Of a stretch of 64,000 bases of DNA, positions 1 through 64,000 are shown piece after piece. The position numbers and the translations under genes were made by a program. This stretch comes from Marihabitans asiaticum (GTDB lineage Bacteria; Actinomycetota; Actinomycetes; Actinomycetales; Dermatophilaceae): assembly GCF_007828725.1 (NCBI RefSeq), contig NZ_VIUW01000004.1, positions 62,001 through 126,000 on the forward strand, written 5' to 3'. The notes under the pieces are model-generated. The model saw only the letters and a list, made by a program, of their open reading frames with translations. It did no database searches and was not told where the DNA came from. The stretch's first letter is position 1. The number at the start of each line of letters is the position of its first letter.

Positions 1-369
1 GACGCCCTCGACGACTGGCAGGTCGTCGACGCCTTCATGGCCGCGGCCCGTGAGGGTGAGTTCGCCCGGCTCCTCGAGCTGCTGGCACCCGACGCGATCG
101 TCGAAGGGGATGCCACGGCCGTCCTCATCGGCACCCCGGCGCGGATGGCCGGACAGGGCGAGATCGCCGAGTTCTTCAACGGGAGTGCCCACGCAGCCCT
201 GCCGGTCTTCGTCGGGGGGCGGGCGGGGTACGCATGGTTCCACCAGGGCCAGGCCAAGGTCGCCTTCGACTTCACCGTCGACGAGAGCGCAGTGACCCGG
301 ATCGACTTCCGGGCCGACCCAGAGATCCTGGCGACCGTCGTGCGGCGGCGGGATCAGAGCGTGCGCTGA
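1..369 (+). CDS. ECF sigma factor, SigJ-like, C-terminal part (5' end outside window)
   Basis: The open frame runs from base 1 with no upstream stop and ends in TGA, giving 122 visible residues. They begin WQVVDAFMAAAREGEF and continue through PDAIVEGD and a Trp/Phe-rich strand region. This matches the SnoaL-like (NTF2-fold) extension found C-terminal to sigma region 4 in SigJ-type extracytoplasmic-function sigma factors, where it modulates sigma activity. The sigma2 and sigma4 regions must lie upstream. A stand-alone SnoaL-like protein cannot be excluded, but the VVDAFMAAA lead-in is typical of the sigma factor junction. One copy of the iterated CGAAGGGG motif lies at 102. Confidence 0.7.
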   Translation, partial: DALDDWQVVDAFMAAAREGEFARLLELLAPDAIVEGDATAVLIGTPARMAGQGEIAEFFNGSAHAALPVFVGGRAGYAWFHQGQAKVAFDFTVDESAVTRIDFRADPEILATVVRRRDQSVR

Positions 370-431
370 TGTCACACTCCCGCGTCGCCAGTCGTCAACG
401 ACGCACAGACCCACCCACGAGAGGACACACG

Positions 432-668
432 ATGAAGACCATCACGTGCCGCCAGCTCGGCGGCCCCTGCGACCTGCAGCACCGAGGCGAGACCGGCGAC
501 GAGGTCATCCAGGCCCAGGACAAGCACCTCAAGGAGATGGAGGCCGCCGGCGATGCCGCGCACCAGCCGGCCCGCGACGACATGAAGGCGCGCTGGCTCC
601 ATCCGAAGAGGTCGCTCGGGTGGTACCGGGACACCAAGCGAGCCTTCGACGAGCTGCCCGAGGACTGA
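432..668 (+). CDS. small DUF1059-like protein
   Basis: This is a 78-residue protein beginning MKTITCRQLGGPCD, the characteristic start of DUF1059 family proteins, with conserved Cys residues near positions 6 and 13. The remainder is charged and helical, with HLKEMEAAGDAAH. The function of the family is not established. A purine-rich GAGAGGA lies 7-13 bases before the ATG. It follows the sigma-factor fragment by 62 bases on the same strand and is convergent with the oxidoreductase at 689. The family assignment rests on the N-terminal pattern only. Confidence 0.65.
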   Translation: MKTITCRQLGGPCDLQHRGETGDEVIQAQDKHLKEMEAAGDAAHQPARDDMKARWLHPKRSLGWYRDTKRAFDELPED

Positions 669-688
669 CCGGCCACTCCCCCCTTCGC

Positions 689-1714
689 CTACAACCGCAC
701 GAGCATCTTGCCGGTGTTGGCGCCGGTGAGCATGTCCATGAAGGCCTGGGGCGCGGCGTCCAGACCCTCGCGCACCGTCTCGTCCCAGCGGATCTCGTCG
801 GCGGCGATCCAGCCAGTCATCCGCTGCTGGAACTCCTCACGCACCTGGTCGGCGTACTTGCCGACGATGAAGCCGCGCAGGGTGAGCCGCTTGCCGATCG
901 CCAGGGCGAGGTTGCGCGGCGCGCACGGCGGCTCAGTCGAGTTGTACTGCGCGATCGCCCCGCACATCGCGACCCGGCCATCGGTGTTGAGGTTGGCGAT
1001 CGCGGCCTCGAGGTGGTCACCGCCGACGTTGTCGAAGTAGACGTCGATCCCGTCCGGCGCGGCCGCCGCGAGCTGCTCGGTCACCGAGCCGTCGTGGTAG
1101 TCGAAGGCCGCGTCGAATCCCAGCTCACCGAGCCGGGCGACCTTCTCCGCCGACCCGGCCGACCCGATCACCCTGGCCGCGCCGCTCAGCCGGGCAATCT
1201 GCCCGACGAGCGAGCCGACCGCGCCGGCCGCCCCGGAGACGAAGACGGTGTCCCCTTCGCGCATCTCACCCGCGACGAGCAACCCGGCATACGCGGTGAT
1301 CCCCGGCATCCCGAGCACGCCGAGGTAGGCGCTGTCCGCAGCCGCGGAGGTGTCGACCGCCGTCGCCGAGCTCGCCTCGAGCACCGCGTGCTCGCGCCAG
1401 CCCAGCCGGTGCAGCACCGAGGTCCCGACGGCCAGGTCATCGCTGCGCGAGGCGATGACCGTGCCGACCGCGCCGCCGTCGAGCGGAGCGTCGATGGCGA
1501 AGGGAGGGACGTAGGACTTCACGTCGTTCATCCGGCCGCGCATGTACGGGTCGACCGACATCACCGAGTTCGCCACGAGCACCTCGCCGTCGGCGAGCTC
1601 GGGGATCTCGGTCTCGACGATCCGGAAGTTCTCCGGCGTCGGCGCGCCCTGCGGGCGCGAGGCGAGGTGCACCTCGCGGGTGGTCGTCGGGATGCTCTGG
1701 TCTGGGGTGCTCAC
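689..1714 (-). CDS. NADP-dependent oxidoreductase, zinc-independent MDR superfamily
   Basis: This 341-residue protein has the medium-chain dehydrogenase/reductase architecture. The N-terminal GroES-like part contains SVDPYMRGRMND. The Rossmann part contains the nucleotide-binding run SGAAGAVGSLVGQIA and the family signature YFDNVGGDHL. Zinc ligands are absent, as in the CurA/leukotriene B4 12-hydroxydehydrogenase group, whose members reduce enones or quinones with NADPH. The GTG start at 1714 is supported by AGGAGG about eight bases upstream. It runs in the same direction as the DJ-1 protein (1806-2489) and MarR genes, suggesting a reactive-electrophile stress cluster. The substrate is unknown. 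Confidence 0.88.
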   Translation of the reverse strand: MSTPDQSIPTTTREVHLASRPQGAPTPENFRIVETEIPELADGEVLVANSVMSVDPYMRGRMNDVKSYVPPFAIDAPLDGGAVGTVIASRSDDLAVGTSVLHRLGWREHAVLEASSATAVDTSAAADSAYLGVLGMPGITAYAGLLVAGEMREGDTVFVSGAAGAVGSLVGQIARLSGAARVIGSAGSAEKVARLGELGFDAAFDYHDGSVTEQLAAAAPDGIDVYFDNVGGDHLEAAIANLNTDGRVAMCGAIAQYNSTEPPCAPRNLALAIGKRLTLRGFIVGKYADQVREEFQQRMTGWIAADEIRWDETVREGLDAAPQAFMDMLTGANTGKMLVRL

Positions 1715-1805
1715 GAGAGGTCCTCCTGGACGGTGCAGCGGGTACGAGATGTCGGGTTTGCGGTGATGGTGGTCGGCGGGCGAACGGCTGCCGGGACGGG
1801 CCGGC

Positions 1806-2489
1806 TCAGCGCTCGAGCAGCCGCAGCAGCGCCTGCGCCGCGCCGGCGGAGGACGCCGGGTTCTGCCCGGTGACGAGCAGACCGTCCTCGACGACGTGCT
1901 CCTGCCCGTCGGTGCCCTTGCGGTAGTCGGCGCCGGCCGCGATCAGCGCGTCCTCGACGAGGAAGGGGACGACCTCGGTCAGGCCCGCGGCCTGCTCCTC
2001 ACCGTTGGTGAACCCGGTGACCCGGCGACCAGTGACGAGGAGGCTCCCCCCTTCGTCGGTGGCCTCGCGCAGGATCCCCGGGGCGTGGCAGACCAGGCCG
2101 AGCGGGCGCTCTGCGGCCAGGGTCTCGCGCAGCACCCGCTGGCTGTCGGCGTCACCGACGAGGTCCCACAGCGGGCCGTGCCCACCGGGGTAGAAGACGG
2201 CGTCGAAGTCGGCCGGGTCGATCTCGGACAGCACGGTCGTGCTCCCCAGCGCGGCCTGCGCCTGCTCGTCCTGCTCGAAGCGGCGGGTCGCGTCGGTCTG
2301 CGCCTGCGGGCTGGCGCTGTTCGGGTCGACCGGCGACTGCCCGCCCTTCGGCGAGGCGAGGGTGACCTCGTGGCCGGCGTCGACGAAGACGTAGTACGGC
2401 GCGGCGAGCTCCTCGAGCCAGAAGCCGGTCTTGTTGCCGGTGTCGCCGAGCTCGTCGTGGGAGGTGAGGATCATCAGGATGCGGGACAT
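1806..2489 (-). CDS. DJ-1/PfpI family protein (type 1 glutamine amidotransferase-like, Hsp31-type)
   Basis: This is a 227-residue class I glutamine amidotransferase-fold protein. Visible landmarks are KTGFWLEELAAPYY near residue 20, a FYPGGHGPLWDL turn, and the nucleophile elbow LVCHAPG, whose Cys is the catalytic residue of this group. The closest type is the Hsp31/YajL-like glyoxalase III or chaperone branch, which handles glyoxals and damaged proteins. An AAAGG Shine-Dalgarno precedes the ATG. It lies upstream of and co-directional with the MDR oxidoreductase (91-base gap). The enzymatic activity is inferred from the family. Confidence 0.88.
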   Translation of the reverse strand: MSRILMILTSHDELGDTGNKTGFWLEELAAPYYVFVDAGHEVTLASPKGGQSPVDPNSASPQAQTDATRRFEQDEQAQAALGSTTVLSEIDPADFDAVFYPGGHGPLWDLVGDADSQRVLRETLAAERPLGLVCHAPGILREATDEGGSLLVTGRRVTGFTNGEEQAAGLTEVVPFLVEDALIAAGADYRKGTDGQEHVVEDGLLVTGQNPASSAGAAQALLRLLER

Positions 2490-2569
2490 GAGATGCCTTT
2501 CGTGAGGTGTGTTCGGTCGGTGTGTGGGAAGGGGGTGCCGGGCGAAGGGGGTGACCCGGCCCGGTCTGG

Positions 2570-3088
2570 TCAGTCCAGGTCGACGGTGTCGTAGCTGTCG
2601 ATGAGCCGCTGCCCGAGCGAGCGCAGCAGGTCGGCCTCCTCGGGGGTCAGGTCGAGCCGGTTGCCGACCTCGTGGCGCACCTGCGTGGCCGGGCCGGTCA
2701 GCTCGCGGCCGGCGTCGGTGAGCGAGACGCTGACCCGACGCTCATCCGCCGCCGAGCGGGTGCGCCGGACCAGGCCCATCGTCTCCATCCGCTTGAGCAG
2801 CGGCGAGATCGTGCTGGCGTCGAGGTGCAGCTGCTGGGCCAGGTCGGCGACGCCGAGGCCGTCCTCGTCCTTGAGCAGCAGCAGGGTGGCGAACTGCGGG
2901 TAGGTCAGCCCGAGCCGGGCCAGCCCGGGCCGGTAGGCGTTGGTCACCGAGCGTGAGGCCGCGTAGAGGATGAAGCACAGCTGCTCGCGCATGTGCGGCA
3001 TCTCCTCGCCAGCCACGGCGGCAGAGAGCGAAGGGGGCGACGAGGGCGCTGCGCGCTCCGTCGGCACGGGTGCGGTCGTGCCCGCCAT
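2570..3088 (-). CDS. MarR family regulator, OhrR-like redox sensor
   Basis: This is a MarR winged-helix regulator. The segment QLCFILYAASRSVTNAYRPGL resembles the first helix of OhrR, whose single Cys senses organic hydroperoxides; here that Cys lies in QLC. The helix-turn-helix and wing follow as LHLDASTISPLLKRME and RTRSAADERRVSVSLTDAG. The ATG at 3088 has GGTGG eight bases upstream. A GTG at 3100, four bases past the doxX stop, and internal ATGs at 3001 and 2992 are alternatives. It lies directly downstream of the DoxX gene, so the pair is probably one transcript controlled from the palindrome at 3527-3553. Confidence 0.88.
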   Translation of the reverse strand: MAGTTAPVPTERAAPSSPPSLSAAVAGEEMPHMREQLCFILYAASRSVTNAYRPGLARLGLTYPQFATLLLLKDEDGLGVADLAQQLHLDASTISPLLKRMETMGLVRRTRSAADERRVSVSLTDAGRELTGPATQVRHEVGNRLDLTPEEADLLRSLGQRLIDSYDTVDLD

Positions 3089-3103
3089 CGAGGTCGCCAC
3101 CGG

Positions 3104-3484
3104 TCAGTCCCGGGTCGAGCCGAGCGCCCAGGCGACGAGCGCGGGCTGGAAGGCCAGCCGGACGGCCCGCTTGCGGTCGCTGTCCAGGCCGAAGGCGTCG
3201 AGGCCGGCCCGGTACTGGTGGACGTTGCCCGGGGTGACCGCGACGAAGAACGCGGCGACGATGTCACCGACGAGACGCTGGTGGTGCTTGGGCAGCGCGA
3301 TGAGGGCCGCGCCCTGCGCGATCTCGACGACACCGGAGGCGAGGACGACGGCGTCCTTGGACCCGGGCACCCAGTCGGGCACCTGCGCCTGGAACTCCTC
3401 GCGCTCGGTCGTGAGGTGGCCGACGCCGGCGCGGACCAGGAAGGCGCCGAGGGCGAGGCGAGCCACGGTGCGGGCGGTGCTCAT
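3104..3484 (-). CDS. DoxX-family small membrane protein
   Basis: This is a 126-residue protein with about four hydrophobic helices, including ALGAFLVRAGVGHL and VVEIAQGAALIAL, and a TPGNVHQY turn typical of DoxX-like proteins. DoxX relatives associate with quinone-linked redox or thiol-stress complexes in the membrane. The ATG at 3484 is chosen because GGAGGGAG lies just upstream; a longer frame to 3550 has no ribosome-binding site and runs through the operator. It precedes the OhrR-like MarR gene by four to fifteen bases, so a peroxide-responsive role is inferred from context only. Confidence 0.75.
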   Translation of the reverse strand: MSTARTVARLALGAFLVRAGVGHLTTEREEFQAQVPDWVPGSKDAVVLASGVVEIAQGAALIALPKHHQRLVGDIVAAFFVAVTPGNVHQYRAGLDAFGLDSDRKRAVRLAFQPALVAWALGSTRD

Positions 3485-3526
3485 GGGAACTCCCTCCGGG
3501 GTTGCGGGTGCAGCGACCTCCTCAGG

Positions 3527-3553
3527 TTTGCACACCATTAGTTGGTGCACAAA
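3527..3553. promoter_or_regulatory. candidate MarR/OhrR operator palindrome
   Basis: An interrupted inverted repeat, TTTGCACACCA and TTGGTGCACAAA around a TTAG centre, pairs at 9 of 13 positions. It lies between the doxX-marR transcription unit and the divergent lipoprotein gene, where an autoregulatory MarR site is expected. Binding by the adjacent regulator is inferred. Confidence 0.6.
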
Positions 3554-3651
3554 TCACTGATGACATCCCGTGGTGCTCAGCTGGGGGTGCGTCGATGCCC
3601 TAGCGTGGTGAGCAAAGAGCGGGCACCGCTCCCGAACCCAAAAGGACGACG

Positions 3652-4446
3652 ATGACCCCACCACTGAGCACCCAGCACTCCCCCCTTCGCCGCACCACGC
3701 TGCGCGCCACCGCCACCGCCTCACTCGCAGCCCTCGCCCTCACCAGCTGCTCGATGGGTTCCTCCGACGAGGAGGAGCAGTCCCCCACCGAGACCCAGAC
3801 CGAGTCCACCGAGACGGCGAGCGAGACCCCCAGCGAGACCCCGACCGAGACCGAGACCAGCACGACCAGCGAGACCTCGGAGGAGTCCGAGCAGAGCTCC
3901 TCGGCGGCCGCGCCCGCCTCCGGAGACGTCGCCGAGCCCGGGACCGAGGTCTCCGTCGGTGACTCGGTGGTCACCCACGTCCAGACCAGCGGGGAGAAGT
4001 CGGACGAGTACTTCGGGTACGCGACGCTCTCCACCACGGTCACCTCGGCGGAGCAGGGCGATCCTGCCCTCTTCGAGGAGGCGGAGAACTCCGGCGACTT
4101 CGCGGGCATGACGCCGTGGTTCGTCAAAGCCGAGCACGAGTGGCTGACCTACGAGGGCGAGCCGAACTCCAACATGATCCCCAACCTTGTCGCCTTCAAC
4201 AGCGAAGGGGGCGAGGTGAGCCCGGTGATGAACTCCACCTGGAGCGGGGGCATCGACGGCTGCGAAATCTCGATGCCCGACGAGAAGGGTGTCGGTGAGA
4301 AGGCCACCAACTGTCACGTCTTCGCCGTCCCGGACGGGCAGCAGGTCGCGGCCGTCGGCTGGCGCGGCGACGACTACGCCGACGGCGGTGGCAGCGCCTC
4401 GGACAACCCGTACTACGACGACCCGGTGGTGTGGACGGTCGACTGA
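3652..4446 (+). CDS. secreted lipoprotein of unknown function
   Basis: This 264-residue protein has an Arg-rich n-region, a hydrophobic stretch and a lipobox ALTSC, so Cys near residue 33 should be lipidated and the protein anchored outside the membrane. A long Ser/Thr/Glu linker (TETQTESTETASETPSETP style, about residues 37-85) precedes a compact domain with two Cys, in DGCEISMP and TNCHVFAV, that may form a disulfide. AAAGGACGACG precedes the ATG. It is divergent from doxX. No named domain is recognised. An iterated-motif copy at 3682 falls in the signal peptide. Confidence 0.8.
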   Translation: MTPPLSTQHSPLRRTTLRATATASLAALALTSCSMGSSDEEEQSPTETQTESTETASETPSETPTETETSTTSETSEESEQSSSAAAPASGDVAEPGTEVSVGDSVVTHVQTSGEKSDEYFGYATLSTTVTSAEQGDPALFEEAENSGDFAGMTPWFVKAEHEWLTYEGEPNSNMIPNLVAFNSEGGEVSPVMNSTWSGGIDGCEISMPDEKGVGEKATNCHVFAVPDGQQVAAVGWRGDDYADGGGSASDNPYYDDPVVWTVD

Positions 4447-4512
4447 CCGGCGGGCCGTCCGCGGCCGCGCGGCTCAGCCGATCGGGCTGGGGGTACGGTG
4501 ACTGAAACCGTA

Positions 4513-4531
4513 AATGCGATTTATTCTCATT
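4513..4531. promoter_or_regulatory. Fur/Zur-type operator candidate
   Basis: The 19-base imperfect palindrome AATGCGATTTATTCTCATT pairs at 7 of 9 positions. It resembles the TGAGAATNATTCTCA pattern of Fur-family (Fur or Zur) boxes. It stands out as AT-rich in GC-rich DNA. It lies 45 bases before a gene remnant with a His/Asp-rich N terminus, which suits metal-responsive control. Confidence 0.55.
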
Positions 4532-4575
4532 CGCCCCTTGGCTGCTGGATCGGACTCGTGACGCACACTTCACCC

Positions 4576-4893
4576 GTGACGGCCTCGCACACCCTCCCTT
4601 CGCCCGATCACGACGGGACCCACGACCACGGCGCGATGCACGACCACCACGACCACGGCGCGATGCCTGCGCTGGAGCGCCGCTGCGACGTCGCCGTCAT
4701 CGGCGGATCCGCCGCCGGCCTGGCCGCCGCGCTGCAGCTCTCGCGGCAGCGCTGCCAAGTGGTCATCGTCGACGGCGGCACCCCGCGCAACGCCCCGGCC
4801 GCGGCCGGCCGGTGCCGTGAGCACGCACCACGTCGACGACGTCGTCCTGCGGGCGCGTGTGGTGAGGTGCGCGGGGTGAGGTGCGTGGGGTGA
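4576..4893 (+). pseudogene. truncated FAD-dependent oxidoreductase (thioredoxin reductase-like) with His-rich N terminus
   Basis: From a GTG at 4576 the frame encodes a His/Asp-rich leader (HDGTHDHGAMHDHHDHGAM), then the FAD-binding start CDVAVIGGSAAGLAAALQLSRQ with the GxGxxG-like loop, then VIVDGGTPRN. After RNAPAA the sequence changes to Arg-rich low-complexity residues. A thioredoxin reductase-like protein would continue for some 250 residues, with the CxxC and NADP domain. The break at about 4798 adjoins short tandem repeats (4861-4930). It is best read as a gene with its 3' part lost. The Fur-type box at 4513 suggests metal control of the intact ancestor. Confidence 0.7.
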
Positions 4894-4930
4894 TGTGCCC
4901 CGGGTGAGGTGCGCGGGGTGAGCCGCGCGG
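4861..4930. repeat. degenerate ~14-bp tandem repeat
   Basis: Five imperfect units based on GGTGAGGTGCGCGG run head to tail between the truncated flavoprotein and the DUF222 gene. They may mark the deletion junction that removed the flavoprotein 3' end. Confidence 0.65.
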
Positions 4931-4963
4931 GTCAGTTCCGCTCTCGGCGAACACCTCTTGTCG

Positions 4964-4979
4964 TCGAACACCTGTTCGA
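4964..4979. promoter_or_regulatory. LexA (SOS) box
   Basis: TCGAACACCTGTTCGA matches the mycobacterial/actinobacterial LexA consensus TCGAAC-N4-GTTCGA exactly. It ends one base before a TAGTGT -10 box (4981-4986), so LexA bound here would block transcription of the DUF222-HNH gene. No other perfect copy was seen in the window. Confidence 0.88.
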
Positions 4980-4992
4980 CTAGTGTTCCTCT

Positions 4993-6738
4993 ATGACGAC
5001 GTTGGCGCGACGACCCGCACCCGGTATCCCCGGTGTGGTCGACGTGCCCGTCGCGCTGGTTCGGGGTGGGCTGCTCGAGCTGACCGGCGACGACGTGGCT
5101 GACGACCTCGCAGCGATCGACCGGTGGGTGGACCACCTCCTCGGCGCGATCGACGCCGAGGCGCTCGGCGGCCAGACCGCCGGCCTCGACAGCGCGACCT
5201 CTACCAGCGACGGCGGCGACGCTCGCGACGGCTGCGACGCTCGCGACGGCGGTGGCGCTCGCGACGCTCGCGTCGGTAGTCGGATGTCTAGCGCACGCAC
5301 ACAAGAGCGCATCCGCGCGATCGAGCGCCTCGGCCGACGGCTGGACGCGGTCCGGCTGCGGATGCTCGAGCGCGCCGAGCGCGCACAGGTCGCGGAGCGG
5401 GCCGGGCACGTCGACACCGGCTCCTGGGTGGCGCGCACCACCAACGACGACCGGCGCACCGCAGCACGCGATGTCGGCCTGGCCCTGTCCTTGGGCTCGC
5501 CACGTCAAGACCCGGGCCGAGAGGGTTGCCCAGGCGCGGGCGGGCCGAGCGACGAGGCCGGGACGCAGCAAGGCGGCACCGCGACCGGCGGGGTGGGTGC
5601 CGCCACCGACCCGCGGTGCCCCGGGGACGGCGACGCGGGCGGACCGGGGCCGTTGTCGCGGACCCGGGTCGCCCTCGACGCCGGCGACATCAGCACCGCC
5701 CACGCCCGAGTCATCGCCCAGGCCATGGCCGACCTGCCCGACGGCCTCGACCCCGACCAGCGAGCCGCGTGCGAGGTCGAGCTCGTCCGCATGGCCCTGA
5801 CCCGCTCCCCCAGCACCCTGCGCATCGCCGGACGCCGCATCATCGAAGCCGTCCAACCCGACCCCGACCAGGTCGACGCCCACGAAGACACCATCGTCGC
5901 CACCGAAGAAGAACGCGCCTACCAAGCCTCCGCGTTCTGGATCAAGGACAACCACGACGGCACCATGACCGGGCACTTCACCGTCCCCTGGGCCTCCGGC
6001 GCCCTGCTCAAGAAGGTCATCGACGCCATGACCGCACCCCGCCGCCACCACCCAGAGCGCACCGACACCCACACCGGAGCTGCATTCGGCGCCGGCGCCG
6101 ATGCGCCTCGCCCGGCCGCGACCGTCAGCGACGCCACCACCCCCAGCGACAGCCCCACCGGAGCCGACCCCTTCACCGGTACCGGCCGCGGCGCCCTGAC
6201 CACCCGCTGGGACGAGATCGACTGGCAGCAACGCCGAGGCATGGCCCTGGCCGACCTCCTCCTGCACATCCCCACCGACCACCTCAGCCCTAAGATCGCC
6301 GCCACCCTCATCGTCACCACCCGCCTGCACGACCTCCGCGACGACCTCCGCAAGGTCTCCACCACCGACCTCCACGACACCATCAGCGCCGGCACCACCC
6401 GACGCCTCGCCTGCAGCGCCGGGATCATCCCCGCCGTCCTCGACGGCGACGCCCTCCCCCTCGACCTCGGCCGCCAGAAACGCCTCCACACCCAAGCCCA
6501 ACGAGTCGCCCTGGCCACCCGATACACCGAATGCGCAGCCGACGGCTGCGACCGCCCCTTCGCCTGGTGCGAAGCCCACCACCTCCAAGCATGGGAAGCA
6601 GGCGGCAACACCGACCTCGCCAACGCCGCACCCCTATGCGGTCAACACCACCGAATGATCGACGCACCCCACTGGACCCACCACATCACCCACCTCCCCG
6701 ACGGCACCGTCACCATCACCTTCCACCGCAGGACGTAG
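4993..6738 (+). CDS. DUF222-HNH endonuclease family protein (13E12-type), SOS-regulated
   Basis: This 581-residue protein has the DUF222 (13E12) domain over most of its length and a C-terminal HNH nuclease-like module at about residues 515-570. Key residues are CAADGCD, WCEAHHLQAWEAGG and LCGQHHRMIDAPHW, giving the Cys pairs and His residues of the HNH/zinc fold. A Gly/Asp/Ala-rich segment with repeated DARDG units lies near residues 70-95. TAGTGT lies six bases before the ATG, so the message is probably leaderless, with a perfect LexA box directly upstream. These proteins are abundant in actinobacteria and some M. tuberculosis 13E12 genes belong to the LexA regulon. The DNA target is unknown. 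Confidence 0.9.
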   Translation: MTTLARRPAPGIPGVVDVPVALVRGGLLELTGDDVADDLAAIDRWVDHLLGAIDAEALGGQTAGLDSATSTSDGGDARDGCDARDGGGARDARVGSRMSSARTQERIRAIERLGRRLDAVRLRMLERAERAQVAERAGHVDTGSWVARTTNDDRRTAARDVGLALSLGSPRQDPGREGCPGAGGPSDEAGTQQGGTATGGVGAATDPRCPGDGDAGGPGPLSRTRVALDAGDISTAHARVIAQAMADLPDGLDPDQRAACEVELVRMALTRSPSTLRIAGRRIIEAVQPDPDQVDAHEDTIVATEEERAYQASAFWIKDNHDGTMTGHFTVPWASGALLKKVIDAMTAPRRHHPERTDTHTGAAFGAGADAPRPAATVSDATTPSDSPTGADPFTGTGRGALTTRWDEIDWQQRRGMALADLLLHIPTDHLSPKIAATLIVTTRLHDLRDDLRKVSTTDLHDTISAGTTRRLACSAGIIPAVLDGDALPLDLGRQKRLHTQAQRVALATRYTECAADGCDRPFAWCEAHHLQAWEAGGNTDLANAAPLCGQHHRMIDAPHWTHHITHLPDGTVTITFHRRT

Positions 6739-6763
6739 AGGATCCCTGGCGGTTACCCATCGG

Positions 6764-6769
6764 TAGGAT
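6764..6769 (+). promoter_or_regulatory. -10 box for leaderless P450 transcript
   Basis: TAGGAT lies six bases before the GTG at 6776. No Shine-Dalgarno is present. Confidence 0.5.
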
Positions 6770-6775
6770 GTGAAC

Positions 6776-8101
6776 GTGCAGACCCCGGTTGATCTCGCCC
6801 AGCAGCTGACCCGATGGGGGTTCGGTCAGGCCCTCCCGAGCCTGGTCTTCACCAGTCGAGCCCGCAACGGTGACCTGCAGGGGCAGGTCGTCAAGCGGAC
6901 GACCCGGTCCCAGGACCTGCCCCTCGACCTCTTCGACCAGATCCGCGCTGCCGGACCGTTCGCGGTCGAGAAGATCGCGCACACCACGGCCCGACTCGAC
7001 GTCGTGCGTGAGGTGCTCGCCAGCCCCGACGTCGCGGTCGGGCAGTTCACCCCCGACCAGTCCCCCTTCGTGCGCGCCGCAAGCTGGGCCGCCCGCAGCG
7101 CCCCGGTCGGGCCGATCACTCCCCCTTCGCTCCTCGCCGTCGAGCCGCCCGACCACACCCGCATGCGCAAGCTCGTCACCCGGGTCTTCACAGTGCGGGC
7201 CGTCGAGCGGCTGCGCGGGCGGACCGAGCAGATCGCCGGCGAGCTGCTCGACGAGATGGAGCGACGACGCCGCGCAGGGCAGCCGGTCGACCTCATCGAG
7301 TCCTATGCGGCGCCGCTGCCTGTCACCGTCATCTGCGAGATCCTCGGGGTGCCGCAGCGCCACCAGGCCGACGTCCTGCGGTTCGGCAACCTTGCCGCAC
7401 CCAGCCTCGACTTCGGGCTGCCGCTGCGGCGGTTCCGCCAGGTCGAGGGGGCGCTGCGCGAGTTCGAGCAGTGGCTCACCGAGCACATTGAGCGCCTGCG
7501 ACGCGAGCCAGGTGACGACCTCTTCAGCCAGCTCGTCGCCGCCCGCGATGACGACGGGCAGCCGCTCACCGATGTCGAGCTGCGGTCCACGGCCGGCCTC
7601 GTGCTCGCCGCCGGCTTCGAGACGACGGTCAACCTCATCGGCAACGCGACGGCGCTGCTCGACCAGCACCGGGAGCAACGAGAGGCGCTGCTTGCCGGCG
7701 ACGCTCAGTGGTCCGTGGCGGTCGACGAGGCGCTCCGCCACGACCCGCCCGTGCTGCTCACCGCACGCACGACGATCCGGGACACCGAGATCGCCGGGGT
7801 CCCGATCCGGCGCAACCGGCCGATCGTCACCCTCCTGGCCGCAGCCAACCGCGACCCCGAGGTCTTCACCGACCCAGATCGGTTCGACGTGCACCGGGAC
7901 AACGCCGCCGACCACATCTCCTTCTCGTCGGGCCGGCACTACTGCCTCGGCGCCGCCCTGGCCCGGATGGAGGGTGACGTCGCCCTGCGAGCCCTGCGCG
8001 AGCGCTACCCCGGGCTGCGCGTCGACCACGAACGCGCGCGCCGACGCAACACGCGGATCCTGCGCGGCTACGCCGCGCTTCCGGTCGTGCTCGAGCCGTA
8101 G
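6776..8101 (+). CDS. cytochrome P450
   Basis: This is a soluble bacterial P450 of about 441 residues. The I-helix oxygen-activation motif is AGFETT near residue 285. The K-helix EALR is in the expected place. The heme-thiolate loop FSSGRHYCLGAALA carries the cysteine ligand near residue 385. The GTG at 6776 is preferred because TAGGAT ends six bases before it; GTG 6770 overlaps the -10 region. Bacterial class I P450s need a ferredoxin and reductase, and neither is adjacent, so the substrate and redox partners are unknown. Motif copies at 7063 and 7122 fall in the region encoding DQSPFVRA and ITPPSLLA. Confidence 0.93.
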   Translation: MQTPVDLAQQLTRWGFGQALPSLVFTSRARNGDLQGQVVKRTTRSQDLPLDLFDQIRAAGPFAVEKIAHTTARLDVVREVLASPDVAVGQFTPDQSPFVRAASWAARSAPVGPITPPSLLAVEPPDHTRMRKLVTRVFTVRAVERLRGRTEQIAGELLDEMERRRRAGQPVDLIESYAAPLPVTVICEILGVPQRHQADVLRFGNLAAPSLDFGLPLRRFRQVEGALREFEQWLTEHIERLRREPGDDLFSQLVAARDDDGQPLTDVELRSTAGLVLAAGFETTVNLIGNATALLDQHREQREALLAGDAQWSVAVDEALRHDPPVLLTARTTIRDTEIAGVPIRRNRPIVTLLAAANRDPEVFTDPDRFDVHRDNAADHISFSSGRHYCLGAALARMEGDVALRALRERYPGLRVDHERARRRNTRILRGYAALPVVLEP

Positions 8102-8216
8102 AACGACCGAACGCGCACCTCGGGCGGCGATCGGCGCGGCACTCCGTACCGCTCCTGACGTCGCTCGACCCGCATGCGCAGACCCGGTGCAGCCAGGCCG
8201 GATGCGCGTGCAGTCG

Positions 8217-9141
8217 CTACTCCTGGACGAGGCGGTTGCGGGCCTGGAGTACCTCGAGCTCAGCGACCGGCTCGTCCTGCAGGTCCGCGACGGTGTTGAT
8301 GTCCTGCCAAGCGCCGCCGTTGACCCGGAACTCACCCGCCAGCTTCGCGTCGACCTTGATGTCGTAGGTCCCAATGTCCTCGTAGCTGTGGATCACGTCC
8401 CCGTCGGGGTACTCACCCCCCGCACTGGCAACCCACTTCGAAGACTCGCCATCGCCGTAGTCATACCAGTACCCCGCACTGTCGACCCGGAACTCCACGC
8501 TCCACGACAGCAACTGCACCGGCTCACTGACGTCCCCTGGCCCCAAGCCCTTGCTCGGCCACTCCGCCCGGAAGTACGTCGGAAGCCGGATCAACGTCTT
8601 GTAGCCGGGAGGATCCACGAGGACCTTCGGCTGCGCGAACGGCAGCTCACGAAACGCCTGCTGCACCTGACCGAACGTCGGCGTCGGCGGCGTGACCACC
8701 TCAGCACCCGGCTCAGCCTCCGGACGACCGCACGTGGTCCCCGTGCTGCTCCACTCGCCGCCACCGACCCGACGCCAAGAGACATACCGGAAGTCCTGCT
8801 CACCGTCACCGTTCGTGCAGATGCTCGACAAGCTCTGCTCACGACGCCGCGACCCCCGGCGCGGAATTTCCCTCCGCACACCAACCCCGGAGCTGCACCT
8901 CGACCTTCGGCTTAGCCGATGCAGATTCAGCATGTGCCCCGGTGGAACCACTCGAGTCTTCACCCCCGCTTGGATCACCCGGCCCTGGAACCCAGCGACA
9001 GACACCTTCTCCTTGCATGCCCGCCGTGGTGGTGCTTGCCGCCGAGTCGCAGACCCAGCGTCCATCAGCACTCCCGGCCTGAGTGGGGGAGACCATCGCG
9101 ACGAGACAGTTGACAACCGCCCAGACCTTCAACGCGTTCAC
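8217..9141 (-). pseudogene. PKD-domain secreted protein, apparently frameshifted
   Basis: The start is the GTG at 9141, overlapping the TGA of the DUF6318 lipoprotein gene (GTGA). It encodes a signal peptide (ALKVWAVVNCLVAM) and a Cys-containing N-terminal part that stops at 8839. From about 8870 a second frame continues as SICTNGDG, YVSWRRVGGGEW and TTCGRPEAEP, then a PKD-like domain (YWYDYGDGESSKW, HSYEDIGTYDIKV) to the stop at 8217. Together the two halves resemble one widespread actinobacterial secreted PKD protein of about 300 residues. A one-base frameshift near 8840-8870 separates them. True mutation, sequencing error and two separately translated parts cannot be told apart here. Confidence 0.7.
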
Positions 9142-9833
9142 CGCTCGTCGAATGTGAAGCCGTCGACGCGCCAGGCCCCGTCGGACCACACCAGGAATGC
9201 GTTGTACTGAAGGTCTGACTCCTCGATGACCTCCAGTGTGCTGCCTTCTCGGTCCACCAACTCGTGCTTCGGGGTACTCAACTCGGCTGAGTATGTAAGG
9301 ACGTCGGGATCGCTGCCTAGCACCTTTTCGTTGCGCGGCTCAAGATAGGGATTGATGCTCTCTCTCTGGTCGTCCTCGTCCCACTGCTCGATCAGGGCGG
9401 CGAATCTGTCACATTCGACGCACTCATCAGTCCTGAACGGTTCGAGGTATGACATGTCGAGCGTCTTGGCTGCCTCGCCGAGGTTGATCACGTACTGCCG
9501 ACCAAAGGCCTTCGCCCCCGCCTTCGAGTGCTGCTTGGCCGCGGAGGGCATCTCCTTCGACGCCTCGGTGATCTCCCCCGCCCCTGAGCTGGACGTAGAG
9601 CTCGACCCCGAGTCAGACGACGTACCCGACCCGGACTCAGACCCAGACGACGCAGAACCCGACGAGCTCTCCGAGGGCTTGACCACCGTCGGCTTCACCG
9701 TTGAGGTGCTCGAGGTCGCTTCACCCCCTTCGTCACCACCGCACGCAGTCAGTGCCAGCGCCACCGCTGCCACCCCGAGCACACCCCACCGACGGCTCTT
9801 CTGCACGAGCTCATCCCTTCGCCTGGCCAACAC
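9138..9833 (-). CDS. DUF6318-family lipoprotein
   Basis: This 231-residue lipoprotein has the lipobox ALTAC near residue 31, then a Ser/Gly/Glu-rich spacer (about residues 45-85). A C-terminal domain follows: KQHSKAGAKAFGRQYV, a paired-Cys DECVECDRF, and a C-terminal FLVWSDGAWRVDGF. This matches the DUF6318 pattern seen in actinobacterial membrane-anchored proteins of unknown role. It is the first gene of a two-gene unit with the PKD protein (overlapping GTGA), which suggests both act at the cell surface. One motif copy at 9725 lies just after the lipobox. Confidence 0.8.
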   Translation of the reverse strand: MLARRRDELVQKSRRWGVLGVAAVALALTACGGDEGGEATSSTSTVKPTVVKPSESSSGSASSGSESGSGTSSDSGSSSTSSSGAGEITEASKEMPSAAKQHSKAGAKAFGRQYVINLGEAAKTLDMSYLEPFRTDECVECDRFAALIEQWDEDDQRESINPYLEPRNEKVLGSDPDVLTYSAELSTPKHELVDREGSTLEVIEESDLQYNAFLVWSDGAWRVDGFTFDER

Positions 9834-9922
9834 CTGCTGCGGTCGAGGCTAGCCACCCCAGCCCGATCCGCATCTTGAGCTATCCACAACCTGGTCGGGC
9901 CACGCGGCAGGGAGGGTGCCGA

Positions 9923-9928
9923 TACCGT
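9923..9928 (+). promoter_or_regulatory. -10 box for leaderless amidase transcript
   Basis: TACCGT lies seven bases before GTG 9936. This favours that start over GTG 9927, which overlaps the box. Confidence 0.5.
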
Positions 9929-9935
9929 GCGCAGG

Positions 9936-11348
9936 GTGAGCGAGATCCACGACCTGACCGCCCTCGAGCAGGGAGCCGCCATCGCGCGAGGGGAGCTGAC
10001 CCCCGCCGACCTGGCCGAGCACTACGCCAGCCGCACCGACGACGTCGGCGCGTACATCACCCCGACCCCGGAGCTGGGTATCGAGCACGCCCACCGGCTC
10101 ACGTCGCAGGGCCGACCCGAGGGAGCGGGTCCGCTGTGGGGCGTCCCGACCGGCATCAAGGACCTCCACCCGACGAAGGGGGTGCGCACCACCTTCGGCA
10201 GCGCCGCCTTCGCCGATCACGTGCCCTCCTTCTCCGACAACATCGCCCTGACCCTCGAGGCGGCGGGCATGCCGAGCCTGGGCAAGACGAACACCCCCGA
10301 GTTCGGCACCCCCTGCTACACCGAGCCCGACGTCGCACCCCCGGCCGTCACCCCGTGGGATCGCAGCCGGATCGCGGGCGGGTCCAGCGGCGGAGCGGCC
10401 GCCGCCGTCGCCGCAGGTGTGCTCCCGATCGCCCCCGGGTCCGACGGTGGCGGCTCGATCCGTATCCCCGCCTCGTGCTGCGGGCTCGTCGGGCTCAAGC
10501 CGAGCCGCGGCCGGATCAGCCCCGCCCCCCTCTACGGCGACACCGCGGGTCTGTCTACCGCGGGACCGATCGCCCGCACCGTCCGCGACGCCGCCGCCCT
10601 GCTCGACGTCCTCGCCGGACGCCGGGTCGGCGACCCTTACTGGGCGCCCCCGCCGAGCGCCCCCTTCGTCGACGCCTGCGAGCGGACCCCCGGTCGGCTG
10701 CGGATCGCCCGGTTCATCGAGCCGGTGATCGTCGAGACCAAGATCCACGAGAGCAGCCGCACCGCGTGGGAGCGCGCCAGCCAGGTGCTCACCGACCTGG
10801 GCCACGAGGTCGAGGACATCGAGGTGCCCCTGCCCCGGGAGGCGATGCGCACCTTCTCGGTCGCGTGGTCCGCGCTCGCGGCGATCTCTGCTCCGGGCGA
10901 CGAGCGGGCGGAGCAGCTGCGCCCGATCACCCGCTGGCTCGTCGCGCGTGGCTCGCAGACCTCGGGCCCGGAACTCGCCCAAGCCATCGGGCACCTGCGG
11001 CGGCACGCCGCCGACGCGCTGACCCGGCTCGCCCCCTTCGATGCGGTCCTCACCCCCACCCTCGCGCAGCTGCCGCCGCCGGTCGGGGCGCTGCGCGACG
11101 ACGAGGACCCGGCCCGTGACTTCGCCCAGCAGAGCGCCTTCACCCCGTACACCAGCGCCTGGAACGTCACCGGCATGCCCGCCATCTCCCTCCCCCTGCA
11201 CCGGCACGACGGACTGCCGGTCGGGGTGATGCTCGCCGGCCGCCCCGCCGAGGAGGAGCTCCTCCTCTCGCTCGCCGCGCAGGTCGAGGACAGCCTCCCG
11301 CCCACGCCCGTGGCCTGGGCGAAGGGGGTGAGCGGGCGAAGCGAGTAG
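9936..11348 (+). CDS. amidase (amidase-signature family)
   Basis: About 470 residues carry the full amidase signature. The catalytic Lys is in PTGIKDLH, the cis-Ser in [15 protein letters not shown], and the Ser nucleophile in [16 protein letters not shown], forming the Ser-cisSer-Lys triad. The family hydrolyses amides of many kinds; GatA is the best known member, but no gatB or gatC is adjacent and the length fits a stand-alone amidase. The start is the GTG at 9936. Motif copies at 10174, 10661, 11033 and 11321 fall in or next to loops and at the extreme C terminus ([10 protein letters not shown]). The substrate is unknown. Confidence 0.9.
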
Positions 11349-11401
11349 CCGGGTCGAACGGGTGAGCCGCGCGAAGGGGTGAGCCGTCCCCCCTTCGGCC
11401 G

Positions 11402-11407
11402 TAGGCT
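11402..11407 (+). promoter_or_regulatory. -10 box for leaderless MFS transcript
   Basis: TAGGCT lies seven bases before the in-frame GTG at 11415. Confidence 0.5.
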
Positions 11408-11414
11408 CACGCTG

Positions 11415-12626
11415 GTGCTGCGCTCCGAACCGACTCCGTCGCGCGCCCGGCTGGGCGTGTCGGCGATGTTCTTCACCAACGGGGTGATCTTCAGCGCCCT
11501 GCTGCCCCGCTACCCGGAGATCAAGGACACCTTCGAGCTGAGCAACAGCGCGTTCGGCCTGCTCGTCGTCGCCTTCCCGGTCGGCGCGGCGCTCGGGGCG
11601 CTCTTCGCCGGCCGGGCGATCCGCGCGCTCAGCGCCCCCACGGTGACCGCCCTCGGCACCCTGCTCGTCGCGCTCGCCCTCACCGCTGCGGGATTCAGCC
11701 CGGTCGTCTGGCTCTTCGCGGGCGCGCTCGTCCTCGCCGGCGCTCTCGACGCGATCGTCGACGCCGCGCAGAACGTCCAAGGCGTCCTCGTCGAGCAGTG
11801 GCGCGAGCGGTCGGTCATCAACTCGCTCCACGCGCTGTGGAGCATCGGCGCGGCGACCGGCGGGCTGATCGGCGCCGCCGCAGTCGCTGTCGACCTGAGC
11901 ATCGGCCTGCAGATGGCGATCAACGGCGCGCTGTGGTCCGTCGTGGCCGCCGTGAGCAGCTATCTCTCGGTGGTGCCCGACGAGGTGCGGGCGCGCATCC
12001 GGTCCGACTCCGCGCAGGAAAGCTCGGTCGCGGTGGGCAGCCCCGGCGCCCGGCGGCACGCGTGGCGGCTGCTCGCGCCGCTGGTGGTCCTCGCCTTCTG
12101 CGGAACCCTCATCGAGGACGTGGCGAACAACTGGGTGGTGCTCTTCCTCGCCCGTGAGGCCGGCGCTCCCGCGGCGGTGGCCGGGCTGGGTCTGACGGTC
12201 GTGCTGGGGGCACAGTTCGTCGGTCGGCTGCTCGGGGATCCGATGACCGACCGGTGGGGGCGGGAGGCGGTGGCCCGCAGCGGTGGCGTGATCATCGCGG
12301 TCGGGGCACTCCTGGCGATGTTCTCCCCGGCCTACCCGGTCGCGGTGCTCGGCTTCGCGCTCACCGGGCTCGGCTGCGCGACGCTCGTCCCGGCGGCGTT
12401 CGCGGCCGCAGGTCGGGTGCCGGGTCTGCCAGAGGGCACCGGGATCGCCGTCATCGGATGGCTGATGCGCCTGGGCTTCCTCGTGACCTCCCCCGCGATC
12501 GGGCGACTGTCCGACGCGACGAGCCTGTCCACCGCCATGGTCATCCCGGTGGCCGCCGGGCTGCTCGCGGCACTCGTCGCGAGCGTGGTCGGACGGCGCG
12601 CAGCGGCACGCCCCCGGACCGCCTGA
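11415..12626 (+). CDS. MFS transporter
   Basis: This is a major facilitator protein of about 403 residues with some twelve hydrophobic helices. It starts at RARLGVSAMFFTNGVIFSALLPRYPEIKD and has conserved charged loops (GRAIRAL after TM2, DRWGREAV before TM8). The NGVIFSALLPRYPEIK start resembles YbjJ-like MFS proteins. The GTG at 11415 is preferred, being seven bases after TAGGCT; an upstream GTG at 11379 would run through two motif copies. The substrate is not predictable. Confidence 0.85.
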   Translation: MLRSEPTPSRARLGVSAMFFTNGVIFSALLPRYPEIKDTFELSNSAFGLLVVAFPVGAALGALFAGRAIRALSAPTVTALGTLLVALALTAAGFSPVVWLFAGALVLAGALDAIVDAAQNVQGVLVEQWRERSVINSLHALWSIGAATGGLIGAAAVAVDLSIGLQMAINGALWSVVAAVSSYLSVVPDEVRARIRSDSAQESSVAVGSPGARRHAWRLLAPLVVLAFCGTLIEDVANNWVVLFLAREAGAPAAVAGLGLTVVLGAQFVGRLLGDPMTDRWGREAVARSGGVIIAVGALLAMFSPAYPVAVLGFALTGLGCATLVPAAFAAAGRVPGLPEGTGIAVIGWLMRLGFLVTSPAIGRLSDATSLSTAMVIPVAAGLLAALVASVVGRRAAARPRTA

Positions 12627-12665
12627 GCTGGGCGCACCGCCGGACGCCCTGTCGTCGCCGGCACC

Positions 12666-12671
12666 TACGAT
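12666..12671 (+). promoter_or_regulatory. -10 box for leaderless transcript
   Basis: TACGAT lies six bases before the GTG at 12678. Confidence 0.5.
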
Positions 12672-12677
12672 CGTCCG

Positions 12678-13577
12678 GTGCGTGTCGTCTCCTTGCTGCC
12701 GTCGACGACCGAGATCCTCTTCGCCATCGGCGCCGGCGAGGACGTCGTCGGCGTGACCTTCGAGTGCGACCACCCCGAGGAGGCGCGCACCCGGCGCATC
12801 GTCTCGACCTCGGCGATCCCGCCCGGCCTGACCCCCCGGCAGATCGACGACGTCGTCGCGGCCGCCCTGCGCCGCGGCGAGGACCTCTACCACCTCGAGG
12901 CCGGCGCGCTGACCGACCTCGACCCCGACCTCGTCGTCACCCAGGACCTCTGCGCCGTCTGTGCCGTCGACGTGTCGGTCGTCGACGACGCGCTGGAACA
13001 TCTCGGGTGCCGGGCCGAGGTCGTGACCATCGACCCGTACACCCTCGAGGACGTGCTCACCTCGATCGGCACCCTCGGCGCCGCCGCCGGCCGGGAGCGG
13101 GCGGCGGACCAGCTCGTCGCGTCCCTGCGGGCGCGCCTCGCCGCGGTCCGTGGCACGGTCGACGGCGAAGGGGGTAACCCACCTCCTCGGCGGCCCCGGG
13201 TTCTCGTCCTGGAGTGGCTCGATCCCCCCTTCGCCCCGGGGCACTGGATCCCGGAGATGGTCGAGGTCGCCGGCGGCACGCCCGCCCTCGGTGTGCGCGG
13301 GACGCCGTCCCGCCGGGTCACCTGGGCCGAGGTCGCCTCCTGCGGGCCCGATGTCGTCGTCTGCGCCCCGTGCGGTTACGGCCTCGACGAGGCGAGTGAG
13401 CAGGGCGCGCGAGTCACCGGCCGGTTCCCCGGTGTGCCGGTGTGGGCGGTCGACGCGGACGCTTCCTTCGCCCGGCCCGGTCCGCGGCTCGTCGACGGGG
13501 TCGAGTGCCTGGCCGGGATCTTCCACCCGGACCTTGCCGGGCCGCCCGACCCTGCCTTCGCGCGGCGGCTCGCGTGA
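12678..13577 (+). CDS. BtuF-like substrate-binding-fold protein (no signal peptide)
   Basis: This 299-residue protein starts MRVVSLLPSTTEILFAIGAGEDVVGV, the standard opening of class III (BtuF/FhuD-fold) binding proteins. It continues with LDPDLVVTQDLCAVCAV and a second lobe RVLVLEWLDPPFAPGHWIPEMVEVAGG. There is no signal peptide or lipobox, so it is probably cytoplasmic. Such cytoplasmic cobalamin-binding-like proteins occur in actinobacteria and their role is unclear. It overlaps the downstream MFS gene by four bases (GTGA), so the two are cotranslated. Motif copies at 13166 and 13226 bracket a GEGGNPPPRRPR loop between the lobes. Confidence 0.8.
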   Translation: MRVVSLLPSTTEILFAIGAGEDVVGVTFECDHPEEARTRRIVSTSAIPPGLTPRQIDDVVAAALRRGEDLYHLEAGALTDLDPDLVVTQDLCAVCAVDVSVVDDALEHLGCRAEVVTIDPYTLEDVLTSIGTLGAAAGRERAADQLVASLRARLAAVRGTVDGEGGNPPPRRPRVLVLEWLDPPFAPGHWIPEMVEVAGGTPALGVRGTPSRRVTWAEVASCGPDVVVCAPCGYGLDEASEQGARVTGRFPGVPVWAVDADASFARPGPRLVDGVECLAGIFHPDLAGPPDPAFARRLA

Positions 13578-14815
13578 ACACCCCGAAGCGGGCCACCCCT
13601 GGCCCCGCCGCTCCCGAACGGGAGGGCGGGGTGTTTCGCGTACCGGGCATGCCGGCGCTGCTGCTGGCGACCCTGGCCGGGTTCACCGGGTACGGGCTGC
13701 TGCTGCCGGTGGCACCGTTGTGGGCGGTGCAGGGGGGTGCCGGCGAAGGGGGGTCCGGCCTGGTCAACGGCGTGGTCCTGCTCTGCACCGTCCTCACCCA
13801 ACCGTTCGTCCCGGGGCTGCTGCGCCGGCGCGGGTGGGGTGTCGTGCTCGCCGTCGGGCTCACCCTGCTCGGGCTGCCCGCCCTCGCCCATCCGCTGTCC
13901 TCAGACCTTGGCGTGCTCCTCGCCCTGTCGGCGGTGCGTGGCGTCGGCTTCGGTGTGATCACCGTGACCGGCAGCGCTGCCGTCGCCGAGCTCGTCGACG
14001 CGTCGCGACGCGGCTCGGCGGTCGGCGCCTATGGGCTGGCCATCGCGGTGCCGCAGGTCCTCGTGCTGCCCTTCGGCCCGGTGGCGGCCGAGCACCTCGG
14101 CTTCGGTGCCGTCTTCGTCGCCGCGGCCTGCCCGTTGCTCGGTGTGCCGGCGGCGCTCGCGCTCGGCCGCTCCATCGCCTCGGCGCCGACCGCCGATGGT
14201 GGGAGTACCGGCGACGCGCCCGGCAGCTCCCCCGACGACCGCTCGCCCGCCAGGATCCGAGCGACCCTGCCGCCGCTCCTGCCGCCGATGCTGATCCTCC
14301 TCGGGGTGACCCTGGCGGGCGGCGCGGTCCTCACCTTCGCGCCCCAGATGACCGAGGGCCCCGTCCTGGCGATGGCAGCGCTCGCCGCGCTCGGAGGCAC
14401 CGCGGCGGTGACGCGGTGGCGGATCGGAGGCCTGGCCGACCGCCACGGCGCGCGCCCGTTCGTGTGGCCGCTCGTCGTCCTCGGCGCCGCGAGCACCGCA
14501 CTGCTCGCCCACGCGGTCCGGGCCGAGCAGTCCTGGCTGCTCCTGCTCGCCGCGGCGGCGCTCGGCGTTGCCTATGGCGGCCTGCAGAACCTCACCCTCG
14601 TGCTGTCCTTCGACTCCGTCACCCGGGAGCGGTACGGCATGGCCAGCGCGGTGTGGAACATCGGCTTCGACCTTGGCACCGGCCTGGGGTCGGTGCTCGT
14701 CGGTGCGATCGCCGCGCTGCTCGGCTTCCCGGCCGCGCTGCTCGTCGCTGCAGCAGTAACGGCCCTGACCCTCCCGCTCAGCCTGCTCGGCCGCCACCCC
14801 GCGCGCCGCGCCTGA
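13574..14815 (+). CDS. MFS transporter
   Basis: This is a 413-residue twelve-helix MFS protein. The N-terminal half begins PALLLATLAGFTGYGLLLPVAPLWAVQ and has ELVDASRRGSAVGAYGLAIAVPQ in the TM4/5 region. The C-terminal half has GGLADRHGARPFVWPLVV. The GTG start at 13574 overlaps the preceding stop (GTGA). A Gly/Ser/Pro-rich central loop (about residues 200-225) separates the halves. Coupling to the BtuF-like protein suggests a shared substrate, but that is inference. Confidence 0.85.
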   Translation: MNTPKRATPGPAAPEREGGVFRVPGMPALLLATLAGFTGYGLLLPVAPLWAVQGGAGEGGSGLVNGVVLLCTVLTQPFVPGLLRRRGWGVVLAVGLTLLGLPALAHPLSSDLGVLLALSAVRGVGFGVITVTGSAAVAELVDASRRGSAVGAYGLAIAVPQVLVLPFGPVAAEHLGFGAVFVAAACPLLGVPAALALGRSIASAPTADGGSTGDAPGSSPDDRSPARIRATLPPLLPPMLILLGVTLAGGAVLTFAPQMTEGPVLAMAALAALGGTAAVTRWRIGGLADRHGARPFVWPLVVLGAASTALLAHAVRAEQSWLLLLAAAALGVAYGGLQNLTLVLSFDSVTRERYGMASAVWNIGFDLGTGLGSVLVGAIAALLGFPAALLVAAAVTALTLPLSLLGRHPARRA

Positions 14816-14861
14816 CGGCGAGCGAGCCCCCGCTCGGGAAGCGCCCGCCGTCAGGACCCGG

Positions 14862-16523
14862 TCACCAGAAGGCGATGACCAGTACCGCGGTCGCGGCCAG
14901 CATGACCCCGGTGAGCACGCGGTAGTTGGCCCAGATCGGGGTGCCCTCCAGCGCCTCGGACTCCTCGTGCCAGTACTTGCTCTTCCACGTGAGCTCGTCG
15001 GTCTTCTCCAGGTCCGGTGTCTTCCCCAGGAGCGAGACGACGACGATGAGCAGCAGGGAGAGTGCGAGGTTCAGCCCCGCGGCGTAGAGGAACTGGACCG
15101 TCGGCTCGTCGGGGAGGACCTGGGTGAAGATGAAAGCGAGCAGCCCGAGCGGCTGCATGATCACCAGGGTGAGGAAGGCGGCGTTCGCAGTCATCCGGTT
15201 CCACAGGATGCCGACGAGGAAGACCGCGACGACCGGCGGGACGAGGTAGCTCAGCACCGACTGGAGGTAGTTGTAGAGGGTGTCGAACTGGGCGATGAAC
15301 GGCGCCCAGATGATCGCCACGACGAGCGCGACGATCGTCGCCACCCGCCCGATGAGCACCAGCTGACGCTGCGAGGTCTGCGGCTTGAGCGTCTTGACGA
15401 AGTCCATCGTGACGATCGTCGAGGCGGAGTTGAGGATCGAGTCCACCGTCGAGGTGATTGCCGCGATGACCGCCGCGAGGATCAGGCCGCGCACCCCGAC
15501 CGGCAGCAGGTCGAAGACCAGCGTCGGGAAGACGGTGTCGGGGTTGTCCAGGTTCGGGTAGAGGCTCAGCGCCATGACGCCGGGCAGGATGAAGAGGAAG
15601 AGGAAGAGCAGCTTGATGAAGCCGGCGAGGAGCGCGCCCCAGCGGCCGTGGTCGAGGCTCTTCGCGCCGAGGGTCCGCTGGACGACGAGCTGGTTGGTCG
15701 TCCAGTAGTACAGGCCGATGACGAGCACACCGGTGAGCAGTCCCGGCCACGGCAGGTCGGGGTTGTCGGTCGGCAGGATGAGGCTCATCTTCTCCTCGCC
15801 CGCGGTCTGGGTCATCGAGTCCCACGACTCGATGGCGCCCAGGGTCGCGATGAAGACGATGACCCCGCCGATCAGGGTGACCGTCGCCTGGATCGAGTCC
15901 GAGACCATCACCGCGCCGAGCCCGCCGATGACGGTGTAGACCGCGGCGAGGAGGGCCAGCGCCGCCACCGAGACCCAGATCGGGATCTCCGGGTAGAGGG
16001 TCTTGACCACGACCGCACCGGCGAAGAGTGCCGCCGCCATGTCGATGAACATGTTGGCGAAGAGGTTGAAGCCGGCGAACGCCATCCGGGGCCGCCGGTC
16101 GAAGCGCTTCTCGAGGAACTCCGGCAGCGTGAAGGCCTTGCTGCGCAGGTAGAACGGGAGGATGAAGAAGATGAAGATCGCGAGGATGACGGTCGTCATC
16201 CACTCGTAGGCGAAGATCGAGATGCCCTGGTTGTAGGCGCCGCCGGCGAGCCCGACGAAGGTGGCACCGGACATGTTCGTCGCGACGAGCGAGAGCCCGA
16301 CGAACGGCCAGATGAAGCTCCGGCCGCCGAGGAAGTAGTCCTCGGACTCGCTGGCCGCCTCACCTCCGGAGGCCTCGCGCTCGGCGGCCGCCTTCTTCTT
16401 CATCCGGCTGCCGACGACGAGCGGGATGATCCGGGAGAGGACGAGGTAGACGATGATGACGGTGAGGTCGATCGGCCCGACCTCGAAGTTGGGGGCTGCC
16501 GGTGCGGTGAGTGCGACGCTCAT
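14862..16523 (-). CDS. sodium:solute symporter (SSS/SLC5 family, SGLT-like)
   Basis: This membrane protein of about 553 residues has some 14 helices. Its SSS features include VATNMSGATFVGLAGGAYNQG near TM2, YTVIGGLGAVMVSDSIQ in TM5, and TNQLVVQRTLGAKSLDHGRWGALLAGFIK. The overall length and the last pattern fit the sugar-transporting SGLT branch. The ATG at 16523 has GGAGGG upstream and overlaps the stop of the universal stress protein gene (ATGA). The exact solute is unknown. Confidence 0.88.
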   Translation of the reverse strand: MSVALTAPAAPNFEVGPIDLTVIIVYLVLSRIIPLVVGSRMKKKAAAEREASGGEAASESEDYFLGGRSFIWPFVGLSLVATNMSGATFVGLAGGAYNQGISIFAYEWMTTVILAIFIFFILPFYLRSKAFTLPEFLEKRFDRRPRMAFAGFNLFANMFIDMAAALFAGAVVVKTLYPEIPIWVSVAALALLAAVYTVIGGLGAVMVSDSIQATVTLIGGVIVFIATLGAIESWDSMTQTAGEEKMSLILPTDNPDLPWPGLLTGVLVIGLYYWTTNQLVVQRTLGAKSLDHGRWGALLAGFIKLLFLFLFILPGVMALSLYPNLDNPDTVFPTLVFDLLPVGVRGLILAAVIAAITSTVDSILNSASTIVTMDFVKTLKPQTSQRQLVLIGRVATIVALVVAIIWAPFIAQFDTLYNYLQSVLSYLVPPVVAVFLVGILWNRMTANAAFLTLVIMQPLGLLAFIFTQVLPDEPTVQFLYAAGLNLALSLLLIVVVSLLGKTPDLEKTDELTWKSKYWHEESEALEGTPIWANYRVLTGVMLAATAVLVIAFW

Positions 16524-16969
16524 GACTGGGTGTCCCTCCGGACGACGAGGACCGGGCAGGGGGCGTGCCGCACGATGCCTTCGGCGTCGCTGCCCAGCAG
16601 GATCCGGGTGAACGCGTGATGCCCGCGGTTGCCCAGGACGATGAGATCGGCACTCAGCTCGTCGCGCAGGCGGAGCACCTCGTCGACCGCCCGCCCGAGA
16701 CGCAGGTGCGGGATCGGACTCTGGCACCCGGCCTGCTTGAGCTCGGCGACCTGGGTGTCGAGGACCGCCTGCGCCTCCTCACGGGTCCGCTCGGCCTGTC
16801 CAGCGCTCGGCGTTTTTGACTGGGTCCACGGGCTGACCAGCCCGACGAAGACGACGTGCACCTCCGACCCGGCCTGATCGGCTAGGTCGACGACATGCTC
16901 TCTGGCGTAGTCGGACTCCTTCGACCCGTCTGCGGCGAAGAGGATCCGGCGTGGGAATCGTGAGGCCAT
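16520..16969 (-). CDS. universal stress protein (UspA family)
   Basis: The single UspA domain has 149 residues. It begins FPRRILFAADGSKESDYAREHV with the ATP-site Asp, and ends LIVLGNRGHHAFTRILLGSDAEGIVRHAPCPVLVVR, the G-2x-G-9x-G-[S/T] nucleotide-binding type loop. It overlaps the SSS symporter start by four bases, an arrangement seen when a Usp modulates the transporter it is paired with. The 208 bases upstream to clgR hold no gene or clear promoter that I could define. Confidence 0.9.
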   Translation of the reverse strand: MASRFPRRILFAADGSKESDYAREHVVDLADQAGSEVHVVFVGLVSPWTQSKTPSAGQAERTREEAQAVLDTQVAELKQAGCQSPIPHLRLGRAVDEVLRLRDELSADLIVLGNRGHHAFTRILLGSDAEGIVRHAPCPVLVVRRDTQS

Positions 16970-17177
16970 GGCGTTGCACTCCCCGTTGAGTCGGCTGTGG
17001 CGTCCTCGTGACGCTACCCCTCACGCCCAGGTCAGGTCTCGGTCGGAACCTTGCGATGTGATTACGGCGCCGCGCCGTTGCGAAATAGGCAGACCCACCT
17101 GCGCGAAGGGGGCGTCGGCCAGGTCGACGAAGATTGCCGGCTGCGTCGGGCCGGGTCGACGAACAGTGTCGGCTGCG

Positions 17178-17474
17178 TCAGGCAGCCGACGCGGAGACCC
17201 GCTTGCCCTGCGGGACCAGGACGACGGGCGCCGTGGCCGCCTCGGCCAGGGCGACCCGGGCGGCGACCTCGGCGAGCACCTCCGACATCGGCACCTCCAG
17301 CGCCCCGCAGACGGCGGCGAGCAGCTCCGAGCTCGCTTCCTTCTCGCCCCGCTCGATCTCGCTGAGGTAGCCGAGCGAGATCGCCGCGTCCTGGCTCACG
17401 TCGCGCAGGGTGCGTCCCTGGGCAGCACGAGTGGACCGCAGCACCTCACCGAGCTCTGCGCGCAGCACGATCAT
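17178..17474 (-). CDS. clgR: ClgR-like XRE-family transcription factor
   Basis: A 98-residue Cro/C1 helix-turn-helix protein contains [20 protein letters not shown] and [15 protein letters not shown]. These match ClgR, the activator of clp protease genes in actinobacteria. The position next to cinA-pgsA-rimO-ftsK is the conserved clgR site (as in M. tuberculosis). The C terminus ends SASAA; ClgR proteins are known ClpP substrates through C-terminal alanines, so this is probably a degron. clpP and clpX, its expected targets, lie at the other end of the window. Confidence 0.9.
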
Positions 17475-17558
17475 CCGTGCCTCCTCCTCGCGGTCCGCCT
17501 CATGTCGAGATCCACCGTACCCCCGGGCGCCGACACTGTCTGCACACCTCTCCTCGCC

Positions 17559-18044
17559 TCACCGCTCGGCAAGGACCGTCAGCGCGAGATCCAGCGCCTC
17601 CCCCACCGCAGCGCGCCGCACCCCGTACCGGTCGCCCTCGAGGTCGCGCCGCCGTACCGTGCAGTCCCCGCGCGTGGCGCAGGCGAGGTACACCGTGCCC
17701 GCCGGGTGCCCCTCATTGGACCCGGGGCCGGCCACCCCGGTGGTTGCGAGCCCGATGTCGCAGCCGAGCTCACGCAGCGCGCCGCGGGCCATCTGCTCGG
17801 CGACCGCCGGGTGCACGGTGCCCACCCGGGCGATGAGGTCGTGCTCGACGCCGAGCAGGTCGGTCTTGACCTCGGGCGCGTAGGCGATGACACCGCCCCG
17901 GAAGACGTCCGAGGCCCCGGGCACCCCGACGACGGTCGTCGCGAGGAGGCCTCCGGTGAGCGACTCGGCACAGCCGAGGGTCGCCCCCTTCGCCCGGAGC
18001 TGCGCCAGCAGCTCGGCTGCCATCTCGGCGGGGTCGCGGCGCAC
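17559..18044 (-). CDS. cinA: CinA C-terminal-domain protein (nicotinamide-nucleotide amidase, PncC type)
   Basis: This is a 161-residue stand-alone CinA C-terminal domain. Landmarks are GATLGCAESLTGGLLATTVVGVPGASDVFRGG, with the catalytic Ser/Lys region, and LATTGVAGPG. The domain deamidates nicotinamide mononucleotide to nicotinate mononucleotide in NAD salvage; full-length CinA is historically linked to competence. It follows pgsA by three bases and precedes clgR, the usual actinobacterial order. Confidence 0.9.
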   Translation of the reverse strand: MRRDPAEMAAELLAQLRAKGATLGCAESLTGGLLATTVVGVPGASDVFRGGVIAYAPEVKTDLLGVEHDLIARVGTVHPAVAEQMARGALRELGCDIGLATTGVAGPGSNEGHPAGTVYLACATRGDCTVRRRDLEGDRYGVRRAAVGEALDLALTVLAER

Positions 18045-18047
18045 CGG

Positions 18048-18671
18048 TCAGCCCGTCGCCTTGCGCTCGCGCTTCATCCGCGCCCGGTCGCTCGTCTCGC
18101 GCAGGGTGAGCGCCTTGATGACGTAGTCGACCGCGGTGACCACGGTGACGAGCACCGCCGCGGCGAGGACGAGCCACCCGATCGCGGTCCACAAGCCGGA
18201 GAGCGGGAGCGTCCACAGCGGCGCCATGAGGATCGCCAGCGCGAGTGCCTGGAGGAAGGTCTTGAGCTTGCCGCCGCGGCTGGCCGGCATGACCCCGTGC
18301 CGGATGACGAAGAAGCGCATGAGGGTGATCCCGAGCTCGCGGGCGATGACGACGACGGTGATCCACCACGGGATGACCTCGATGATCGAGAGCCCGATGA
18401 AGCCGGCACCGGTGAGCGCCTTGTCGGCGATCGGGTCGGCGACCCGCCCGAAGTCGGTCTCGAGCCCCCGGGAGCGGGCGAGGTCGCCGTCGATCCGGTC
18501 GGTGATGATCGCGACGCTGAAGACGCCCAGGGCCCACCAGCGCGAGGCAGCGTCGTCTCCTCCTTCGCGCAGCAGCAGCCACGCGAAGACCGGGACGAGC
18601 AGGATCCGCAGGACCGTGAGCGCGTTGGGCAGGTTCCACGGGCTGGGGGCGGCGGGTGCGGGCGTGCTCAC
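18048..18671 (-). CDS. pgsA: CDP-diacylglycerol-glycerol-3-phosphate 3-phosphatidyltransferase
   Basis: This 207-residue membrane enzyme has four to five hydrophobic helices. The complete CDP-alcohol phosphatidyltransferase motif reads DRIDGDLAR, then GRVADPIAD (DxxDGxxAR-x8-G-x3-D-x3-D). It makes phosphatidylglycerol phosphate or a related phosphatidyl-alcohol; the alcohol cannot be fixed from the motif alone. The GTG start overlaps the rimO stop (GTGA), so translation is coupled. The C terminus is very basic ([12 protein letters not shown]). Confidence 0.9.
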
Positions 18672-20191
18672 TGGACCACCCGGGCCACGAGGTCGATGCC
18701 CTCGGTGGACTCGACGACCGCGTCGATGAGGTCGCCGACGGCGAGGCGGGCGAGGACGTCCGGCTCGCCGACGAGGATCGTCTCACCGTCGACATCCGGG
18801 CCTTGGTGGTCGGCACGACCGACGGCGAAGGGGGTGCCCCCCGCCTTCGCGGCGGGGTTGTCGGCGTCGGCGAAGGGGGTGCCGCCTGTCTCCGCGTCGA
18901 GGTCGGCGTCGCGAGCGTCGTCGGCGAAGGGCGACTCGAGAGACTCGACGAGGACCCGGACCGGCTGCCCGATCCGGTCCTCGGCGCGCTGCGCCGCGAG
19001 CTCGTCGGCGAGGGAGCGGATCCGCTCCACCCGCTCGTCGATGACGTGGGGGTCGAGCTTGTCGCCCAGTCGCTCGCCCTCGGTGCCATCCTCGTCGGAG
19101 TAGCCAAAGACGCCGACGACGTCGAGCCGGGCCTCGGTGAGGAAGCGCTCGAGCTCGGCGAGGTCGTCATCGGTCTCACCGGGGAAGCCGACGATGACGT
19201 TGCTGCGGATCGCGGCGTCGGGCTGGCGCTCCCGGACCCCGGCGATCAGCTCGAGGAAGGACTCGGTGGACCCGAAGCGGCGCATCCGGCGCAGCAGGCC
19301 GGCCGCCGAGTGCTGGAAGGAGATGTCGTACCAGGGCGAGACCTTCTCGGTCGCCGCCATCGCCTCGAGCAGTCCGGGGCGGATCTCGGCGGGCTGGAGG
19401 TAGGAGACCCGGACGCGCTCGACGCCCTCGATCGCGGCGAGCTGGGGCAGCAGGGCCTGGAGCAGGTCGAGCTCGCCGAGGTCCTTGCCGTAGGAGGTGG
19501 AGTTCTCCGAGACGAGGAAGAGCTCGCGTACGCCGCGCTCGGCCAGCCACCGCGCCTCGGCGATGACGTCGGTGGGCCGCCTCGAGACGAAGGACCCGCG
19601 GAAGGTGGGGATCGCGCAGAAGGCGCAGCGCCGGTCGCAGCCCGAAGCGATCTTCAGCGGTGCCCACGGACGGTCGTCCAGGCGGGCCCGGGGCAGGTCA
19701 CGCGTGGCCGCGCTGGCGCCGCCGTGGCCGGGAATCGCCACCTCGCCGGCGGCGTCGGCGCGCTCCAGCGGCGCGAGCGGCAGCAGGGTGCGCCGGTCCC
19801 CCGGGACGTGTGCCTCCGGGGCGTGCCCGGCAAGCACCGCCTGCAGGTGCGCGGACATGTCGCGGTAGGAGTCGAAGCCGAGCACCGCGTCGGCCTCTGG
19901 CAGCTCGTCGGCCAGCTCGCGGCCGTACCGCTCGGCGAGGCAGCCGACGGCGACGACGGCCTGGGTGCGTCCACTCTCGCGCAGCTCGCCGGCCTCGAGG
20001 ATCGCGTCGATCGAGTCCTTCTTGGCCTGCTCGATGAACCCGCAGGTGTTGACCACCGCGACGTCGGCCTCGGCCGCGTCCTCGACGAGCTCCCAGCCCT
20101 GCGACGCCAGCCGCCCGGCCAGCTCCTCGCTGTCGACCTCGTTGCGGGTGCAGCCAAGGGTCACCAGGGCCACGCTGCGAGCAGGGGTCAT
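18668..20191 (-). CDS. rimO: ribosomal protein S12 methylthiotransferase
   Basis: This 507-residue MiaB-family radical SAM enzyme adds a methylthio group to Asp of ribosomal protein S12. The N-terminal Fe-S domain has [19 protein letters not shown] and VVNTCGFI. The radical SAM cluster motif is CDRRCAFC near residue 185, followed by [12 protein letters not shown]. The C-terminal TRAM domain (from about [12 protein letters not shown]) is interrupted by a low-complexity stretch of about 45 residues. That stretch carries GGTPFAD/GGTPFAV units encoded by CGAAGGGG copies at 18871 and 18826, with a near copy at about 18925. The ATG at 20191 is seven bases after TACAGT. Confidence 0.92.
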
Positions 20192-20198
20192 GGGCTCC

Positions 20199-20204
20199 AC
20201 TGTA
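20199..20204 (-). promoter_or_regulatory. -10 box for rimO
   Basis: On the minus strand TACAGT lies seven bases before the ATG at 20191, suggesting a leaderless transcript heading the rimO-pgsA-cinA unit. Confidence 0.45.
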
Positions 20205-20232
20205 GGTGCAGGAGCGGCCCCGAACCGCGCGG

Positions 20233-20934
20233 TCACTTGCTGCGCATCGCGGCCATGGCGACGAGCCGGCTGATCACCATGGCGATGTAGAAGACGCCGG
20301 AGATCTGCTCGACCATGACCGCGGCCCGAGCGTGCGGGCGCACGCCGATGATGTCGGTCGAGCCGACGCCGGTGAAGTTGGCGACCGAGCCGTAGAGCAG
20401 CTCCTGGAAGGACACCCGGCTGTCACCGCCGAGGTTGGTGAAGGAGCCCGGGTAGGCCTCCTGGATCGCGACGAAGAGATAGGTGAAGGCGAAGACGCCG
20501 ACGGTGAACGCGGCACCGACGGCGAAGAGCTCGTCCTTGGTCACGAAGCGGTCGGCGAAGATGTACCCCAGCAGCGCGTACCCGGTGTAGAAGTAGAACG
20601 ACGCGAGCAGGAGGTGGGCGGTGACGAGCACCCAGGTCTCGGCGTCGAAGACGGTCCACAGCTCGAGCCCCAGCGCCGGCACCCCGATGAGCAGCGCGAC
20701 CCAGGTCAGGCTGGAGGTCGCCCGCACCGTCCACACCGCCAGGGTGAGGGCGACCAGGCTGAGCACGACGAGGGCGACCCGGTAGTTGGGCACCTCGTCG
20801 ACCCACGGCATCGCGACGATCGCGAAGATCTGCACCGCCAGCAGCACCGCGGAGGGCTGCTTGCGGATCAGGGCACTCCAGTACTCCCGGCCGCTGAGTG
20901 GCTCCGGCGGTGCGTACCAGTCGCTCTGCGTCAT
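20233..20934 (-). CDS. six-helix ion-channel-like membrane protein with degenerate selectivity filter
   Basis: This 233-residue protein has about six hydrophobic helices. The last two flank a pore-loop-like segment, [19 protein letters not shown], then [26 protein letters not shown]. The arrangement and outer helix match two-TM potassium-channel modules of bacterial proteins. The filter, normally TVGYGD, reads GVGSTD, so potassium selectivity is doubtful. TAACCT lies six bases before the ATG. It sits between rimO and ftsK on the same strand. It could be a channel with altered selectivity or a non-conducting relative. Confidence 0.7.
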
Positions 20935-20940
20935 GCGCTC

Positions 20941-20946
20941 AGGTTA
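20941..20946 (-). promoter_or_regulatory. -10 box for the channel-like gene
   Basis: TAACCT on the minus strand ends six bases before the ATG at 20934. Confidence 0.45.
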
Positions 20947-20970
20947 GGCCGTGCCCGGCGGGCAGCGGCC

Positions 20971-23955
20971 TCACTCCCGACCCGTCAGCGACCACGCGTC
21001 GAGGTCCTCGTCCTCGTCGGCCGGGATGTCGGTGCCGATCGGGTCCTCCGCGTAGCGGGCCGAGCTCGCGCCGACCGACGGCGAAGGGGGCGCCGCCGCG
21101 CCGGGATCCTCGACCCGGATCACCTCGGTGTCGTGCTCGTAGGCGCGCGGGCCGCTCTCGCCGGCTCCTCCCCCTTCGCCCTCGTCCTCGGGTGCCGCGT
21201 CATCGCCGAACCCGTCGTAGGGCTCGCCCTCGTCCCCGGCGGGCTCGGGCACGTCCTCACCCTTGATCAGGGCGAGGGTGGTCGCGAGATCGTCGGGCTT
21301 GACGAGGACGTCGCGGGCCTTGGAGCCCTCGGAGGGGCCGACGACGCCGCGGGACTCGAGGAGGTCCATCAGCCGCCCGGCCTTCGCGAAGCCGACGCGC
21401 AGCTTGCGCTGGAGCATCGAGGTCGAGCCGAACTGGGTGTTGACGACGAGCTCGGTGGCCTGGAGCAGCACATCGAGGTCGTCGCCGATGTCCTCGTCGA
21501 TCTGCTTCTTCGGCGTGTCGGGGACGACGTCCTCGCGGTAGCTCGGCTTGAGCTGGCCGGTGACGTGGGCGACGACGTCGTGGATCTCGGACTCGGTGAC
21601 CCAGGCGCCCTGGACGCGCATCGGCTTGTTCTTGCCCATGGGCAGGAAGAGCGCGTCGCCCTGGCCGAGGAGCTTCTCGGCGCCGGGCTGGTCCAGGACC
21701 ACCCGGCTGTCGGCGAGCGAGGAGGTCGCGAAGGCCATCCGCGAGGGCACGTTGGCCTTGATCAGGCCAGTGACGACGTCGACGGAGGGGCGCTGCGTGG
21801 CGAGCACCAGGTGGATGCCGGCGGCCCGGGCGAGCTGGGTGATCCGCACGATGGAGTCCTCGACGTCGCGAGGGGCGACCATCATCAGGTCGGCGAGCTC
21901 GTCGACGATGACGAGGAGGTACGGGTAGGGCTGGTGCACCCGCTCCGAGCCGGGGACGTCCTTGATCGTGCCGGCGCGGACCGCCTTGTTGTAGTCGTCG
22001 ACGTGCTTGTAGCCGGTGCGCGCCAGGTCGTCGTAGCGCAGGTCCATCTCCTTGACGACCCACTGCAGCGCCTCGGCGGCCTTCTTGGCGTTGGTGATGA
22101 TCGGGGTGATGAGGTGCGGGATGCCCTCGTATGCGGTCAGCTCGACCCGCTTGGGGTCGACGAGCACCATCCGGACCTCGTCGGGCGTGGCCCGCATGAG
22201 GATCGAGGTGATCATCGAGTTCACGAAGCTCGACTTGCCCGAGCCGGTGGCGCCGGCGACGAGGATGTGCGGCATCTTCGCGAGGTTGGCGATGACGTAG
22301 CCGCCCTCGACGTCCTTGCCGACCCCCATGACCATCGGGTGCTCGTTGTGCCGGGCGACGTCGGAGCGCAGCACGTCGCCGAGGCAGACCATCTCCTTGT
22401 CGGCGTTGGGGATCTCGATGCCGATCGCGGACTTGCCGGGGATCGGGCTGAGGATGCGCACGTCGGCGCTGGCGACCGCGTAGGCGATGTTCTTGCTCAG
22501 CGCGGTGACCCGCTCGACCTTGACGCCCGGGCCGAGCTCGACGACGTAGCGGGTGACGGTCGGGCCGCGGTGGAAGCCGGTGACCTGGGCGTCGATGCCG
22601 AACTCGTCGAGGGTGCTGGTCAGCGCCTCGACCACCTGGTCGTTGGCCGCCGAGCGCTCCTTGTGCGGCGAGCCCTGCTTGAGGAAGGTGCTCTCCGGCA
22701 GGGTGTAGGCGATGTCGCCGGCCAGGGCGAGCTGCTCGACCCGCTGAGGCAGCTGGGTCGTCGGCGGCGCCTGCGGGGAGGACTCGGCGGCCTTGTCCGA
22801 GCTCTTGTCCCCGCCCTTGCCGCCCGCGGGGGCGAGCACTCCGGGGCTGGTGGGCCGCTTCTCGCCGGGGCGCGGCCCCCCCTTCGCCTCGGTCTGCTCG
22901 GGCGAAGGGGTGTCGCCCGCCTGCTCGGCGGAGGCCGCCTTGCGGCGGCCGCGCTTGCCGGCCCGGGAGACCTCGGCGGCCTGGTCGTAGGCGACGTCGC
23001 CGTCACGCTCGTCGAGGTCGGCGGTGGCGCGGCGCTTGCGGGCGTTGCTCACCGCGGCGGTGGCGGCGGGGGTGCCCTCGTGCGGCTGGAGGTCTGCCGG
23101 GAGGTCGCCGGTCACCGCGGCCCGCAGGTAGGCCCCGCGGGTGGGCAGCTCGCGCAGCTCGGTGCCGGTGATGACGAGCAGGGAGTACAGGCCGAGGATG
23201 ACGAGCAGGATCGTCGCAGGCCACACGGTCAGGCCCGCGGCGAGCGGGTCGGAGCCGAGGAAGCCGACGATTCCGCCTGCCTCACGCATCCCACCCGCAC
23301 CGTCCGGGGGCTGCGGGATGCCGCGGCTGATGTGCACCAGGCCGCACGCGGAGAGGGCGAGCATGCCCAGGCCGAGGCCGACCCGTGACATGACGCCCTC
23401 CTCGACCCCGGTGAGGATCCGCCAGGCGAGGGCGACGAAGACGACCGGGACGGCGAGGGCGATGACGCCGAAGGCGCCGGCGAAGACGGCGTGGGTGAGG
23501 TCACCGAGCCAACCGCCGAGGCCCCACCACTCGCGGGCGGCGACGACGACGGCGAGGGCGAGCAGGCCGAGGCCGAGGCCGTCGCGCTTGTGCTCGGGGT
23601 CGAGGTTCTGGGCGGAGCGGCTCACGCTGCGCACGCCCGCACCGGTGGCACCCGCCAGGCCGCTGACGGTGCCGCGGACGGCGCGCACGGGCAGGGAGTC
23701 ACCGGCCCGGTTGGCGGTGCGGGCGGACCCGCTGCGGGCAGCGGGCTTGCGGGTCGAGCCCTTGGCCTTCGGCGAGGTCTTGCGCCCGCCCGTGGTCGAG
23801 CTCTTGCGGCTGGCGCTGGCCTGCTGCTTGCGCACGGTCTCGCGCGCCTTCGCGCCGCGCTCGGTGCTGCGGCCGGGCCCGCTGGACCCGCCGGAGCGGC
23901 CTGGAGCTCGGGTGGAGCCGCCGGGGCGCGCAGTACTGCCGTTGCGTGTCGCCAT
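20971..23955 (-). CDS. ftsK: DNA translocase FtsK
   Basis: This 994-residue protein coordinates chromosome segregation with division. Residues 1-110 are basic, followed by four membrane helices (about 120-265). A variable linker (about 265-410) contains two motif copies (22879, 22903). The motor has Walker A GATGSGKSS near residue 568 and Walker B LLVIVDELADLMM. The gamma winged-helix domain (about 820-890) includes QFGSTSMLQRKLRVGFAKAGRL. In FtsK/SpoIIIE this domain reads guide sequences such as GGGNAGGG or GAGAAGGG. An acidic tail of about 100 residues ending WSLTGRE follows and carries copies at 21082 and 21171. TAGGCT lies six bases before the ATG. Confidence 0.96.
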   Translation of the reverse strand: MATRNGSTARPGGSTRAPGRSGGSSGPGRSTERGAKARETVRKQQASASRKSSTTGGRKTSPKAKGSTRKPAARSGSARTANRAGDSLPVRAVRGTVSGLAGATGAGVRSVSRSAQNLDPEHKRDGLGLGLLALAVVVAAREWWGLGGWLGDLTHAVFAGAFGVIALAVPVVFVALAWRILTGVEEGVMSRVGLGLGMLALSACGLVHISRGIPQPPDGAGGMREAGGIVGFLGSDPLAAGLTVWPATILLVILGLYSLLVITGTELRELPTRGAYLRAAVTGDLPADLQPHEGTPAATAAVSNARKRRATADLDERDGDVAYDQAAEVSRAGKRGRRKAASAEQAGDTPSPEQTEAKGGPRPGEKRPTSPGVLAPAGGKGGDKSSDKAAESSPQAPPTTQLPQRVEQLALAGDIAYTLPESTFLKQGSPHKERSAANDQVVEALTSTLDEFGIDAQVTGFHRGPTVTRYVVELGPGVKVERVTALSKNIAYAVASADVRILSPIPGKSAIGIEIPNADKEMVCLGDVLRSDVARHNEHPMVMGVGKDVEGGYVIANLAKMPHILVAGATGSGKSSFVNSMITSILMRATPDEVRMVLVDPKRVELTAYEGIPHLITPIITNAKKAAEALQWVVKEMDLRYDDLARTGYKHVDDYNKAVRAGTIKDVPGSERVHQPYPYLLVIVDELADLMMVAPRDVEDSIVRITQLARAAGIHLVLATQRPSVDVVTGLIKANVPSRMAFATSSLADSRVVLDQPGAEKLLGQGDALFLPMGKNKPMRVQGAWVTESEIHDVVAHVTGQLKPSYREDVVPDTPKKQIDEDIGDDLDVLLQATELVVNTQFGSTSMLQRKLRVGFAKAGRLMDLLESRGVVGPSEGSKARDVLVKPDDLATTLALIKGEDVPEPAGDEGEPYDGFGDDAAPEDEGEGGGAGESGPRAYEHDTEVIRVEDPGAAAPPSPSVGASSARYAEDPIGTDIPADEDEDLDAWSLTGRE

Positions 23956-23961
23956 GGCGCA

Positions 23962-23967
23962 AGCCTA
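23962..23967 (-). promoter_or_regulatory. -10 box for ftsK
   Basis: TAGGCT on the minus strand lies six bases before the ftsK ATG, indicating a leaderless message. Confidence 0.5.
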
Positions 23968-24088
23968 GGGCAGAGTCACACCCATCACTTGGAGCACACG
24001 CGCACCAGGAGTGCCGCCCCCGGTTCGCGACGAGGGGGCGACGGGGCGGGGTGTGGACAGCCGGCGCGCGGGATCGGCGCCTTCGCTC

Positions 24089-24094
24089 TAGTCT
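24089..24094 (+). promoter_or_regulatory. -10 box for prepilin peptidase gene
   Basis: TAGTCT lies six bases before the GTG at 24101. Confidence 0.5.
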
Positions 24095-24100
24095 CGCGGG

Positions 24101-24760
24101 GTGCTGCCGCTCGCCCTCGCCTGCCTCGTGCTGACGGTGGGGACGTGGCTGGCCTGGCGGTGGGTGGCGGCGGGGTCCTACCGCCGGGAGGGCGAAGGGG
24201 GTGAGCCCGCCTCCGCGACGCCGCCTCGACTGCGGCATCTCGTGCTCGCGGCTCCGGCGCTCGGCGGCGCGCTCGTGTGGGCCCACCGGGACGAGCCGGC
24301 CGCCGTCGTCGTCCTGCTCGCCGCCCTCGCCCCGTTCACGCTCGCCCTGACCGTGGCCGACCTCGACGTGCACCGCCTGCCCAACGCGCTGACCCTGCCG
24401 GCGGTCCCCGGCACGCTCGCGCTGCTTGCGCTCGCGGCCGCGACGTCCGGACGTTGGGAGGACCTGGTGCGCAGTATCTGGGCCGCCGGGCTGGTGGGCG
24501 GAGCCTTCGTCGTGGTCTCCCTCGCCCTCGGGTCGCGCGGCTTGGGGATGGGCGACGCCAAGCTCATGCTCAGCCTCGCTCCCCTGCTCGCCTGGCACGG
24601 GTGGGCCGTGCTCGCCACCGGGGTCTACCTGGGGTTCCTCTTCGGCGGCCTCGCCGCGCTCGTCCTGCTCCTGGCCCGCCGCGCCACCCGCGGCAGCCAC
24701 CTCGCCTTCGGCCCCTACCTGCTCGCGGGAGCGGTGTGCGCCCTGCTGGCGGCGCGCTGA
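24101..24760 (+). CDS. prepilin peptidase (A24 family)
   Basis: This 219-residue polytopic membrane protein has the two catalytic aspartates of type IV prepilin peptidases. The first is in VADLDVHRLPNALT near residue 88, and the second in the GMGDAKL motif near residue 150. The N-terminal Cys-rich methyltransferase domain of classical PilD is missing, as in the short actinobacterial forms. Such enzymes process prepilin-like proteins for type IV/Tad pili, secretion or competence pseudopili. No pilin genes are adjacent, so the substrates must be encoded elsewhere. It is transcribed divergently from ftsK. Confidence 0.87.
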   Translation: MLPLALACLVLTVGTWLAWRWVAAGSYRREGEGGEPASATPPRLRHLVLAAPALGGALVWAHRDEPAAVVVLLAALAPFTLALTVADLDVHRLPNALTLPAVPGTLALLALAAATSGRWEDLVRSIWAAGLVGGAFVVVSLALGSRGLGMGDAKLMLSLAPLLAWHGWAVLATGVYLGFLFGGLAALVLLLARRATRGSHLAFGPYLLAGAVCALLAAR

Positions 24761-24855
24761 GCAGACCCAGCGACTCCAGTAGCACCGGCGACCAGCAGCT
24801 GCGCAGACGAGATCGACCGTGCCGGCAGCCCCAGGCGCGGCAAGCGCGCCGGCGG

Positions 24856-26544
24856 TCAGGCCTCGACGACTACGGGGATGATCATCGGCCGACGCCGGAT
24901 CTTGCCGCCGACCCAGCCGCCGACGGCCCGCCGCACCACCTGCTGCAGCTGACCGGTGTCGGTCGTACCCTTCGCGAGCGCCTCTGCCAGCGCCGCCTCG
25001 ATCTTGGGCCGCACGGAGGAGAAGATCTCGTCGCCCTCGGCGAAGCCGCGCGCGGTGATCTCCGGCCCGGCGATGACCTTGCCCTCGGTGACGTCGACCG
25101 CGACGACGACGGAGATGAATCCCTCGTCCCGCAGGATCCGCCGGTCCTTGAGCAGGTCCTCGTCGGCCTCGCCGACGCTCGAGCCGTCGACGTAGACGTA
25201 GCCGCAGGGCACCGCGCCGACCACCCGGGCCCGCCCGTCGACGAGGTCGATGACCACGCCGTCCTCGGCGAGCGGCACGTGGTCGGGGCGTACCCCGGTG
25301 GCGATCGCGAGGTCACGGTTGGCCACGAGGTGACGCCACTCGCCGTGGACGGGGAGCACGTTGGCCGGCTTGACGATGTTGTAGACGTAGAGCAGCTCGC
25401 CCGCGCTCGCGTGCCCGGAGACGTGAACCCGGTCGGGGCCCCCGCTGTGCACGACGTGCGCCCCGAGCCGCATCAGCCCGTTGATCACCCGCCACACCGA
25501 GCCCTCGTTGCCGGGGATCGGCGAGGACAGCAGCATGATCGTGTCGTCCTCGCCGACGTCGATGCGGTGGTCGCGCCCCGCCATCCGCGCCAGCGCGGCC
25601 ATCGGCTCTCCCTGGCTGCCGGTGCAGATGAGCACGACCTTGTCGTCGGGCAGCCGGTCGAGCGCCTTGACGTCGACGAGCACGCCGTCGGGCACGTGGA
25701 GGTGGCCGAGGTCTGCGGCGATCCCCATGTTGCGCACCATCGAGCGACCGACGAGTGCGACCTTGCGCCCGGCCTTCTCGGCCGCGTCGAGGACCTGCTG
25801 CACCCGGTGGACGTGGCTGGAGAAGCAGGCAGCGATGATCCGCCGCTCGGCGTGCCGGAAGACCTTGTCGATCGCGCTGGAGATGTCCCGCTCCGGCGCG
25901 GTGAATCCGGGGACGACCGCGTTGGTGCTGTCGGTGAGGAAGAGGTCGACCCCCTCCTCCCCCGCCCGCGCGAACGCACGCAGGTCGGTGATCCGTCCGT
26001 CCAGCGGCAGCTGGTCCATCTTGAAGTCCCCGGTGTGCAGCAGGTTGCCGCCCGGGGTGCGGATGAAGACCGCGAGCGCGTCGGGGATCGAGTGGTTGAC
26101 CGCGATGAACTCGCAGTCGAAGTCGCCGAAGACCTCGCGCATCCCCTCGCTCACCCCGAGGGTGTACGGGGTGATCTTGTGCTCCTTGAGCTTGGCCTCG
26201 ACCAGGGCCAGGGTGAGCTGCGACCCGACGACCGGGATGTCCGGCGCCAGTCGCAGCAGGTAGGGCACGCCCCCGATGTGATCCTCGTGCCCGTGGGTGA
26301 GCACGATCGCAACGACGTCGTCCATCCGGTCGGCGATGTACTCGAAGTCGGGGAGGATGAGGTCGACGCCGGGCTGGTGGTCGTCGGGGAAGAGCACCCC
26401 GCAGTCGACGATGAGCAGCTTGCCGTCGTACTCGATGACCGTCATGTTGCGGCCGATCTCACCGAGCCCACCGAGCGGGACGACGCGCACTCCCCCCTTC
26501 GCCAACGGCTTGGGGAACTCCAGGTCGGGATGCGGGTGGCTCAC
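24856..26544 (-). CDS. rnj: ribonuclease J
   Basis: This 562-residue metallo-beta-lactamase/beta-CASP nuclease performs 5'-to-3' and endonucleolytic RNA decay and maturation. The zinc motif THGHEDHIGG lies near residues 83-92. HTGDFKMDQ and the beta-CASP segments FLTDSTNAVVPG and ICTGSQGEPMAALARM follow, then the HVSGHAS metal ligand. The start overlaps the dapA stop (ATGA), matching the conserved actinobacterial dapA-rnj pair upstream of ftsK. Confidence 0.95.
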   Translation of the reverse strand: MSHPHPDLEFPKPLAKGGVRVVPLGGLGEIGRNMTVIEYDGKLLIVDCGVLFPDDHQPGVDLILPDFEYIADRMDDVVAIVLTHGHEDHIGGVPYLLRLAPDIPVVGSQLTLALVEAKLKEHKITPYTLGVSEGMREVFGDFDCEFIAVNHSIPDALAVFIRTPGGNLLHTGDFKMDQLPLDGRITDLRAFARAGEEGVDLFLTDSTNAVVPGFTAPERDISSAIDKVFRHAERRIIAACFSSHVHRVQQVLDAAEKAGRKVALVGRSMVRNMGIAADLGHLHVPDGVLVDVKALDRLPDDKVVLICTGSQGEPMAALARMAGRDHRIDVGEDDTIMLLSSPIPGNEGSVWRVINGLMRLGAHVVHSGGPDRVHVSGHASAGELLYVYNIVKPANVLPVHGEWRHLVANRDLAIATGVRPDHVPLAEDGVVIDLVDGRARVVGAVPCGYVYVDGSSVGEADEDLLKDRRILRDEGFISVVVAVDVTEGKVIAGPEITARGFAEGDEIFSSVRPKIEAALAEALAKGTTDTGQLQQVVRRAVGGWVGGKIRRRPMIIPVVVEA

Positions 26545-27443
26545 GCGGCGCCCCCCGTCAGTCCGGAGGCAGCCAGGCCGCGGCGCAGGATCTCGAGGTG
26601 CTCCGGTGGTCCCTCGACCAGCGGCAGCCGCACGGTCGGGTGCTCGATGACGCCCAGCTCGACCATCGCCGCCTTGGCCATGATCGCGCCCTGCGAAGTC
26701 GTCATGATCGCGTCGACCGCGGGGACGAGCCGGTTCTGGATCTCGCGCGCCCGGGCAAGGTCGCCGGCGTCGACCGCGGCAACCAGCTCGGCGTGCTCAC
26801 GCCCGCACACGTGCCCGACGACCGAGACGACGCCGGTCGCGCCGAGCGCGAGAAGGGGCAGGTTGAGCGCGTCCTCGCCGGAGTACCAGAGGTAGTCGGT
26901 CTCGCGCATGACCCGGACCGAGGCGGCCAGGTCCCCCTTCGCGTCCTTGACCGCGCGGATGCGCGGGTGCTTCGCCAGCTCGATCAGGGTGTCGGTGGCG
27001 AAGGGGGTCGCGGTGCGCCCCGGGATGTCGTAGAGCATGATCGGCAGCTCGGTCGCGTCGGCGATCGCGTGGCAGTGGGCGATGAGGCCCGGCTGGGTCG
27101 GCTTGTTGTAGTACGGCGAGACGACGAGCAGACCGGTCGCGCCCGCGTCGGCCGCGGCCTGCAGCATGGCGATGCTGTGGGCGGTGTTGTTCGAGCCGAC
27201 GCCGGCGATGACGGCCGCCCGGTCCCCCACCTCGTCGGCGACGAGGCGCACCGCCTCGATGCTCTCGGCGGAGGTCAGCGTCGCGGACTCACCGGTCGTG
27301 CCGTTGACGACGATCCCGTCGTGGCCGGTGTCGACGAGGTGCCGGGCCACGGCCCGCACCCCCGCCTCGTCGATGGCCCCGTCGGGGGTCATCGGCGTCA
27401 CCATCGCGGTCAGGACTCGGCCGAAGGGGTTCTGCGCAGGCAT
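26541..27443 (-). CDS. dapA: 4-hydroxy-tetrahydrodipicolinate synthase
   Basis: This 300-residue (beta/alpha)8 aldolase condenses pyruvate with aspartate semialdehyde, the first committed step to diaminopimelate and lysine. Signatures are [15 protein letters not shown] near residues 40-52, [10 protein letters not shown] with the catalytic Tyr, and [10 protein letters not shown] with the Schiff-base Lys near residue 164. TAGGCT six bases before the ATG indicates a leaderless message. It is translationally coupled to rnj. dapB is encoded about 5 kb away in this window. Confidence 0.95.
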
Positions 27444-27449
27444 GGCGCG

Positions 27450-27455
27450 AGCCTA
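27450..27455 (-). promoter_or_regulatory. -10 box for dapA
   Basis: TAGGCT on the minus strand ends six bases before the dapA ATG. The divergent thyA -10 lies 18 bases further on. Confidence 0.5.
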
Positions 27456-27473
27456 TCCCCGATGGGGTGCCGG

Positions 27474-27479
27474 TAGATT
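27474..27479 (+). promoter_or_regulatory. -10 box for thyA
   Basis: TAGATT lies seven bases before the thyA ATG, back to back with the dapA promoter. Confidence 0.5.
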
Positions 27480-27486
27480 CCCCGGC

Positions 27487-28296
27487 ATGCGTCAGTACCT
27501 CGACCTGCTTCAGCACGTGATGGACGAAGGGGTCGAGAAGTCCGACCGCACCGGCACCGGGACCCGCTCGGTCTTCGGCTACCAGATGCGCTTCGACCTC
27601 ACCGAGGGCTTCCCGGTCCTCACGACGAAGAAGCTGCACCTGCGCTCGATCATCGGCGAGCTGCTGTGGTTCCTGCGCGGCGAGACCAACGTGGCCTGGT
27701 TGCACGAGCGTGGCATCTCGATCTGGGACGAGTGGGCCGATACGAAGGGGGATCTCGGCCCGGTCTACGGGCACCAGTGGCGCAGCTGGCCGACGCCGGA
27801 CGGCGGGTCGGTCGACCAGATCGCGCGGGTGGTCGCGTCCATCCGGACCACCCCCGACAGCCGGCGTCACATCGTCTCGGCGTGGAACGTCGCCGATGTC
27901 GACGAGATGGCCCTCCCGCCGTGCCACACGATGTTCCAGTTCTACGTCGCGCCGGGCGTCGACGGCGGGCGCGGGCGCCTCTCCTGCCAGCTGTACCAGC
28001 GCAGCGCCGACATCTTCCTCGGGGTTCCGTTCAACATCGCCAGCTATGCCCTGCTGACGATGATGGTCGCCCAGCAAACCGATCTCGGGGTGGGCCACTT
28101 CGTGCACACCCTCGGCGACGCCCACCTCTACCTCAACCACCTCGAGCAGGCCGCCACCCAGCTCGGCCGCGAGCCCGGACCGCTGCCGACGATGCGGATC
28201 ACCCCACGCAACTCGATCGACGCCTATGAGCTGGAGGACTTCGAGCTGATCGGGTACGAGGCACAGCCCGGAATCAAAGCGCCGGTCGCCGTATGA
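27487..28296 (+). CDS. thyA: thymidylate synthase
   Basis: This 269-residue ThyA converts dUMP to dTMP using methylene-tetrahydrofolate, releasing dihydrofolate. It shows [19 protein letters not shown] at the N terminus, [11 protein letters not shown], the nucleophilic Cys in [13 protein letters not shown] near residue 145, and [19 protein letters not shown]. The ATG at 27487 follows TAGATT by seven bases. Its TGA overlaps the start of the Nudix-DHFR gene (ATGA), coupling dihydrofolate production to its reduction. Confidence 0.96.
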
Positions 28297-29333
28297 GCCG
28301 GCCGACCCCCCTTCGCCCGGGCGAGCCGACCCCCCTTCGCCCGGGCGGGCCGGCTCCCCTTCGCCCTGGTCGTCCCGTCCATCCCGATCTGCGGGGGCGG
28401 ATCCCGCTGCTCGCCGCCGCGTACGCCGTCATCACCCGGGACGCCCCGGGCGGCCGCGAGGTGCTGCTCCAGCTGCGCGAGGGCACCGGCTTCATGGACC
28501 AGTGGTGGGCGTGCGGTGCCGCCGGCCACGTCGAGGACGCCCAGGCTCCGTCGGTGGCGCTCGCGCGTGAGGTGCGCGAGGAGCTCGGGGTCGACGTGGT
28601 CTCGGCGCACCCGTTGACCACGATGCAGCGCGGCGGACTGGTGGGTCGGCGCGAGCAGCGGGCCGACTTCTTCTTCCAGGTCGACGCGATCGAGGGCGAG
28701 CCGCGGATCGTCGAGCCGGACAAGACCGCCGACCTGCGCTGGTGGCCGCTGACCGAGCTGCCCGATCGGGTCGTCCCCCACGAGCGCGTCGTGCTCGAGG
28801 CGCTCGCCGCCCAGCTGACCCAGGGCGTCCCCGTGCCGGCGCTGATCGAGCACGGCTTCGCCCAGCGGCTCACCCTCGTCGCCGCGATCGGGGCCAACCG
28901 GGCCATCGGGGTCGACGGCGGGATGCCCTGGCACCTGCCCGAGGACCTGCGTCACTTCAAGGAGGTGACGATGGGCGGGGTGATGGTCATGGGCCGGCGG
29001 ACGTGGGACTCGATCGGCCGGGCGCTGCCGGGCCGGCGCACCGTCGTCATCACCTCGGACCGGTCCTGGTCCGCACCCGGCGCCGAGGTGGCTCACTCCC
29101 TGGCCGAGGCGCTGCTCGTCGCGGGCGACGGCGAGGTCTTCGTCGTCGGGGGCGGTGAGATCTACGCGCAGACGATCGAGCTCGCGAGCCGGCTCGAGAT
29201 CACCCACGTCGAGGTGTCGCCGGAGGCGGAGGTGTTCTTCCCCGAGATCGATCCCGAGGCGTGGCGTGAGGTACGGCGCGACGAACGGGAGGGGTACACC
29301 TTCGTCAGCTACGCGCGGGTCGGCGAGCTCTGA
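28293..29333 (+). CDS. Nudix hydrolase-dihydrofolate reductase fusion
   Basis: This 346-residue protein fuses two enzymes. Residues 1-30 hold three copies of a P(T/A)PLRPG unit. Residues 35-175 are a Nudix domain whose box is [14 protein letters not shown] then REVREELGV; the first Glu of GX5EX7REUXEEXGU is replaced by Gln, but the catalytic REVREELGV is intact. Residues 190-345 are DHFR, with [39 protein letters not shown] and [12 protein letters not shown]. The frame is continuous. Four-base overlap with thyA supports a folate role: DHFR recycles dihydrofolate, and the Nudix part may remove dUTP, an oxidised nucleotide or a pterin triphosphate (inference). Confidence 0.93.
28308..28363. repeat. 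three tandem copies of the CCCCTTCG motif in a 22-25 bp unit
   Basis: CCCCTTCGCCC(G/T)GG occurs at 28308, 28332 and 28356 inside the extreme 5' end of the Nudix-DHFR gene, encoding the repeated PLRPG peptide. Confidence 0.85.
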
Positions 29334-29412
29334 GACGGGGACCCGCCGATCTCGTCGGTGGTGACCGTCCTGAGCGCCGGCCCTCTTAAGCATTGAACTT
29401 CTTTTGCATCAG

Positions 29413-29431
29413 ATGAAGCTATGATCTTCAT
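29413..29431. promoter_or_regulatory. operator and -10 box of satD
   Basis: The inverted repeat ATGAAG (29413-29418) and CTTCAT (29426-29431) straddles TATGAT (29420-29425), a near-perfect -10. The second arm ends at the ATG. A regulator bound here would cover the -10 and the start of a leaderless message. The surrounding 40 bases are unusually AT-rich. Confidence 0.55.
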
Positions 29432-30082
29432 ATGTCACATCTGAAGGGTCGCACTGTCGCCACGCTCATCGGCGACGTCGTCGGGTCACGGGACTCCGAC
29501 GACCGACGAGGGCTGCACCGGCGCCTCCTCGCGGCACTGGCCGACGAGACCGCTCGGTCCGTGGCCCTCGAGCCGCCTGCGGTGACGGTGGGCGACGAGT
29601 TCCAGGGCTGCTACCCCACCGTCGGGGCCGCGATCGCCGCCGGCTGGCGGCTGCGGACCACCCTCCTGCCGGAGGTCGACGTGCGGGTCGGCATCGGGTG
29701 GGGGCCGGTCACCCGGCTCGACGACACCGTCCAGGACGGCCCCGGATGGTGGGCCGCCCGCGAGGCGATCGACTGGGTCGCCGAGGCCCAGACGAAGGCG
29801 GGGACCCGCGCCGTGCGCACCGCCTACCGCAGCGAGGAGCCCGGCGGCCCCGACCCGGCCGCGGTCGACGCGGCCCTGCGTTGTCGGGACCATCTGCTGG
29901 GATCACTGGACGAGAGGTCGCAGCGCATCCTAGGAGGACTCATGGCCGGTCGCACCCAGGCCGAGATCGCCGACAGCGAGGACATCAGCGCCTCGGCGGT
30001 GTCGCAGCGGGTTCGCGGTGACGGCCTGGCGCTGCTGCTGCAGGTCGCCGACCAGCTCGCCGAGGTCGGGGCCCGCCGATGA
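29432..30082 (+). CDS. SatD family protein
   Basis: This 216-residue protein has the SatD core: ATLIGDVVGSRDSDDRRGLHRRL, then VTVGDEFQGCYPTVGAAI and RVGIGWGPVTRL. A C-terminal helix-turn-helix-like segment follows (GRTQAEIADSEDISASAVSQRV, about 175-197). SatD was first named in a Streptococcus mutans acid-tolerance operon; the biochemical role is not known. The C-terminal HTH suggests it may bind DNA. TATGAT lies six bases before the ATG, inside an inverted repeat. Its stop overlaps the start of the membrane partner (ATGA). Confidence 0.82.
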   Translation: MSHLKGRTVATLIGDVVGSRDSDDRRGLHRRLLAALADETARSVALEPPAVTVGDEFQGCYPTVGAAIAAGWRLRTTLLPEVDVRVGIGWGPVTRLDDTVQDGPGWWAAREAIDWVAEAQTKAGTRAVRTAYRSEEPGGPDPAAVDAALRCRDHLLGSLDERSQRILGGLMAGRTQAEIADSEDISASAVSQRVRGDGLALLLQVADQLAEVGARR

Positions 30083-30837
30083 TCACCCTCGCGACCTTCC
30101 TCGTCGGCATCGGCGTCATCGACCTGACGTCCAGCATCCTGCGCGCCGGGCCCAGGGGTGGCTCGCGCCCGGTGCTCGCCTCGCTCGCCTCGGGCTGGGT
30201 CGCCCTGCTGGTGAGCGCCGGGCTCACCGGTCAGCTGACCGGATGGTCGGGGTGGCTGCTCACGGCGCTCGCCGGCGGCTTCGCCACCGCCTGGGCCCTC
30301 ATCACCCGCCGCGCCCTCGACCGCGGGGCGCCGCACCTGCTGCCGTTGCTCGTCCTGGCGCTCGGGGTGCTCGTGCTCGTAGTGCTGGCCGGCTTCGCGC
30401 CACCGAGCGAGGGGGGGCTCTCCCGCTGGATCGGATGGGCCGGCCTGCCCTGGCAGCCCACGCCGGAGCGGGCGGCACTGCTCGCCGGCCTCGCCCTGGT
30501 GCAGCTGAGCACCGGCAACGTCGTCGTCCGCCTCGTCCTCGTGAGCACCGGGGCGATGCAGGCCGATCCTCGGGGGGTCGAGCCGGCGGAGGAGCTCAAG
30601 GGCGGGCGCGTCCTCGGCCCGCTCGAGCGGCTCTTCATCCTCGGGCTCGGGCTCGCCGGCGAGGTGACCGCGGCGGGTCTGGTCATCGCCGCGAAGGGGC
30701 TGATTCGCTGGCCCGAGCTCAAGGCGCACTCCGAGGACGCCGAGCACCCGATCGACAAGGTGACCGAGTACTTCCTCGTCGGGTCCTTCGTCTCGTGGCT
30801 CGTCGCCCTGGTGGCGCTCGTCCTCGCCTCGGGCTGA
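30079..30837 (+). CDS. polytopic membrane protein paired with SatD (DUF3307-like)
   Basis: This 252-residue protein has about six or seven hydrophobic helices. The conserved region ELKGGRVLGPLERLFILGL, GLVIAAKGLIRWPEL and VTEYFLVGSFVSWL is typical of the membrane proteins that accompany SatD-family genes in many bacteria. It is cotranslated with the SatD protein (four-base overlap), so they probably act together. No enzymatic motif is visible. Confidence 0.75.
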   Translation: MITLATFLVGIGVIDLTSSILRAGPRGGSRPVLASLASGWVALLVSAGLTGQLTGWSGWLLTALAGGFATAWALITRRALDRGAPHLLPLLVLALGVLVLVVLAGFAPPSEGGLSRWIGWAGLPWQPTPERAALLAGLALVQLSTGNVVVRLVLVSTGAMQADPRGVEPAEELKGGRVLGPLERLFILGLGLAGEVTAAGLVIAAKGLIRWPELKAHSEDAEHPIDKVTEYFLVGSFVSWLVALVALVLASG

Positions 30838-30841
30838 CCCC

Positions 30842-30847
30842 TATCCT
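30842..30847 (+). promoter_or_regulatory. -10 box for enoyl-CoA hydratase gene
   Basis: TATCCT lies six bases before the GTG at 30854. Confidence 0.45.
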
Positions 30848-30853
30848 GCTCCG

Positions 30854-31579
30854 GTGCCCATCCGCAGCGAGTCCGACGACACCGTCCACGTCCTGACGAT
30901 CGAGCGCCCGGAGCGTCGGGGTGCGCTCGACCTCGACCACCTCGAGGAGCTCGACGCCGCGATCGCGGCGGCCGCCGGCGCCGGGGCACGCGCCCTCGTG
31001 CTCACCGGCAGCGACGGCCACTTCTGCGCGGGCGCCGACCTCACCCAGCTCGAGGACGTCAGCTTCACCCACCGGCTGGCAGAGGTCCTCGACCGGCTCG
31101 CCACGCTGCCCATCACGACGATTGCCGCGATCTCCGGGTCCTGCATGGGTCTGGGGATGCAGCTGGCGATCTCGTGCGACATCCGCGTGGCCGACGAGAC
31201 GGCACGCTTCGCCGTCCCGGCCGCCAAGCTCGGTCTCATGGTCGACGCGTGGACGATCGACCGCCTGCGCCGGTTCTGGGGCGAGGGCGCCACCCGCTCG
31301 ATGCTGCTCACGGCCGCCGTCCACGACATCGACGACGCCTGGCGCCTCGGCTTCGTCCAGCACCATGGCGACCTCGCGAGCGCTCGCGAGCTGGCGTCGG
31401 GCGCCGCCAGGCTGGCACCGTTGTCCCAGGCGTGCGCCAAGCTCGGGCTCGAGGTCGGCGACGGAGTCGGCTCGGCCGACTTCGAGCGGGCCTACGAGCG
31501 AGCCTGGTCCAGCGCCGACCTGCAGGAGGGGCGCCGAGCTTTCGCGCAGCGCCGTGCCCCCGAGTTCGAAGGAGCCTGA
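30854..31579 (+). CDS. enoyl-CoA hydratase/isomerase family protein
   Basis: This 241-residue crotonase-fold protein has the oxyanion-hole segments GSDGHFCAGADLTQLED (about 55-71) and AAISGSCMGLGMQLAISCDIRVADETARFAVPAA (about 92-125). The GADL and GxxxGxG patterns are conserved. The second position commonly occupied by the catalytic Glu reads KLGLMVDAW, so hydratase chemistry is uncertain. TATCCT lies six bases before the GTG. It is directly followed by a GNAT gene with overlapping TGATG. Confidence 0.87.
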   Translation: MPIRSESDDTVHVLTIERPERRGALDLDHLEELDAAIAAAAGAGARALVLTGSDGHFCAGADLTQLEDVSFTHRLAEVLDRLATLPITTIAAISGSCMGLGMQLAISCDIRVADETARFAVPAAKLGLMVDAWTIDRLRRFWGEGATRSMLLTAAVHDIDDAWRLGFVQHHGDLASARELASGAARLAPLSQACAKLGLEVGDGVGSADFERAYERAWSSADLQEGRRAFAQRRAPEFEGA

Positions 31580-32139
31580 TGAGCCAGCCCGGTGCGGACG
31601 CCTCGGTCCGCCAGGCCCGGTCCAACGACCTCCCAGCCCTCGGTGTGGTGCAGGCGCTGGTGTGGCAGCAGGCCTACGACGGGGTCGTCCCGCCCGAGGT
31701 CCACGCGCAGTTCCAGCCGTCCGCCTTCGCCACCGCCTGGCGGGAGTCACTGGCCCACCCGCCCGAAGGGGTGCACCGCCTCCTCGTCGCCCTGGCCGGC
31801 GACCAGGTGGTCGGCTTCGCCGCTCTCGGACCGAGCCAGGACCCGGACACCGGTCAGGCCACCGGCGAGCTCACCGCGATCGGCGTCCATCCCCAGGCGC
31901 GTCGTCAGGGCCACGGGTCGCGCCTGCTCAACGCCGTGGTCGACATGCTTCGCGAGCTGGGCGCCGACGCCGTCACGGCGTGGGCGCTCGCGACGCAGGA
32001 GGAGACCCGCGCCTTCCTCGCCGGCGCCGGGCTCGCTCCCGACGGCGCCTACCGCGACCGGGTGGTCGGCCCGGACGGGCAGACCGCGCGCGAGGTGCGC
32101 CTCGTCGCCGCCCTGGGTGAGGGCCAGAGCACCGACTGA
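31579..32139 (+). CDS. GNAT family N-acetyltransferase
   Basis: This 186-residue GNAT protein has the acetyl-CoA-binding motif A as GELTAIGVHPQARRQGHGSRLLNAVVDML (RRQGHG loop near residue 112) and motif B as FLAGAGLAPDGAYRD. The ATG overlaps the hydratase stop (TGATG) and GGAG lies six bases upstream. The acetyl acceptor is unknown. A motif copy at 31764 encodes HPPEGVHR. Confidence 0.87.
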   Translation: MSQPGADASVRQARSNDLPALGVVQALVWQQAYDGVVPPEVHAQFQPSAFATAWRESLAHPPEGVHRLLVALAGDQVVGFAALGPSQDPDTGQATGELTAIGVHPQARRQGHGSRLLNAVVDMLRELGADAVTAWALATQEETRAFLAGAGLAPDGAYRDRVVGPDGQTAREVRLVAALGEGQSTD

Positions 32140-32174
32140 GCGCGCAGTCATCGAGCGCCGTCCGCGACGACCTG

Positions 32175-32336
32175 AGCGCGCACCTGCCCTGGCAGATGCG
32201 GACAACCGGGCCAGTGAGCGCGCACCTGCCTTGGCAGGTGCGACGGGCGGAGTCAGGTGAGCGGGTACCTGCCTTGGCAGGTGCGAGGGCAGGTTCAGAT
32301 GAGCGGGTACCCGCCTTGGCAGGTGCGAAGGCAGAG

Positions 32337-32339
<3 letters not shown>
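32175..32339. repeat. four tandem ~42-bp repeats, each containing a hairpin
   Basis: Units begin near 32181, 32223, 32266 and 32308. Each carries an inverted repeat based on GCACCTGCCTTGGCAGGTGC (9-base arms, 2-base loop) flanked by GAGCGSG on the left and GCGA-GGC on the right. Copies 2-3 are the most perfect; copies 1 and 4 have one or two changes. They fill the gap between the convergent GNAT and dapB genes, and the last abuts the dapB stop. Confidence 0.9.
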
Positions 32340-33116
<777 letters not shown>

Positions 33117-33280
33117 TCGACGCCCCCACCTCGGCCTCGCCGCTCCCGATCAGCTCGCCTGCGAGGACGTTGCGCGGGGACGGGTCGATCGGGCTCACAC
33201 CGTCCCGCTGCCGCTCGTTCACCTTCCGTTCATCTTCTGCTACCCTTCTGGTTAACACCCGATGAACAGGAGGTGTCCAG

Positions 33281-33427
33281 ATGACCGTCTCTCCCCTCAC
33301 CGTCCGGCGACCCGGCGCTCGCCTGACCTGCACGTGGGTCAAGGTCACGGACGCTGACGGCCGCACGCGGATGGAGATGCGTTGGATCGACGACGCCGGC
33401 CAGCGTTCGCGTCGCGCAGCCGCCTGA
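33281..33427 (+). CDS. 48-residue conserved-looking small protein
   Basis: A short gene has a very strong Shine-Dalgarno (AGGAGG at 33269-33274) before ATG 33281. It encodes 48 residues: a basic N-terminal half (TVRRPGARLTCTWVKVTD) and a polar C-terminal half with DADGRTRMEMRWIDD. It has a possible -10 (TACCCT near 33240) and is followed by a strong intrinsic terminator (33455-33482). The complete transcription unit argues that it is real despite its size. The function is unknown; the KVTDADGRTRMEMRWID segment looks like a small beta-sheet protein. Confidence 0.75.
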   Translation: MTVSPLTVRRPGARLTCTWVKVTDADGRTRMEMRWIDDAGQRSRRAAA

Positions 33428-33454
33428 CGACCGGTCCCCACGACAGACGCGAAG

Positions 33455-33482
33455 GGCTGCTCACCCACTCGGGTGAGCAGCC
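33455..33482 (+). terminator. intrinsic terminator after the micro-ORF
   Basis: A perfect 12-base stem (GGCTGCTCACCC paired with GGGTGAGCAGCC) has an ACTC loop and is followed by TTTCGTC. It lies 28 bases past the 48-residue gene. It may also serve the convergent gene ending at 33516. Confidence 0.85.
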
Positions 33483-33515
33483 TTTCGTCATGCCTTCGGG
33501 GCCATCCGCGCCAGA

Positions 33516-34880
33516 TCAGGCCGGCGGCAGCTCACGAATGCGAGACGCGTCCATGCCCAGCATCTGCGCGGGCCCTTCGTCGGGCACGAAGACGAGCGAC
33601 GACGCCGCGCCGTGCGCCTCGAGATAGCCCTCACTGCCGTCTTCCCCGTAGATCGCGCGGTATCGCTCATCGGGCAGGTAGCGCCAGCCTGACTTGAGGT
33701 CACCCCGCAGGGTCAGGCCCTGGACGAGGTGCACGAGCAAGCCGCCCTCGACCCGCAGCGCCCGGAGCGAGCCGCCCGGAGCGGCCTTGCCTCCGTCGGG
33801 CCAGCTGGTGATGAATGCCGCCGTGCTGCGCTGGTTCTTCCCGGGCTCGAGCATCGCCCCCCGCCGCTCCTGGATCGAGCCGGGCACCTCGAGGTCTGCC
33901 TTGCCGGTCTCGAACCACTTCTCGACCTGGCCGGAGACCGCCGCCGCTCGCTTAAGGTCCGCCTCGTCCGCGGTCGCCTCGTCCGGCGAGAGGGGTTCGG
34001 GGAGCGCGTCGTCTCCCAGCTCGGCGCCGGCGAACTGACGCCACCCCCCTTCGGCCCCGGTGCGGACCATCACCCAGGCGTTCGGGGAGACCACGTCGTC
34101 CTCTCCCTCGGCCGACCACGTCTCGGTCCCGTGGACGATCGCCCAGAGCGGGTAGTCACCCTGCTCTGCCACGTACACCCCGTCAACCGAGTGCGTCCCG
34201 GTCCAGTCCGTGCCCTGGTCCTCGGTGTGCTGTGCGGCTCGCGTTGCCAGTTCGTCGACGAGCAGGGTGGGCCCGACATCCACCGTCGACCACGTGCTCC
34301 CGTCCCCGGCGTCGGACGCATCGCCCGGCTTCTCGTTCTCCACGCTGTACCGCTCCATGACCGCCACCGACTCGTCCTTGGTGAGCGGGACGACGCTCGG
34401 CTCGCCATGATCGACCGTGTGCGGCACCGCGCCGCACCCGGTCAGGACGGCAGCGGACCCGAGCGCGACCACTCGCCGAGCGGTGCGAGCAGAGGCAGCC
34501 TTCCGGCCCTCCCCGACCTCCCGCTCCTGCTCCTGCTCCACCGAGCGGTCCTCGCTCGTGGGGTCGGCCGCTGCGCCCCGCGGCGTGCGTCGCCGCCCCC
34601 AGCGCAGGCACACCAAGGCGAGGAGCAGCCCGATGCCTGCGGCCACCAGTCCAGCGAGGAAGCCACCCGGCACCTGGTAGCCCACGCCGACCTCGGGACG
34701 CTCACCGTCCGGGGAGGCCGGCATCGCGACGATCTGCATCTGCTCATCACCCAACGGCACGTCCAGGGCGACCCGGTCCTCGCCCTTCGCCTCAACGGAC
34801 CAGACGTCGGTCTCCTCCGGTCGGCCCCGCGGGTAGTCCCGCTCACCGTCGCGCTGGTCGACATCGCCGATCCCGCTCAT
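33516..34880 (-). CDS. membrane protein/lipoprotein-like composite of unknown function
   Basis: This 454-residue frame has an N-terminal polar part, one transmembrane helix (GGFLAGLVAAGIGLLLALVCL, about residues 72-92) and a basic patch. Then comes an internal lipoprotein-signal-like segment ARRVVALGSAAVLTGC near residue 150. A large soluble domain follows, with two TSWPDGGKAAPGG/LRGDLKSGWRYLPDERYRAIYG regions. A lipobox in mid-protein suggests that two genes have fused, or that the lipoprotein is also made from an internal start, although no good start or Shine-Dalgarno is visible. No domain is recognised. One motif copy (34046) encodes GAEGGWRQF. Confidence 0.6.
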   Translation of the reverse strand: MSGIGDVDQRDGERDYPRGRPEETDVWSVEAKGEDRVALDVPLGDEQMQIVAMPASPDGERPEVGVGYQVPGGFLAGLVAAGIGLLLALVCLRWGRRRTPRGAAADPTSEDRSVEQEQEREVGEGRKAASARTARRVVALGSAAVLTGCGAVPHTVDHGEPSVVPLTKDESVAVMERYSVENEKPGDASDAGDGSTWSTVDVGPTLLVDELATRAAQHTEDQGTDWTGTHSVDGVYVAEQGDYPLWAIVHGTETWSAEGEDDVVSPNAWVMVRTGAEGGWRQFAGAELGDDALPEPLSPDEATADEADLKRAAAVSGQVEKWFETGKADLEVPGSIQERRGAMLEPGKNQRSTAAFITSWPDGGKAAPGGSLRALRVEGGLLVHLVQGLTLRGDLKSGWRYLPDERYRAIYGEDGSEGYLEAHGAASSLVFVPDEGPAQMLGMDASRIRELPPA

Positions 34881-35067
34881 CCCGAGCGAGGCGATCTCGG
34901 TGTGCGCGACGTCCCGCAGATAGCTACGCCGACCACTCGAACCACACGCACCTGCACGCCCTGCCTCCCCTGGCCGGCACCCCTGCGGTTTCGACGCCCG
35001 GCCGTGACGCTAACAAGAACCCGCCCGGTCGGCAGGTCGAGTTTCCACAGGCTTAAGGCACAGGCAC

Positions 35068-35107
35068 AGGCGAAGGGGGCTGCCCGGCCGGGCAGCCCCC
35101 TTCGCCT
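35068..35107 (-). terminator. 40-bp perfect palindrome downstream of pnp, built from two convergent iterated motifs
   Basis: The arm AGGCGAAGGGGGCTGCCCGG is followed directly by its exact reverse complement, giving a perfect 40-base palindrome. Each arm contains one CGAAGGGGG copy. It lies 22 bases past the pnp stop, where an intrinsic terminator is expected. Confidence 0.85.
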
Positions 35108-35129
35108 TCAGGGTGCGGTGAGGTCACCG

Positions 35130-37601
35130 TCAGCCGGCGGTGTCCTCCGAGGAGGCCGCGTCGCGGGCGTCGTCGGCGGGACCGGAGTCACCGTCGGTGC
35201 GCTGGTCGCCACCACCGTCGCCGCCTCGACCACGACCGCCGCGCCGACGACGGCGGCCGCCGTCGCGCTCGCCGCGCTCGTCGTCCCGGTCCTCACGCTC
35301 GGGACGCTCGCCGCCCTCGCGGGAGCCGCCCCGGTCGCCGCCCGACTGCTCGAGCTCGGCCTGCTGCTCGCCGTTGAGGACGGCGGCGAGGCTCAGCTTG
35401 CCGCGCGGGTCGATCTCCTTGAGCTCGACCTGGACCTTCTGGCCGACGCCGAGGACGTCCTCGACGGCGTCGATCCGCTTGCCGCCGACGAGCTTGCGCA
35501 CCTCGGAGATGTGCAGCAGACCGTCCTTGCCGGGCAGCAGCGAGACGAACGCCCCGAAGGTCGTCGTCTTGACCACCGTGCCGAGGAAGCGCTCGCCGAT
35601 CTCCGGCATCTGCGGGTTGGCGATCGCGTTGACCGCGTTGCGCGCAGCGTCGGCCGAGGGGCCGTCGGCGGAGGCGATGAAGACCGTGCCGTCGTCCTCG
35701 ATCGAGATGTCGGCGCCGGTGTCGTCCTGGATCTGGTTGATCATCTTGCCCTTCGGGCCGATGACCTCACCGATCTTGTCGACCGGGACCTGGACGGTGA
35801 TGATCCGCGGCGCGGTCGGGGCCATCTCGTCCGGCCCGTCGATCGCCTCGTTCATCACGTCGAGGATGTGCAGGCGAGCGTCGCGCGCCTGGGTGAGGGC
35901 GCCCGCCAGCACCGAGGCGGGGATGCCGTCGAGCTTGGTGTCGAGCTGGATCGCCGTGACGAACTCGCGGGTGCCGGCGACCTTGAAGTCCATGTCGCCG
36001 AAGGCGTCCTCGGCGCCGAGGATGTCGGTCAGCGCGGCGTAGGACGTCTCGCCGTCGACCTCGTCGGAGACCAGACCCATGGCGATGCCGGCGACCGGGG
36101 CGCGCAGCGGCACACCGGCGTTGAGCAGCGACAGCGTCGAGGCGCAGACCGAGCCCATCGAGGTCGAGCCGTTCGAGCCCAGGGCCTCGGAGACCTGCCG
36201 GATCGCGTACGGGAACTCCTCGCGCGTGGGCAGCACCGGCATGATCGCCCGCTCGGCGAGCGCACCGTGCCCGATCTCGCGCCGCTTGGGCGAGCCCACC
36301 CGGCCGGTCTCACCGGTCGAGTACGGCGGGAAGTTGTAGTTGTGCATGTAGCGCTTCTTGGTGACCGGGCTCAGCGAGTCGATCTGCTGCTCGAGCTTGA
36401 GCATGTTCAGCGTCGTCACGCCCATGATCTGGGTCTCGCCGCGCTCGAAGAGCGCCGAGCCGTGCACCCGCGGGAGCACCTCGACCTCGGCGGAGAGCGC
36501 ACGGATGTCAGCCAGACCACGCCCGTCGATGCGGACCTTGTCGCGCAGGATGCGCTGGCGGACCAGCTGCTTCTGCAGCGAGCGGAAGGCAGCGGAGAGC
36601 TCCTTCTCGCGGCCGGCGAACTCACCGGGGGCGTCCTGGGTGCCCGCGAGGTCGGCCTTCATGGCCTCCTTGATCTCGTCCAGGCGGTCCTCACGCTCGG
36701 CCTTGCCGGCGATCGTCAGCGCCTCGGCGGTCTGCTGCGAGGCAGCCTTCTCGACCGCGGCGTAGGCGTCGTCCTGGTAGTCCAGGAAGACCGGGAACTC
36801 CTCGACGGGCTTCGCGGCGGTCTGGGCCAGCTCGGCCTGGGCCTCGCAGAGCACGCGGATGAACTTCTTCGACGCCTCGAGGCCCTCGGCGACGACCTCC
36901 TCGGTCGGCGCGGTCTTGCCCTGGTGGTTGACCAGGTCCCAGGTCGACTCGGTCGACTCGGCCTCGACCATCATCACGGCGACGTCATCGTCGACGACGC
37001 GGCCGGCGACGACCATGTCGAAGGTCGAGCGCTCGATGTCGCTGAAGTTCGGGAAGGCCACCCACTGGCCGTCGATGAGGGAGACCCGCACACCGCCGAT
37101 CGGGCCCGAGAAGGGCAGACCGGAGATCTGGGTCGACGCCGACGCCGCGTTGATCGCGAGCACGTCGTACTGGTGGTCGGGGTGGATGGACAGCACCGTG
37201 ATGACGACCTGGACCTCGTTGCGCAGGCCCTTGACGAAGGACGGGCGCAGCGGGCGGTCGATGAGACGGCAGGTGAGGATGGCGTCGGTGCCGGGTCGGC
37301 CCTCGCGCCGGAAGAAGCTGCCGGGGATGCGTCCGGCGGCGTACATCCGCTCCTCGACGTCCACGGTCAGCGGGAAGAAGTCGAACTGGTCCTTGGGGTT
37401 CTTGCCGGCCGTCGTGGTCGACAGCAGCATCGTCTCGTCGTCGAGGTAGGCGCTCACGGCGCCGCCGGCCTGCTTGGCGAGACGTCCGGTCTCGAACCGG
37501 ACGGTACGGGTGCCGAAGGCGCCGTTGTCGATGACGGCTTCGGCGGATGTGATCTCTGGACCCTCCATTGGGCCCTCCATTTCTGTGCTTGCGTCACTCA
37601 C
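35130..37601 (-). CDS. pnp: polyribonucleotide nucleotidyltransferase (PNPase/GPSI)
   Basis: This 823-residue phosphorolytic 3'-to-5' RNase has two RNase PH-like domains: [29 protein letters not shown] near residue 40, and [17 protein letters not shown] with [18 protein letters not shown] in the second. KH ([19 protein letters not shown]) and S1 ([33 protein letters not shown]) domains follow. The C-terminal tail is Arg/Gly/Asp-rich (about 755-823), as in actinobacterial PNPases. It lies downstream of rpsO, the near-universal pairing. The ATG at 37601 or the Met at residue 9 or 12 could be the start. No iterated-motif copy occurs in its 2.5 kb. Confidence 0.96.
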
Positions 37602-37682
37602 CGGAGATCGTCGTCGTTGCGCCCCCGGCGTCCTGCATCACCGGCGGCTGCCGGTGCGGTGGGGACGTCTGCGCCCCCACAA

Positions 37683-37723
37683 CGCGAAGGAGCGGCCCCG
37701 CATCAGTGGGACCGCTCTTCGCG
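37683..37723 (-). terminator. hairpin between rpsO and pnp
   Basis: The arms CGCGAAGGAGCGG and CCGCTCTTCGCG pair with one bulged base around a 16-base loop, 6 bases past the rpsO stop. The T-tract is weak, so it may attenuate or be an RNase processing site rather than terminate fully; rpsO-pnp leaders are commonly processed. Confidence 0.6.
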
Positions 37724-37728
37724 TGGTC

Positions 37729-37998
37729 TTATCGACGGAGACCGAGGCGCTTGATCAGCGACCGGTAGCGCTCGATGTCCGTGGTCTCGAGGTAGCGCAG
37801 CAGACGGCGGCGACGACCGACGAGCAGCAGCAGCCCGCGGCGGCTGTGGTGGTCGTGCTTGTGCTCACGCGAGTGCTCGGTGAGGTCCTTGATGCGCTGG
37901 GTGAGGAGGGCGATCTGCACCTCCGGGGAGCCGGTGTCGCCCTCACCGGTGCCGTACTCGGCCATGATCTGCTTCTTCACGTCAGCGGTCAGCGGCAT
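37729..37998 (-). CDS. rpsO: 30S ribosomal protein S15
   Basis: The 89 residues, [20 protein letters not shown] through [34 protein letters not shown] and [14 protein letters not shown], are canonical S15 at its usual length. It binds 16S rRNA in the platform. The ATG at 37998 is preferred over an upstream in-frame start at 38055. GAAGGAG lies about a dozen bases before it. Confidence 0.97.
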
Positions 37999-38142
37999 GC
38001 TTGGGGTCACTGCTCCTTCACTTGGTCGTTGCGCGGCGCGCCCGGGCAGGTCCACCGAGGCTCTACGGGTCCGCGGCCGTCTTGACGGCGACGCCCAGGC
38101 TACCGGGGCCCGGGCGTCGCCACCTAATCGACGAAGGGAGGG

Positions 38143-38944
38143 TCAGCAGGGGCTGTAGGTGAAGCTGAGATGAGGTAGACCTTCTGGCCCCCGTCGCCAT
38201 ACCTCGTGCACCCCGTAGAGAAGTTCCAGTAGGTGAGGTCGAAGGACGTCACGCTCGGCAACGTGATCCTCACGTTGCCGTTGGGGTCGTCGTGACCATG
38301 AGGTACCCGTAGCTGGTCAACGAGAACGGGGTGGCCAGCGTGCCGTTGCGCGTCACATACGTCCGGTTGACGATCTGGTAGCTGTAGGGAGAAGCGCTGG
38401 TGATCGACACCCCGTCATCGAAGTCGCAGGCTGCGTAGTCGATGTCGGTGATGGTGAAGCTGAGGTTGGTCACCGGCTCGCTGAAGGTGAAGGTCGTCGT
38501 CGAGCGGTTCGCAGTTTCACCGGGGTCTCCAAAGTCGTTTGACCTTCGCGAGTTGTAGATCGGCGACTGGTGGAAGATCAGACCGGTATCGCCGGTCGCT
38601 CCGACCTGGTGGCTTGTCACCTCGAGGTTGTCGTCGTCCGCGTCGCCCGGTGTTCCGGTCTGCAGGCCGGTCCTGGTGTTCGCCCCGATGGCCGTCTGCC
38701 TGATCGATAGGCTGATCGGCTGCCGGGGTCCCGCTCCGTCGGGATCGGGGATCGTGTAGGTGCCGCTGGTGTTACTGGTCCGCGTGTACCGCGTGCTCGA
38801 CCAGTCGATCCTGCCTGCTACCGGATCGCACGACGCCGCGAAGGCTGGTGCCGCGGACATGACGGTGAGTGTCGGCGCCGCCCAGGCCACACCCTTGGCA
38901 ACGGTACGGCGGTCGACGGTGTGCGATGACTGCGTGTCGTTCAT
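38143..38944 (-). pseudogene. Tat-signal secreted protein, frameshifted at its 3' end (paralogue A)
   Basis: The frame opens at ATG 38944 with a twin-arginine type signal, DRRTVAKGVAWAAPTLTVMSAAPAFAAS. An exported domain follows with TFTFSEPVTNLSFTITDIDYAACDFDD. The open frame stops at 38270, but a second frame continues NGNVRITLPSVTSFDLTYWN and a third ends SFTYSPC at 38143. This matches the intact C terminus of the paralogue at 40001, so two frameshifts (near 38285 and 38165) broke the gene. The NLSFTITDID...VTSFDLTYWN pattern looks like a beta-sandwich surface domain. Sequencing error is the alternative. Confidence 0.75.
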
Positions 38945-39153
38945 CTCGAGGATTCGCCCTTCGTGGAGTCGAAGAACGATCTCGCCCCAGGGAGCGAGAT
39001 CGCTCCCCCCCTCCGCGACGGAGGCGGACTGGACGAACGGCGTTGTCGGCCAATCCGATTCCTCAGGCCGTCGACACTACTGAGCAGCGCGCCGATACAG
39101 TGAGGATCTCAGGCCGATCGGCAGGCCATCACCTACACCGAGGAGCGGTACGG

Positions 39154-39975
39154 ATGACTGCACACATCGTCGTCGGGACCGATGGGTCACCCCGAGCCCA
39201 GCGCGCCACCGACTGGGCACTCTCCTGGGCTGCCGCCGTCGACGGGCGGGTCACGCTCGTCTCCTCTGCGCCGATCCCGCCGGGGCGCGGTCCGGACTCG
39301 CCCGGCCTCGGGGAGAAGGCCCAGGCGGTCATCGAGGCCGAGCTCGACCGTGTCTCCGGCGGTCCGGTGGAGGTCGACGGCCGCGCGGAGATCGCCCACC
39401 CGGTGACCGCGCTGGTCCGCGCCAGCGAGGAGGCCGACGCCGTCGTCGTCGGGACGAAGGGGGACAGTGGCTGGCGTGGCGGGATCGTCGGCAGCACGTC
39501 GAGCAATGTCGCGGCCGCGGCACACTGCCCGACGGTCGTCGTCCCGAACACGGCGACGACTGAGTTCGACACGACCGGCCCGCTCGTCGTCGGGTTCGAC
39601 GGATCCGAGGCGGCCACGCACGTCGCCCGGCTGGCGATCGAGGCGGCCGAGCAGCGCGGGCGGACGGTGCGGATGATCCAGGCAGGCGCCGGCGACTCCT
39701 CACCGCCCGAGCCGCTCCAGGAGCAGGTCGATGCGCTGCGCGCCGAGTTCCCCGGCGTCACCATCGAGTTCCAGACCGTCCAGGCCGACCCGGTGCAGGC
39801 TCTCACCGAGAGCGCGAAGGATGCGGCGTTCCTCGTCGTCGCCAGCCAGGGCCACCGTGGGGTACCCGGATTCCTCCTCGGCTCGACCACCCGAGAGGTG
39901 CTTCGCGTGAGCGAAGGCCCGGTCATCGTCATGACGGAGCGCTCGAAGCGGCTCTGGCCGCACGCCACCGCCTGA
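39154..39975 (+). CDS. tandem-domain universal stress protein
   Basis: The 273 residues form two UspA domains. The first begins HIVVGTDGSPRAQRATDWALSWA and ends VVVGTKGDSGWRGGIVGSTSSNVAAAAHCPTVVVP. The second begins LVVGFDGSEAATHVARLA and ends LVVASQGHRGVPGFLLGSTTREVLRVSEGPVIVM. Both carry the G-2x-G-9x-G-S type ATP loop. The ATG at 39154 has GAGGAG about ten bases upstream. It lies between two broken Tat-signal paralogues on the opposite strand. Confidence 0.92.
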   Translation: MTAHIVVGTDGSPRAQRATDWALSWAAAVDGRVTLVSSAPIPPGRGPDSPGLGEKAQAVIEAELDRVSGGPVEVDGRAEIAHPVTALVRASEEADAVVVGTKGDSGWRGGIVGSTSSNVAAAAHCPTVVVPNTATTEFDTTGPLVVGFDGSEAATHVARLAIEAAEQRGRTVRMIQAGAGDSSPPEPLQEQVDALRAEFPGVTIEFQTVQADPVQALTESAKDAAFLVVASQGHRGVPGFLLGSTTREVLRVSEGPVIVMTERSKRLWPHATA

Positions 39976-40000
39976 CCCCGCAGGGGGCGACGCTCCGCGC

Positions 40001-40446
40001 TCAGCAGGGACGGTACGAGAAGGTGAAGTCGGTGAAGAAGATGGCCTGGTCGCCGTCAACAGGCTGGCCCGTGGGTGGCACGGAGTCGGTCTGGTTCCAG
40101 TAGGTGACGTCGAAGGAGGTCACCGCGCCGGTGAAGCTGAGGCGAACGTTACCGGTGTCGCGCCAGTCGTCGACCGGCGACTCGAGCACGTAGGGCCTGA
40201 ACGGATCGGCCACGGTCCCGTTGCCCTTCATGTGGGTCGTACTCCTGATGGCGTAGCTGTACGTCGTCGAGCTGGTGACCGCTACGGCGTCGGCGTAGTC
40301 ATACGTCTTCGCGTCGATGTCGGTGATCGGGTCGCAGGGCGATGCCGCGTAGGCCGACGCGCCCCGGCGACGAGGACGGTCGGGACCGTCCAGCCCACCC
40401 CCTTCGCCAGAGTGCGTCGACTGATGGCGCTCTGACTGCTGCTCAC
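40001..40446 (-). pseudogene. Tat-signal secreted protein, internally deleted and frameshifted (paralogue B)
   Basis: From GTG 40446 the frame encodes SAISRRTLAKGVGWTVPTVLVAGA, a twin-arginine type signal. It then shifts by one base near 40365 to continue ASAYAASPCDPITDIDAKTYDY. The end, TGNVRLSF, VTSFDVTYWN and TFSYRPC, is clearly related to paralogue A. Compared with A, about 110 residues are missing between the signal peptide and ITDID. The internal deletion plus frameshift indicates decay, though the 3' frame from ATG 40231 is still open. A motif copy at 40399 lies in the signal-peptide code (LAKGVGW). Confidence 0.7.
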
Positions 40447-40478
40447 CCCCGGGTTTGCCCTCCGTCGATCTGGCCCCC

Positions 40479-40500
40479 GCTCGCCCGAACTCGGGCGAGC
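40479..40500. repeat. inverted repeat upstream of paralogue B
   Basis: GCTCGCCCGA and TCGGGCGAGC pair perfectly with a 2-base spacer, between lpdA's end and the broken Tat-signal gene. It could end lpdA transcription (its stop is at 40553) or be an operator. Confidence 0.5.
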
Positions 40501-40552
40501 CGAGAGGGGACCTTACCCGGAAGGGCGACCTGATGTCAGATTCAACTACCGA

Positions 40553-41944
<1,392 letters not shown>

Positions 41945-41950
41945 GGCCCC

Positions 41951-41956
41951 ACCCTA
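41951..41956 (-). promoter_or_regulatory. -10 box for lpdA
   Basis: TAGGGT on the minus strand lies six bases before the lpdA ATG. Confidence 0.45.
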
Positions 41957-42063
41957 TGACCTCAGACACGTCCGAGCCGTCCTCGGGTCCGCCGTCCCAC
42001 GACGACTCGAGGTGGATCTGGGGCCTCGGGGCGCGCGTGTCTACCTCGAACCGGATCGCGAGC

Positions 42064-44046
42064 TCAGTCCTCGAGCCGGCGCAGCTCCTCGTGGATCTCC
42101 CGCGCCGCGCCGGCCGCGGAGCCGCCGCCGGTCCCCCCTTCGCCGATGACGACCGCGACGACGTAGCGGGGCTCGTCGGCCGGCGCGTAGCTGACGAACC
42201 ACGCGGTGTCCTCCTCGCCGAAGACCTCGGCCGTCCCGGTCTTGCCCGCCACGGGCCACCGATCGGTGTCGAAGCCGGCGAAGGCGCCCGCCGCGGTGCC
42301 CTGCCGCACGACATCCTCGAGCGCCGGGCGAAGGGTGTCCACGACCGCCTCGTCGAGATCCACGCGCGTCCGCTCGCCCGAGGCGATGGGGGTGCGCTCC
42401 CCCTCCGGCGACCGGGTCTCGCTGACGATCCGCGGCGCCCGGACCTCGCCTCCGGTCGCGATCGCGCCGTACACCTGGGCCATCTGCACCGGTGTCGCGA
42501 GCATGTCTCCCTGGCCGATCGAGAGGTTGACCTCGTCGCCCGGCCGGAACTGGTGCCCGCGCTCGCAGGACTCCTCGGCGACTTCCTTGAGGTAGTCGGC
42601 CCGCGCCCGGCTCGAGACCTCGGGGTAGCCCTCCCGGGCCCGCCGGCAGGTCTCGTCCTTGGTCTCCTCCCAGTACGCCTGCTTCCACCCCCGGTCCGGC
42701 ACCCGCCCCGAGACCTCACCGGGCAGGTCGATCCCGGTCCGCTCCCCCAGCCCGAAGGCCCGCGCGCTGCGGACGAGGACATCATCGGCGTCGTCACCGG
42801 AGAGACCGCCCGCCTCGTCCCAGATCGACGCCGCCGCCTCGTAGAAGACCGTGTCGCAGGAGACCTCGATCGCCTTGCGCCAGCTGATCGTGCCGTACGC
42901 GCGCGACTCGAAGTTGCGGAAGGTGCGGTCACCGATGCGCACGCTCGAGCTGCAGCGCACCGGCTCGTCGAGGTCGACCCCAGACCGGGCTGCCGCGGGC
43001 AGGGAGACCACCTTGAACGTCGACGCCGGTGGGTAGCTCGCCGCGACGACCCGGTCGGTCAGCGGCGAGGACTCCGGCTCGGCGGTGAGGCGCCGGTACT
43101 CGGCCTGGCTGATCCCACCGGTCCACACCGACGGGTCGTAGGTCGGCAGGCTGGCCGAGGCGAGCACCCCACCGTCGCGCAGGTCGAGGACGACGGCGGC
43201 GGCTTCGTCGGCGGCGAGGCCGCGGGCCCGGGCGTCGGTGACGGCGCCGGCCAGGACGTCCTCGGTGGCGCGTTGCAGGTCGGCGTCGAGGGTCGTCACG
43301 ACGTCTTCGCCGGGCACCGCCTCCTGCGAGCTGAGGGTCTTGATGACGATGCCGCGCGCGTCGACCCGCACCTCGGCCCGACCGGCCGTGCCGCGCAGCT
43401 GCTCGTCGTACTGCTGCTCGAGACCGGCCCGCCCGACCACGGCGCCGGCCTGGATCTCGCCGTCGGAGGTCTGCACGTCCTCCTCACCGGCTCGGGTGAG
43501 GTACCCGAGCACCTGCGGTGCGAGCGGCCGGTCCCGGTCGCGCCGGACCGCGGTGGTCGTCACCGCGACACCGGGGAAGCGCTCGGCCCGCTCCCCGAGC
43601 CCGAGGGCCACCTCGGCGTCCACCCCTTCGGCGACGGTCACCGGCTCGTAGGGCGAGCCCGCCCAGCACCGCGGCGGCGGTGCGGCCCCCGGCGCGCCGC
43701 AGAGGGTCATCCGGTCACGAAGGGAGGTCCGCTCGGTCCCGAGGGCCGCGGCCAGGCGGCGGATCACCCCTTCGCCGCCGTCGTCGAGATCGGCCAGGGC
43801 GGCCCGGTCGAGGGTGACGTCGACCCGGACGGCGTTGTCCGCCAGCGGCGTTCCGTGACGGTCGAGGATGCGTCCGCGCGGGGCGGGCCGGTAGACGGTC
43901 TTCGTGCTCGAGACCGGGGCCGATGCTGCGAGCTCGGCGCGGTCGGTCAGCTGCAGCTGCCCGAGCCGCCCGACGAGGGTGGTGAGCAGGACTGCGAAGA
44001 CGGCGAAGATCGCGAGCAGGCGCCCGTGCAGGTGCGGCCCCCTCAT
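42064..44046 (-). CDS. mrdA: penicillin-binding protein 2, class B transpeptidase of the elongasome
   Basis: This protein of about 660 residues has one N-terminal membrane helix (LLAIFAVFAVLLTTLVGRL) and a PBP dimerisation domain starting APRGRILDRHGTPLADN. In the transpeptidase domain the SxxK motif is ASTFKVV near residue 343 and the KTG motif is GKTGTAEVFG near residue 600. It crosslinks lateral-wall peptidoglycan with MreB/C/D. The ATG at 44046 overlaps the mreD stop (ATGA). The partner SEDS glycosyltransferase gene rodA, which commonly follows, is absent; lpdA follows instead. Confidence 0.95.
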   Translation of the reverse strand: MRGPHLHGRLLAIFAVFAVLLTTLVGRLGQLQLTDRAELAASAPVSSTKTVYRPAPRGRILDRHGTPLADNAVRVDVTLDRAALADLDDGGEGVIRRLAAALGTERTSLRDRMTLCGAPGAAPPPRCWAGSPYEPVTVAEGVDAEVALGLGERAERFPGVAVTTTAVRRDRDRPLAPQVLGYLTRAGEEDVQTSDGEIQAGAVVGRAGLEQQYDEQLRGTAGRAEVRVDARGIVIKTLSSQEAVPGEDVVTTLDADLQRATEDVLAGAVTDARARGLAADEAAAVVLDLRDGGVLASASLPTYDPSVWTGGISQAEYRRLTAEPESSPLTDRVVAASYPPASTFKVVSLPAAARSGVDLDEPVRCSSSVRIGDRTFRNFESRAYGTISWRKAIEVSCDTVFYEAAASIWDEAGGLSGDDADDVLVRSARAFGLGERTGIDLPGEVSGRVPDRGWKQAYWEETKDETCRRAREGYPEVSSRARADYLKEVAEESCERGHQFRPGDEVNLSIGQGDMLATPVQMAQVYGAIATGGEVRAPRIVSETRSPEGERTPIASGERTRVDLDEAVVDTLRPALEDVVRQGTAAGAFAGFDTDRWPVAGKTGTAEVFGEEDTAWFVSYAPADEPRYVVAVVIGEGGTGGGSAAGAAREIHEELRRLED

Positions 44047-44534
44047 CGCGGGCGCCGTCCGGAGAGGCGTCGGTCGACCGCGATGACGGCGGGCACGGCG
44101 ACCAGCGCCACCGACGCGGTCAGCACGAGGTCGACCAGCAGCCCGACGAGGTCGAGCGGTGCGCCCGTGGTGAGCGCCCGCAGGACCGGGACGACGGCCA
44201 CCACTGCCCACCCCGCAGCGGCTACCGCCGCCGGCCACCACAGCGGCCAGCCCGACACCCGGGTCGCCCGGCCGCTCACCCATCCCGCCCCGGCGTGGGT
44301 GAGCGCCGAGATCCCGAGCAGGTCCGTGCCGGGAGGGGTGAGGTCGACCAGCCAGCCGCCGGCCAGCCCGAGCAGCGCCCCGGGCAGCGGCCCGGCCGCC
44401 AGACCGACCGCGAGGACCACCACGAGGAGCAGGGAGGACGGGACCGGCACCCCGCGCGCTCCGAGCACGCTGGACAGCACGACCGCGAGCAGCGCCAGGG
44501 CCGCGCGCCAGAGCCAGACCCGGCGCCGGCTCAT
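44043..44534 (-). CDS. mreD: rod shape-determining protein MreD
   Basis: This 163-residue protein has four or five hydrophobic helices with short loops (LLLVVVLAVGLAAGPLPGALLGLAGGWLVDLTPPG, then ALTHAGAGWVSGRA). It overlaps both mreC and mrdA by four bases. Sequence conservation in MreD is low, so the call rests on size, topology and operon position. Confidence 0.88.
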   Translation of the reverse strand: MSRRRVWLWRAALALLAVVLSSVLGARGVPVPSSLLLVVVLAVGLAAGPLPGALLGLAGGWLVDLTPPGTDLLGISALTHAGAGWVSGRATRVSGWPLWWPAAVAAAGWAVVAVVPVLRALTTGAPLDLVGLLVDLVLTASVALVAVPAVIAVDRRLSGRRPR

Positions 44535-45301
44535 CGCTGGCCGTCGGAGACGACGACACCGACCACGTCGACGGCGGCGAGGTCGGCTGACGGCTCGACG
44601 GTCGCCGAGGCGGTCAGTCGTCCGGGCGCGTCGGCGACCTCGGCGACTGACCCGACGGGCAGGCCCGCCGGGTAGGGCACGCCGCCCGCGCTGCCGAGGG
44701 TGCGAACCGCGTCGCCCGCGGTGATCCGCCCCTCCTGCAGTGCCGTCACCGCGAGCTGTCCTGGCGCCTGGTCGAGCAGCGGGTCGCTGGCGCTGAGCCG
44801 GCCGAGCACCCCGGGAGACTGTCCGACCCGCACCCCGACGCTCGTGCCGGCGGCGCCGAGCAGCTCGACGTCGCTCGTCCAGCGACCCACCGAGACCACC
44901 CGCCCCACGAGGCCGTCGCCGTCGAGCACCGCGCGGTCGGCCTGGATGCCGTCCTCGGCGCCGACGTCGATCGTCAGCCGCACCGTGCCGCGCGGATCGG
45001 GGGTACCCACCCCCACCACCCGCGCGGGCGCCACCTCGAGGTCGTGCTCGGCGGCCGAGGCCACCAGGGCCGACTCCCTCTTCGCCGTCTGCGCCTGGCC
45101 CTCGAGCTCGGCCACCCGGGCCCGCAGGCGGATCAGCTCCGCCGACTCTGCCTCGACCTCTCCCGGCGACGCAGCGCGCAGCAGCGGCCCCAGCGCCGCC
45201 GACCCCGCCGAGCGGATCGGCCCGGTCGGTCCGCCCGCGAGGTCGGCGAGTAGCACGAGGACCGTGAGGGCGAGCAGGGCGAGGACGACGCGGCGCAACA
45301 T
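44531..45301 (-). CDS. mreC: rod shape-determining protein MreC
   Basis: The 256 residues comprise an N-terminal membrane anchor (LALLALTVLVLLADLAG), a coiled coil (ESAELIRLRARVAELEGQAQ, about 50-75) and the two beta-barrel MreC domain. That domain contains ARVVGVGTPDPRGTVRLTIDVGAEDGI, DGLVGRVVSVGRWTSDVELL and GDAVRTLGSAGGVPYPAGLPVGSV. It links cytoplasmic MreB to periplasmic-side synthases. Its ATG shares one base with the mreB stop. Confidence 0.93.
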   Translation of the reverse strand: MLRRVVLALLALTVLVLLADLAGGPTGPIRSAGSAALGPLLRAASPGEVEAESAELIRLRARVAELEGQAQTAKRESALVASAAEHDLEVAPARVVGVGTPDPRGTVRLTIDVGAEDGIQADRAVLDGDGLVGRVVSVGRWTSDVELLGAAGTSVGVRVGQSPGVLGRLSASDPLLDQAPGQLAVTALQEGRITAGDAVRTLGSAGGVPYPAGLPVGSVAEVADAPGRLTASATVEPSADLAAVDVVGVVVSDGQR

Positions 45302-46338
45302 CAGAACCGGCGCCCGTCGACGAGGACCGGCTCGAGCGTGGCGAAGTCGTCGACGCAGCGTCCCGCGCCCCGGATCACCGCGCGCAGCGGGTCGTCGGCC
45401 ACCCGAACGGGAACCCCGAGCTCGTGCTCCATGCGCGCGTCCAGACCGCGCAGCAGCGCGCCACCGCCGGTGAGGACCACCCCGCGGGTGAGGACGTCTC
45501 CGGCCAGCTCGGGCGGGCAGGCGTCGAGCAGGCCGCGGACGAGGTCGACCACCTGCCGCACCGGGCCGTCCAGGGCGCGCCGGACCTCGTCCGAGCCGAC
45601 CTCGACCGTCCGGGGCAGCCCGGTCACGAGGTCACGTCCTCGCACCCGGGTCCGGGTGGGCCGCGCCAGGGGGAAGGCGGATCCGCCTTCGACCTTGATG
45701 TGCTCGGCAGAGCGCTCCCCGAGCACCAACGAGTAGTGCTCCTGGACGTGCGCGCCGATCGCCTCGTCCATCGCCTCCCCGCCGACCCGGGTCGAGCGGG
45801 AGGCGACGACCCCGCCCAGCGCGAGGATCGCCGCGTCGGTCGACCCTCCACCGATGTCGACGACCGTCGAGGCCTCGGTATGGGTGACCGGCAGTCCGGC
45901 CCCGATCGCCGCCACGACCGGCTCCTCGACGACGAAGACCCGCCGGGCGCCGACCCGGATCGCGACGTCCTCGACCGCTCGACGCTCCAGCGGGGAGACG
46001 GTGCTCGGGACGCAGACGACGACGCGTGGCCGCAGCACCGTCGAGACCTTGAGCGAGTCGGTGAAGACCCTCAGCATCTGCTCGGTGACGTCCGGGTCGT
46101 GCACCGCGCCGCCGCGCAGCGGTCGCTCGGCGCGGATCGAGCCGGGGGTGCGGCCGAGCATCTCGCGGGCCGAGGTGCCGGCGGCGACGACCTCGCCGGT
46201 GTCTGCGGCGACGGCCACGACCGACGGCTCGTCGAGGACGACCCCCCGACCCTGGCGATGGATCAGGGTGCTCGTCGTGCCGAGGTCGATCGCCAGGTCA
46301 CGGCCGGGCCGCAGGAAGAAGGACGACCGCGTGCTCAC
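45301..46338 (-). CDS. mreB: rod shape-determining protein MreB
   Basis: This 345-residue actin-like ATPase has phosphate 1 AIDLGTTSTLIHRQGRGVVLDEPSVVAV, VPSTVSPLERRAVEDVA, phosphate 2 STVVDIGGGSTDAAILALGGVV, and the adenosine motif RGVVLTGGGALLRGLDARM. It organises lateral wall synthesis, and its presence implies a rod or polarised growth phase. It leads the mreB-mreC-mreD-mrdA unit just after ndk, a common actinobacterial order. A motif copy at 46354 lies in the short gap between ndk and mreB. Confidence 0.95.
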   Translation of the reverse strand: MSTRSSFFLRPGRDLAIDLGTTSTLIHRQGRGVVLDEPSVVAVAADTGEVVAAGTSAREMLGRTPGSIRAERPLRGGAVHDPDVTEQMLRVFTDSLKVSTVLRPRVVVCVPSTVSPLERRAVEDVAIRVGARRVFVVEEPVVAAIGAGLPVTHTEASTVVDIGGGSTDAAILALGGVVASRSTRVGGEAMDEAIGAHVQEHYSLVLGERSAEHIKVEGGSAFPLARPTRTRVRGRDLVTGLPRTVEVGSDEVRRALDGPVRQVVDLVRGLLDACPPELAGDVLTRGVVLTGGGALLRGLDARMEHELGVPVRVADDPLRAVIRGAGRCVDDFATLEPVLVDGRRF

Positions 46339-46371
46339 GCTGGGCAGGGTGCGCGAAGGGGTACGGCCGGG

Positions 46372-46797
46372 TCAGGAGGACAGGCCGGGGAACCAGATGC
46401 CGATCTCGCGCGCGGCGGACTCGGGCGAGTCCGAGCCGTGCACGACGTTCTGCTGCACCGCCTCGCCCCAGTCGCGGCCGAGGTCACCGCGGATGCTCCC
46501 GGGCGCGGCGGCGGTCGGGTCGGTCGCCCCGGCGAGGGAGCGGAAGCCCTTGATGCACTCCTCGCCCTCGATGACCACGGCGGTGACGGGCCCGGAGGAC
46601 ATGAACTCGACAAGCGGCTCGTAGAACGGCTTGCCCTCGTGCTCGGCGTAGTGCGCCGCGAGCTGCTCACGCGTGGGGGTGGTGACGGCCAGGGCGGCGA
46701 GGGTGTACCCCTTCGCCTCGATCCGGCGCAGCACCTCTCCGGTGAGGCCGCGGCGGTAGCCGTCGGGCTTGACGAGGATGAGAGAACGTTCGGTCAC
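46372..46797 (-). CDS. ndk: nucleoside diphosphate kinase
   Basis: The 141 residues show canonical NDK features: RSLILVKPDGYRRGLTGEVLRRIE at the N terminus and the phosphorylated His in QQNVVHGSDSPESAAREI near residue 117. It transfers gamma-phosphate between nucleotides. The GTG at 46797 is seven bases after TAGGCT, so translation is probably leaderless. The spacing to mreB is short (33 bases), so readthrough into the shape operon is likely. Confidence 0.96.
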   Translation of the reverse strand: MTERSLILVKPDGYRRGLTGEVLRRIEAKGYTLAALAVTTPTREQLAAHYAEHEGKPFYEPLVEFMSSGPVTAVVIEGEECIKGFRSLAGATDPTAAAPGSIRGDLGRDWGEAVQQNVVHGSDSPESAAREIGIWFPGLSS

Positions 46798-46804
46798 GCG
46801 GGCC

Positions 46805-46810
46805 AGCCTA
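46805..46810 (-). promoter_or_regulatory. -10 box for ndk
   Basis: TAGGCT on the minus strand lies seven bases before the ndk GTG. It overlaps the last codons of the DUF4233 gene. Confidence 0.45.
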
Positions 46811-47209
46811 CTGGGGCTCGGGCTGGGCCTGGCTGGCGGCGCGCGCCTCCTGGGCGTCGATGCGCCGACCCACCCGCAGGCAGAGCACCCACAGCGCGAG
46901 GAAGATCAGCGCGACGCCGAACATCGCGGTGACGAGCAGGCCGCTGGCCACGGTGAGCGCCTGGACCACCCAGCCGATCGCCACACCCCCCGGCCGGCGG
47001 ACGAGCCCGGCCGCGACGAGGCAGGCCAGGGCGAGGAGCGACAGGGCGACGAAGGGGGTGGACGAGCTGTCGTTGCCGGCGAACCCGCGCCCGACGAGGG
47101 CCCCGAAGAAGATGACGATCGACTGGCCGCCGAGGACGGCGGCCAGCATCCGCCAGGTGAAGCGGCCCGACCGGATGGCCGGGGCGGAGGCGGCGTCAGC
47201 GGTGCTCAT
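46808..47209 (-). CDS. DUF4233 membrane protein
   Basis: This 133-residue protein has four hydrophobic helices (MLAAVLGGQSIVIFFGALVG, ALSLLALACLVAAGLV, IGWVVQALTVASGLLV, MFGVALIFLALWVLCLRVG) and a polar C terminus. This matches DUF4233, typically encoded between folC and ndk in actinobacteria. Here a CDF gene on the other strand separates it from folC. TACGCT lies eight bases before the ATG. The function is unknown. Confidence 0.82.
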   Translation of the reverse strand: MSTADAASAPAIRSGRFTWRMLAAVLGGQSIVIFFGALVGRGFAGNDSSSTPFVALSLLALACLVAAGLVRRPGGVAIGWVVQALTVASGLLVTAMFGVALIFLALWVLCLRVGRRIDAQEARAASQAQPEPQ

Positions 47210-47293
47210 GGCAGACCAGCGTAATGAGGTGGCTGGGGCGGGTTCATCGCCTGTCGCGCCGGTCGACCACTCGGAGCATGGTTCGCTGCTGCC

Positions 47294-47944
47294 ATGAGCG
47301 AGCCGTCCCCCTCCCCAGGTGTCGCCGACCTCTCCCCGCTGGTCGAGCGGCTGCGCCGGGTGGTGCTGGTCGTCGCCGCCCTGAACTTCGCCTACTTCTT
47401 CGTGGAGGGCTCGATCGCCCTGCTCGTCGGCTCGGTCAGCCTGGCCGCCGACAGCGTCGACTTCCTCGAGGACACGGCGATCAACCTGCTGATCTTCCTC
47501 GCCTTCGGGTGGTCGCTGCGCGCACGCTCCCTGGTCGGCAAGCTCATGGTCCTCGTGCTCCTCGCGCCGGCCGCAGCCGCTGGATGGCAGGCCTGGCAGA
47601 AGCTGTCCAGCGCGGACCCGGAGGTGCCGGCCGCCCTGCCGATCGTGCTGGTCTCCCTGGGGGCGGTGGCGGTCAACGGCCTGAGCGCCTGGCTGCTGGC
47701 CCGGTACCGCGCGCACGGCGGCAGCCTCTCGCGGGCGGCCTTCCTCTCGGCGCGCAACGACGTCCTCGTCAACCTCGCGATCATCGCGATGGCGCTGCTC
47801 ACCCTGCTCACCGACTCGGCGTGGCCCGACATCGTCCTCGGTCTGGGCATCATGGGCATCGCGCTGCACTCCGCCTGGGAGGTCTGGGAGGTCTCCGAGG
47901 AGGAGCGGCTGGCGAGCAAGGCCCTCGCCGGTGACGTGGACTAG
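47294..47944 (+). CDS. cation diffusion facilitator-like transporter
   Basis: This 216-residue protein has six hydrophobic helices in CDF arrangement. The metal-site residues appear as SLAADSVDFLEDTAINL in TM2 and FLSARNDVLVNLAIIAMAL in TM5, giving the paired Asp/Asn-Asp sites. The C-terminal cytoplasmic domain is very short. The Asn/Asp composition fits zinc or another divalent cation, not certain. It is inserted on the opposite strand between folC and DUF4233, and its stop overlaps the folC stop by four bases tail to tail. Confidence 0.85.
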   Translation: MSEPSPSPGVADLSPLVERLRRVVLVVAALNFAYFFVEGSIALLVGSVSLAADSVDFLEDTAINLLIFLAFGWSLRARSLVGKLMVLVLLAPAAAAGWQAWQKLSSADPEVPAALPIVLVSLGAVAVNGLSAWLLARYRAHGGSLSRAAFLSARNDVLVNLAIIAMALLTLLTDSAWPDIVLGLGIMGIALHSAWEVWEVSEEERLASKALAGDVD

Positions 47945-49335
47945 CTCGCCTCGTCCTGGCCGAGGAGCATCCGCACCTCGGCGGCGGTGATGACCGAGCC
48001 GGTGGCGAGGACGCCGCCGGCCACTCCCCCTTCGTCCGCCAGGCCGGCGGCGGTGTCGAGGGCGTCGGGCAGCGCGTCGACCACGGTGACCCGGTGGCCG
48101 CCGAAGACGTCCTCGGCGATCTCACCGAGCTCGCGGGTCGACATCGCCCGCGGCGAGGCGGTACGGCTGATGACGACGTGGTCGAGCACCGGCTCGAGCA
48201 CCTCGAGCATCGTGGCGGCGTCCTTGTCCTTGAGGACCGCGATCACCCCGACGAGCCGGGCGAAGGTGAAGGAGTCCTCCAGCGCGGCCGCGAGCGCCCG
48301 CGCCCCGGCGGGGTTGTGCGCCGCGTCGACGAGCACGGTCGGGCTGCGCCGGACGATCTCGAGCCGGCCCGGTGAGGTCGCGTGCTCCAGCGCCGGGCGC
48401 AGCAGGTCGTCGGCGAGGCGCTGCTCCCCGCCGCCGACGAAGGCCTCGACTGCGGAGACGGCGAGCAGGGCGTTGTGGGCCTGGTGCTCGCCGTGCAGGG
48501 TGAGCAGGAGGTCATCGTGCTCACCGGCGAGCGAGGTCATCGAGACCTGCTGGCCGCCGACCGCGACGTCGCGCGCGGTGATGCCGAGCTCGAGGCCGTC
48601 GAAGAGGATCCGGGCCCCGACCTCGGCGGCGCGGTCGCGCAGGATGCTCGCGACGTCGTCGTGCTGCGCCGCGGAGACGACGATGGCGTCGGCCTTGATG
48701 ATCCCCGCCTTCTCGTGCGCGATGTCGAGGACCGAGTCGCCGAGGAAGTGCTGGTGGTCGATGTCGATCGGGGTGATGACACTGACCGGGGCGTCGATGA
48801 CGTTCGTCGCATCCCAGCCACCCCCCATGCCCACCTCGACGACGGCGACGTCGACGGGTGCGGCGGCGAAGGCGGCGTACCCGATCGCGACGAGCACCTC
48901 GAAGTACGTCATCGGCGGCCCGCCCTCGGCCGCGGACTTGGCGTCGACCGCCTCGACGAAGGGGGCGACGTCGGCGTAGGCGTCGAGGAACTCCTGCCGT
49001 CCGATCGGCTCGCCGCCGATGCTGATCCGCTCCCGGATGTCGTGCAGGTGCGGGCTGGTGAAGCGACCGACGGTCAGGCCCATCTCGGAGAAGATCGCCT
49101 CGATGATCCGGGCGGTGCTCGTCTTGCCGTTGGTCCCGGTGATGTGGATCGCCTGGAAGGAGCGCTGCGGCTCGCCGGCGAGGTCCATCACCGCGGTGAT
49201 CCGCTCCAGGCTGGGCTGCAGATCATGCTCGGGCGCGCGGGCGAGGATCGCCTCCTCGACGAGGCGCATCTGCTTGCGCAGCTCGAGCTGCTCGGCTGCG
49301 TCCTTCTGGGCGGCTTGCGGATCACCACTGGGCAT
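47941..49335 (-). CDS. folC: bifunctional folylpolyglutamate synthase/dihydrofolate synthase
   Basis: This 464-residue Mur-ligase-fold enzyme adds glutamates to folates and/or glutamate to dihydropteroate. The P-loop is HITGTNGKTSTARIIEAIF near residue 65. FTSPHLHDIRERISIGGEPI, GMGGGWDATNVID and VDAAHNPAGARALAAAL (C-terminal domain) follow. With thyA and DHFR in the same window it belongs to folate metabolism, though not to the same operon. Confidence 0.94.
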   Translation of the reverse strand: MPSGDPQAAQKDAAEQLELRKQMRLVEEAILARAPEHDLQPSLERITAVMDLAGEPQRSFQAIHITGTNGKTSTARIIEAIFSEMGLTVGRFTSPHLHDIRERISIGGEPIGRQEFLDAYADVAPFVEAVDAKSAAEGGPPMTYFEVLVAIGYAAFAAAPVDVAVVEVGMGGGWDATNVIDAPVSVITPIDIDHQHFLGDSVLDIAHEKAGIIKADAIVVSAAQHDDVASILRDRAAEVGARILFDGLELGITARDVAVGGQQVSMTSLAGEHDDLLLTLHGEHQAHNALLAVSAVEAFVGGGEQRLADDLLRPALEHATSPGRLEIVRRSPTVLVDAAHNPAGARALAAALEDSFTFARLVGVIAVLKDKDAATMLEVLEPVLDHVVISRTASPRAMSTRELGEIAEDVFGGHRVTVVDALPDALDTAAGLADEGGVAGGVLATGSVITAAEVRMLLGQDEAS

Positions 49336-49460
49336 GGCCCTGATTCTCTCAGCGCGCCCCCCAGATCCGAATTCCCCTAGGTTCCTGCCAGCCGCCGAGG
49401 AAATCTCCCGGGCGGATTGTCCGGATCCTCGGCGGCTGCGGGGCCCCCTTCGCGAAACCG

Positions 49461-49490
49461 TTGACAGGTGACCAAAAGGTCACTTAATGT
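49461..49490 (+). promoter_or_regulatory. promoter with embedded ArsR-type operator
   Basis: TTGACA (49461-49466), an 18-base spacer and TAATGT (49485-49490) form a clear vegetative promoter. The spacer contains the perfect inverted repeat GTGACC-AAAA-GGTCAC (49468-49483). A dimeric ArsR regulator there would block RNA polymerase. The adjacent ArsR gene is the likely ligand. Confidence 0.82.
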
Positions 49491-49496
49491 CGAGGC

Positions 49497-49829
49497 ATGG
49501 CCGATGACGACCTCGTGTTCAAGGCGCTGGCGGACCCGACCCGCCGGATGCTCCTGGACGCGCTCTTCGAGCGGGACGGGCAGACCCAGTCCGAGCTCGA
49601 AGGGGTCGTCACCGCGCGGGTGGAGATGACGAGGTTCGGGGTGGCCAAGCACCTGCGGCTGCTCGAGGAAGCGGGCCTCGTCGTCATCCGCAAGGAGGGG
49701 CGGAGCAAGCACCACTTCCTCAACGCCGTCCCGATCAGGGCCATCCACGACCGCTGGATCGGCAAGTACACGGCAGCCCGCGCCGCGGCGCTGCTCGACC
49801 TCAAGCGAGCACTGGAGGAAGAACCATGA
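49497..49829 (+). CDS. ArsR-family transcriptional regulator
   Basis: This is a 110-residue winged helix protein. It contains VFKALADPTRRMLLDALFERDGQTQSELEG and FGVAKHLRLLEEAGLVVIRKEGRSKHHFLNAVPI, the recognition helix and wing. The metal-binding Cys motif of classical ArsR is absent, so it belongs to the ligand-independent or organic-ligand group usually paired with SRPBCC proteins. The next gene overlaps by four bases (ATGA). Autoregulation through 49468-49483 is inferred. Confidence 0.93.
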   Translation: MADDDLVFKALADPTRRMLLDALFERDGQTQSELEGVVTARVEMTRFGVAKHLRLLEEAGLVVIRKEGRSKHHFLNAVPIRAIHDRWIGKYTAARAAALLDLKRALEEEP

Positions 49830-50305
49830 GCGACACCCAGATCCATCGCATCTTCATCGACGCCCCGCCGGAGAAGGTCTGGCAGGCGATCACCACCCCG
49901 GAGTTCAGCCGGCTCTACGGCTACTCCGGCGACGTCTCCTACGACCTCTCCCCCGGCGGCCGGTACGAGCACCGGGCCAGCGAGGAGATGAAGAGCCTGG
50001 GCATGCCCGACGTCGTCGTCACCGGCGAGGTCATCGAGGCCGACCCGCCCCGCCGCCTGGTCCAGACCTGGTCTCCGGTGTGGATCCAGGACGAGGAGCC
50101 CGGCACCGTGACCTGGGACATCGAACCCACCGCCGATGGCGCCACCCGCCTCACCCTCACCCACACCGGGCTCGGCGCGCAGACGGCCGCGCAGGTCGGC
50201 GGCAACCCGGACCCGACGGCCGAAGGGGGCGGCGGCTGGCCCTGGGTGCTCTCCGGGCTGAAGACCGTCCTGGAGACCGGCCGGGCGATGGAGCAGCCGG
50301 CCTGA
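49826..50305 (+). CDS. SRPBCC (AHSA1-type) domain protein
   Basis: The 159 residues begin HRIFIDAPPEKVWQAITTPEFSRLYGY, the standard start of activator-of-Hsp90-like SRPBCC proteins. They continue VVTGEVIEADPPRRLVQTWSP and TRLTLTHTGLGAQ, and end with GGGWPWVLSGLKTVLETG. These helix-grip proteins bind hydrophobic ligands. Cotranslation with the ArsR regulator is a common pairing. The motif copy at 50221 encodes AEGGGGWPW, just before the last helix. Confidence 0.92.
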   Translation: MSDTQIHRIFIDAPPEKVWQAITTPEFSRLYGYSGDVSYDLSPGGRYEHRASEEMKSLGMPDVVVTGEVIEADPPRRLVQTWSPVWIQDEEPGTVTWDIEPTADGATRLTLTHTGLGAQTAAQVGGNPDPTAEGGGGWPWVLSGLKTVLETGRAMEQPA

Positions 50306-50315
50306 GTACCGGCAG

Positions 50316-50347
50316 GCGAAGGGGGCGCCGGCCGGCGCCCCCTTCGC
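50316..50347. terminator. 32-bp perfect palindrome of two iterated motifs, bidirectional terminator
   Basis: The arm GCGAAGGGGGCGCCGG is followed directly by its exact reverse complement. It lies between two convergent genes whose stops are at 50305 and 50355, so it can end both transcripts. Each arm starts with one GCGAAGGGGG copy. Confidence 0.85.
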
Positions 50348-50354
50348 GTCGGCC

Positions 50355-51662
50355 TCAGGGTGCGGGTCCCAGAAGCGCGAGGATCGCAGCGCTCGCGCCG
50401 AGGAGCACGATGGCCGGGGTGAACCACCACAGGACCACGCGCGGGAGCATCTGCTGTGGCATGACCGTCACCAGCGCAGGTCCCTCCCGGGTCGCCGTCC
50501 AGACCAGCACGAGCAGCTGCACCGGGACGAGCAGCAGCGGGGCGGCGAAGGGGGCGAGCCCCGCGACGCCGCCCCCGGCGGCGACGTCACGCCCGGCGAG
50601 GACGAGCGCTAGGGCCGCGCTCACGGCTCCTCCGATCGTGGCCCCAGCAGCCGGCAGCAGGAGATGGGTGGCGCGCTGGCGCCCCTCGCTCCACCCCAGG
50701 ACCGGGACGACCGGCGACACCTGCTGGCGCAGCCCGGCTCCCCAGAGGGTGACCGCCCGGTAGAGCACGAGCGAGGCGAGCACCGCCAGCGGCAGCGAAC
50801 GGGTCAGGGTGTAGCCCAGCAGACCCGACCCGAGCAGCAGCACGGAGATGGTCTGGGCGAGGCCGGGGCCGCGGCGCACGGCCAGCAGGTCACGGCGCAG
50901 CATCACCGCCCGGCCCGGTCGCAGGCGTCCCCGGTGGCGTGCCGAGCGCCGCCCGAGCTCGCGCGCCAGCCCCTCCCGGTCGCCAGCAAGGACGGCCCCG
51001 GCGACCCGCTCGCCGCGCTCGTCCTGCCCCGTCAGGTCGCCGGCCGTCAGCGCTCGCAGCGCCCTGCTCGCACGAAGCGGGTGGCCCCCTCCCACGGCGG
51101 CCACCTGACCCGCGAGCCAGCAGCGAGCGGCGGCGGCACCGACGAGGATCGAGCCGGCGACGCCGAGCAGCATCCGGCGCCACCCGATGATCCCGGCTGA
51201 CCACAGCGACAGGCCGACGAAGGTGAGCAGGACGGCGATCACCCCCGTCGCACCTGCCGCCGCCAGCAGCCACCACCGTCGCAGCGAGACCGCGGTGTCC
51301 GCCGGCCCGGCGACCACATGCCGGACCCAGACCGGGGGCGGCGCCACCGGCCCGCGGACCGCCCCGGCGCGGTAGGCGACGAGAGGCGAAGTGAGGACGA
51401 GAGCCAGCGCGAGGAGCAGCGCGACCGGGCTGATGAGGAGCTGGACCGTCGCGGAGTCGCCGAAGCGGGTGAAGATCATGTGGCCGTACGGCAGGAGGTA
51501 GACCGCGCTGAGCAGTGCGACGACATAGACGACATAGACGACCGAGCCGACGCTCGCTACGCGGACGCCTCGGCGCACCACCGCCAGCGACCGGCCGACC
51601 ACCACCGTCGAGTCGACCGGGCCCTCCCGGCGCGCGTCCACCGGGCCCCGATGCGATGTCAC
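50355..51662 (-). CDS. ABC exporter permease-like membrane protein
   Basis: This 435-residue protein has about ten hydrophobic helices (VYVVYVVALLSAVYLLPYGH, LLLALALVLTSPLVAYRAG, WLLAAAGATGVIAVLLTFVGL and others). A central cytoplasmic segment reads GRLRPGRAVMLRRDLLAVRRGPGLAQTI, reminiscent of the DLL-x-RR region in ABC-2-like export permeases. It overlaps the upstream ATPase gene stop by four bases, so the two are a transporter pair. The substrate is unknown. Confidence 0.75.
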   Translation of the reverse strand: MTSHRGPVDARREGPVDSTVVVGRSLAVVRRGVRVASVGSVVYVVYVVALLSAVYLLPYGHMIFTRFGDSATVQLLISPVALLLALALVLTSPLVAYRAGAVRGPVAPPPVWVRHVVAGPADTAVSLRRWWLLAAAGATGVIAVLLTFVGLSLWSAGIIGWRRMLLGVAGSILVGAAAARCWLAGQVAAVGGGHPLRASRALRALTAGDLTGQDERGERVAGAVLAGDREGLARELGRRSARHRGRLRPGRAVMLRRDLLAVRRGPGLAQTISVLLLGSGLLGYTLTRSLPLAVLASLVLYRAVTLWGAGLRQQVSPVVPVLGWSEGRQRATHLLLPAAGATIGGAVSAALALVLAGRDVAAGGGVAGLAPFAAPLLLVPVQLLVLVWTATREGPALVTVMPQQMLPRVVLWWFTPAIVLLGASAAILALLGPAP

Positions 51663-52306
51663 TCCTGCGCCACCACCAGCTCGAGCTCGGCATCGCCGAG
51701 CGCCTCGGCGACCACGGGGTCGTGGGTCGCGACGAGCGCCGTCGCGCCGGCCTCGACCCGTCGCCGCAGCAGATCAGCGACGATCCCACGGCGCTCGCTG
51801 TCCAGGCGCTGCTCGGGCTCGTCGAGGACGAGCAGATCGCCGGGGCGGAAGAGCACGAGCGCGAGATCGGCGAGCTGGCGCTGTCCCGAGGAGAGCTCGC
51901 TGACGAAGCGGTCGGCGAGGGCCGCGATGGTCAGCGCGTGGAGCACCTCGTCGATGCGCTCCTCGACCGTTCCTGGGTCACCTCCCCACGATGCGTCGAC
52001 GAGGAGCAGGTGCTCGTAGACCGTGAGGTCCCGGTAGACCGCGCTGGGCCCGAGCAGGCCGGCGAGCCGGGCCCGGAAGGACGGGTCGCGCGGGTCCACC
52101 CCTTCGCCGTCGACGAGCACCTGGCCGGCGCTGGCTTCCTGCACCCCTGCGACGACCCGCAGGAGGGTGGTCTTGCCGGAGCCGTTGTCGCCGCGTACCA
52201 CAAGGCAGCTGCCCGGCTCGACCATCCCGTGGACCGGGCGCAGCAGCGTCACCGGGCCGTGGCTGACGGCGACACCGTCGAGCTCGACACGCGGCGGGCT
52301 GGGCAC
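51659..52306 (-). CDS. ABC transporter ATP-binding protein
   Basis: The 215-residue ATPase domain has Walker A GDNGSGKTTLLRV near residue 37, a Q-loop region, the signature LSSGQRQLADLALV, Walker B DLLVLDEP and an H-loop (ATHDP). It precedes and overlaps the permease gene. It starts six bases after the ileS stop, so it may be cotranscribed with ileS. Confidence 0.93.
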   Translation of the reverse strand: MPSPPRVELDGVAVSHGPVTLLRPVHGMVEPGSCLVVRGDNGSGKTTLLRVVAGVQEASAGQVLVDGEGVDPRDPSFRARLAGLLGPSAVYRDLTVYEHLLLVDASWGGDPGTVEERIDEVLHALTIAALADRFVSELSSGQRQLADLALVLFRPGDLLVLDEPEQRLDSERRGIVADLLRRRVEAGATALVATHDPVVAEALGDAELELVVAQE

Positions 52307-52311
52307 GACCG

Positions 52312-55300
52312 TCAGGCCACCCTGGTGACCAGGATGCGCACGTCCTCACCGTCGGCGAGCCGGGCCTCGCTCACCCCGTCGCCCAGCGCCAGGGCGTCGA
52401 GCTGCGGCGCGGACCCGAACTGGCTGGCCAGGGTTTCCTCGACGATGAGCGCCTGGTGAGCGACCGTGGCCTCCCACAGCCGCTGGCTGCCGGTGACGGT
52501 CAGGCTGATCCGGTCCGAGACCTCCAGCCCGGCGGCCTTGCGCGCGTCCTGGACGGCGCGGACCACGTCGCGGGCCAGCCCCTCGGCGGCCAGCTCGTCG
52601 GTGACCTCGGTGTCGAGCACGACGAAGCCGCCGCCGGGCAGCATCGCGGTCGCCCGCTGGGAGGAGGAGTCGTCACCGGCGACCGTCTCGAGGGTGTACT
52701 CCCCCTCGCGCAGCTCCAGCCCGCCGGCGGTGACGGTGCCGTCCTCGGCCACCGACCAGTCCCCGCTCTTGCTGCCCTTGATCGCGTGCTGGACCTCCTT
52801 GCCCAGCCGCGGCCCGGCAGCCCGCGCGTTGACCGTGAGCCGCTGCTCCACCCCGAACTCGTCGGCCCGCGGGTCGGAGAGGTCGAGCAGGGAGACCTGG
52901 CGCACGTTGACCTCCTCTGCGACGATCGTCGCGAAGGGGGCGAGCCGCGCCGCGTCCGCGGCGACCACCGTGAGGTCGCGCAGCGGCAGCCGGGTGCGCA
53001 GCTTGCCCGCCTTGCGCAGGGACGAAGCGGTCGAGCAGACCTGGCGCGCGGTGTCCATCGCGACGACGAGGTCGTGGTCGGCCGGCAGGTCCGCGGCGGC
53101 CGGCCAGTCGGCCAGGTGCACCGAGCGTCCACCGGTCAGGCCACGCCAGATCTCCTCGGTGGTCAGCGGCAGCAGCGGCGCCGCGACCCGGCCGAGCACC
53201 TCGAGCGTGGTGTAGAGGGTGTCGAAGGCCGCCTGCGCGTCGCTCGTGTCCTCACCGGTCGCCCAGAACCGCTCCCGCGAGCGCCGGATGTACCAGTTCG
53301 TCAGGACGTCGGTGAAGCCGCGCACGGCGTCGCACGACCCGGCGATGTCGTAGGCGTCCATGCGCGCCTCGACGTCCTCGACCAGCTCACGCAGCTTGGC
53401 CAGGAGGTAGCGGTCCAGCGGGTCGGGTGACCCGGTCGACCACCGCGCCTCGTATCCCCCTTCGCCCCTCGCGTTGGCGTAGAGGGTGAAGAAGTACCAG
53501 CTCGACCACAGCGGCAGCAGCACCTGGCGCACGCCCTCGCGGATGCCCTCCTCGGTGACGACGAGGTTGCCGCCGCGCAGGATCGGGCTGGACATGAGGA
53601 ACCACCGCATCGCGTCCGCGCCGTCGCGGTCGAAGACCTCCCGCACGTCCGGGTAGTTCTGCAGGCTCTTGCTCATCTTCTGCCCGTCGTTGCCGAGCAC
53701 GATGCCGTGGCTGATGCACGAGCTGAAGGCGGGCCGGTCGAAGAGCGCGGTCGCGAGGATGTGCAGGGTGTAGAACCACCCGCGGGTCTGTCCGATGTAC
53801 TCGACGATGAAGTCGCCGGGGAAGTGGTGCTCGAACCAGTCGGCGTTCTCGAAGGGGTAGTGCACCTGGGCATAGCTCATCGACCCGGAGTCGAACCACA
53901 CGTCGAGGACGTCCTCGACCCGGCGCATCGTCGAGCGCTCCCCCTCCGGCCGCGGGTCGTCCGGGTTGGGCCGGGTCAGCTCGTCGACGAAGGGGCGGTG
54001 CAGGTCGGGGGCGTCGGGGTTGGCCGGGTCGCGCGGCAGCCGCCCGAAGTCGGCTTCGATCTGTTCGAACGAGCCGTAGACGTCGATCCGCGGGTAGGCC
54101 GGGTCGTCGGACTTCCACACCGGCACCGGGGAGCCCCAGAAGCGGTTGCGGGTGATCGACCAGTCGCGCGCGTTCTCCAGCCACTTGCCGAACTGGCCGT
54201 GCTTGACGTGCTCGGGGACCCAGGTGATCTCCTCGTTCGTCGCGAGCATCCGCTCCTTGATCGCGGTGACCTCGACGAACCAGGACTCCACGCCCTTGTA
54301 GATCAGCGGCTGCCGGCAGCGCCAGCAGTGCGGGTAGGAGTGCTCGTAGGTCTCCCGGCGCAGCAGGATCGTGCCCTCGGTGACGCCCCCACCGGCCTGG
54401 CCGCGGGTGGCCGCCTTGAGCGCGTCGATGATCGGGCCGTTGGCGTCGAAGACGTGCAGGCCCTCGTAGTCGGTGACCGGGGCGGTGAAGGTGCCGTCCT
54501 TGGCGACCGGCATGACCGCGGCGATGCCCTCGCGGTCGGTGACCTCCTTGTCGACCTCACCGAAGGCGCCGGCGGTGTGCACCAGGCCGGAGCCGTCGGT
54601 GGTGGTCACCGCGTCGTCGGCGGCGACGACGCGGAAGGCGTTCTCGTGCCCGAGGTAGTAGGCGAAGGGAGGGGTGTAGGTGCGTCCCACGAGGTCGGCA
54701 CCGGTGTAACGGCCGAGGACCTGCGGGTCCTCCCCCAGCTCGCGGGCGTAGGCGGCGAGCCGCGCCTGCGCGATGACGTAGCGGGCGCTGCCCCCTTCGG
54801 CCCCGTCCGTCTCGGTGCCGGGCACCGCCGCCTCGACGACGACGTAGTCGATGTCCGAGCCGACCATGACCGCGAGGTGGCTGGGCAGGGTCCACGGGGT
54901 CGTCGTCCACACGAGCAGGTGGGCGCCGTCGAGCACGGGGTCCTCACCGGTGGAGTCCATCCGCAGGCCGACGGTGACCGAGGGGTCCTGGCGCTGCTGG
55001 TAGACCTCGTCGTCCATCCGCAGCTCGTGGTTGGAGAGCGGGGTCTCGTCCTGCCAGCAGTACGGCAGCACCCGGAAGCCCTCGTAGATCAGCCCCTTGT
55101 CGTATAGGGACTTGAAGGCCCAGATCACCGACTCCATGAAGCCGGGGTTCATCGTGCGGTAGTCGTTCTCGAAGTCGACCCACCGCGCCTGCCGGGTGAC
55201 GTACTCGCGCCACTCGCTGGTGTACTTCATCACCGACTCGCGGCAGGCGGCGTTGAAGGTCTCGATCCCGGTCTCGCGGATCTCGTCGGTGGTCTTCAGC

Positions 55301-55662
55301 CCCAGCTGACGCATCGCCTCCAGCTCGGCGGGCAGGCCATGAGTGTCCCAGCCGAAGCGGCGCTCGACCCGCTTGCCGCGCATCGTCTGGTAGCGCGGGA
55401 CGACGTCCTTGACGTACCCGGTGAGCAGGTGGCCGTAGTGCGGCAGCCCGTTAGCGAAGGGGGGCCCGTCGTAGAAGACGAACTCGCCCTCTCCCTTCGC
55501 GCCTGGGTCGCGCTGCTCCACCGACGCCCGAAAGGTGTCGTCGGCCTCCCAGTAGTCCAGGATGCCGCGCTCGATCTCCGGGAACCGCGGGCTGGCGGGC
55601 ACGCCGAGGGCGCTGCCGGCATGGTCCGGCGAAGGGGTGGAGCTGGCCTTGGGGTAGGTCAT
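52312..55662 (-). CDS. ileS: isoleucyl-tRNA synthetase (long, eukaryote-like type)
   Basis: This synthetase of about 1116 residues is in the length range of the eukaryote-like IleRS2 class used by many actinobacteria. The HIGH motif is [14 protein letters not shown] near residue 75, and KMSKS is [11 protein letters not shown] near residue 662. The CP1 editing domain contains [16 protein letters not shown] Cys pair in the [19 protein letters not shown] region may bind zinc. The ATG at 55662 lies at the end of a T-box leader with an Ile (AUC) specifier. Motif copies at 53457, 54792, 55455 and others fall in loops (GAEGGSARY). Confidence 0.96.
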
Positions 55663-55915
55663 CGGGCTTCCTGTGGTGCGTCGGCGGTCTCTTCGTCCTG
55701 CGTCGAGGACGACGCGACCGGGCCTGCCCGGTACCGCCGCGGTACCACCTCGCTTGCCGCCGGCTACCCCCTTCGCGAAGGGGGACCCGCGACCGCTCCA
55801 CATCGGCTGTGACGGGCCGGACCCGTCCGGTTCTACTGAGGGCACCCGCGGTCGGGTGCCCGGTTCTTCCGGAGGCTCGCCGCTGATGACGGCTCGAGCG
55901 CCTGTGTTGGGCAGT
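55663..55915 (-). promoter_or_regulatory. isoleucine T-box riboswitch leader of ileS
   Basis: On the minus strand TACACT (near 55917) starts the leader. A short stem I (55875-55899, arms GCTCG and CGAGC) shows ATC at 55887-55885 in its loop, the Ile specifier. The T-box core GAGGTGGTACCGCGG pairs with uncharged tRNA (plus-strand 55739-55753). The short stem I and the lack of a strong terminator fit the translational actinobacterial ileS T-box class. A motif palindrome hairpin (55767-55784) separates stem I from the T-box core. Confidence 0.88.
55767..55784. repeat. 18-bp palindrome of two iterated motifs inside the T-box leader
   Basis: CCCCCTTCGCGAAGGGGG is perfectly self-complementary. It lies between T-box stem I and the antisequestrator region, where it would form a stable hairpin in the RNA. 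Confidence 0.85.
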
Positions 55916-55940
55916 GTAGTCGCCCGCGGTGGTCAGGGAG

Positions 55941-56031
55941 TACGCTGACCACCGTCGCCCGCCAGGGCGGCACGTGCCCGTTCGGGGGAAGCCGGTGAGA
56001 GTCCGGCGCTGGTCCCGCAGCCGTGAGGTCT
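55941..56031 (+). ncRNA. cobalamin riboswitch, 3'-truncated
   Basis: A TACGCT -10 (55941-55946) is followed by an RNA with the B12 aptamer core: GGGGGAAGCCGGTGAGAG, TCCGGCGCTGGTCCCGCAG and CCGTGA. These match the conserved GGGAA, GGTGNNANTCC and CTGNCCCGCA boxes. The downstream half, including the kissing loop and regulatory stem, is missing because coding sequence of the ECF protein begins at about 56032. A deletion probably joined the aptamer to mid-gene. Confidence 0.8.
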
Positions 56032-56035
56032 AGGC

Positions 56036-56601
56036 TTCGGCTTCGTCCTCGGGACGACGACCCTCTTCGCCTCGGCGCTGCTCACCGCGGGCGTCGGGCC
56101 GTGGCTGCCCTTCCAGATGCTCGGCGCAGCCTAGGTCGGCCTCGGGGCCGGGCTGTCCCGCCGGCGAAGGGGCGCGCCGAGCTCGCCCTGCTCGCGGGCT
56201 ACGGCGCGGTCTCGGCGCTGCTCTACGGCGTGGCGTTGAACTTCTCCTTCTGGCCCCTCACGATCCAGGGTGAGAGCGCCCTGTCATTCGTCCCCGGCGC
56301 GCCCGTGGTCGAGAACCTGCAGCGCTTCTTCGTCTTCTCGGTCTCCACCTCCCTCGGCTGGGACCTCGGCCGGGCCCTGACCAACGTGGCCCTCATCCTG
56401 CTCACCGGCCGCGCGGTGCTCGGTGCCCTGCGGCGAGCGGCCCGCAAGGCCGCCTTCGACGCGCCCGTCCGCTTCGACTCCCCAACTGACTCACTCCCCT
56501 TCGCAGATCCCCGGGGAACCTCAGACGAACGGTCGCCGCTCCGTTTCTCTCCCTTCGCAGATCCCCGGGGAACCTCAGACGAACGGTCCCCCTTCCCTTG
56601 A
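56036..56601 (+). pseudogene. ECF transporter S-component remnant (cobalamin-type), start deleted
   Basis: The sequence directly after the riboswitch core encodes FGFVLGTTTLFASALL and GPWLPFQMLGAA, then a TAG stop at 56132 where Trp is expected. The frame shifts near the CGAAGGGG copy at 56165 and continues RAELALLAGYGAVSALLYGVALNFSFWPL and FVFSVSTSLGWDLGRALTNVALILLTGRAVL. This is the membrane pattern of an ECF substrate-binding S component, and the B12 riboswitch points to a cobalamin transporter (CbrT-like). Loss of the 5' end, a stop and a frameshift show it is dead. The 3' end carries a duplicated 38-base segment. Confidence 0.8.
56497..56588. repeat. 38-bp direct duplication carrying the motif
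   Basis: Two exact copies (56497-56534 and 56551-56588, period 54) begin CCCTTCGCAGATCCCC and end GACGAACGGTC. They encode PFADPRGTSDERSP twice at the end of the ECF remnant. Confidence 0.9.
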
Positions 56602-56664
56602 CAGAGTCGCCAGCGCACCGGCAGGGCGAAGGGGGTGAGCCCGCACTCTGGCAGGATCGGTTCC

Positions 56665-57201
56665 ATGCCGACCGATGTGCAGCGCCAGGAGTCGTGGCTG
56701 AGCCAGCCCGAGCTTGAGGACGTCCGCGGGCGGGTCCCGATGCTCTACGTCGTAGCCGTCCCGGTGCGGGTCGACGGTCACGGCTCGATCGAGTCCGTCG
56801 GGTTGCTGCTGCGCGCCAGCGACACCGGGAGCATGGAGCGCGAGCTCGTCGGCGGTCGGGTGCTGTATCACGAGCGGATCCGCGACGCCCTCGTGCGCCA
56901 TCTCGAGAAGGACCTCGGGTCGATGGCGCTGCCCGCGGTGCCACCGAGCCCGCAGCCCTTCACCGTCGCCGAGTTCTTCCCGACCCCCGGGGTGACGCCC
57001 TTCCACGACTCCCGCCAGCACGCCGTCGCTCTGGCCTACGTCGTGCCCGTGACCGGGGACTGCGGGCCCCAGCAGGACGCCCTCGACCTCGCCTGGCTCA
57101 CCCCCGCCGAAGCCGCTGACCCGCAGCTGCAGGACGACATGTCCGGCGGGCACGGGGTGCTGCTGCGCCAGGCCCTGGCGCACCTCGGCCACGCTGTCTG
57201 A
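56665..57201 (+). CDS. DUF4916 Nudix-family protein
   Basis: This 178-residue protein contains RVPMLYVVAVPVRVDGHGSIESVGLLLRAS, VGGRVLYHERIRDALVRHLEKDLG and AEFFPTPGVTPFHDSRQHAVALAYVVP, and ends with LAWLTPAEAA. This is the DUF4916/Nudix-like arrangement. The canonical Nudix box (GX5EX7REUXEEXGU) is not present: REL and EKDLG remain, but the REXXEE catalytic cluster is lost, so hydrolase activity is doubtful. CAGGAT lies seven bases before the ATG. It is convergent with plsC. Confidence 0.8.
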   Translation: MPTDVQRQESWLSQPELEDVRGRVPMLYVVAVPVRVDGHGSIESVGLLLRASDTGSMERELVGGRVLYHERIRDALVRHLEKDLGSMALPAVPPSPQPFTVAEFFPTPGVTPFHDSRQHAVALAYVVPVTGDCGPQQDALDLAWLTPAEAADPQLQDDMSGGHGVLLRQALAHLGHAV

Positions 57202-57208
57202 GGCTCTC

Positions 57209-57294
57209 CCAAAATGCTGCCAGCAGCATCTTGGTGCGTCAGCAGCAGCTCGAACTGCTGCTGACTCATCAAAGTGCTGCCAGCAGCATCTTGG
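57209..57294. terminator. three consecutive hairpins between convergent genes
   Basis: Hairpin 1 (57209-57234) pairs CCAAAATGCTGC with GCAGCATCTTGG with one mismatch. Hairpin 2 (57238-57265) pairs GTCAGCAGCAG with CTGCTGCTGAC exactly. Hairpin 3 (57270-57294) is a near copy of hairpin 1. They fill the 93 bases between the Nudix-like gene and plsC and probably form a bidirectional terminator. Hairpins 1 and 3 are direct duplicates 60 bases apart. Confidence 0.75.
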
Positions 57295-58062
57295 TCAGCG
57301 GGTGAACTCGTCCCTCTTGCGGCGCATGTCGGAGAAGTCCTTCGCGTAGGCCTCCTCGTACGTCGGCGCGGCGCCGCCGAACCGGGCGGGGAGGAAGCGC
57401 CGGTCATCGCCCTCCAGCGGAGGGTAGGCGGCGATCGTCTCGTCGAGGAGACGCTTCATCACCGTGCGCAGCTCCTCGGTCTTGTCCGTGATGTCGTCAT
57501 CGGGCCCGACATGGATCGGCTCACCGATCGTGACGTGGATCGGGATGCCAGAGCGGCCCAGGTTCTTCGGCGCGTCCTTGGTCCAGATCCGGTGCGCGCC
57601 CCAGACGATCGTCGGCAAGATCGGCACGCCCGCTTCCTGCGCCATCCGGGCCGCGCCCTTCTTCAGCTCCTTGATCTCGAAGCTGCGTGACATCGTCGCC
57701 TCGGGGTACACCCCGACGATCTCCCCGTCCCGCAGTGCCTGCACCGCGAGCCGATAGGACTCCGCACCCGCGTGCCGGTCGACGGGGATGTGCTTGCAGC
57801 CGCGCATGATCGGCCCGCTCTTGGAGTTCTCGAAGATCGACTTCTTCGCCATGAACCGCACGAACCTGTGCTGCTTGCGCGCCGCCACCCCCGCCATGAG
57901 GAAGTCGACGTAGGCGGTGTGGTTGACCGCCATCACCGCTCCCCCGGTCCGCGGCACGTTCCCGCGCCCGCGGAAGGTGAACTTGTACCCCAGCGCCAGG
58001 AAGGTCGGCCGGCCGATCGCGATGATCGTGCGGTAGGTCGGCTCCAGCGGGAATCGCGTCAT
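57295..58062 (-). CDS. lysophospholipid acyltransferase (PlsC family)
   Basis: The 255-residue glycerophospholipid acyltransferase has the HX4D catalytic motif in [14 protein letters not shown] near residue 47. The acceptor-binding [18 protein letters not shown] and the [11 protein letters not shown] block follow. It acylates lysophosphatidate or a related lipid at the membrane. TAGGCT lies six bases before the ATG. The divergent neighbour valS is functionally unrelated. Confidence 0.9.
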
Positions 58063-58068
58063 AGCGCA

Positions 58069-58074
58069 AGCCTA
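58069..58074 (-). promoter_or_regulatory. -10 box for plsC-like gene
   Basis: TAGGCT on the minus strand lies six bases before the ATG at 58062. Confidence 0.45.
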
Positions 58075-58144
58075 TGCCCGCAGGCAGGCCGACCCGACCC
58101 GGGCGATTCGGTACCCCACCGACCGTGATGGGAAGATCAGGCCC

Positions 58145-60790
58145 ATGACTGAGCTCGACCCCACCCCTTCGCCGATCCCCGATCGTCCCAGCCTGGACGG
58201 CCTCGAGGAGAAGTGGGGCCAGGTATGGCGCGACCAGGGCACCTACGCCTACGAGCGCACCGGCGAGCGGGCCACCCGCAGCCGCGTCTTCTCGATCGAC
58301 ACCCCGCCACCGACGGCGTCGGGGTCGCTGCACATGGGCCACGTCTTCAGCTACACCCACACCGACTGCATGGCGCGCTACAAGCGGATGCAGGGCTTCA
58401 ACGTCTTCTACCCGATCGGCTGGGACGACAACGGCCTGCCGACCGAGAAGCGGGTGCAGAACTACTACGGTGTCCGCGGCGACGCCCACCTGCCCTACGA
58501 CGAGGGTTTCGAGCCTCCCTTCGCCGGCACCACCAAGAGCATCAAGGCCGCCGACCAGGTGCCGATCAGCCGGCGCAACTTCATCGAGCTGTGCGACGAG
58601 CTCACCGTGCGCGACGAGGAGGCCTTCGAGTCCCTCTTCCGCCGGCTCGGCTTCTCCCTGGACTGGGACATCAGCTACCGGACAATCGACGAGCACAGCC
58701 GGGCGACCGCGCAGCAGGCCTTCCTGCGCAACCTCGCCCGCGGCGAGGCGTACACGGCCGAGGCCCCGGGCCTGTGGGACGTGACCTTCCAGACCGCGGT
58801 GGCCCAGGCCGAGCTCGAGGCGCGGGACTACCCCGGCGCCTACCACCGGGTCGCCTTCCACCGCGTGGGCGAAGGGGGGAGCGCCGGCGAGCCGGTCTAC
58901 ATCGAGACCACCCGTCCCGAGCTGCTCCCGGCGTGCGTCGCGCTCATCGCCCACCCCGACGACGAGCGCTACCAGGACCTCTTCGGCAGCTCGGTCACCT
59001 CCCCGATCTTCGGGGTCGAGGTGCCGGTCGTCGCCCACCCCTCCGCGGAGATGGACAAGGGTGCGGGCATCGCGATGTGCTGCACCTTCGGCGACCTGAC
59101 CGACGTCATCTGGTGGCGTGAGCTGCAGCTGCCCACCCGGTCCGTGGTCACCCGCGCGGGCCGGATCCAGGGCGACGTGCCGGAGTGGATCACGGGCGAA
59201 GGGGGGTCCGCGGTCTTCACCGAGATGGCCGGCAAGACCGTGCACTCCGCCCGCGAGGTCGTCGTCGAGGCGCTGCGCGCCTCCGGGGACCTCGACGGGG
59301 AGCCGGTCAAGACCCAGCGCAAGGCCAACTTCTACGAGCGCGGTGAGAAGCCGCTGGAGATCGTCACCTCGCGGCAGTGGTACATCCGCAACGGCGGGCG
59401 TGAGCGGGAGCTGAACGAGGCGCTGCAGGCCCGCGGCGACGAGATCGACTTCCACCCCGCGTTCATGCGCTCGCGCTACAAGAACTGGGTGGCCGGGCTG
59501 AACGGCGACTGGCTGATCAGCCGGCAGCGCTTCTTCGGTGTGCCGATCCCGGTCTGGTACCGGCTCGACGCCGACGGCCAGCCCGACTACGAGGACCCGA
59601 TCGCGCCGGGTGAGGACGCTCTGCCGGTCGACCCTGAGTCGCAGGCGCCGGACGGTTTCGAGGAGTCCCAGCGCGGCCAGCCCGGCGGCTTCGTCGGTGA
59701 CCCGGATGTCATGGACACCTGGGCGACGTCATCGCTGACCCCGCAGATCGCCGGCGACTGGCGCGGCAGTACCCCCGGCACCGAGGGCGACGGGCTGTTC
59801 GAGCAGGTCTTCCCTATGGACATGCGTCCGCAGGGGCACGACATCATCCGGACCTGGCTCTTCGCCACCGTCGTGCGCGCCCACTTCGAGCACGGGTGCA
59901 CCCCGTGGACCAATGCGGCGATCTCCGGGTGGATCCTCGATCCGGACCGCAAGAAGATGAGCAAGTCCAAGGGCAACGTCGTCACCCCGGAGGACGTCGT
60001 CAAGGAGCACTCCGCCGACGCCGTGCGCTACTGGGCCGCGAGCAGCCGCCTGGGCACCGACGCCGCGTACGACACCGGCCAGATGAAGGTCGGACGCCGG
60101 CTGGCGATCAAGCTGCTCAACGCGAGCAAGTTCGCCCTCGGATTCGGTGAGCCCGACCTCGAGCCGCGTCAGGGGCTGGCCTCGGTCGTCACCGAGCCGC
60201 TCGACCGGGCGATGATCGCGGCGCTGCTCGAGGTCGTGCGCGACGCGACCTCGAGCTTCGAGAGCTGGGACTACACGCGCTCCCTGGACCTGACCGAGAC
60301 CTTCTTCTGGACCTTCTGCGACGACTACATCGAGCTGGTCAAGGAGCGGGCGCACGCGGGTGACGCCTCGGCCCGGGCCGCCCTGCGGCTGGCCCTGTCG
60401 GTCATCCTGCGCCTCTTCGCGCCCTTCCTCCCCTACGCCACCGAAGAGGTTTGGTCCTGGTGGCAGGAGGGCTCGGTCCACCGCGCCACCTGGCCTACCG
60501 TGGAGGAGCTCGCCCTGCGGGAGACGGGTGAGGCGAAGGTCCTCGCCGCCGTCGGGGAGGCGCTCAGCCACGTGCGCAAGGCCAAGTCCGACGCGAAGGT
60601 GGGGATGCGCAGCGAGATCACCTCGGCCACCCTCGTCGCTCCCCCGGGGCCTGCCGACCATGTCCGCCAGGCCGAGGCGGACCTCCGCGCGGCCGGCCGG
60701 CTCACCGGCGCGCTGAACTACGTGGTCGGCGAGGAGGTCGAGCTGCGCGACGTCGAGCTCATCCCCTTCGTCAAGCCCCCCAAGGCCTGA
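58145..60790 (+). CDS. valS: valyl-tRNA synthetase
   Basis: This class I synthetase has 881 residues. The HIGH motif is [14 protein letters not shown] near residue 63, and KMSKS is [19 protein letters not shown] near residue 603. The CP1 editing segment contains [20 protein letters not shown]. The anticodon-binding domain follows. The terminal coiled coil of bacterial-type ValRS is short or absent, so it is of the more compact type. Motif copies at 58870 and 59197 encode GEGGSAGEP and [11 protein letters not shown], inserted-looking loops in the editing region. The start region ([14 protein letters not shown]) also carries a copy (58164). Confidence 0.95.
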
Positions 60791-60834
60791 GCGGCCCCAG
60801 GTAAGTTGGTGCTCGTAGACGAGAGGGGCGAGAC

Positions 60835-61572
60835 GTGATCAACCCGGTAACCGAGCTGCGGGATTTCCTGCAGGCCTCGCTGCTCACACCGGTCGAGCGA
60901 GACCACTGGGAGTCCGACGCACGATTCCAGCGGCGCCGGGTCGTCGCCGTGGTCACCCTGGTCCTCGGTGCGGTGGTCCTCGCGACCGCGCTGCGCATCG
61001 AGCCCGGTGACCCGCGCTTCTACTGGGCGACGCTCGCGCTCGCGGGGATCTGGGCGATCGGCGCGCTCGGCTCCGGCAAGCTGTGGCTGGGCCGCGGGCA
61101 CACCCGGACCGGAGAGCTGGCGCGGCCGATCGTGCAGTCGCTCTCCCTCGGCGTCCTGCTGCTCGCGCTCTTCCTCGCCGGCGCCTTCGTCGTCGCGGGG
61201 ATCCCCTTCCTCGCCGAACCGGTGCAGAACCTCCTGGACCATGCCCGCGTCGGTTCCCTGCCGCTCGTCGCCGCGATCACCGCCGTCAACGGCATCGCCG
61301 AGGAGCTCTACTTCCGCGGGGCCCTGTACTCGGCGGTCGGGCAGAAGCACGCGGTGGCGATCACCACGGCGGTCTACACCGCCGTCACCGCCGCCGGCGG
61401 CATCGCCCTGCTCGTCCTCGCGGGCCTCGCTGTCGGCCTGATCACCGGGCTCCAGCGACGGGTCACCGGCGGGGTCCTCGGCCCGATCATCACCCACCTC
61501 ACGTGGTCGCTCGGGATGCTCTTCCTCCTGCCGACCACCCTCGACCTGGCCTCGTCGGTCTGGGGCGGCTGA
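60835..61572 (+). CDS. CPBP-family intramembrane metalloprotease
   Basis: This 245-residue protein has about seven hydrophobic helices. The Abi/CPBP motif is INGIAEELYFRGALYSAV (EExxxR) near residue 155, and later helices contain ITTAVYTAVTAAGGIALLVLAGLAVG and HLTWSLGML, with the second metal-site His. Members cleave transmembrane segments, like Rce1. The GTG at 60835 has GAGAGGGG upstream. It follows valS by 44 bases on the same strand. Confidence 0.88.
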   Translation: MINPVTELRDFLQASLLTPVERDHWESDARFQRRRVVAVVTLVLGAVVLATALRIEPGDPRFYWATLALAGIWAIGALGSGKLWLGRGHTRTGELARPIVQSLSLGVLLLALFLAGAFVVAGIPFLAEPVQNLLDHARVGSLPLVAAITAVNGIAEELYFRGALYSAVGQKHAVAITTAVYTAVTAAGGIALLVLAGLAVGLITGLQRRVTGGVLGPIITHLTWSLGMLFLLPTTLDLASSVWGG

Positions 61573-61595
61573 CCCCTTCGCCGGTCCGGGCCTGC

Positions 61596-62312
61596 TCAGC
61601 GCCGCTGCAGCGGCTCGGCCACCGGATCGCGGGCCAGGCGGGGCAGCTGGATCCCTTCCAGCGGGCGCGACCGGGTGCGCACCCGGCGATGCCCGGTCGG
61701 CTGGATGACCAGCCAGGGCACGTCCCACCCGGAGAGCCCCATGAGCCCGGCGGCGAAGGGGGTGTCGTCGACCTCGTGCACCGTCCCGGTGCCCGGGTCG
61801 TAGACATCGAGTCGCGTGTCGCCGTCGCCGGGGAGGACGAGGGTGACGTGGCGGGGCAGGGTCGTGCTCCCGACGTAGAGCAGCGCCGGCTCCCCCTCGA
61901 CGACACGGTCGACGAGGGTGGCATAGGCATGCACCCGGCCGGCCTGGTCGAGATGCCTGAGCATCGCGTACTCGTACTGGGTCCCGACCCAGGAGGCGCC
62001 GTTCTCCAGCTCGGCCTTGGCCCCCCACGGTGGGGTCCCGAGGCTGCGCGGCCAGGGCGGGCGCAGCGCGCCTGCGCGCAGCTGCAGCGAGTTCGTCCGT
62101 CGGTGCACCGTGCGCTCGTAGCTGGCGAAGCGTTCCGCCCGGGAGTCGCCCTCAGCCCCGGGGACCGGGTGGCCGGCGCCGGTCATGACCCACCGGGCGA
62201 AGGGGGCGTCGACGAGCATCCGGGCCACGGTGAGGCAGGCGGCGCCGCATGTGAGAGACGACTGCTGCCTGGGCGCCGGCCTGCCTGCGCTTAGCCGGAA
62301 GGGAGTGCTCAC
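61596..62312 (-). CDS. papain-like (C39-type) cysteine peptidase-like protein
   Basis: This 238-residue protein begins with a short basic leader, then QQSSLTCGAACLTVARMLVD. The Gln and Cys in the QxSxTCGxxC pattern suit an oxyanion-hole Gln and nucleophilic Cys of C39/papain-like peptidases. A later PRHVTLVLPGDGDTRLDVYDPGTGTV supplies candidate His and Asp. The GTG at 62312 is preferred because longer starts run into the clpX gene, which ends 14 bases upstream. No signal peptide or membrane segment is clear, so it may be cytosolic. It may be cotranscribed with clpX. The substrate is unknown. Confidence 0.65.
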   Translation of the reverse strand: MSTPFRLSAGRPAPRQQSSLTCGAACLTVARMLVDAPFARWVMTGAGHPVPGAEGDSRAERFASYERTVHRRTNSLQLRAGALRPPWPRSLGTPPWGAKAELENGASWVGTQYEYAMLRHLDQAGRVHAYATLVDRVVEGEPALLYVGSTTLPRHVTLVLPGDGDTRLDVYDPGTGTVHEVDDTPFAAGLMGLSGWDVPWLVIQPTGHRRVRTRSRPLEGIQLPRLARDPVAEPLQRR

Positions 62313-62325
62313 CAGGCCGACCGGG

Positions 62326-63615
62326 TCAGGCCGAGCGCTTGTGCTTCGTCTTGCGCTTGCCGCCCTCGTCACGCCGCACGATCGTCGGCAGGACGTTGTC
62401 CTTGACCGTCTCGGGGGTCACGACGACCTGCTTGACGTCGTCGTCGCTGGGGACGTCGAACATCACCGGGAGCAGCACCTCTTCCATGACCGCCCGCAGG
62501 CCGCGGGCGCCGGTGCCGCGGGCGAGCGCCTGCTCCGCGATCGCCGCGATGGCCTCGTCCTCGAACTCCAGCTCGACCCCGTCGAGCTGGAACATCTTCT
62601 GGTACTGCTTGACCAGCGCGTTGCGCGGCTCGGTGAGGATGTCGACGAGGGCCTCGCGGTCGAGCGGGGTGACTGTGGTGATGACCGGCAGACGACCGAC
62701 GAACTCGGGGATGAGCCCGAACTTCATGAGGTCCTCGGGCTGGACGTCGACGATCGACTCGGCGAGATCGGTCGGGGTGTGCAGCTCGGAGCCGAAGCCG
62801 AGGCCCTTCTTGCCGCGGCGCCCCTCGATGATCTTCTCCAGCCCGGCGAAGGCCCCGCCGACGATGAAGAGCACGTTGGTCGTGTCGATCTGGATGAACT
62901 CCTGGTGGGGGTGCTTGCGGCCCCCCTGCGGCGGCACGGAGGCGCTGGTGCCTTCGAGGATCTTCAGCAGCGCCTGCTGTACCCCCTCGCCGGAGACGTC
63001 GCGGGTGATCGACGGGTTCTCCGCCTTGCGAGCCACCTTGTCGATCTCGTCGATGTAGATGATCCCCCGCTCGGCCTTCTTGACGTCGTAGTCGGCGGCC
63101 TGGATGAGCTTGAGCAGGATGTTCTCGACGTCCTCCCCGACGTACCCGGCCTCGGTGAGGGCGGTGGCGTCGGCGATGGCGAAGGGGACGTCGAGCATCC
63201 GTGCCAGGGTCTGGGCGAGATAGGTCTTGCCGCAGCCGGTCGGCCCGATGAGCAGGATGTTGGACTTGGCGAGGTCGACGTGGTCCTCGTCGCGCTTGCT
63301 CGTCGCCGGCGCGTTCTCCTGGGCCTGCACCCGCTTGTAGTGGTTGTAGACGGCGACCGCGAGGGAGCGCTTTGCCGCGTCCTGCCCGATGATGAACCGC
63401 TGGAGGAAGTCGTAGATCTCCCGGGGCTTGGGCAGCTCGTCGAAGCCGAGCGCGGTGCCCTCGGAGAGCTCCTCCTCGATGATCTCGTTGCACAGATCGA
63501 TGCACTCGTCGCAGATGTAGACACCCGGACCAGCGATGAGCTTCTTGACCTGCTTCTGCGACTTCCCGCAGAAGGAGCACTTCAGCAGATCGCCGCTCTC
63601 TCCGACTCGTGCCAC
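62326..63615 (-). CDS. clpX: ClpX, ATPase subunit of the Clp protease
   Basis: The 429-residue AAA+ unfoldase has the N-terminal zinc-binding domain with Cys at about 13, 16, 35 and 38 (CSFCGKS and CDECIDLC). Walker A is [17 protein letters not shown] near residue 125 and Walker B is [10 protein letters not shown]. The pore loop is GYVGEDVE and the IGF-like loop region is [12 protein letters not shown]. It feeds tagged proteins to ClpP. The GTG start has GGAGG upstream. It lies downstream of clpP but is separated from it by a hairpin terminator, so it may have its own promoter. Confidence 0.97.
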
Positions 63616-63830
63616 GCCTGTCCTCCCAGTGCTTGCCGTACCAGTGGGTCGATCTCCCCGCTGACGGAACCGACGCTACCCGTCAGCCTCCGCCTGCCCT
63701 CTCATTGGACACCCGGCGGAGGCGGCGCGTCGCGCCTGTCCGCTGACAGCGCAACGGCGGACGAAGGGCGGCGGCACCCGCCCTCGCCCCCCGGCCGGGC
63801 CCCTCGGGCGCGACGACACCCGGAAACGCC

Positions 63831-63864
63831 GCAGCACGCGCCTCATCACTGAGACGCGTGCTGC
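63831..63864 (-). terminator. intrinsic terminator after clpP
   Basis: The arms GCAGCACGCGcCTCA and TGAGaCGCGTGCTGC (15 bases, one mismatch) surround a TCAC loop. On the minus strand they lie 24 bases past the clpP stop and are followed by GGCGTTTCC. This separates clpP from clpX, leaving the 272-base gap to hold any clpX promoter. I could not define a ClgR site there. Confidence 0.75.
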
Positions 63865-63887
63865 CTGACGGGGCGTTCGCCCGGAGG

Positions 63888-64000
63888 TCAGTCCTCCATC
63901 GAGGCCTTGCGGGGCACGAGCACGTCGTCGATAAGGCCGTACTCCTTGGCCTCGTCCGCGCTGAGGATCTTGTCGCGCTCGATGTCCTCGCGGACCTGCT
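63888..64000 (-). CDS. clpP: ClpP protease subunit, C-terminal end (rest outside window)
   Basis: The last 36 residues on the minus strand read VREDIERDKILSADEAKEYG, then LIDDVLVPRKASMED and TGA. This is the standard ClpP C-terminal helix and tail (SADEAKEYGLIDDVL). It places clpP directly upstream of clpX, as usual in actinobacteria, and both are expected targets of the clgR product. Confidence 0.93.
   Translation of the reverse strand, partial: QVREDIERDKILSADEAKEYGLIDDVLVPRKASMED

Follow-up and report, generated by a model that had tools for sequence, protein, structure and literature searches.

A four-hairpin array in Marihabitans asiaticum as a probable locus of a dispersed palindrome family resembling REP/BIME elements

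What is a tandem array of four similar hairpins doing between two convergent genes of M. asiaticum? A first-pass annotation had offered a terminator array, a protein-binding array or a variable-number repeat. With moderate confidence, we favor the reading that the array belongs to a lineage-specific palindrome family with loci dispersed over the genome, which works like REP/BIME (REPIN) elements, spreads and is homogenized. Below, the window is the whole 64,000-nucleotide stretch analyzed, G000 is this genome (2.95 Mb), G001 the sister species and G002 a second congener; the comparison covers these three genus genomes, with one genome per species.

The array at the window locus

The features of the locus are listed by window coordinates.

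31579..32139, plus strand: GNAT acetyltransferase gene, left convergent neighbor (Pfam PF00583, E 1.8e-14)
32173..32346, unstranded: whole tandem array (TRF: period 42, 4.1 copies, score 183)
32180..32199, plus strand: hairpin unit 1, GCACCTGCCCTGGCAGATGC, with 8 Watson-Crick pairs, one mismatch and the loop CT
32222..32241, plus strand: hairpin unit 2, the perfect GCACCTGCC-TT-GGCAGGTGC, with a 9-bp stem
32265..32284, plus strand: hairpin unit 3, GTACCTGCC-TT-GGCAGGTGC, with 8 Watson-Crick pairs and one G-T pair
32307..32326, plus strand: hairpin unit 4, GTACCCGCC-TT-GGCAGGTGC, with 7 Watson-Crick pairs, one G-T pair and one mismatch
32337..33104, minus strand: dapB (dihydrodipicolinate reductase), right convergent neighbor (Pfam PF01113 and PF05173)

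The four-hairpin array with a 42-bp period described earlier was recovered, with exact unit spacings of 42, 43 and 42 bp, and it does lie between convergent genes, the GNAT gene ending at 32139 and dapB at 32337, where the dapB stop codon is 10 bp from unit 4. The 9-bp stem and 2-base loop attributed to every unit are perfect only in unit 2, whereas units 1, 3 and 4 contain non-Watson-Crick positions; the loop is TT in units 2–4 and CT in unit 1. Variation had been placed mostly outside the stems, and the three internal spacers indeed vary more (14/22 to 18/23 identical after alignment), but the stems vary too, any two units agreeing at 16–19 of 20 positions. All four units scored the same way, with the octamer-foot side on the right, and unit 4 runs into a degenerate octamer foot (GCGAAGGC).

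When the intergenic region was folded as RNA, the plus strand gave z = -2.4, with 4 of 200 dinucleotide shuffles folding equally well, and the minus strand gave z = -3.9, with 0 of 200. An Rfam scan of 31900–32600 returned 0 matches at E≤1, which rules out a known RNA family for the array, and a search of 31500–33200 found 0 U-tract terminator sites, which rules out a canonical U-tract terminator there.

A dispersed family with a changed stem in the sister species

At up to 2 mismatches, the 20-bp palindrome GCACCTGCC-TT-GGCAGGTGC was found at 47 places in G000, compared with 1 for the reversed-pattern control. Within the 0.85 Mb sampled, these places group into 26 clusters, each holding one to four units, and at least two places (C1:62738 and C2:211853) lie outside that sample. 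Unique, non-repeated sequence is thus excluded for G000, but both congeners lack an array at the window site. A 17-base core occurs at 38 places in G000, at none in the two congeners and once each in 4 of 35 other genomes. Separately, a 19-base core appeared once in each of nine proteobacterial genome stretches, six of them titled Pseudomonas, in a scan that may omit the window's own or very near records.

In the sister species the units read GCACGAGCC-AA-GGCTCGTGC, so that both stem halves differ from those of G000 and pairing is retained; the arms are GA/GA in 62 of 64 sampled G001 units. With the two inner stem bases left free and an A/T loop, the pattern GYACNNGCC-WW-GGCNNGTRC occurs without mismatch 31 times in G000, 79 times in G001 and 0 times in G002, which restricts the family to two of the three genus genomes; elsewhere in the bacterial family, 1–2 copies were present in 5 of 146 other sampled genomes. 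A looser pattern (one mismatch, any loop) gave 65, 155 and 24 matches in G000, G001 and G002 against 29, 29 and 45 for the controls, so a good part of these matches is background. The matching change of both stem halves in the sister suggests that what endures is the shape of the hairpin and not its exact letters, in support of the earlier idea that the hairpin is kept.

These numbers also bear on a local tandem duplication (VNTR) of no wider meaning. Such an origin would fit the period of 42 and the partly alike spacers, but the palindrome is dispersed through the genome and the sister species has a matching changed family, and together these rule it out as a barely credible account. The variable-number element of the first description is retained to the extent that clusters hold 1–4 units and differ between the two species.

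Intermediates of the stem change are present in G000. Among the 34 exact-framework units of the whole genome, listed by a pattern blind to the changed bases, the outer and inner arms were CT/CT in 21, CT/GA in 5 and CT/TT in 5, with one each of CT/CA, CT/GT and CT/CC and none GA/GA. The outer arm is thus new (CT) in 34/34, and the inner arm is new in 21 and still that of the sister (GA) in 5; CA and GT are the only two single steps possible between GA and CT. If one mismatch is tolerated, G000 has at least one GA/GA unit (L067:13047). A larger set of 55 G000 units gave 35 CT/CT, 7 CT/GA, 5 CT/TT and 8 others, including one GA/GA and one GA/CT of ambiguous loop orientation (L020:4300), and its outer-arm count of 53/55 is biased because most G000 loci were fetched at places found with the type-A pattern. 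This set, like the 64 G001 units beside it, leaves out units whose stems have fewer than 6 paired positions, whose loop or core letters differ, or which are inexact and lie in called genes. Among the loci of the family, the matches at L018 and L036 may be due to chance.

From these counts we infer that the GA/TC state of G001 is the older one and that the change in the G000 lineage began with the arm next to the octamer foot. Intermediates within a single genome make the order of events in the homogenization of a palindromic repeat readable from sequence. Outside the 9-bp stem, the flanks pair well beyond expectation in G001 (mean 1.52 vs 0.92, reached by 0 of 5000 shuffles) and at the shuffled level in G000 (mean 0.55 vs 0.57, reached by 3006 of 5000), so we make no claim of extra pairing for the whole family.

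REP, BIME and REPIN elements are described, in the cited portions of PMC8266576 and PMC3116915, as dispersed, mostly extragenic palindromes of 20–50 nt that form inverted doublets and small arrays, and a table in PMC12306157, as far as that portion extends, includes REP-like palindromes in some Actinomycetota. The hairpin family is likewise palindromic, dispersed and mostly extragenic (2/26 G000 clusters and 0/29 G001 clusters fall in called genes), with inverted doublets and ordered clusters (24/55 clusters hold both orientations, 22 of them ordered AA then TT). It differs from REP, whose foot is most often GTAG, in having the foot consensus (C)CCCTTC, GTAG being the consensus on neither side; its copies number in the tens, and the foot in about a fifth of units is an octamer found genus-wide. 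The Y1_Tnp domain (PF01797; RAYT/TnpAREP) matched in 0 of the 3 genus genomes at E≤1, compared with 10 of 14 control genomes, including E. coli. Strict REP is ruled out on these two grounds, and since the family has neither a GTAG foot nor a Y1 transposase match, we describe it as working like REP without filing it as REP. Such a family, with a non-GTAG foot and no Y1 transposase found, raises the question of what else spreads these elements.

Orthologous sites were compared where both flanking orthologues are adjacent, a site counting as empty if 260 bp held no unit with up to 1 mismatch. Of 12 such sites, 6 are filled in G000 alone and 6 in G001 alone, and at 11 of the 12 the empty species has the shorter gap; two empty sister sites are just 1 and 27 bp long (L119 and L094). 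For 14/24 G000 and 21/29 G001 clusters, at least one flanking orthologue could not be located in the sampled DNA, so this comparison is partial. Two sites are shared (L016/L099 and L024/L108), their units being of type A in G000 and of type B in G001. At L016/L099, both species have two units in matching orientation with the same neighboring sequences on either side; G001 has one extra unit upstream, and a single base is inserted in the first G000 unit. At L024/L108, the array lies 15–20 bp past the same gene in both. By eye, an 8-bp direct repeat brackets the array at L020/L119.

The window array is private to G000. At this locus in G001, the GNAT gene runs into a gene that we take to be AzlC-like, and dapB lies in the opposite direction with a hairpin made of inverted CGAAGGGG behind it; G002 has other genes between dapB and GNAT. 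Over window positions 28000–38000, dapB is inverted relative to G001 and not relative to G002. The AzlC-like gene and the gene following it are next to GNAT in both congeners and missing at this position in G000. Given this inversion and the two missing genes, the window array sits at a rearranged junction.

Position and geometry of the clusters

Positions were counted for 48 G000 and 68 G001 units (up to 1 mismatch, CT or GA arm) in 26 and 29 clusters, with gene boundaries taken from our own simple codon-usage caller. The G000 clusters comprise 12 in tandem gaps, 11 in convergent gaps, 1 in a divergent gap and 2 inside called genes; for G001 the numbers are 17, 8, 4 and 0. Divergent gaps are under-used in G000 (1/24, P 0.0045) and less so in G001 (4/29, P 0.042, with the null taken from array-rich DNA). 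The clusters sit behind genes, at a median of 27 bp from the nearest stop codon in G000 and 26 bp in G001, and a stop codon lies within 80 bp of 21/23 G000 and 24/25 G001 convergent or tandem clusters. In tandem gaps, the cluster is nearer the end of the upstream gene in 14/17 G001 cases (P 0.0064) and in 9/12 G000 cases, the latter not significant (P 0.081).

This placement fits the main rival, in which the arrays are selected bidirectional terminators, hairpin clusters behind convergent or tandem genes that halt RNA polymerase with no need of a U-tract. Hairpin clusters of this kind have been reported as terminators to which a U-trail is not essential, favored at high GC and lying within about 80 bases of stop codons (PMC8355165, in the part cited), and the present clusters of short hairpins resemble them in their closeness to stop codons (within 80 bp in 45/48 convergent or tandem cases). 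The present clusters also avoid divergent gaps in G000 and, less so, in G001. In G000, hairpins of 8 bp or more occur in more gaps than after one shuffle of each gap at convergent (15 vs 2 of 63) and tandem (40 vs 12 of 202) positions, with hardly any excess at divergent ones (7 vs 5 of 76), and by eye other hairpins occupy some orthologous sites that lack the array (L138, L139 and L113).

However, divergent gaps also rise above shuffles in the array-rich G001 sample (15 vs 2 of 87), and the 3' location of the window array, which fits a terminator array as first proposed, comes without a U-tract. Selection on RNA should favor G-U pairs, yet the sense strands of 65 units in tandem context have 20 G-U and 20 A-C pairs, which gives no support to such selection. 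Two empty sister sites measure just the 1 and 27 bp given above, and function alone leaves the single genome-wide stem sequence unexplained. The reported hairpin clusters are, in the cited part of their source, defined by structure and position, whereas here one stem sequence recurs throughout the genome and is changed in the sister. We regard selected terminators as possible but unlikely.

For geometry, 55 G000 and 64 G001 units were grouped into 28 and 27 clusters. Both orientations occur in 24 of the 55 clusters, and in 22 of these all AA-type units lie left of all TT-type units, none starting with TT, so that mixed clusters form long inverted repeats with the (C)CCCTTC foot side of the units facing outward. 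The other clusters are single units or direct repeats, the window array being of one direction. The 64 spacings between neighbors fall at 29–32 bp (35) or 40–47 bp (29) with none at 33–39, alike in direct and inverted pairs, and counting one spacing per cluster leaves 21 and 18 in the two classes.

Two narrow spacing classes in any orientation, a palindromic site and the lack of an RNA-strand preference would suit a binding array, in which a DNA-bending or nucleoid protein recognizes the palindrome at fixed spacings. One helical repeat does not divide evenly into spacings of both 31 and 44 bp, however, and we make no claim of helical phasing; two positions per arm also differ between the sister species, and we give this explanation little weight. 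The spacing classes and the position behind genes would also suit a selected binding or terminator array.

The REP-like reading would work as follows. A unit of ~30 bp, with the consensus [(C)CCCTTC]-GCACCTGCC-AA-GGCAGGT(A/G)C-[CCG], may spread as a non-autonomous element, probably via a hairpin DNA intermediate. It would settle mostly in short spaces 3' of stop codons and multiply there into direct and inverted arrays with the octamer-foot sides outward. Copies would be kept alike across the genome, with the foot-side arm changed in nearly every G000 copy and the other arm following, so that the palindrome would be restored. In transcripts of either convergent gene, the units could serve as two-way 3'-end roadblocks or stabilizers. 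We infer the mobility by hairpin DNA, the agent that would move or homogenize the copies and any effect on transcripts.

The octamer CGAAGGGG and other repeats

The hairpin had been called distinct from the octamer CGAAGGGG. This does not hold for the family, in which the foot and the last C of the unit complete the exact octamer in 10/48 G000 and 16/68 G001 units, a share far above the background of 2.4 per kb in intergenic DNA. At the window array itself, the four feet are degenerate and none equals the exact octamer. In all, 38/48 G000 and 52/68 G001 units, including the four in the window, are without it, and most of these have degenerate feet.

The octamer is abundant throughout the genus, the three genomes containing 2925, 2589 and 3180 copies, compared with 88–376 in 35 other genomes; at 863–990 per Mb, compared with 24–101 in the 35 others, it is at least 8 times denser. 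The window holds 83 sites against 4 expected, about 20-fold, for example at 31764–31771 (plus strand) and 32796–32803 (minus strand). Copies are equal on both strands; 342 of 479 in the G000 sample lie in called genes, and density is higher between genes. At aligned G000/G001 sites, CGAAGGGG is kept in 182/426 cases compared with 1636/7195 for pooled permutations, although some single permutations are kept more often (18/29). With at least 1000 copies on both strands and a number far above that of relatives, the octamer has a distribution like that of a DNA uptake sequence.

The DUS and USS of Neisseria and Pasteurellaceae are short words present at 1000 or more per genome that also occur inverted in 3'-end hairpins, according to the cited portion of PMC1852404. 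In its thousand-plus copies and its inverted occurrence in a hairpin, CGAAGGGG resembles these in distribution; it differs in that the window array has no U-tract and the stem beside the word is itself repeated. ComEC is present in 19/19 genomes and does not discriminate. Among the matches listed from the open-access literature, there was no report of an uptake-like word in a high-GC bacterium, and the link of the foot to an octamer at least 8 times denser than elsewhere raises a testable case for one.

The hairpin family might then be a by-product of CGAAGGGG, a DUS/USS-like uptake or recombination word that drags adjoining sequence with it, each species amplifying different palindromes that end in the word. 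The density and strand symmetry of the octamer and the exact feet would accord with this, as would a second G000 repeat, CCCCGGGGATCTGCGAAGGGG (long form CTGAGGTTCCCCGGGGATCTGCGAAGGGG), many copies of which run into TGCGAAGGGG. However, natural transformation is unsupported by the non-discriminating ComEC, the majority of units lack the exact octamer, and G002 has the octamer but not the hairpin. We consider the by-product explanation improbable.

A broader claim, that CGAAGGGG is a genus uptake or recombination signal through which palindromes ending in it, both the hairpin and the CCCCGGGGATCTGCGAAGGGG repeat, spread and are homogenized without a transposase, seems to us quite doubtful. If it were true, the change from GAGCC/GGCTC to CTGCC/GGCAG, with hybrids changed only beside the word, would be a dialect shift of a whole family captured in progress.

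The second repeat is all but confined to G000, with 141 places there and 1 in each congener when its first 16 bases were searched at up to 1 mismatch, and it is often spaced 44–45 bp in tandem. In sampled DNA, 52 of 61 copies of its palindrome lie outside called genes. Two window copies were placed in a gene by our caller.

56508, minus strand: second repeat, CTGAGGTTCCCCGGGGATCTGCGAAGGGG
56562, minus strand: second repeat, CTGAGGTTCCCCGGGGATCTGCGAAGGGG

One 20-kb stretch (L053, G000:C1:100001-120000) has unusual, large genes, one of them encoding DUF6603 (E 1e-116), and holds a single octamer, which the by-product explanation would accommodate; the stretch is perhaps acquired DNA.

A third hairpin, CTACCACGCAGTA(C/G)TGGTCG, whose right arm is complementary, is also repeated, with 4 copies in sampled G000 (L138:9401, L016:5720, L065:4475 and L136:19827), 4 in G002 (L076, L083 and L092) and 0 in G001, and some copies show paired C/G changes.
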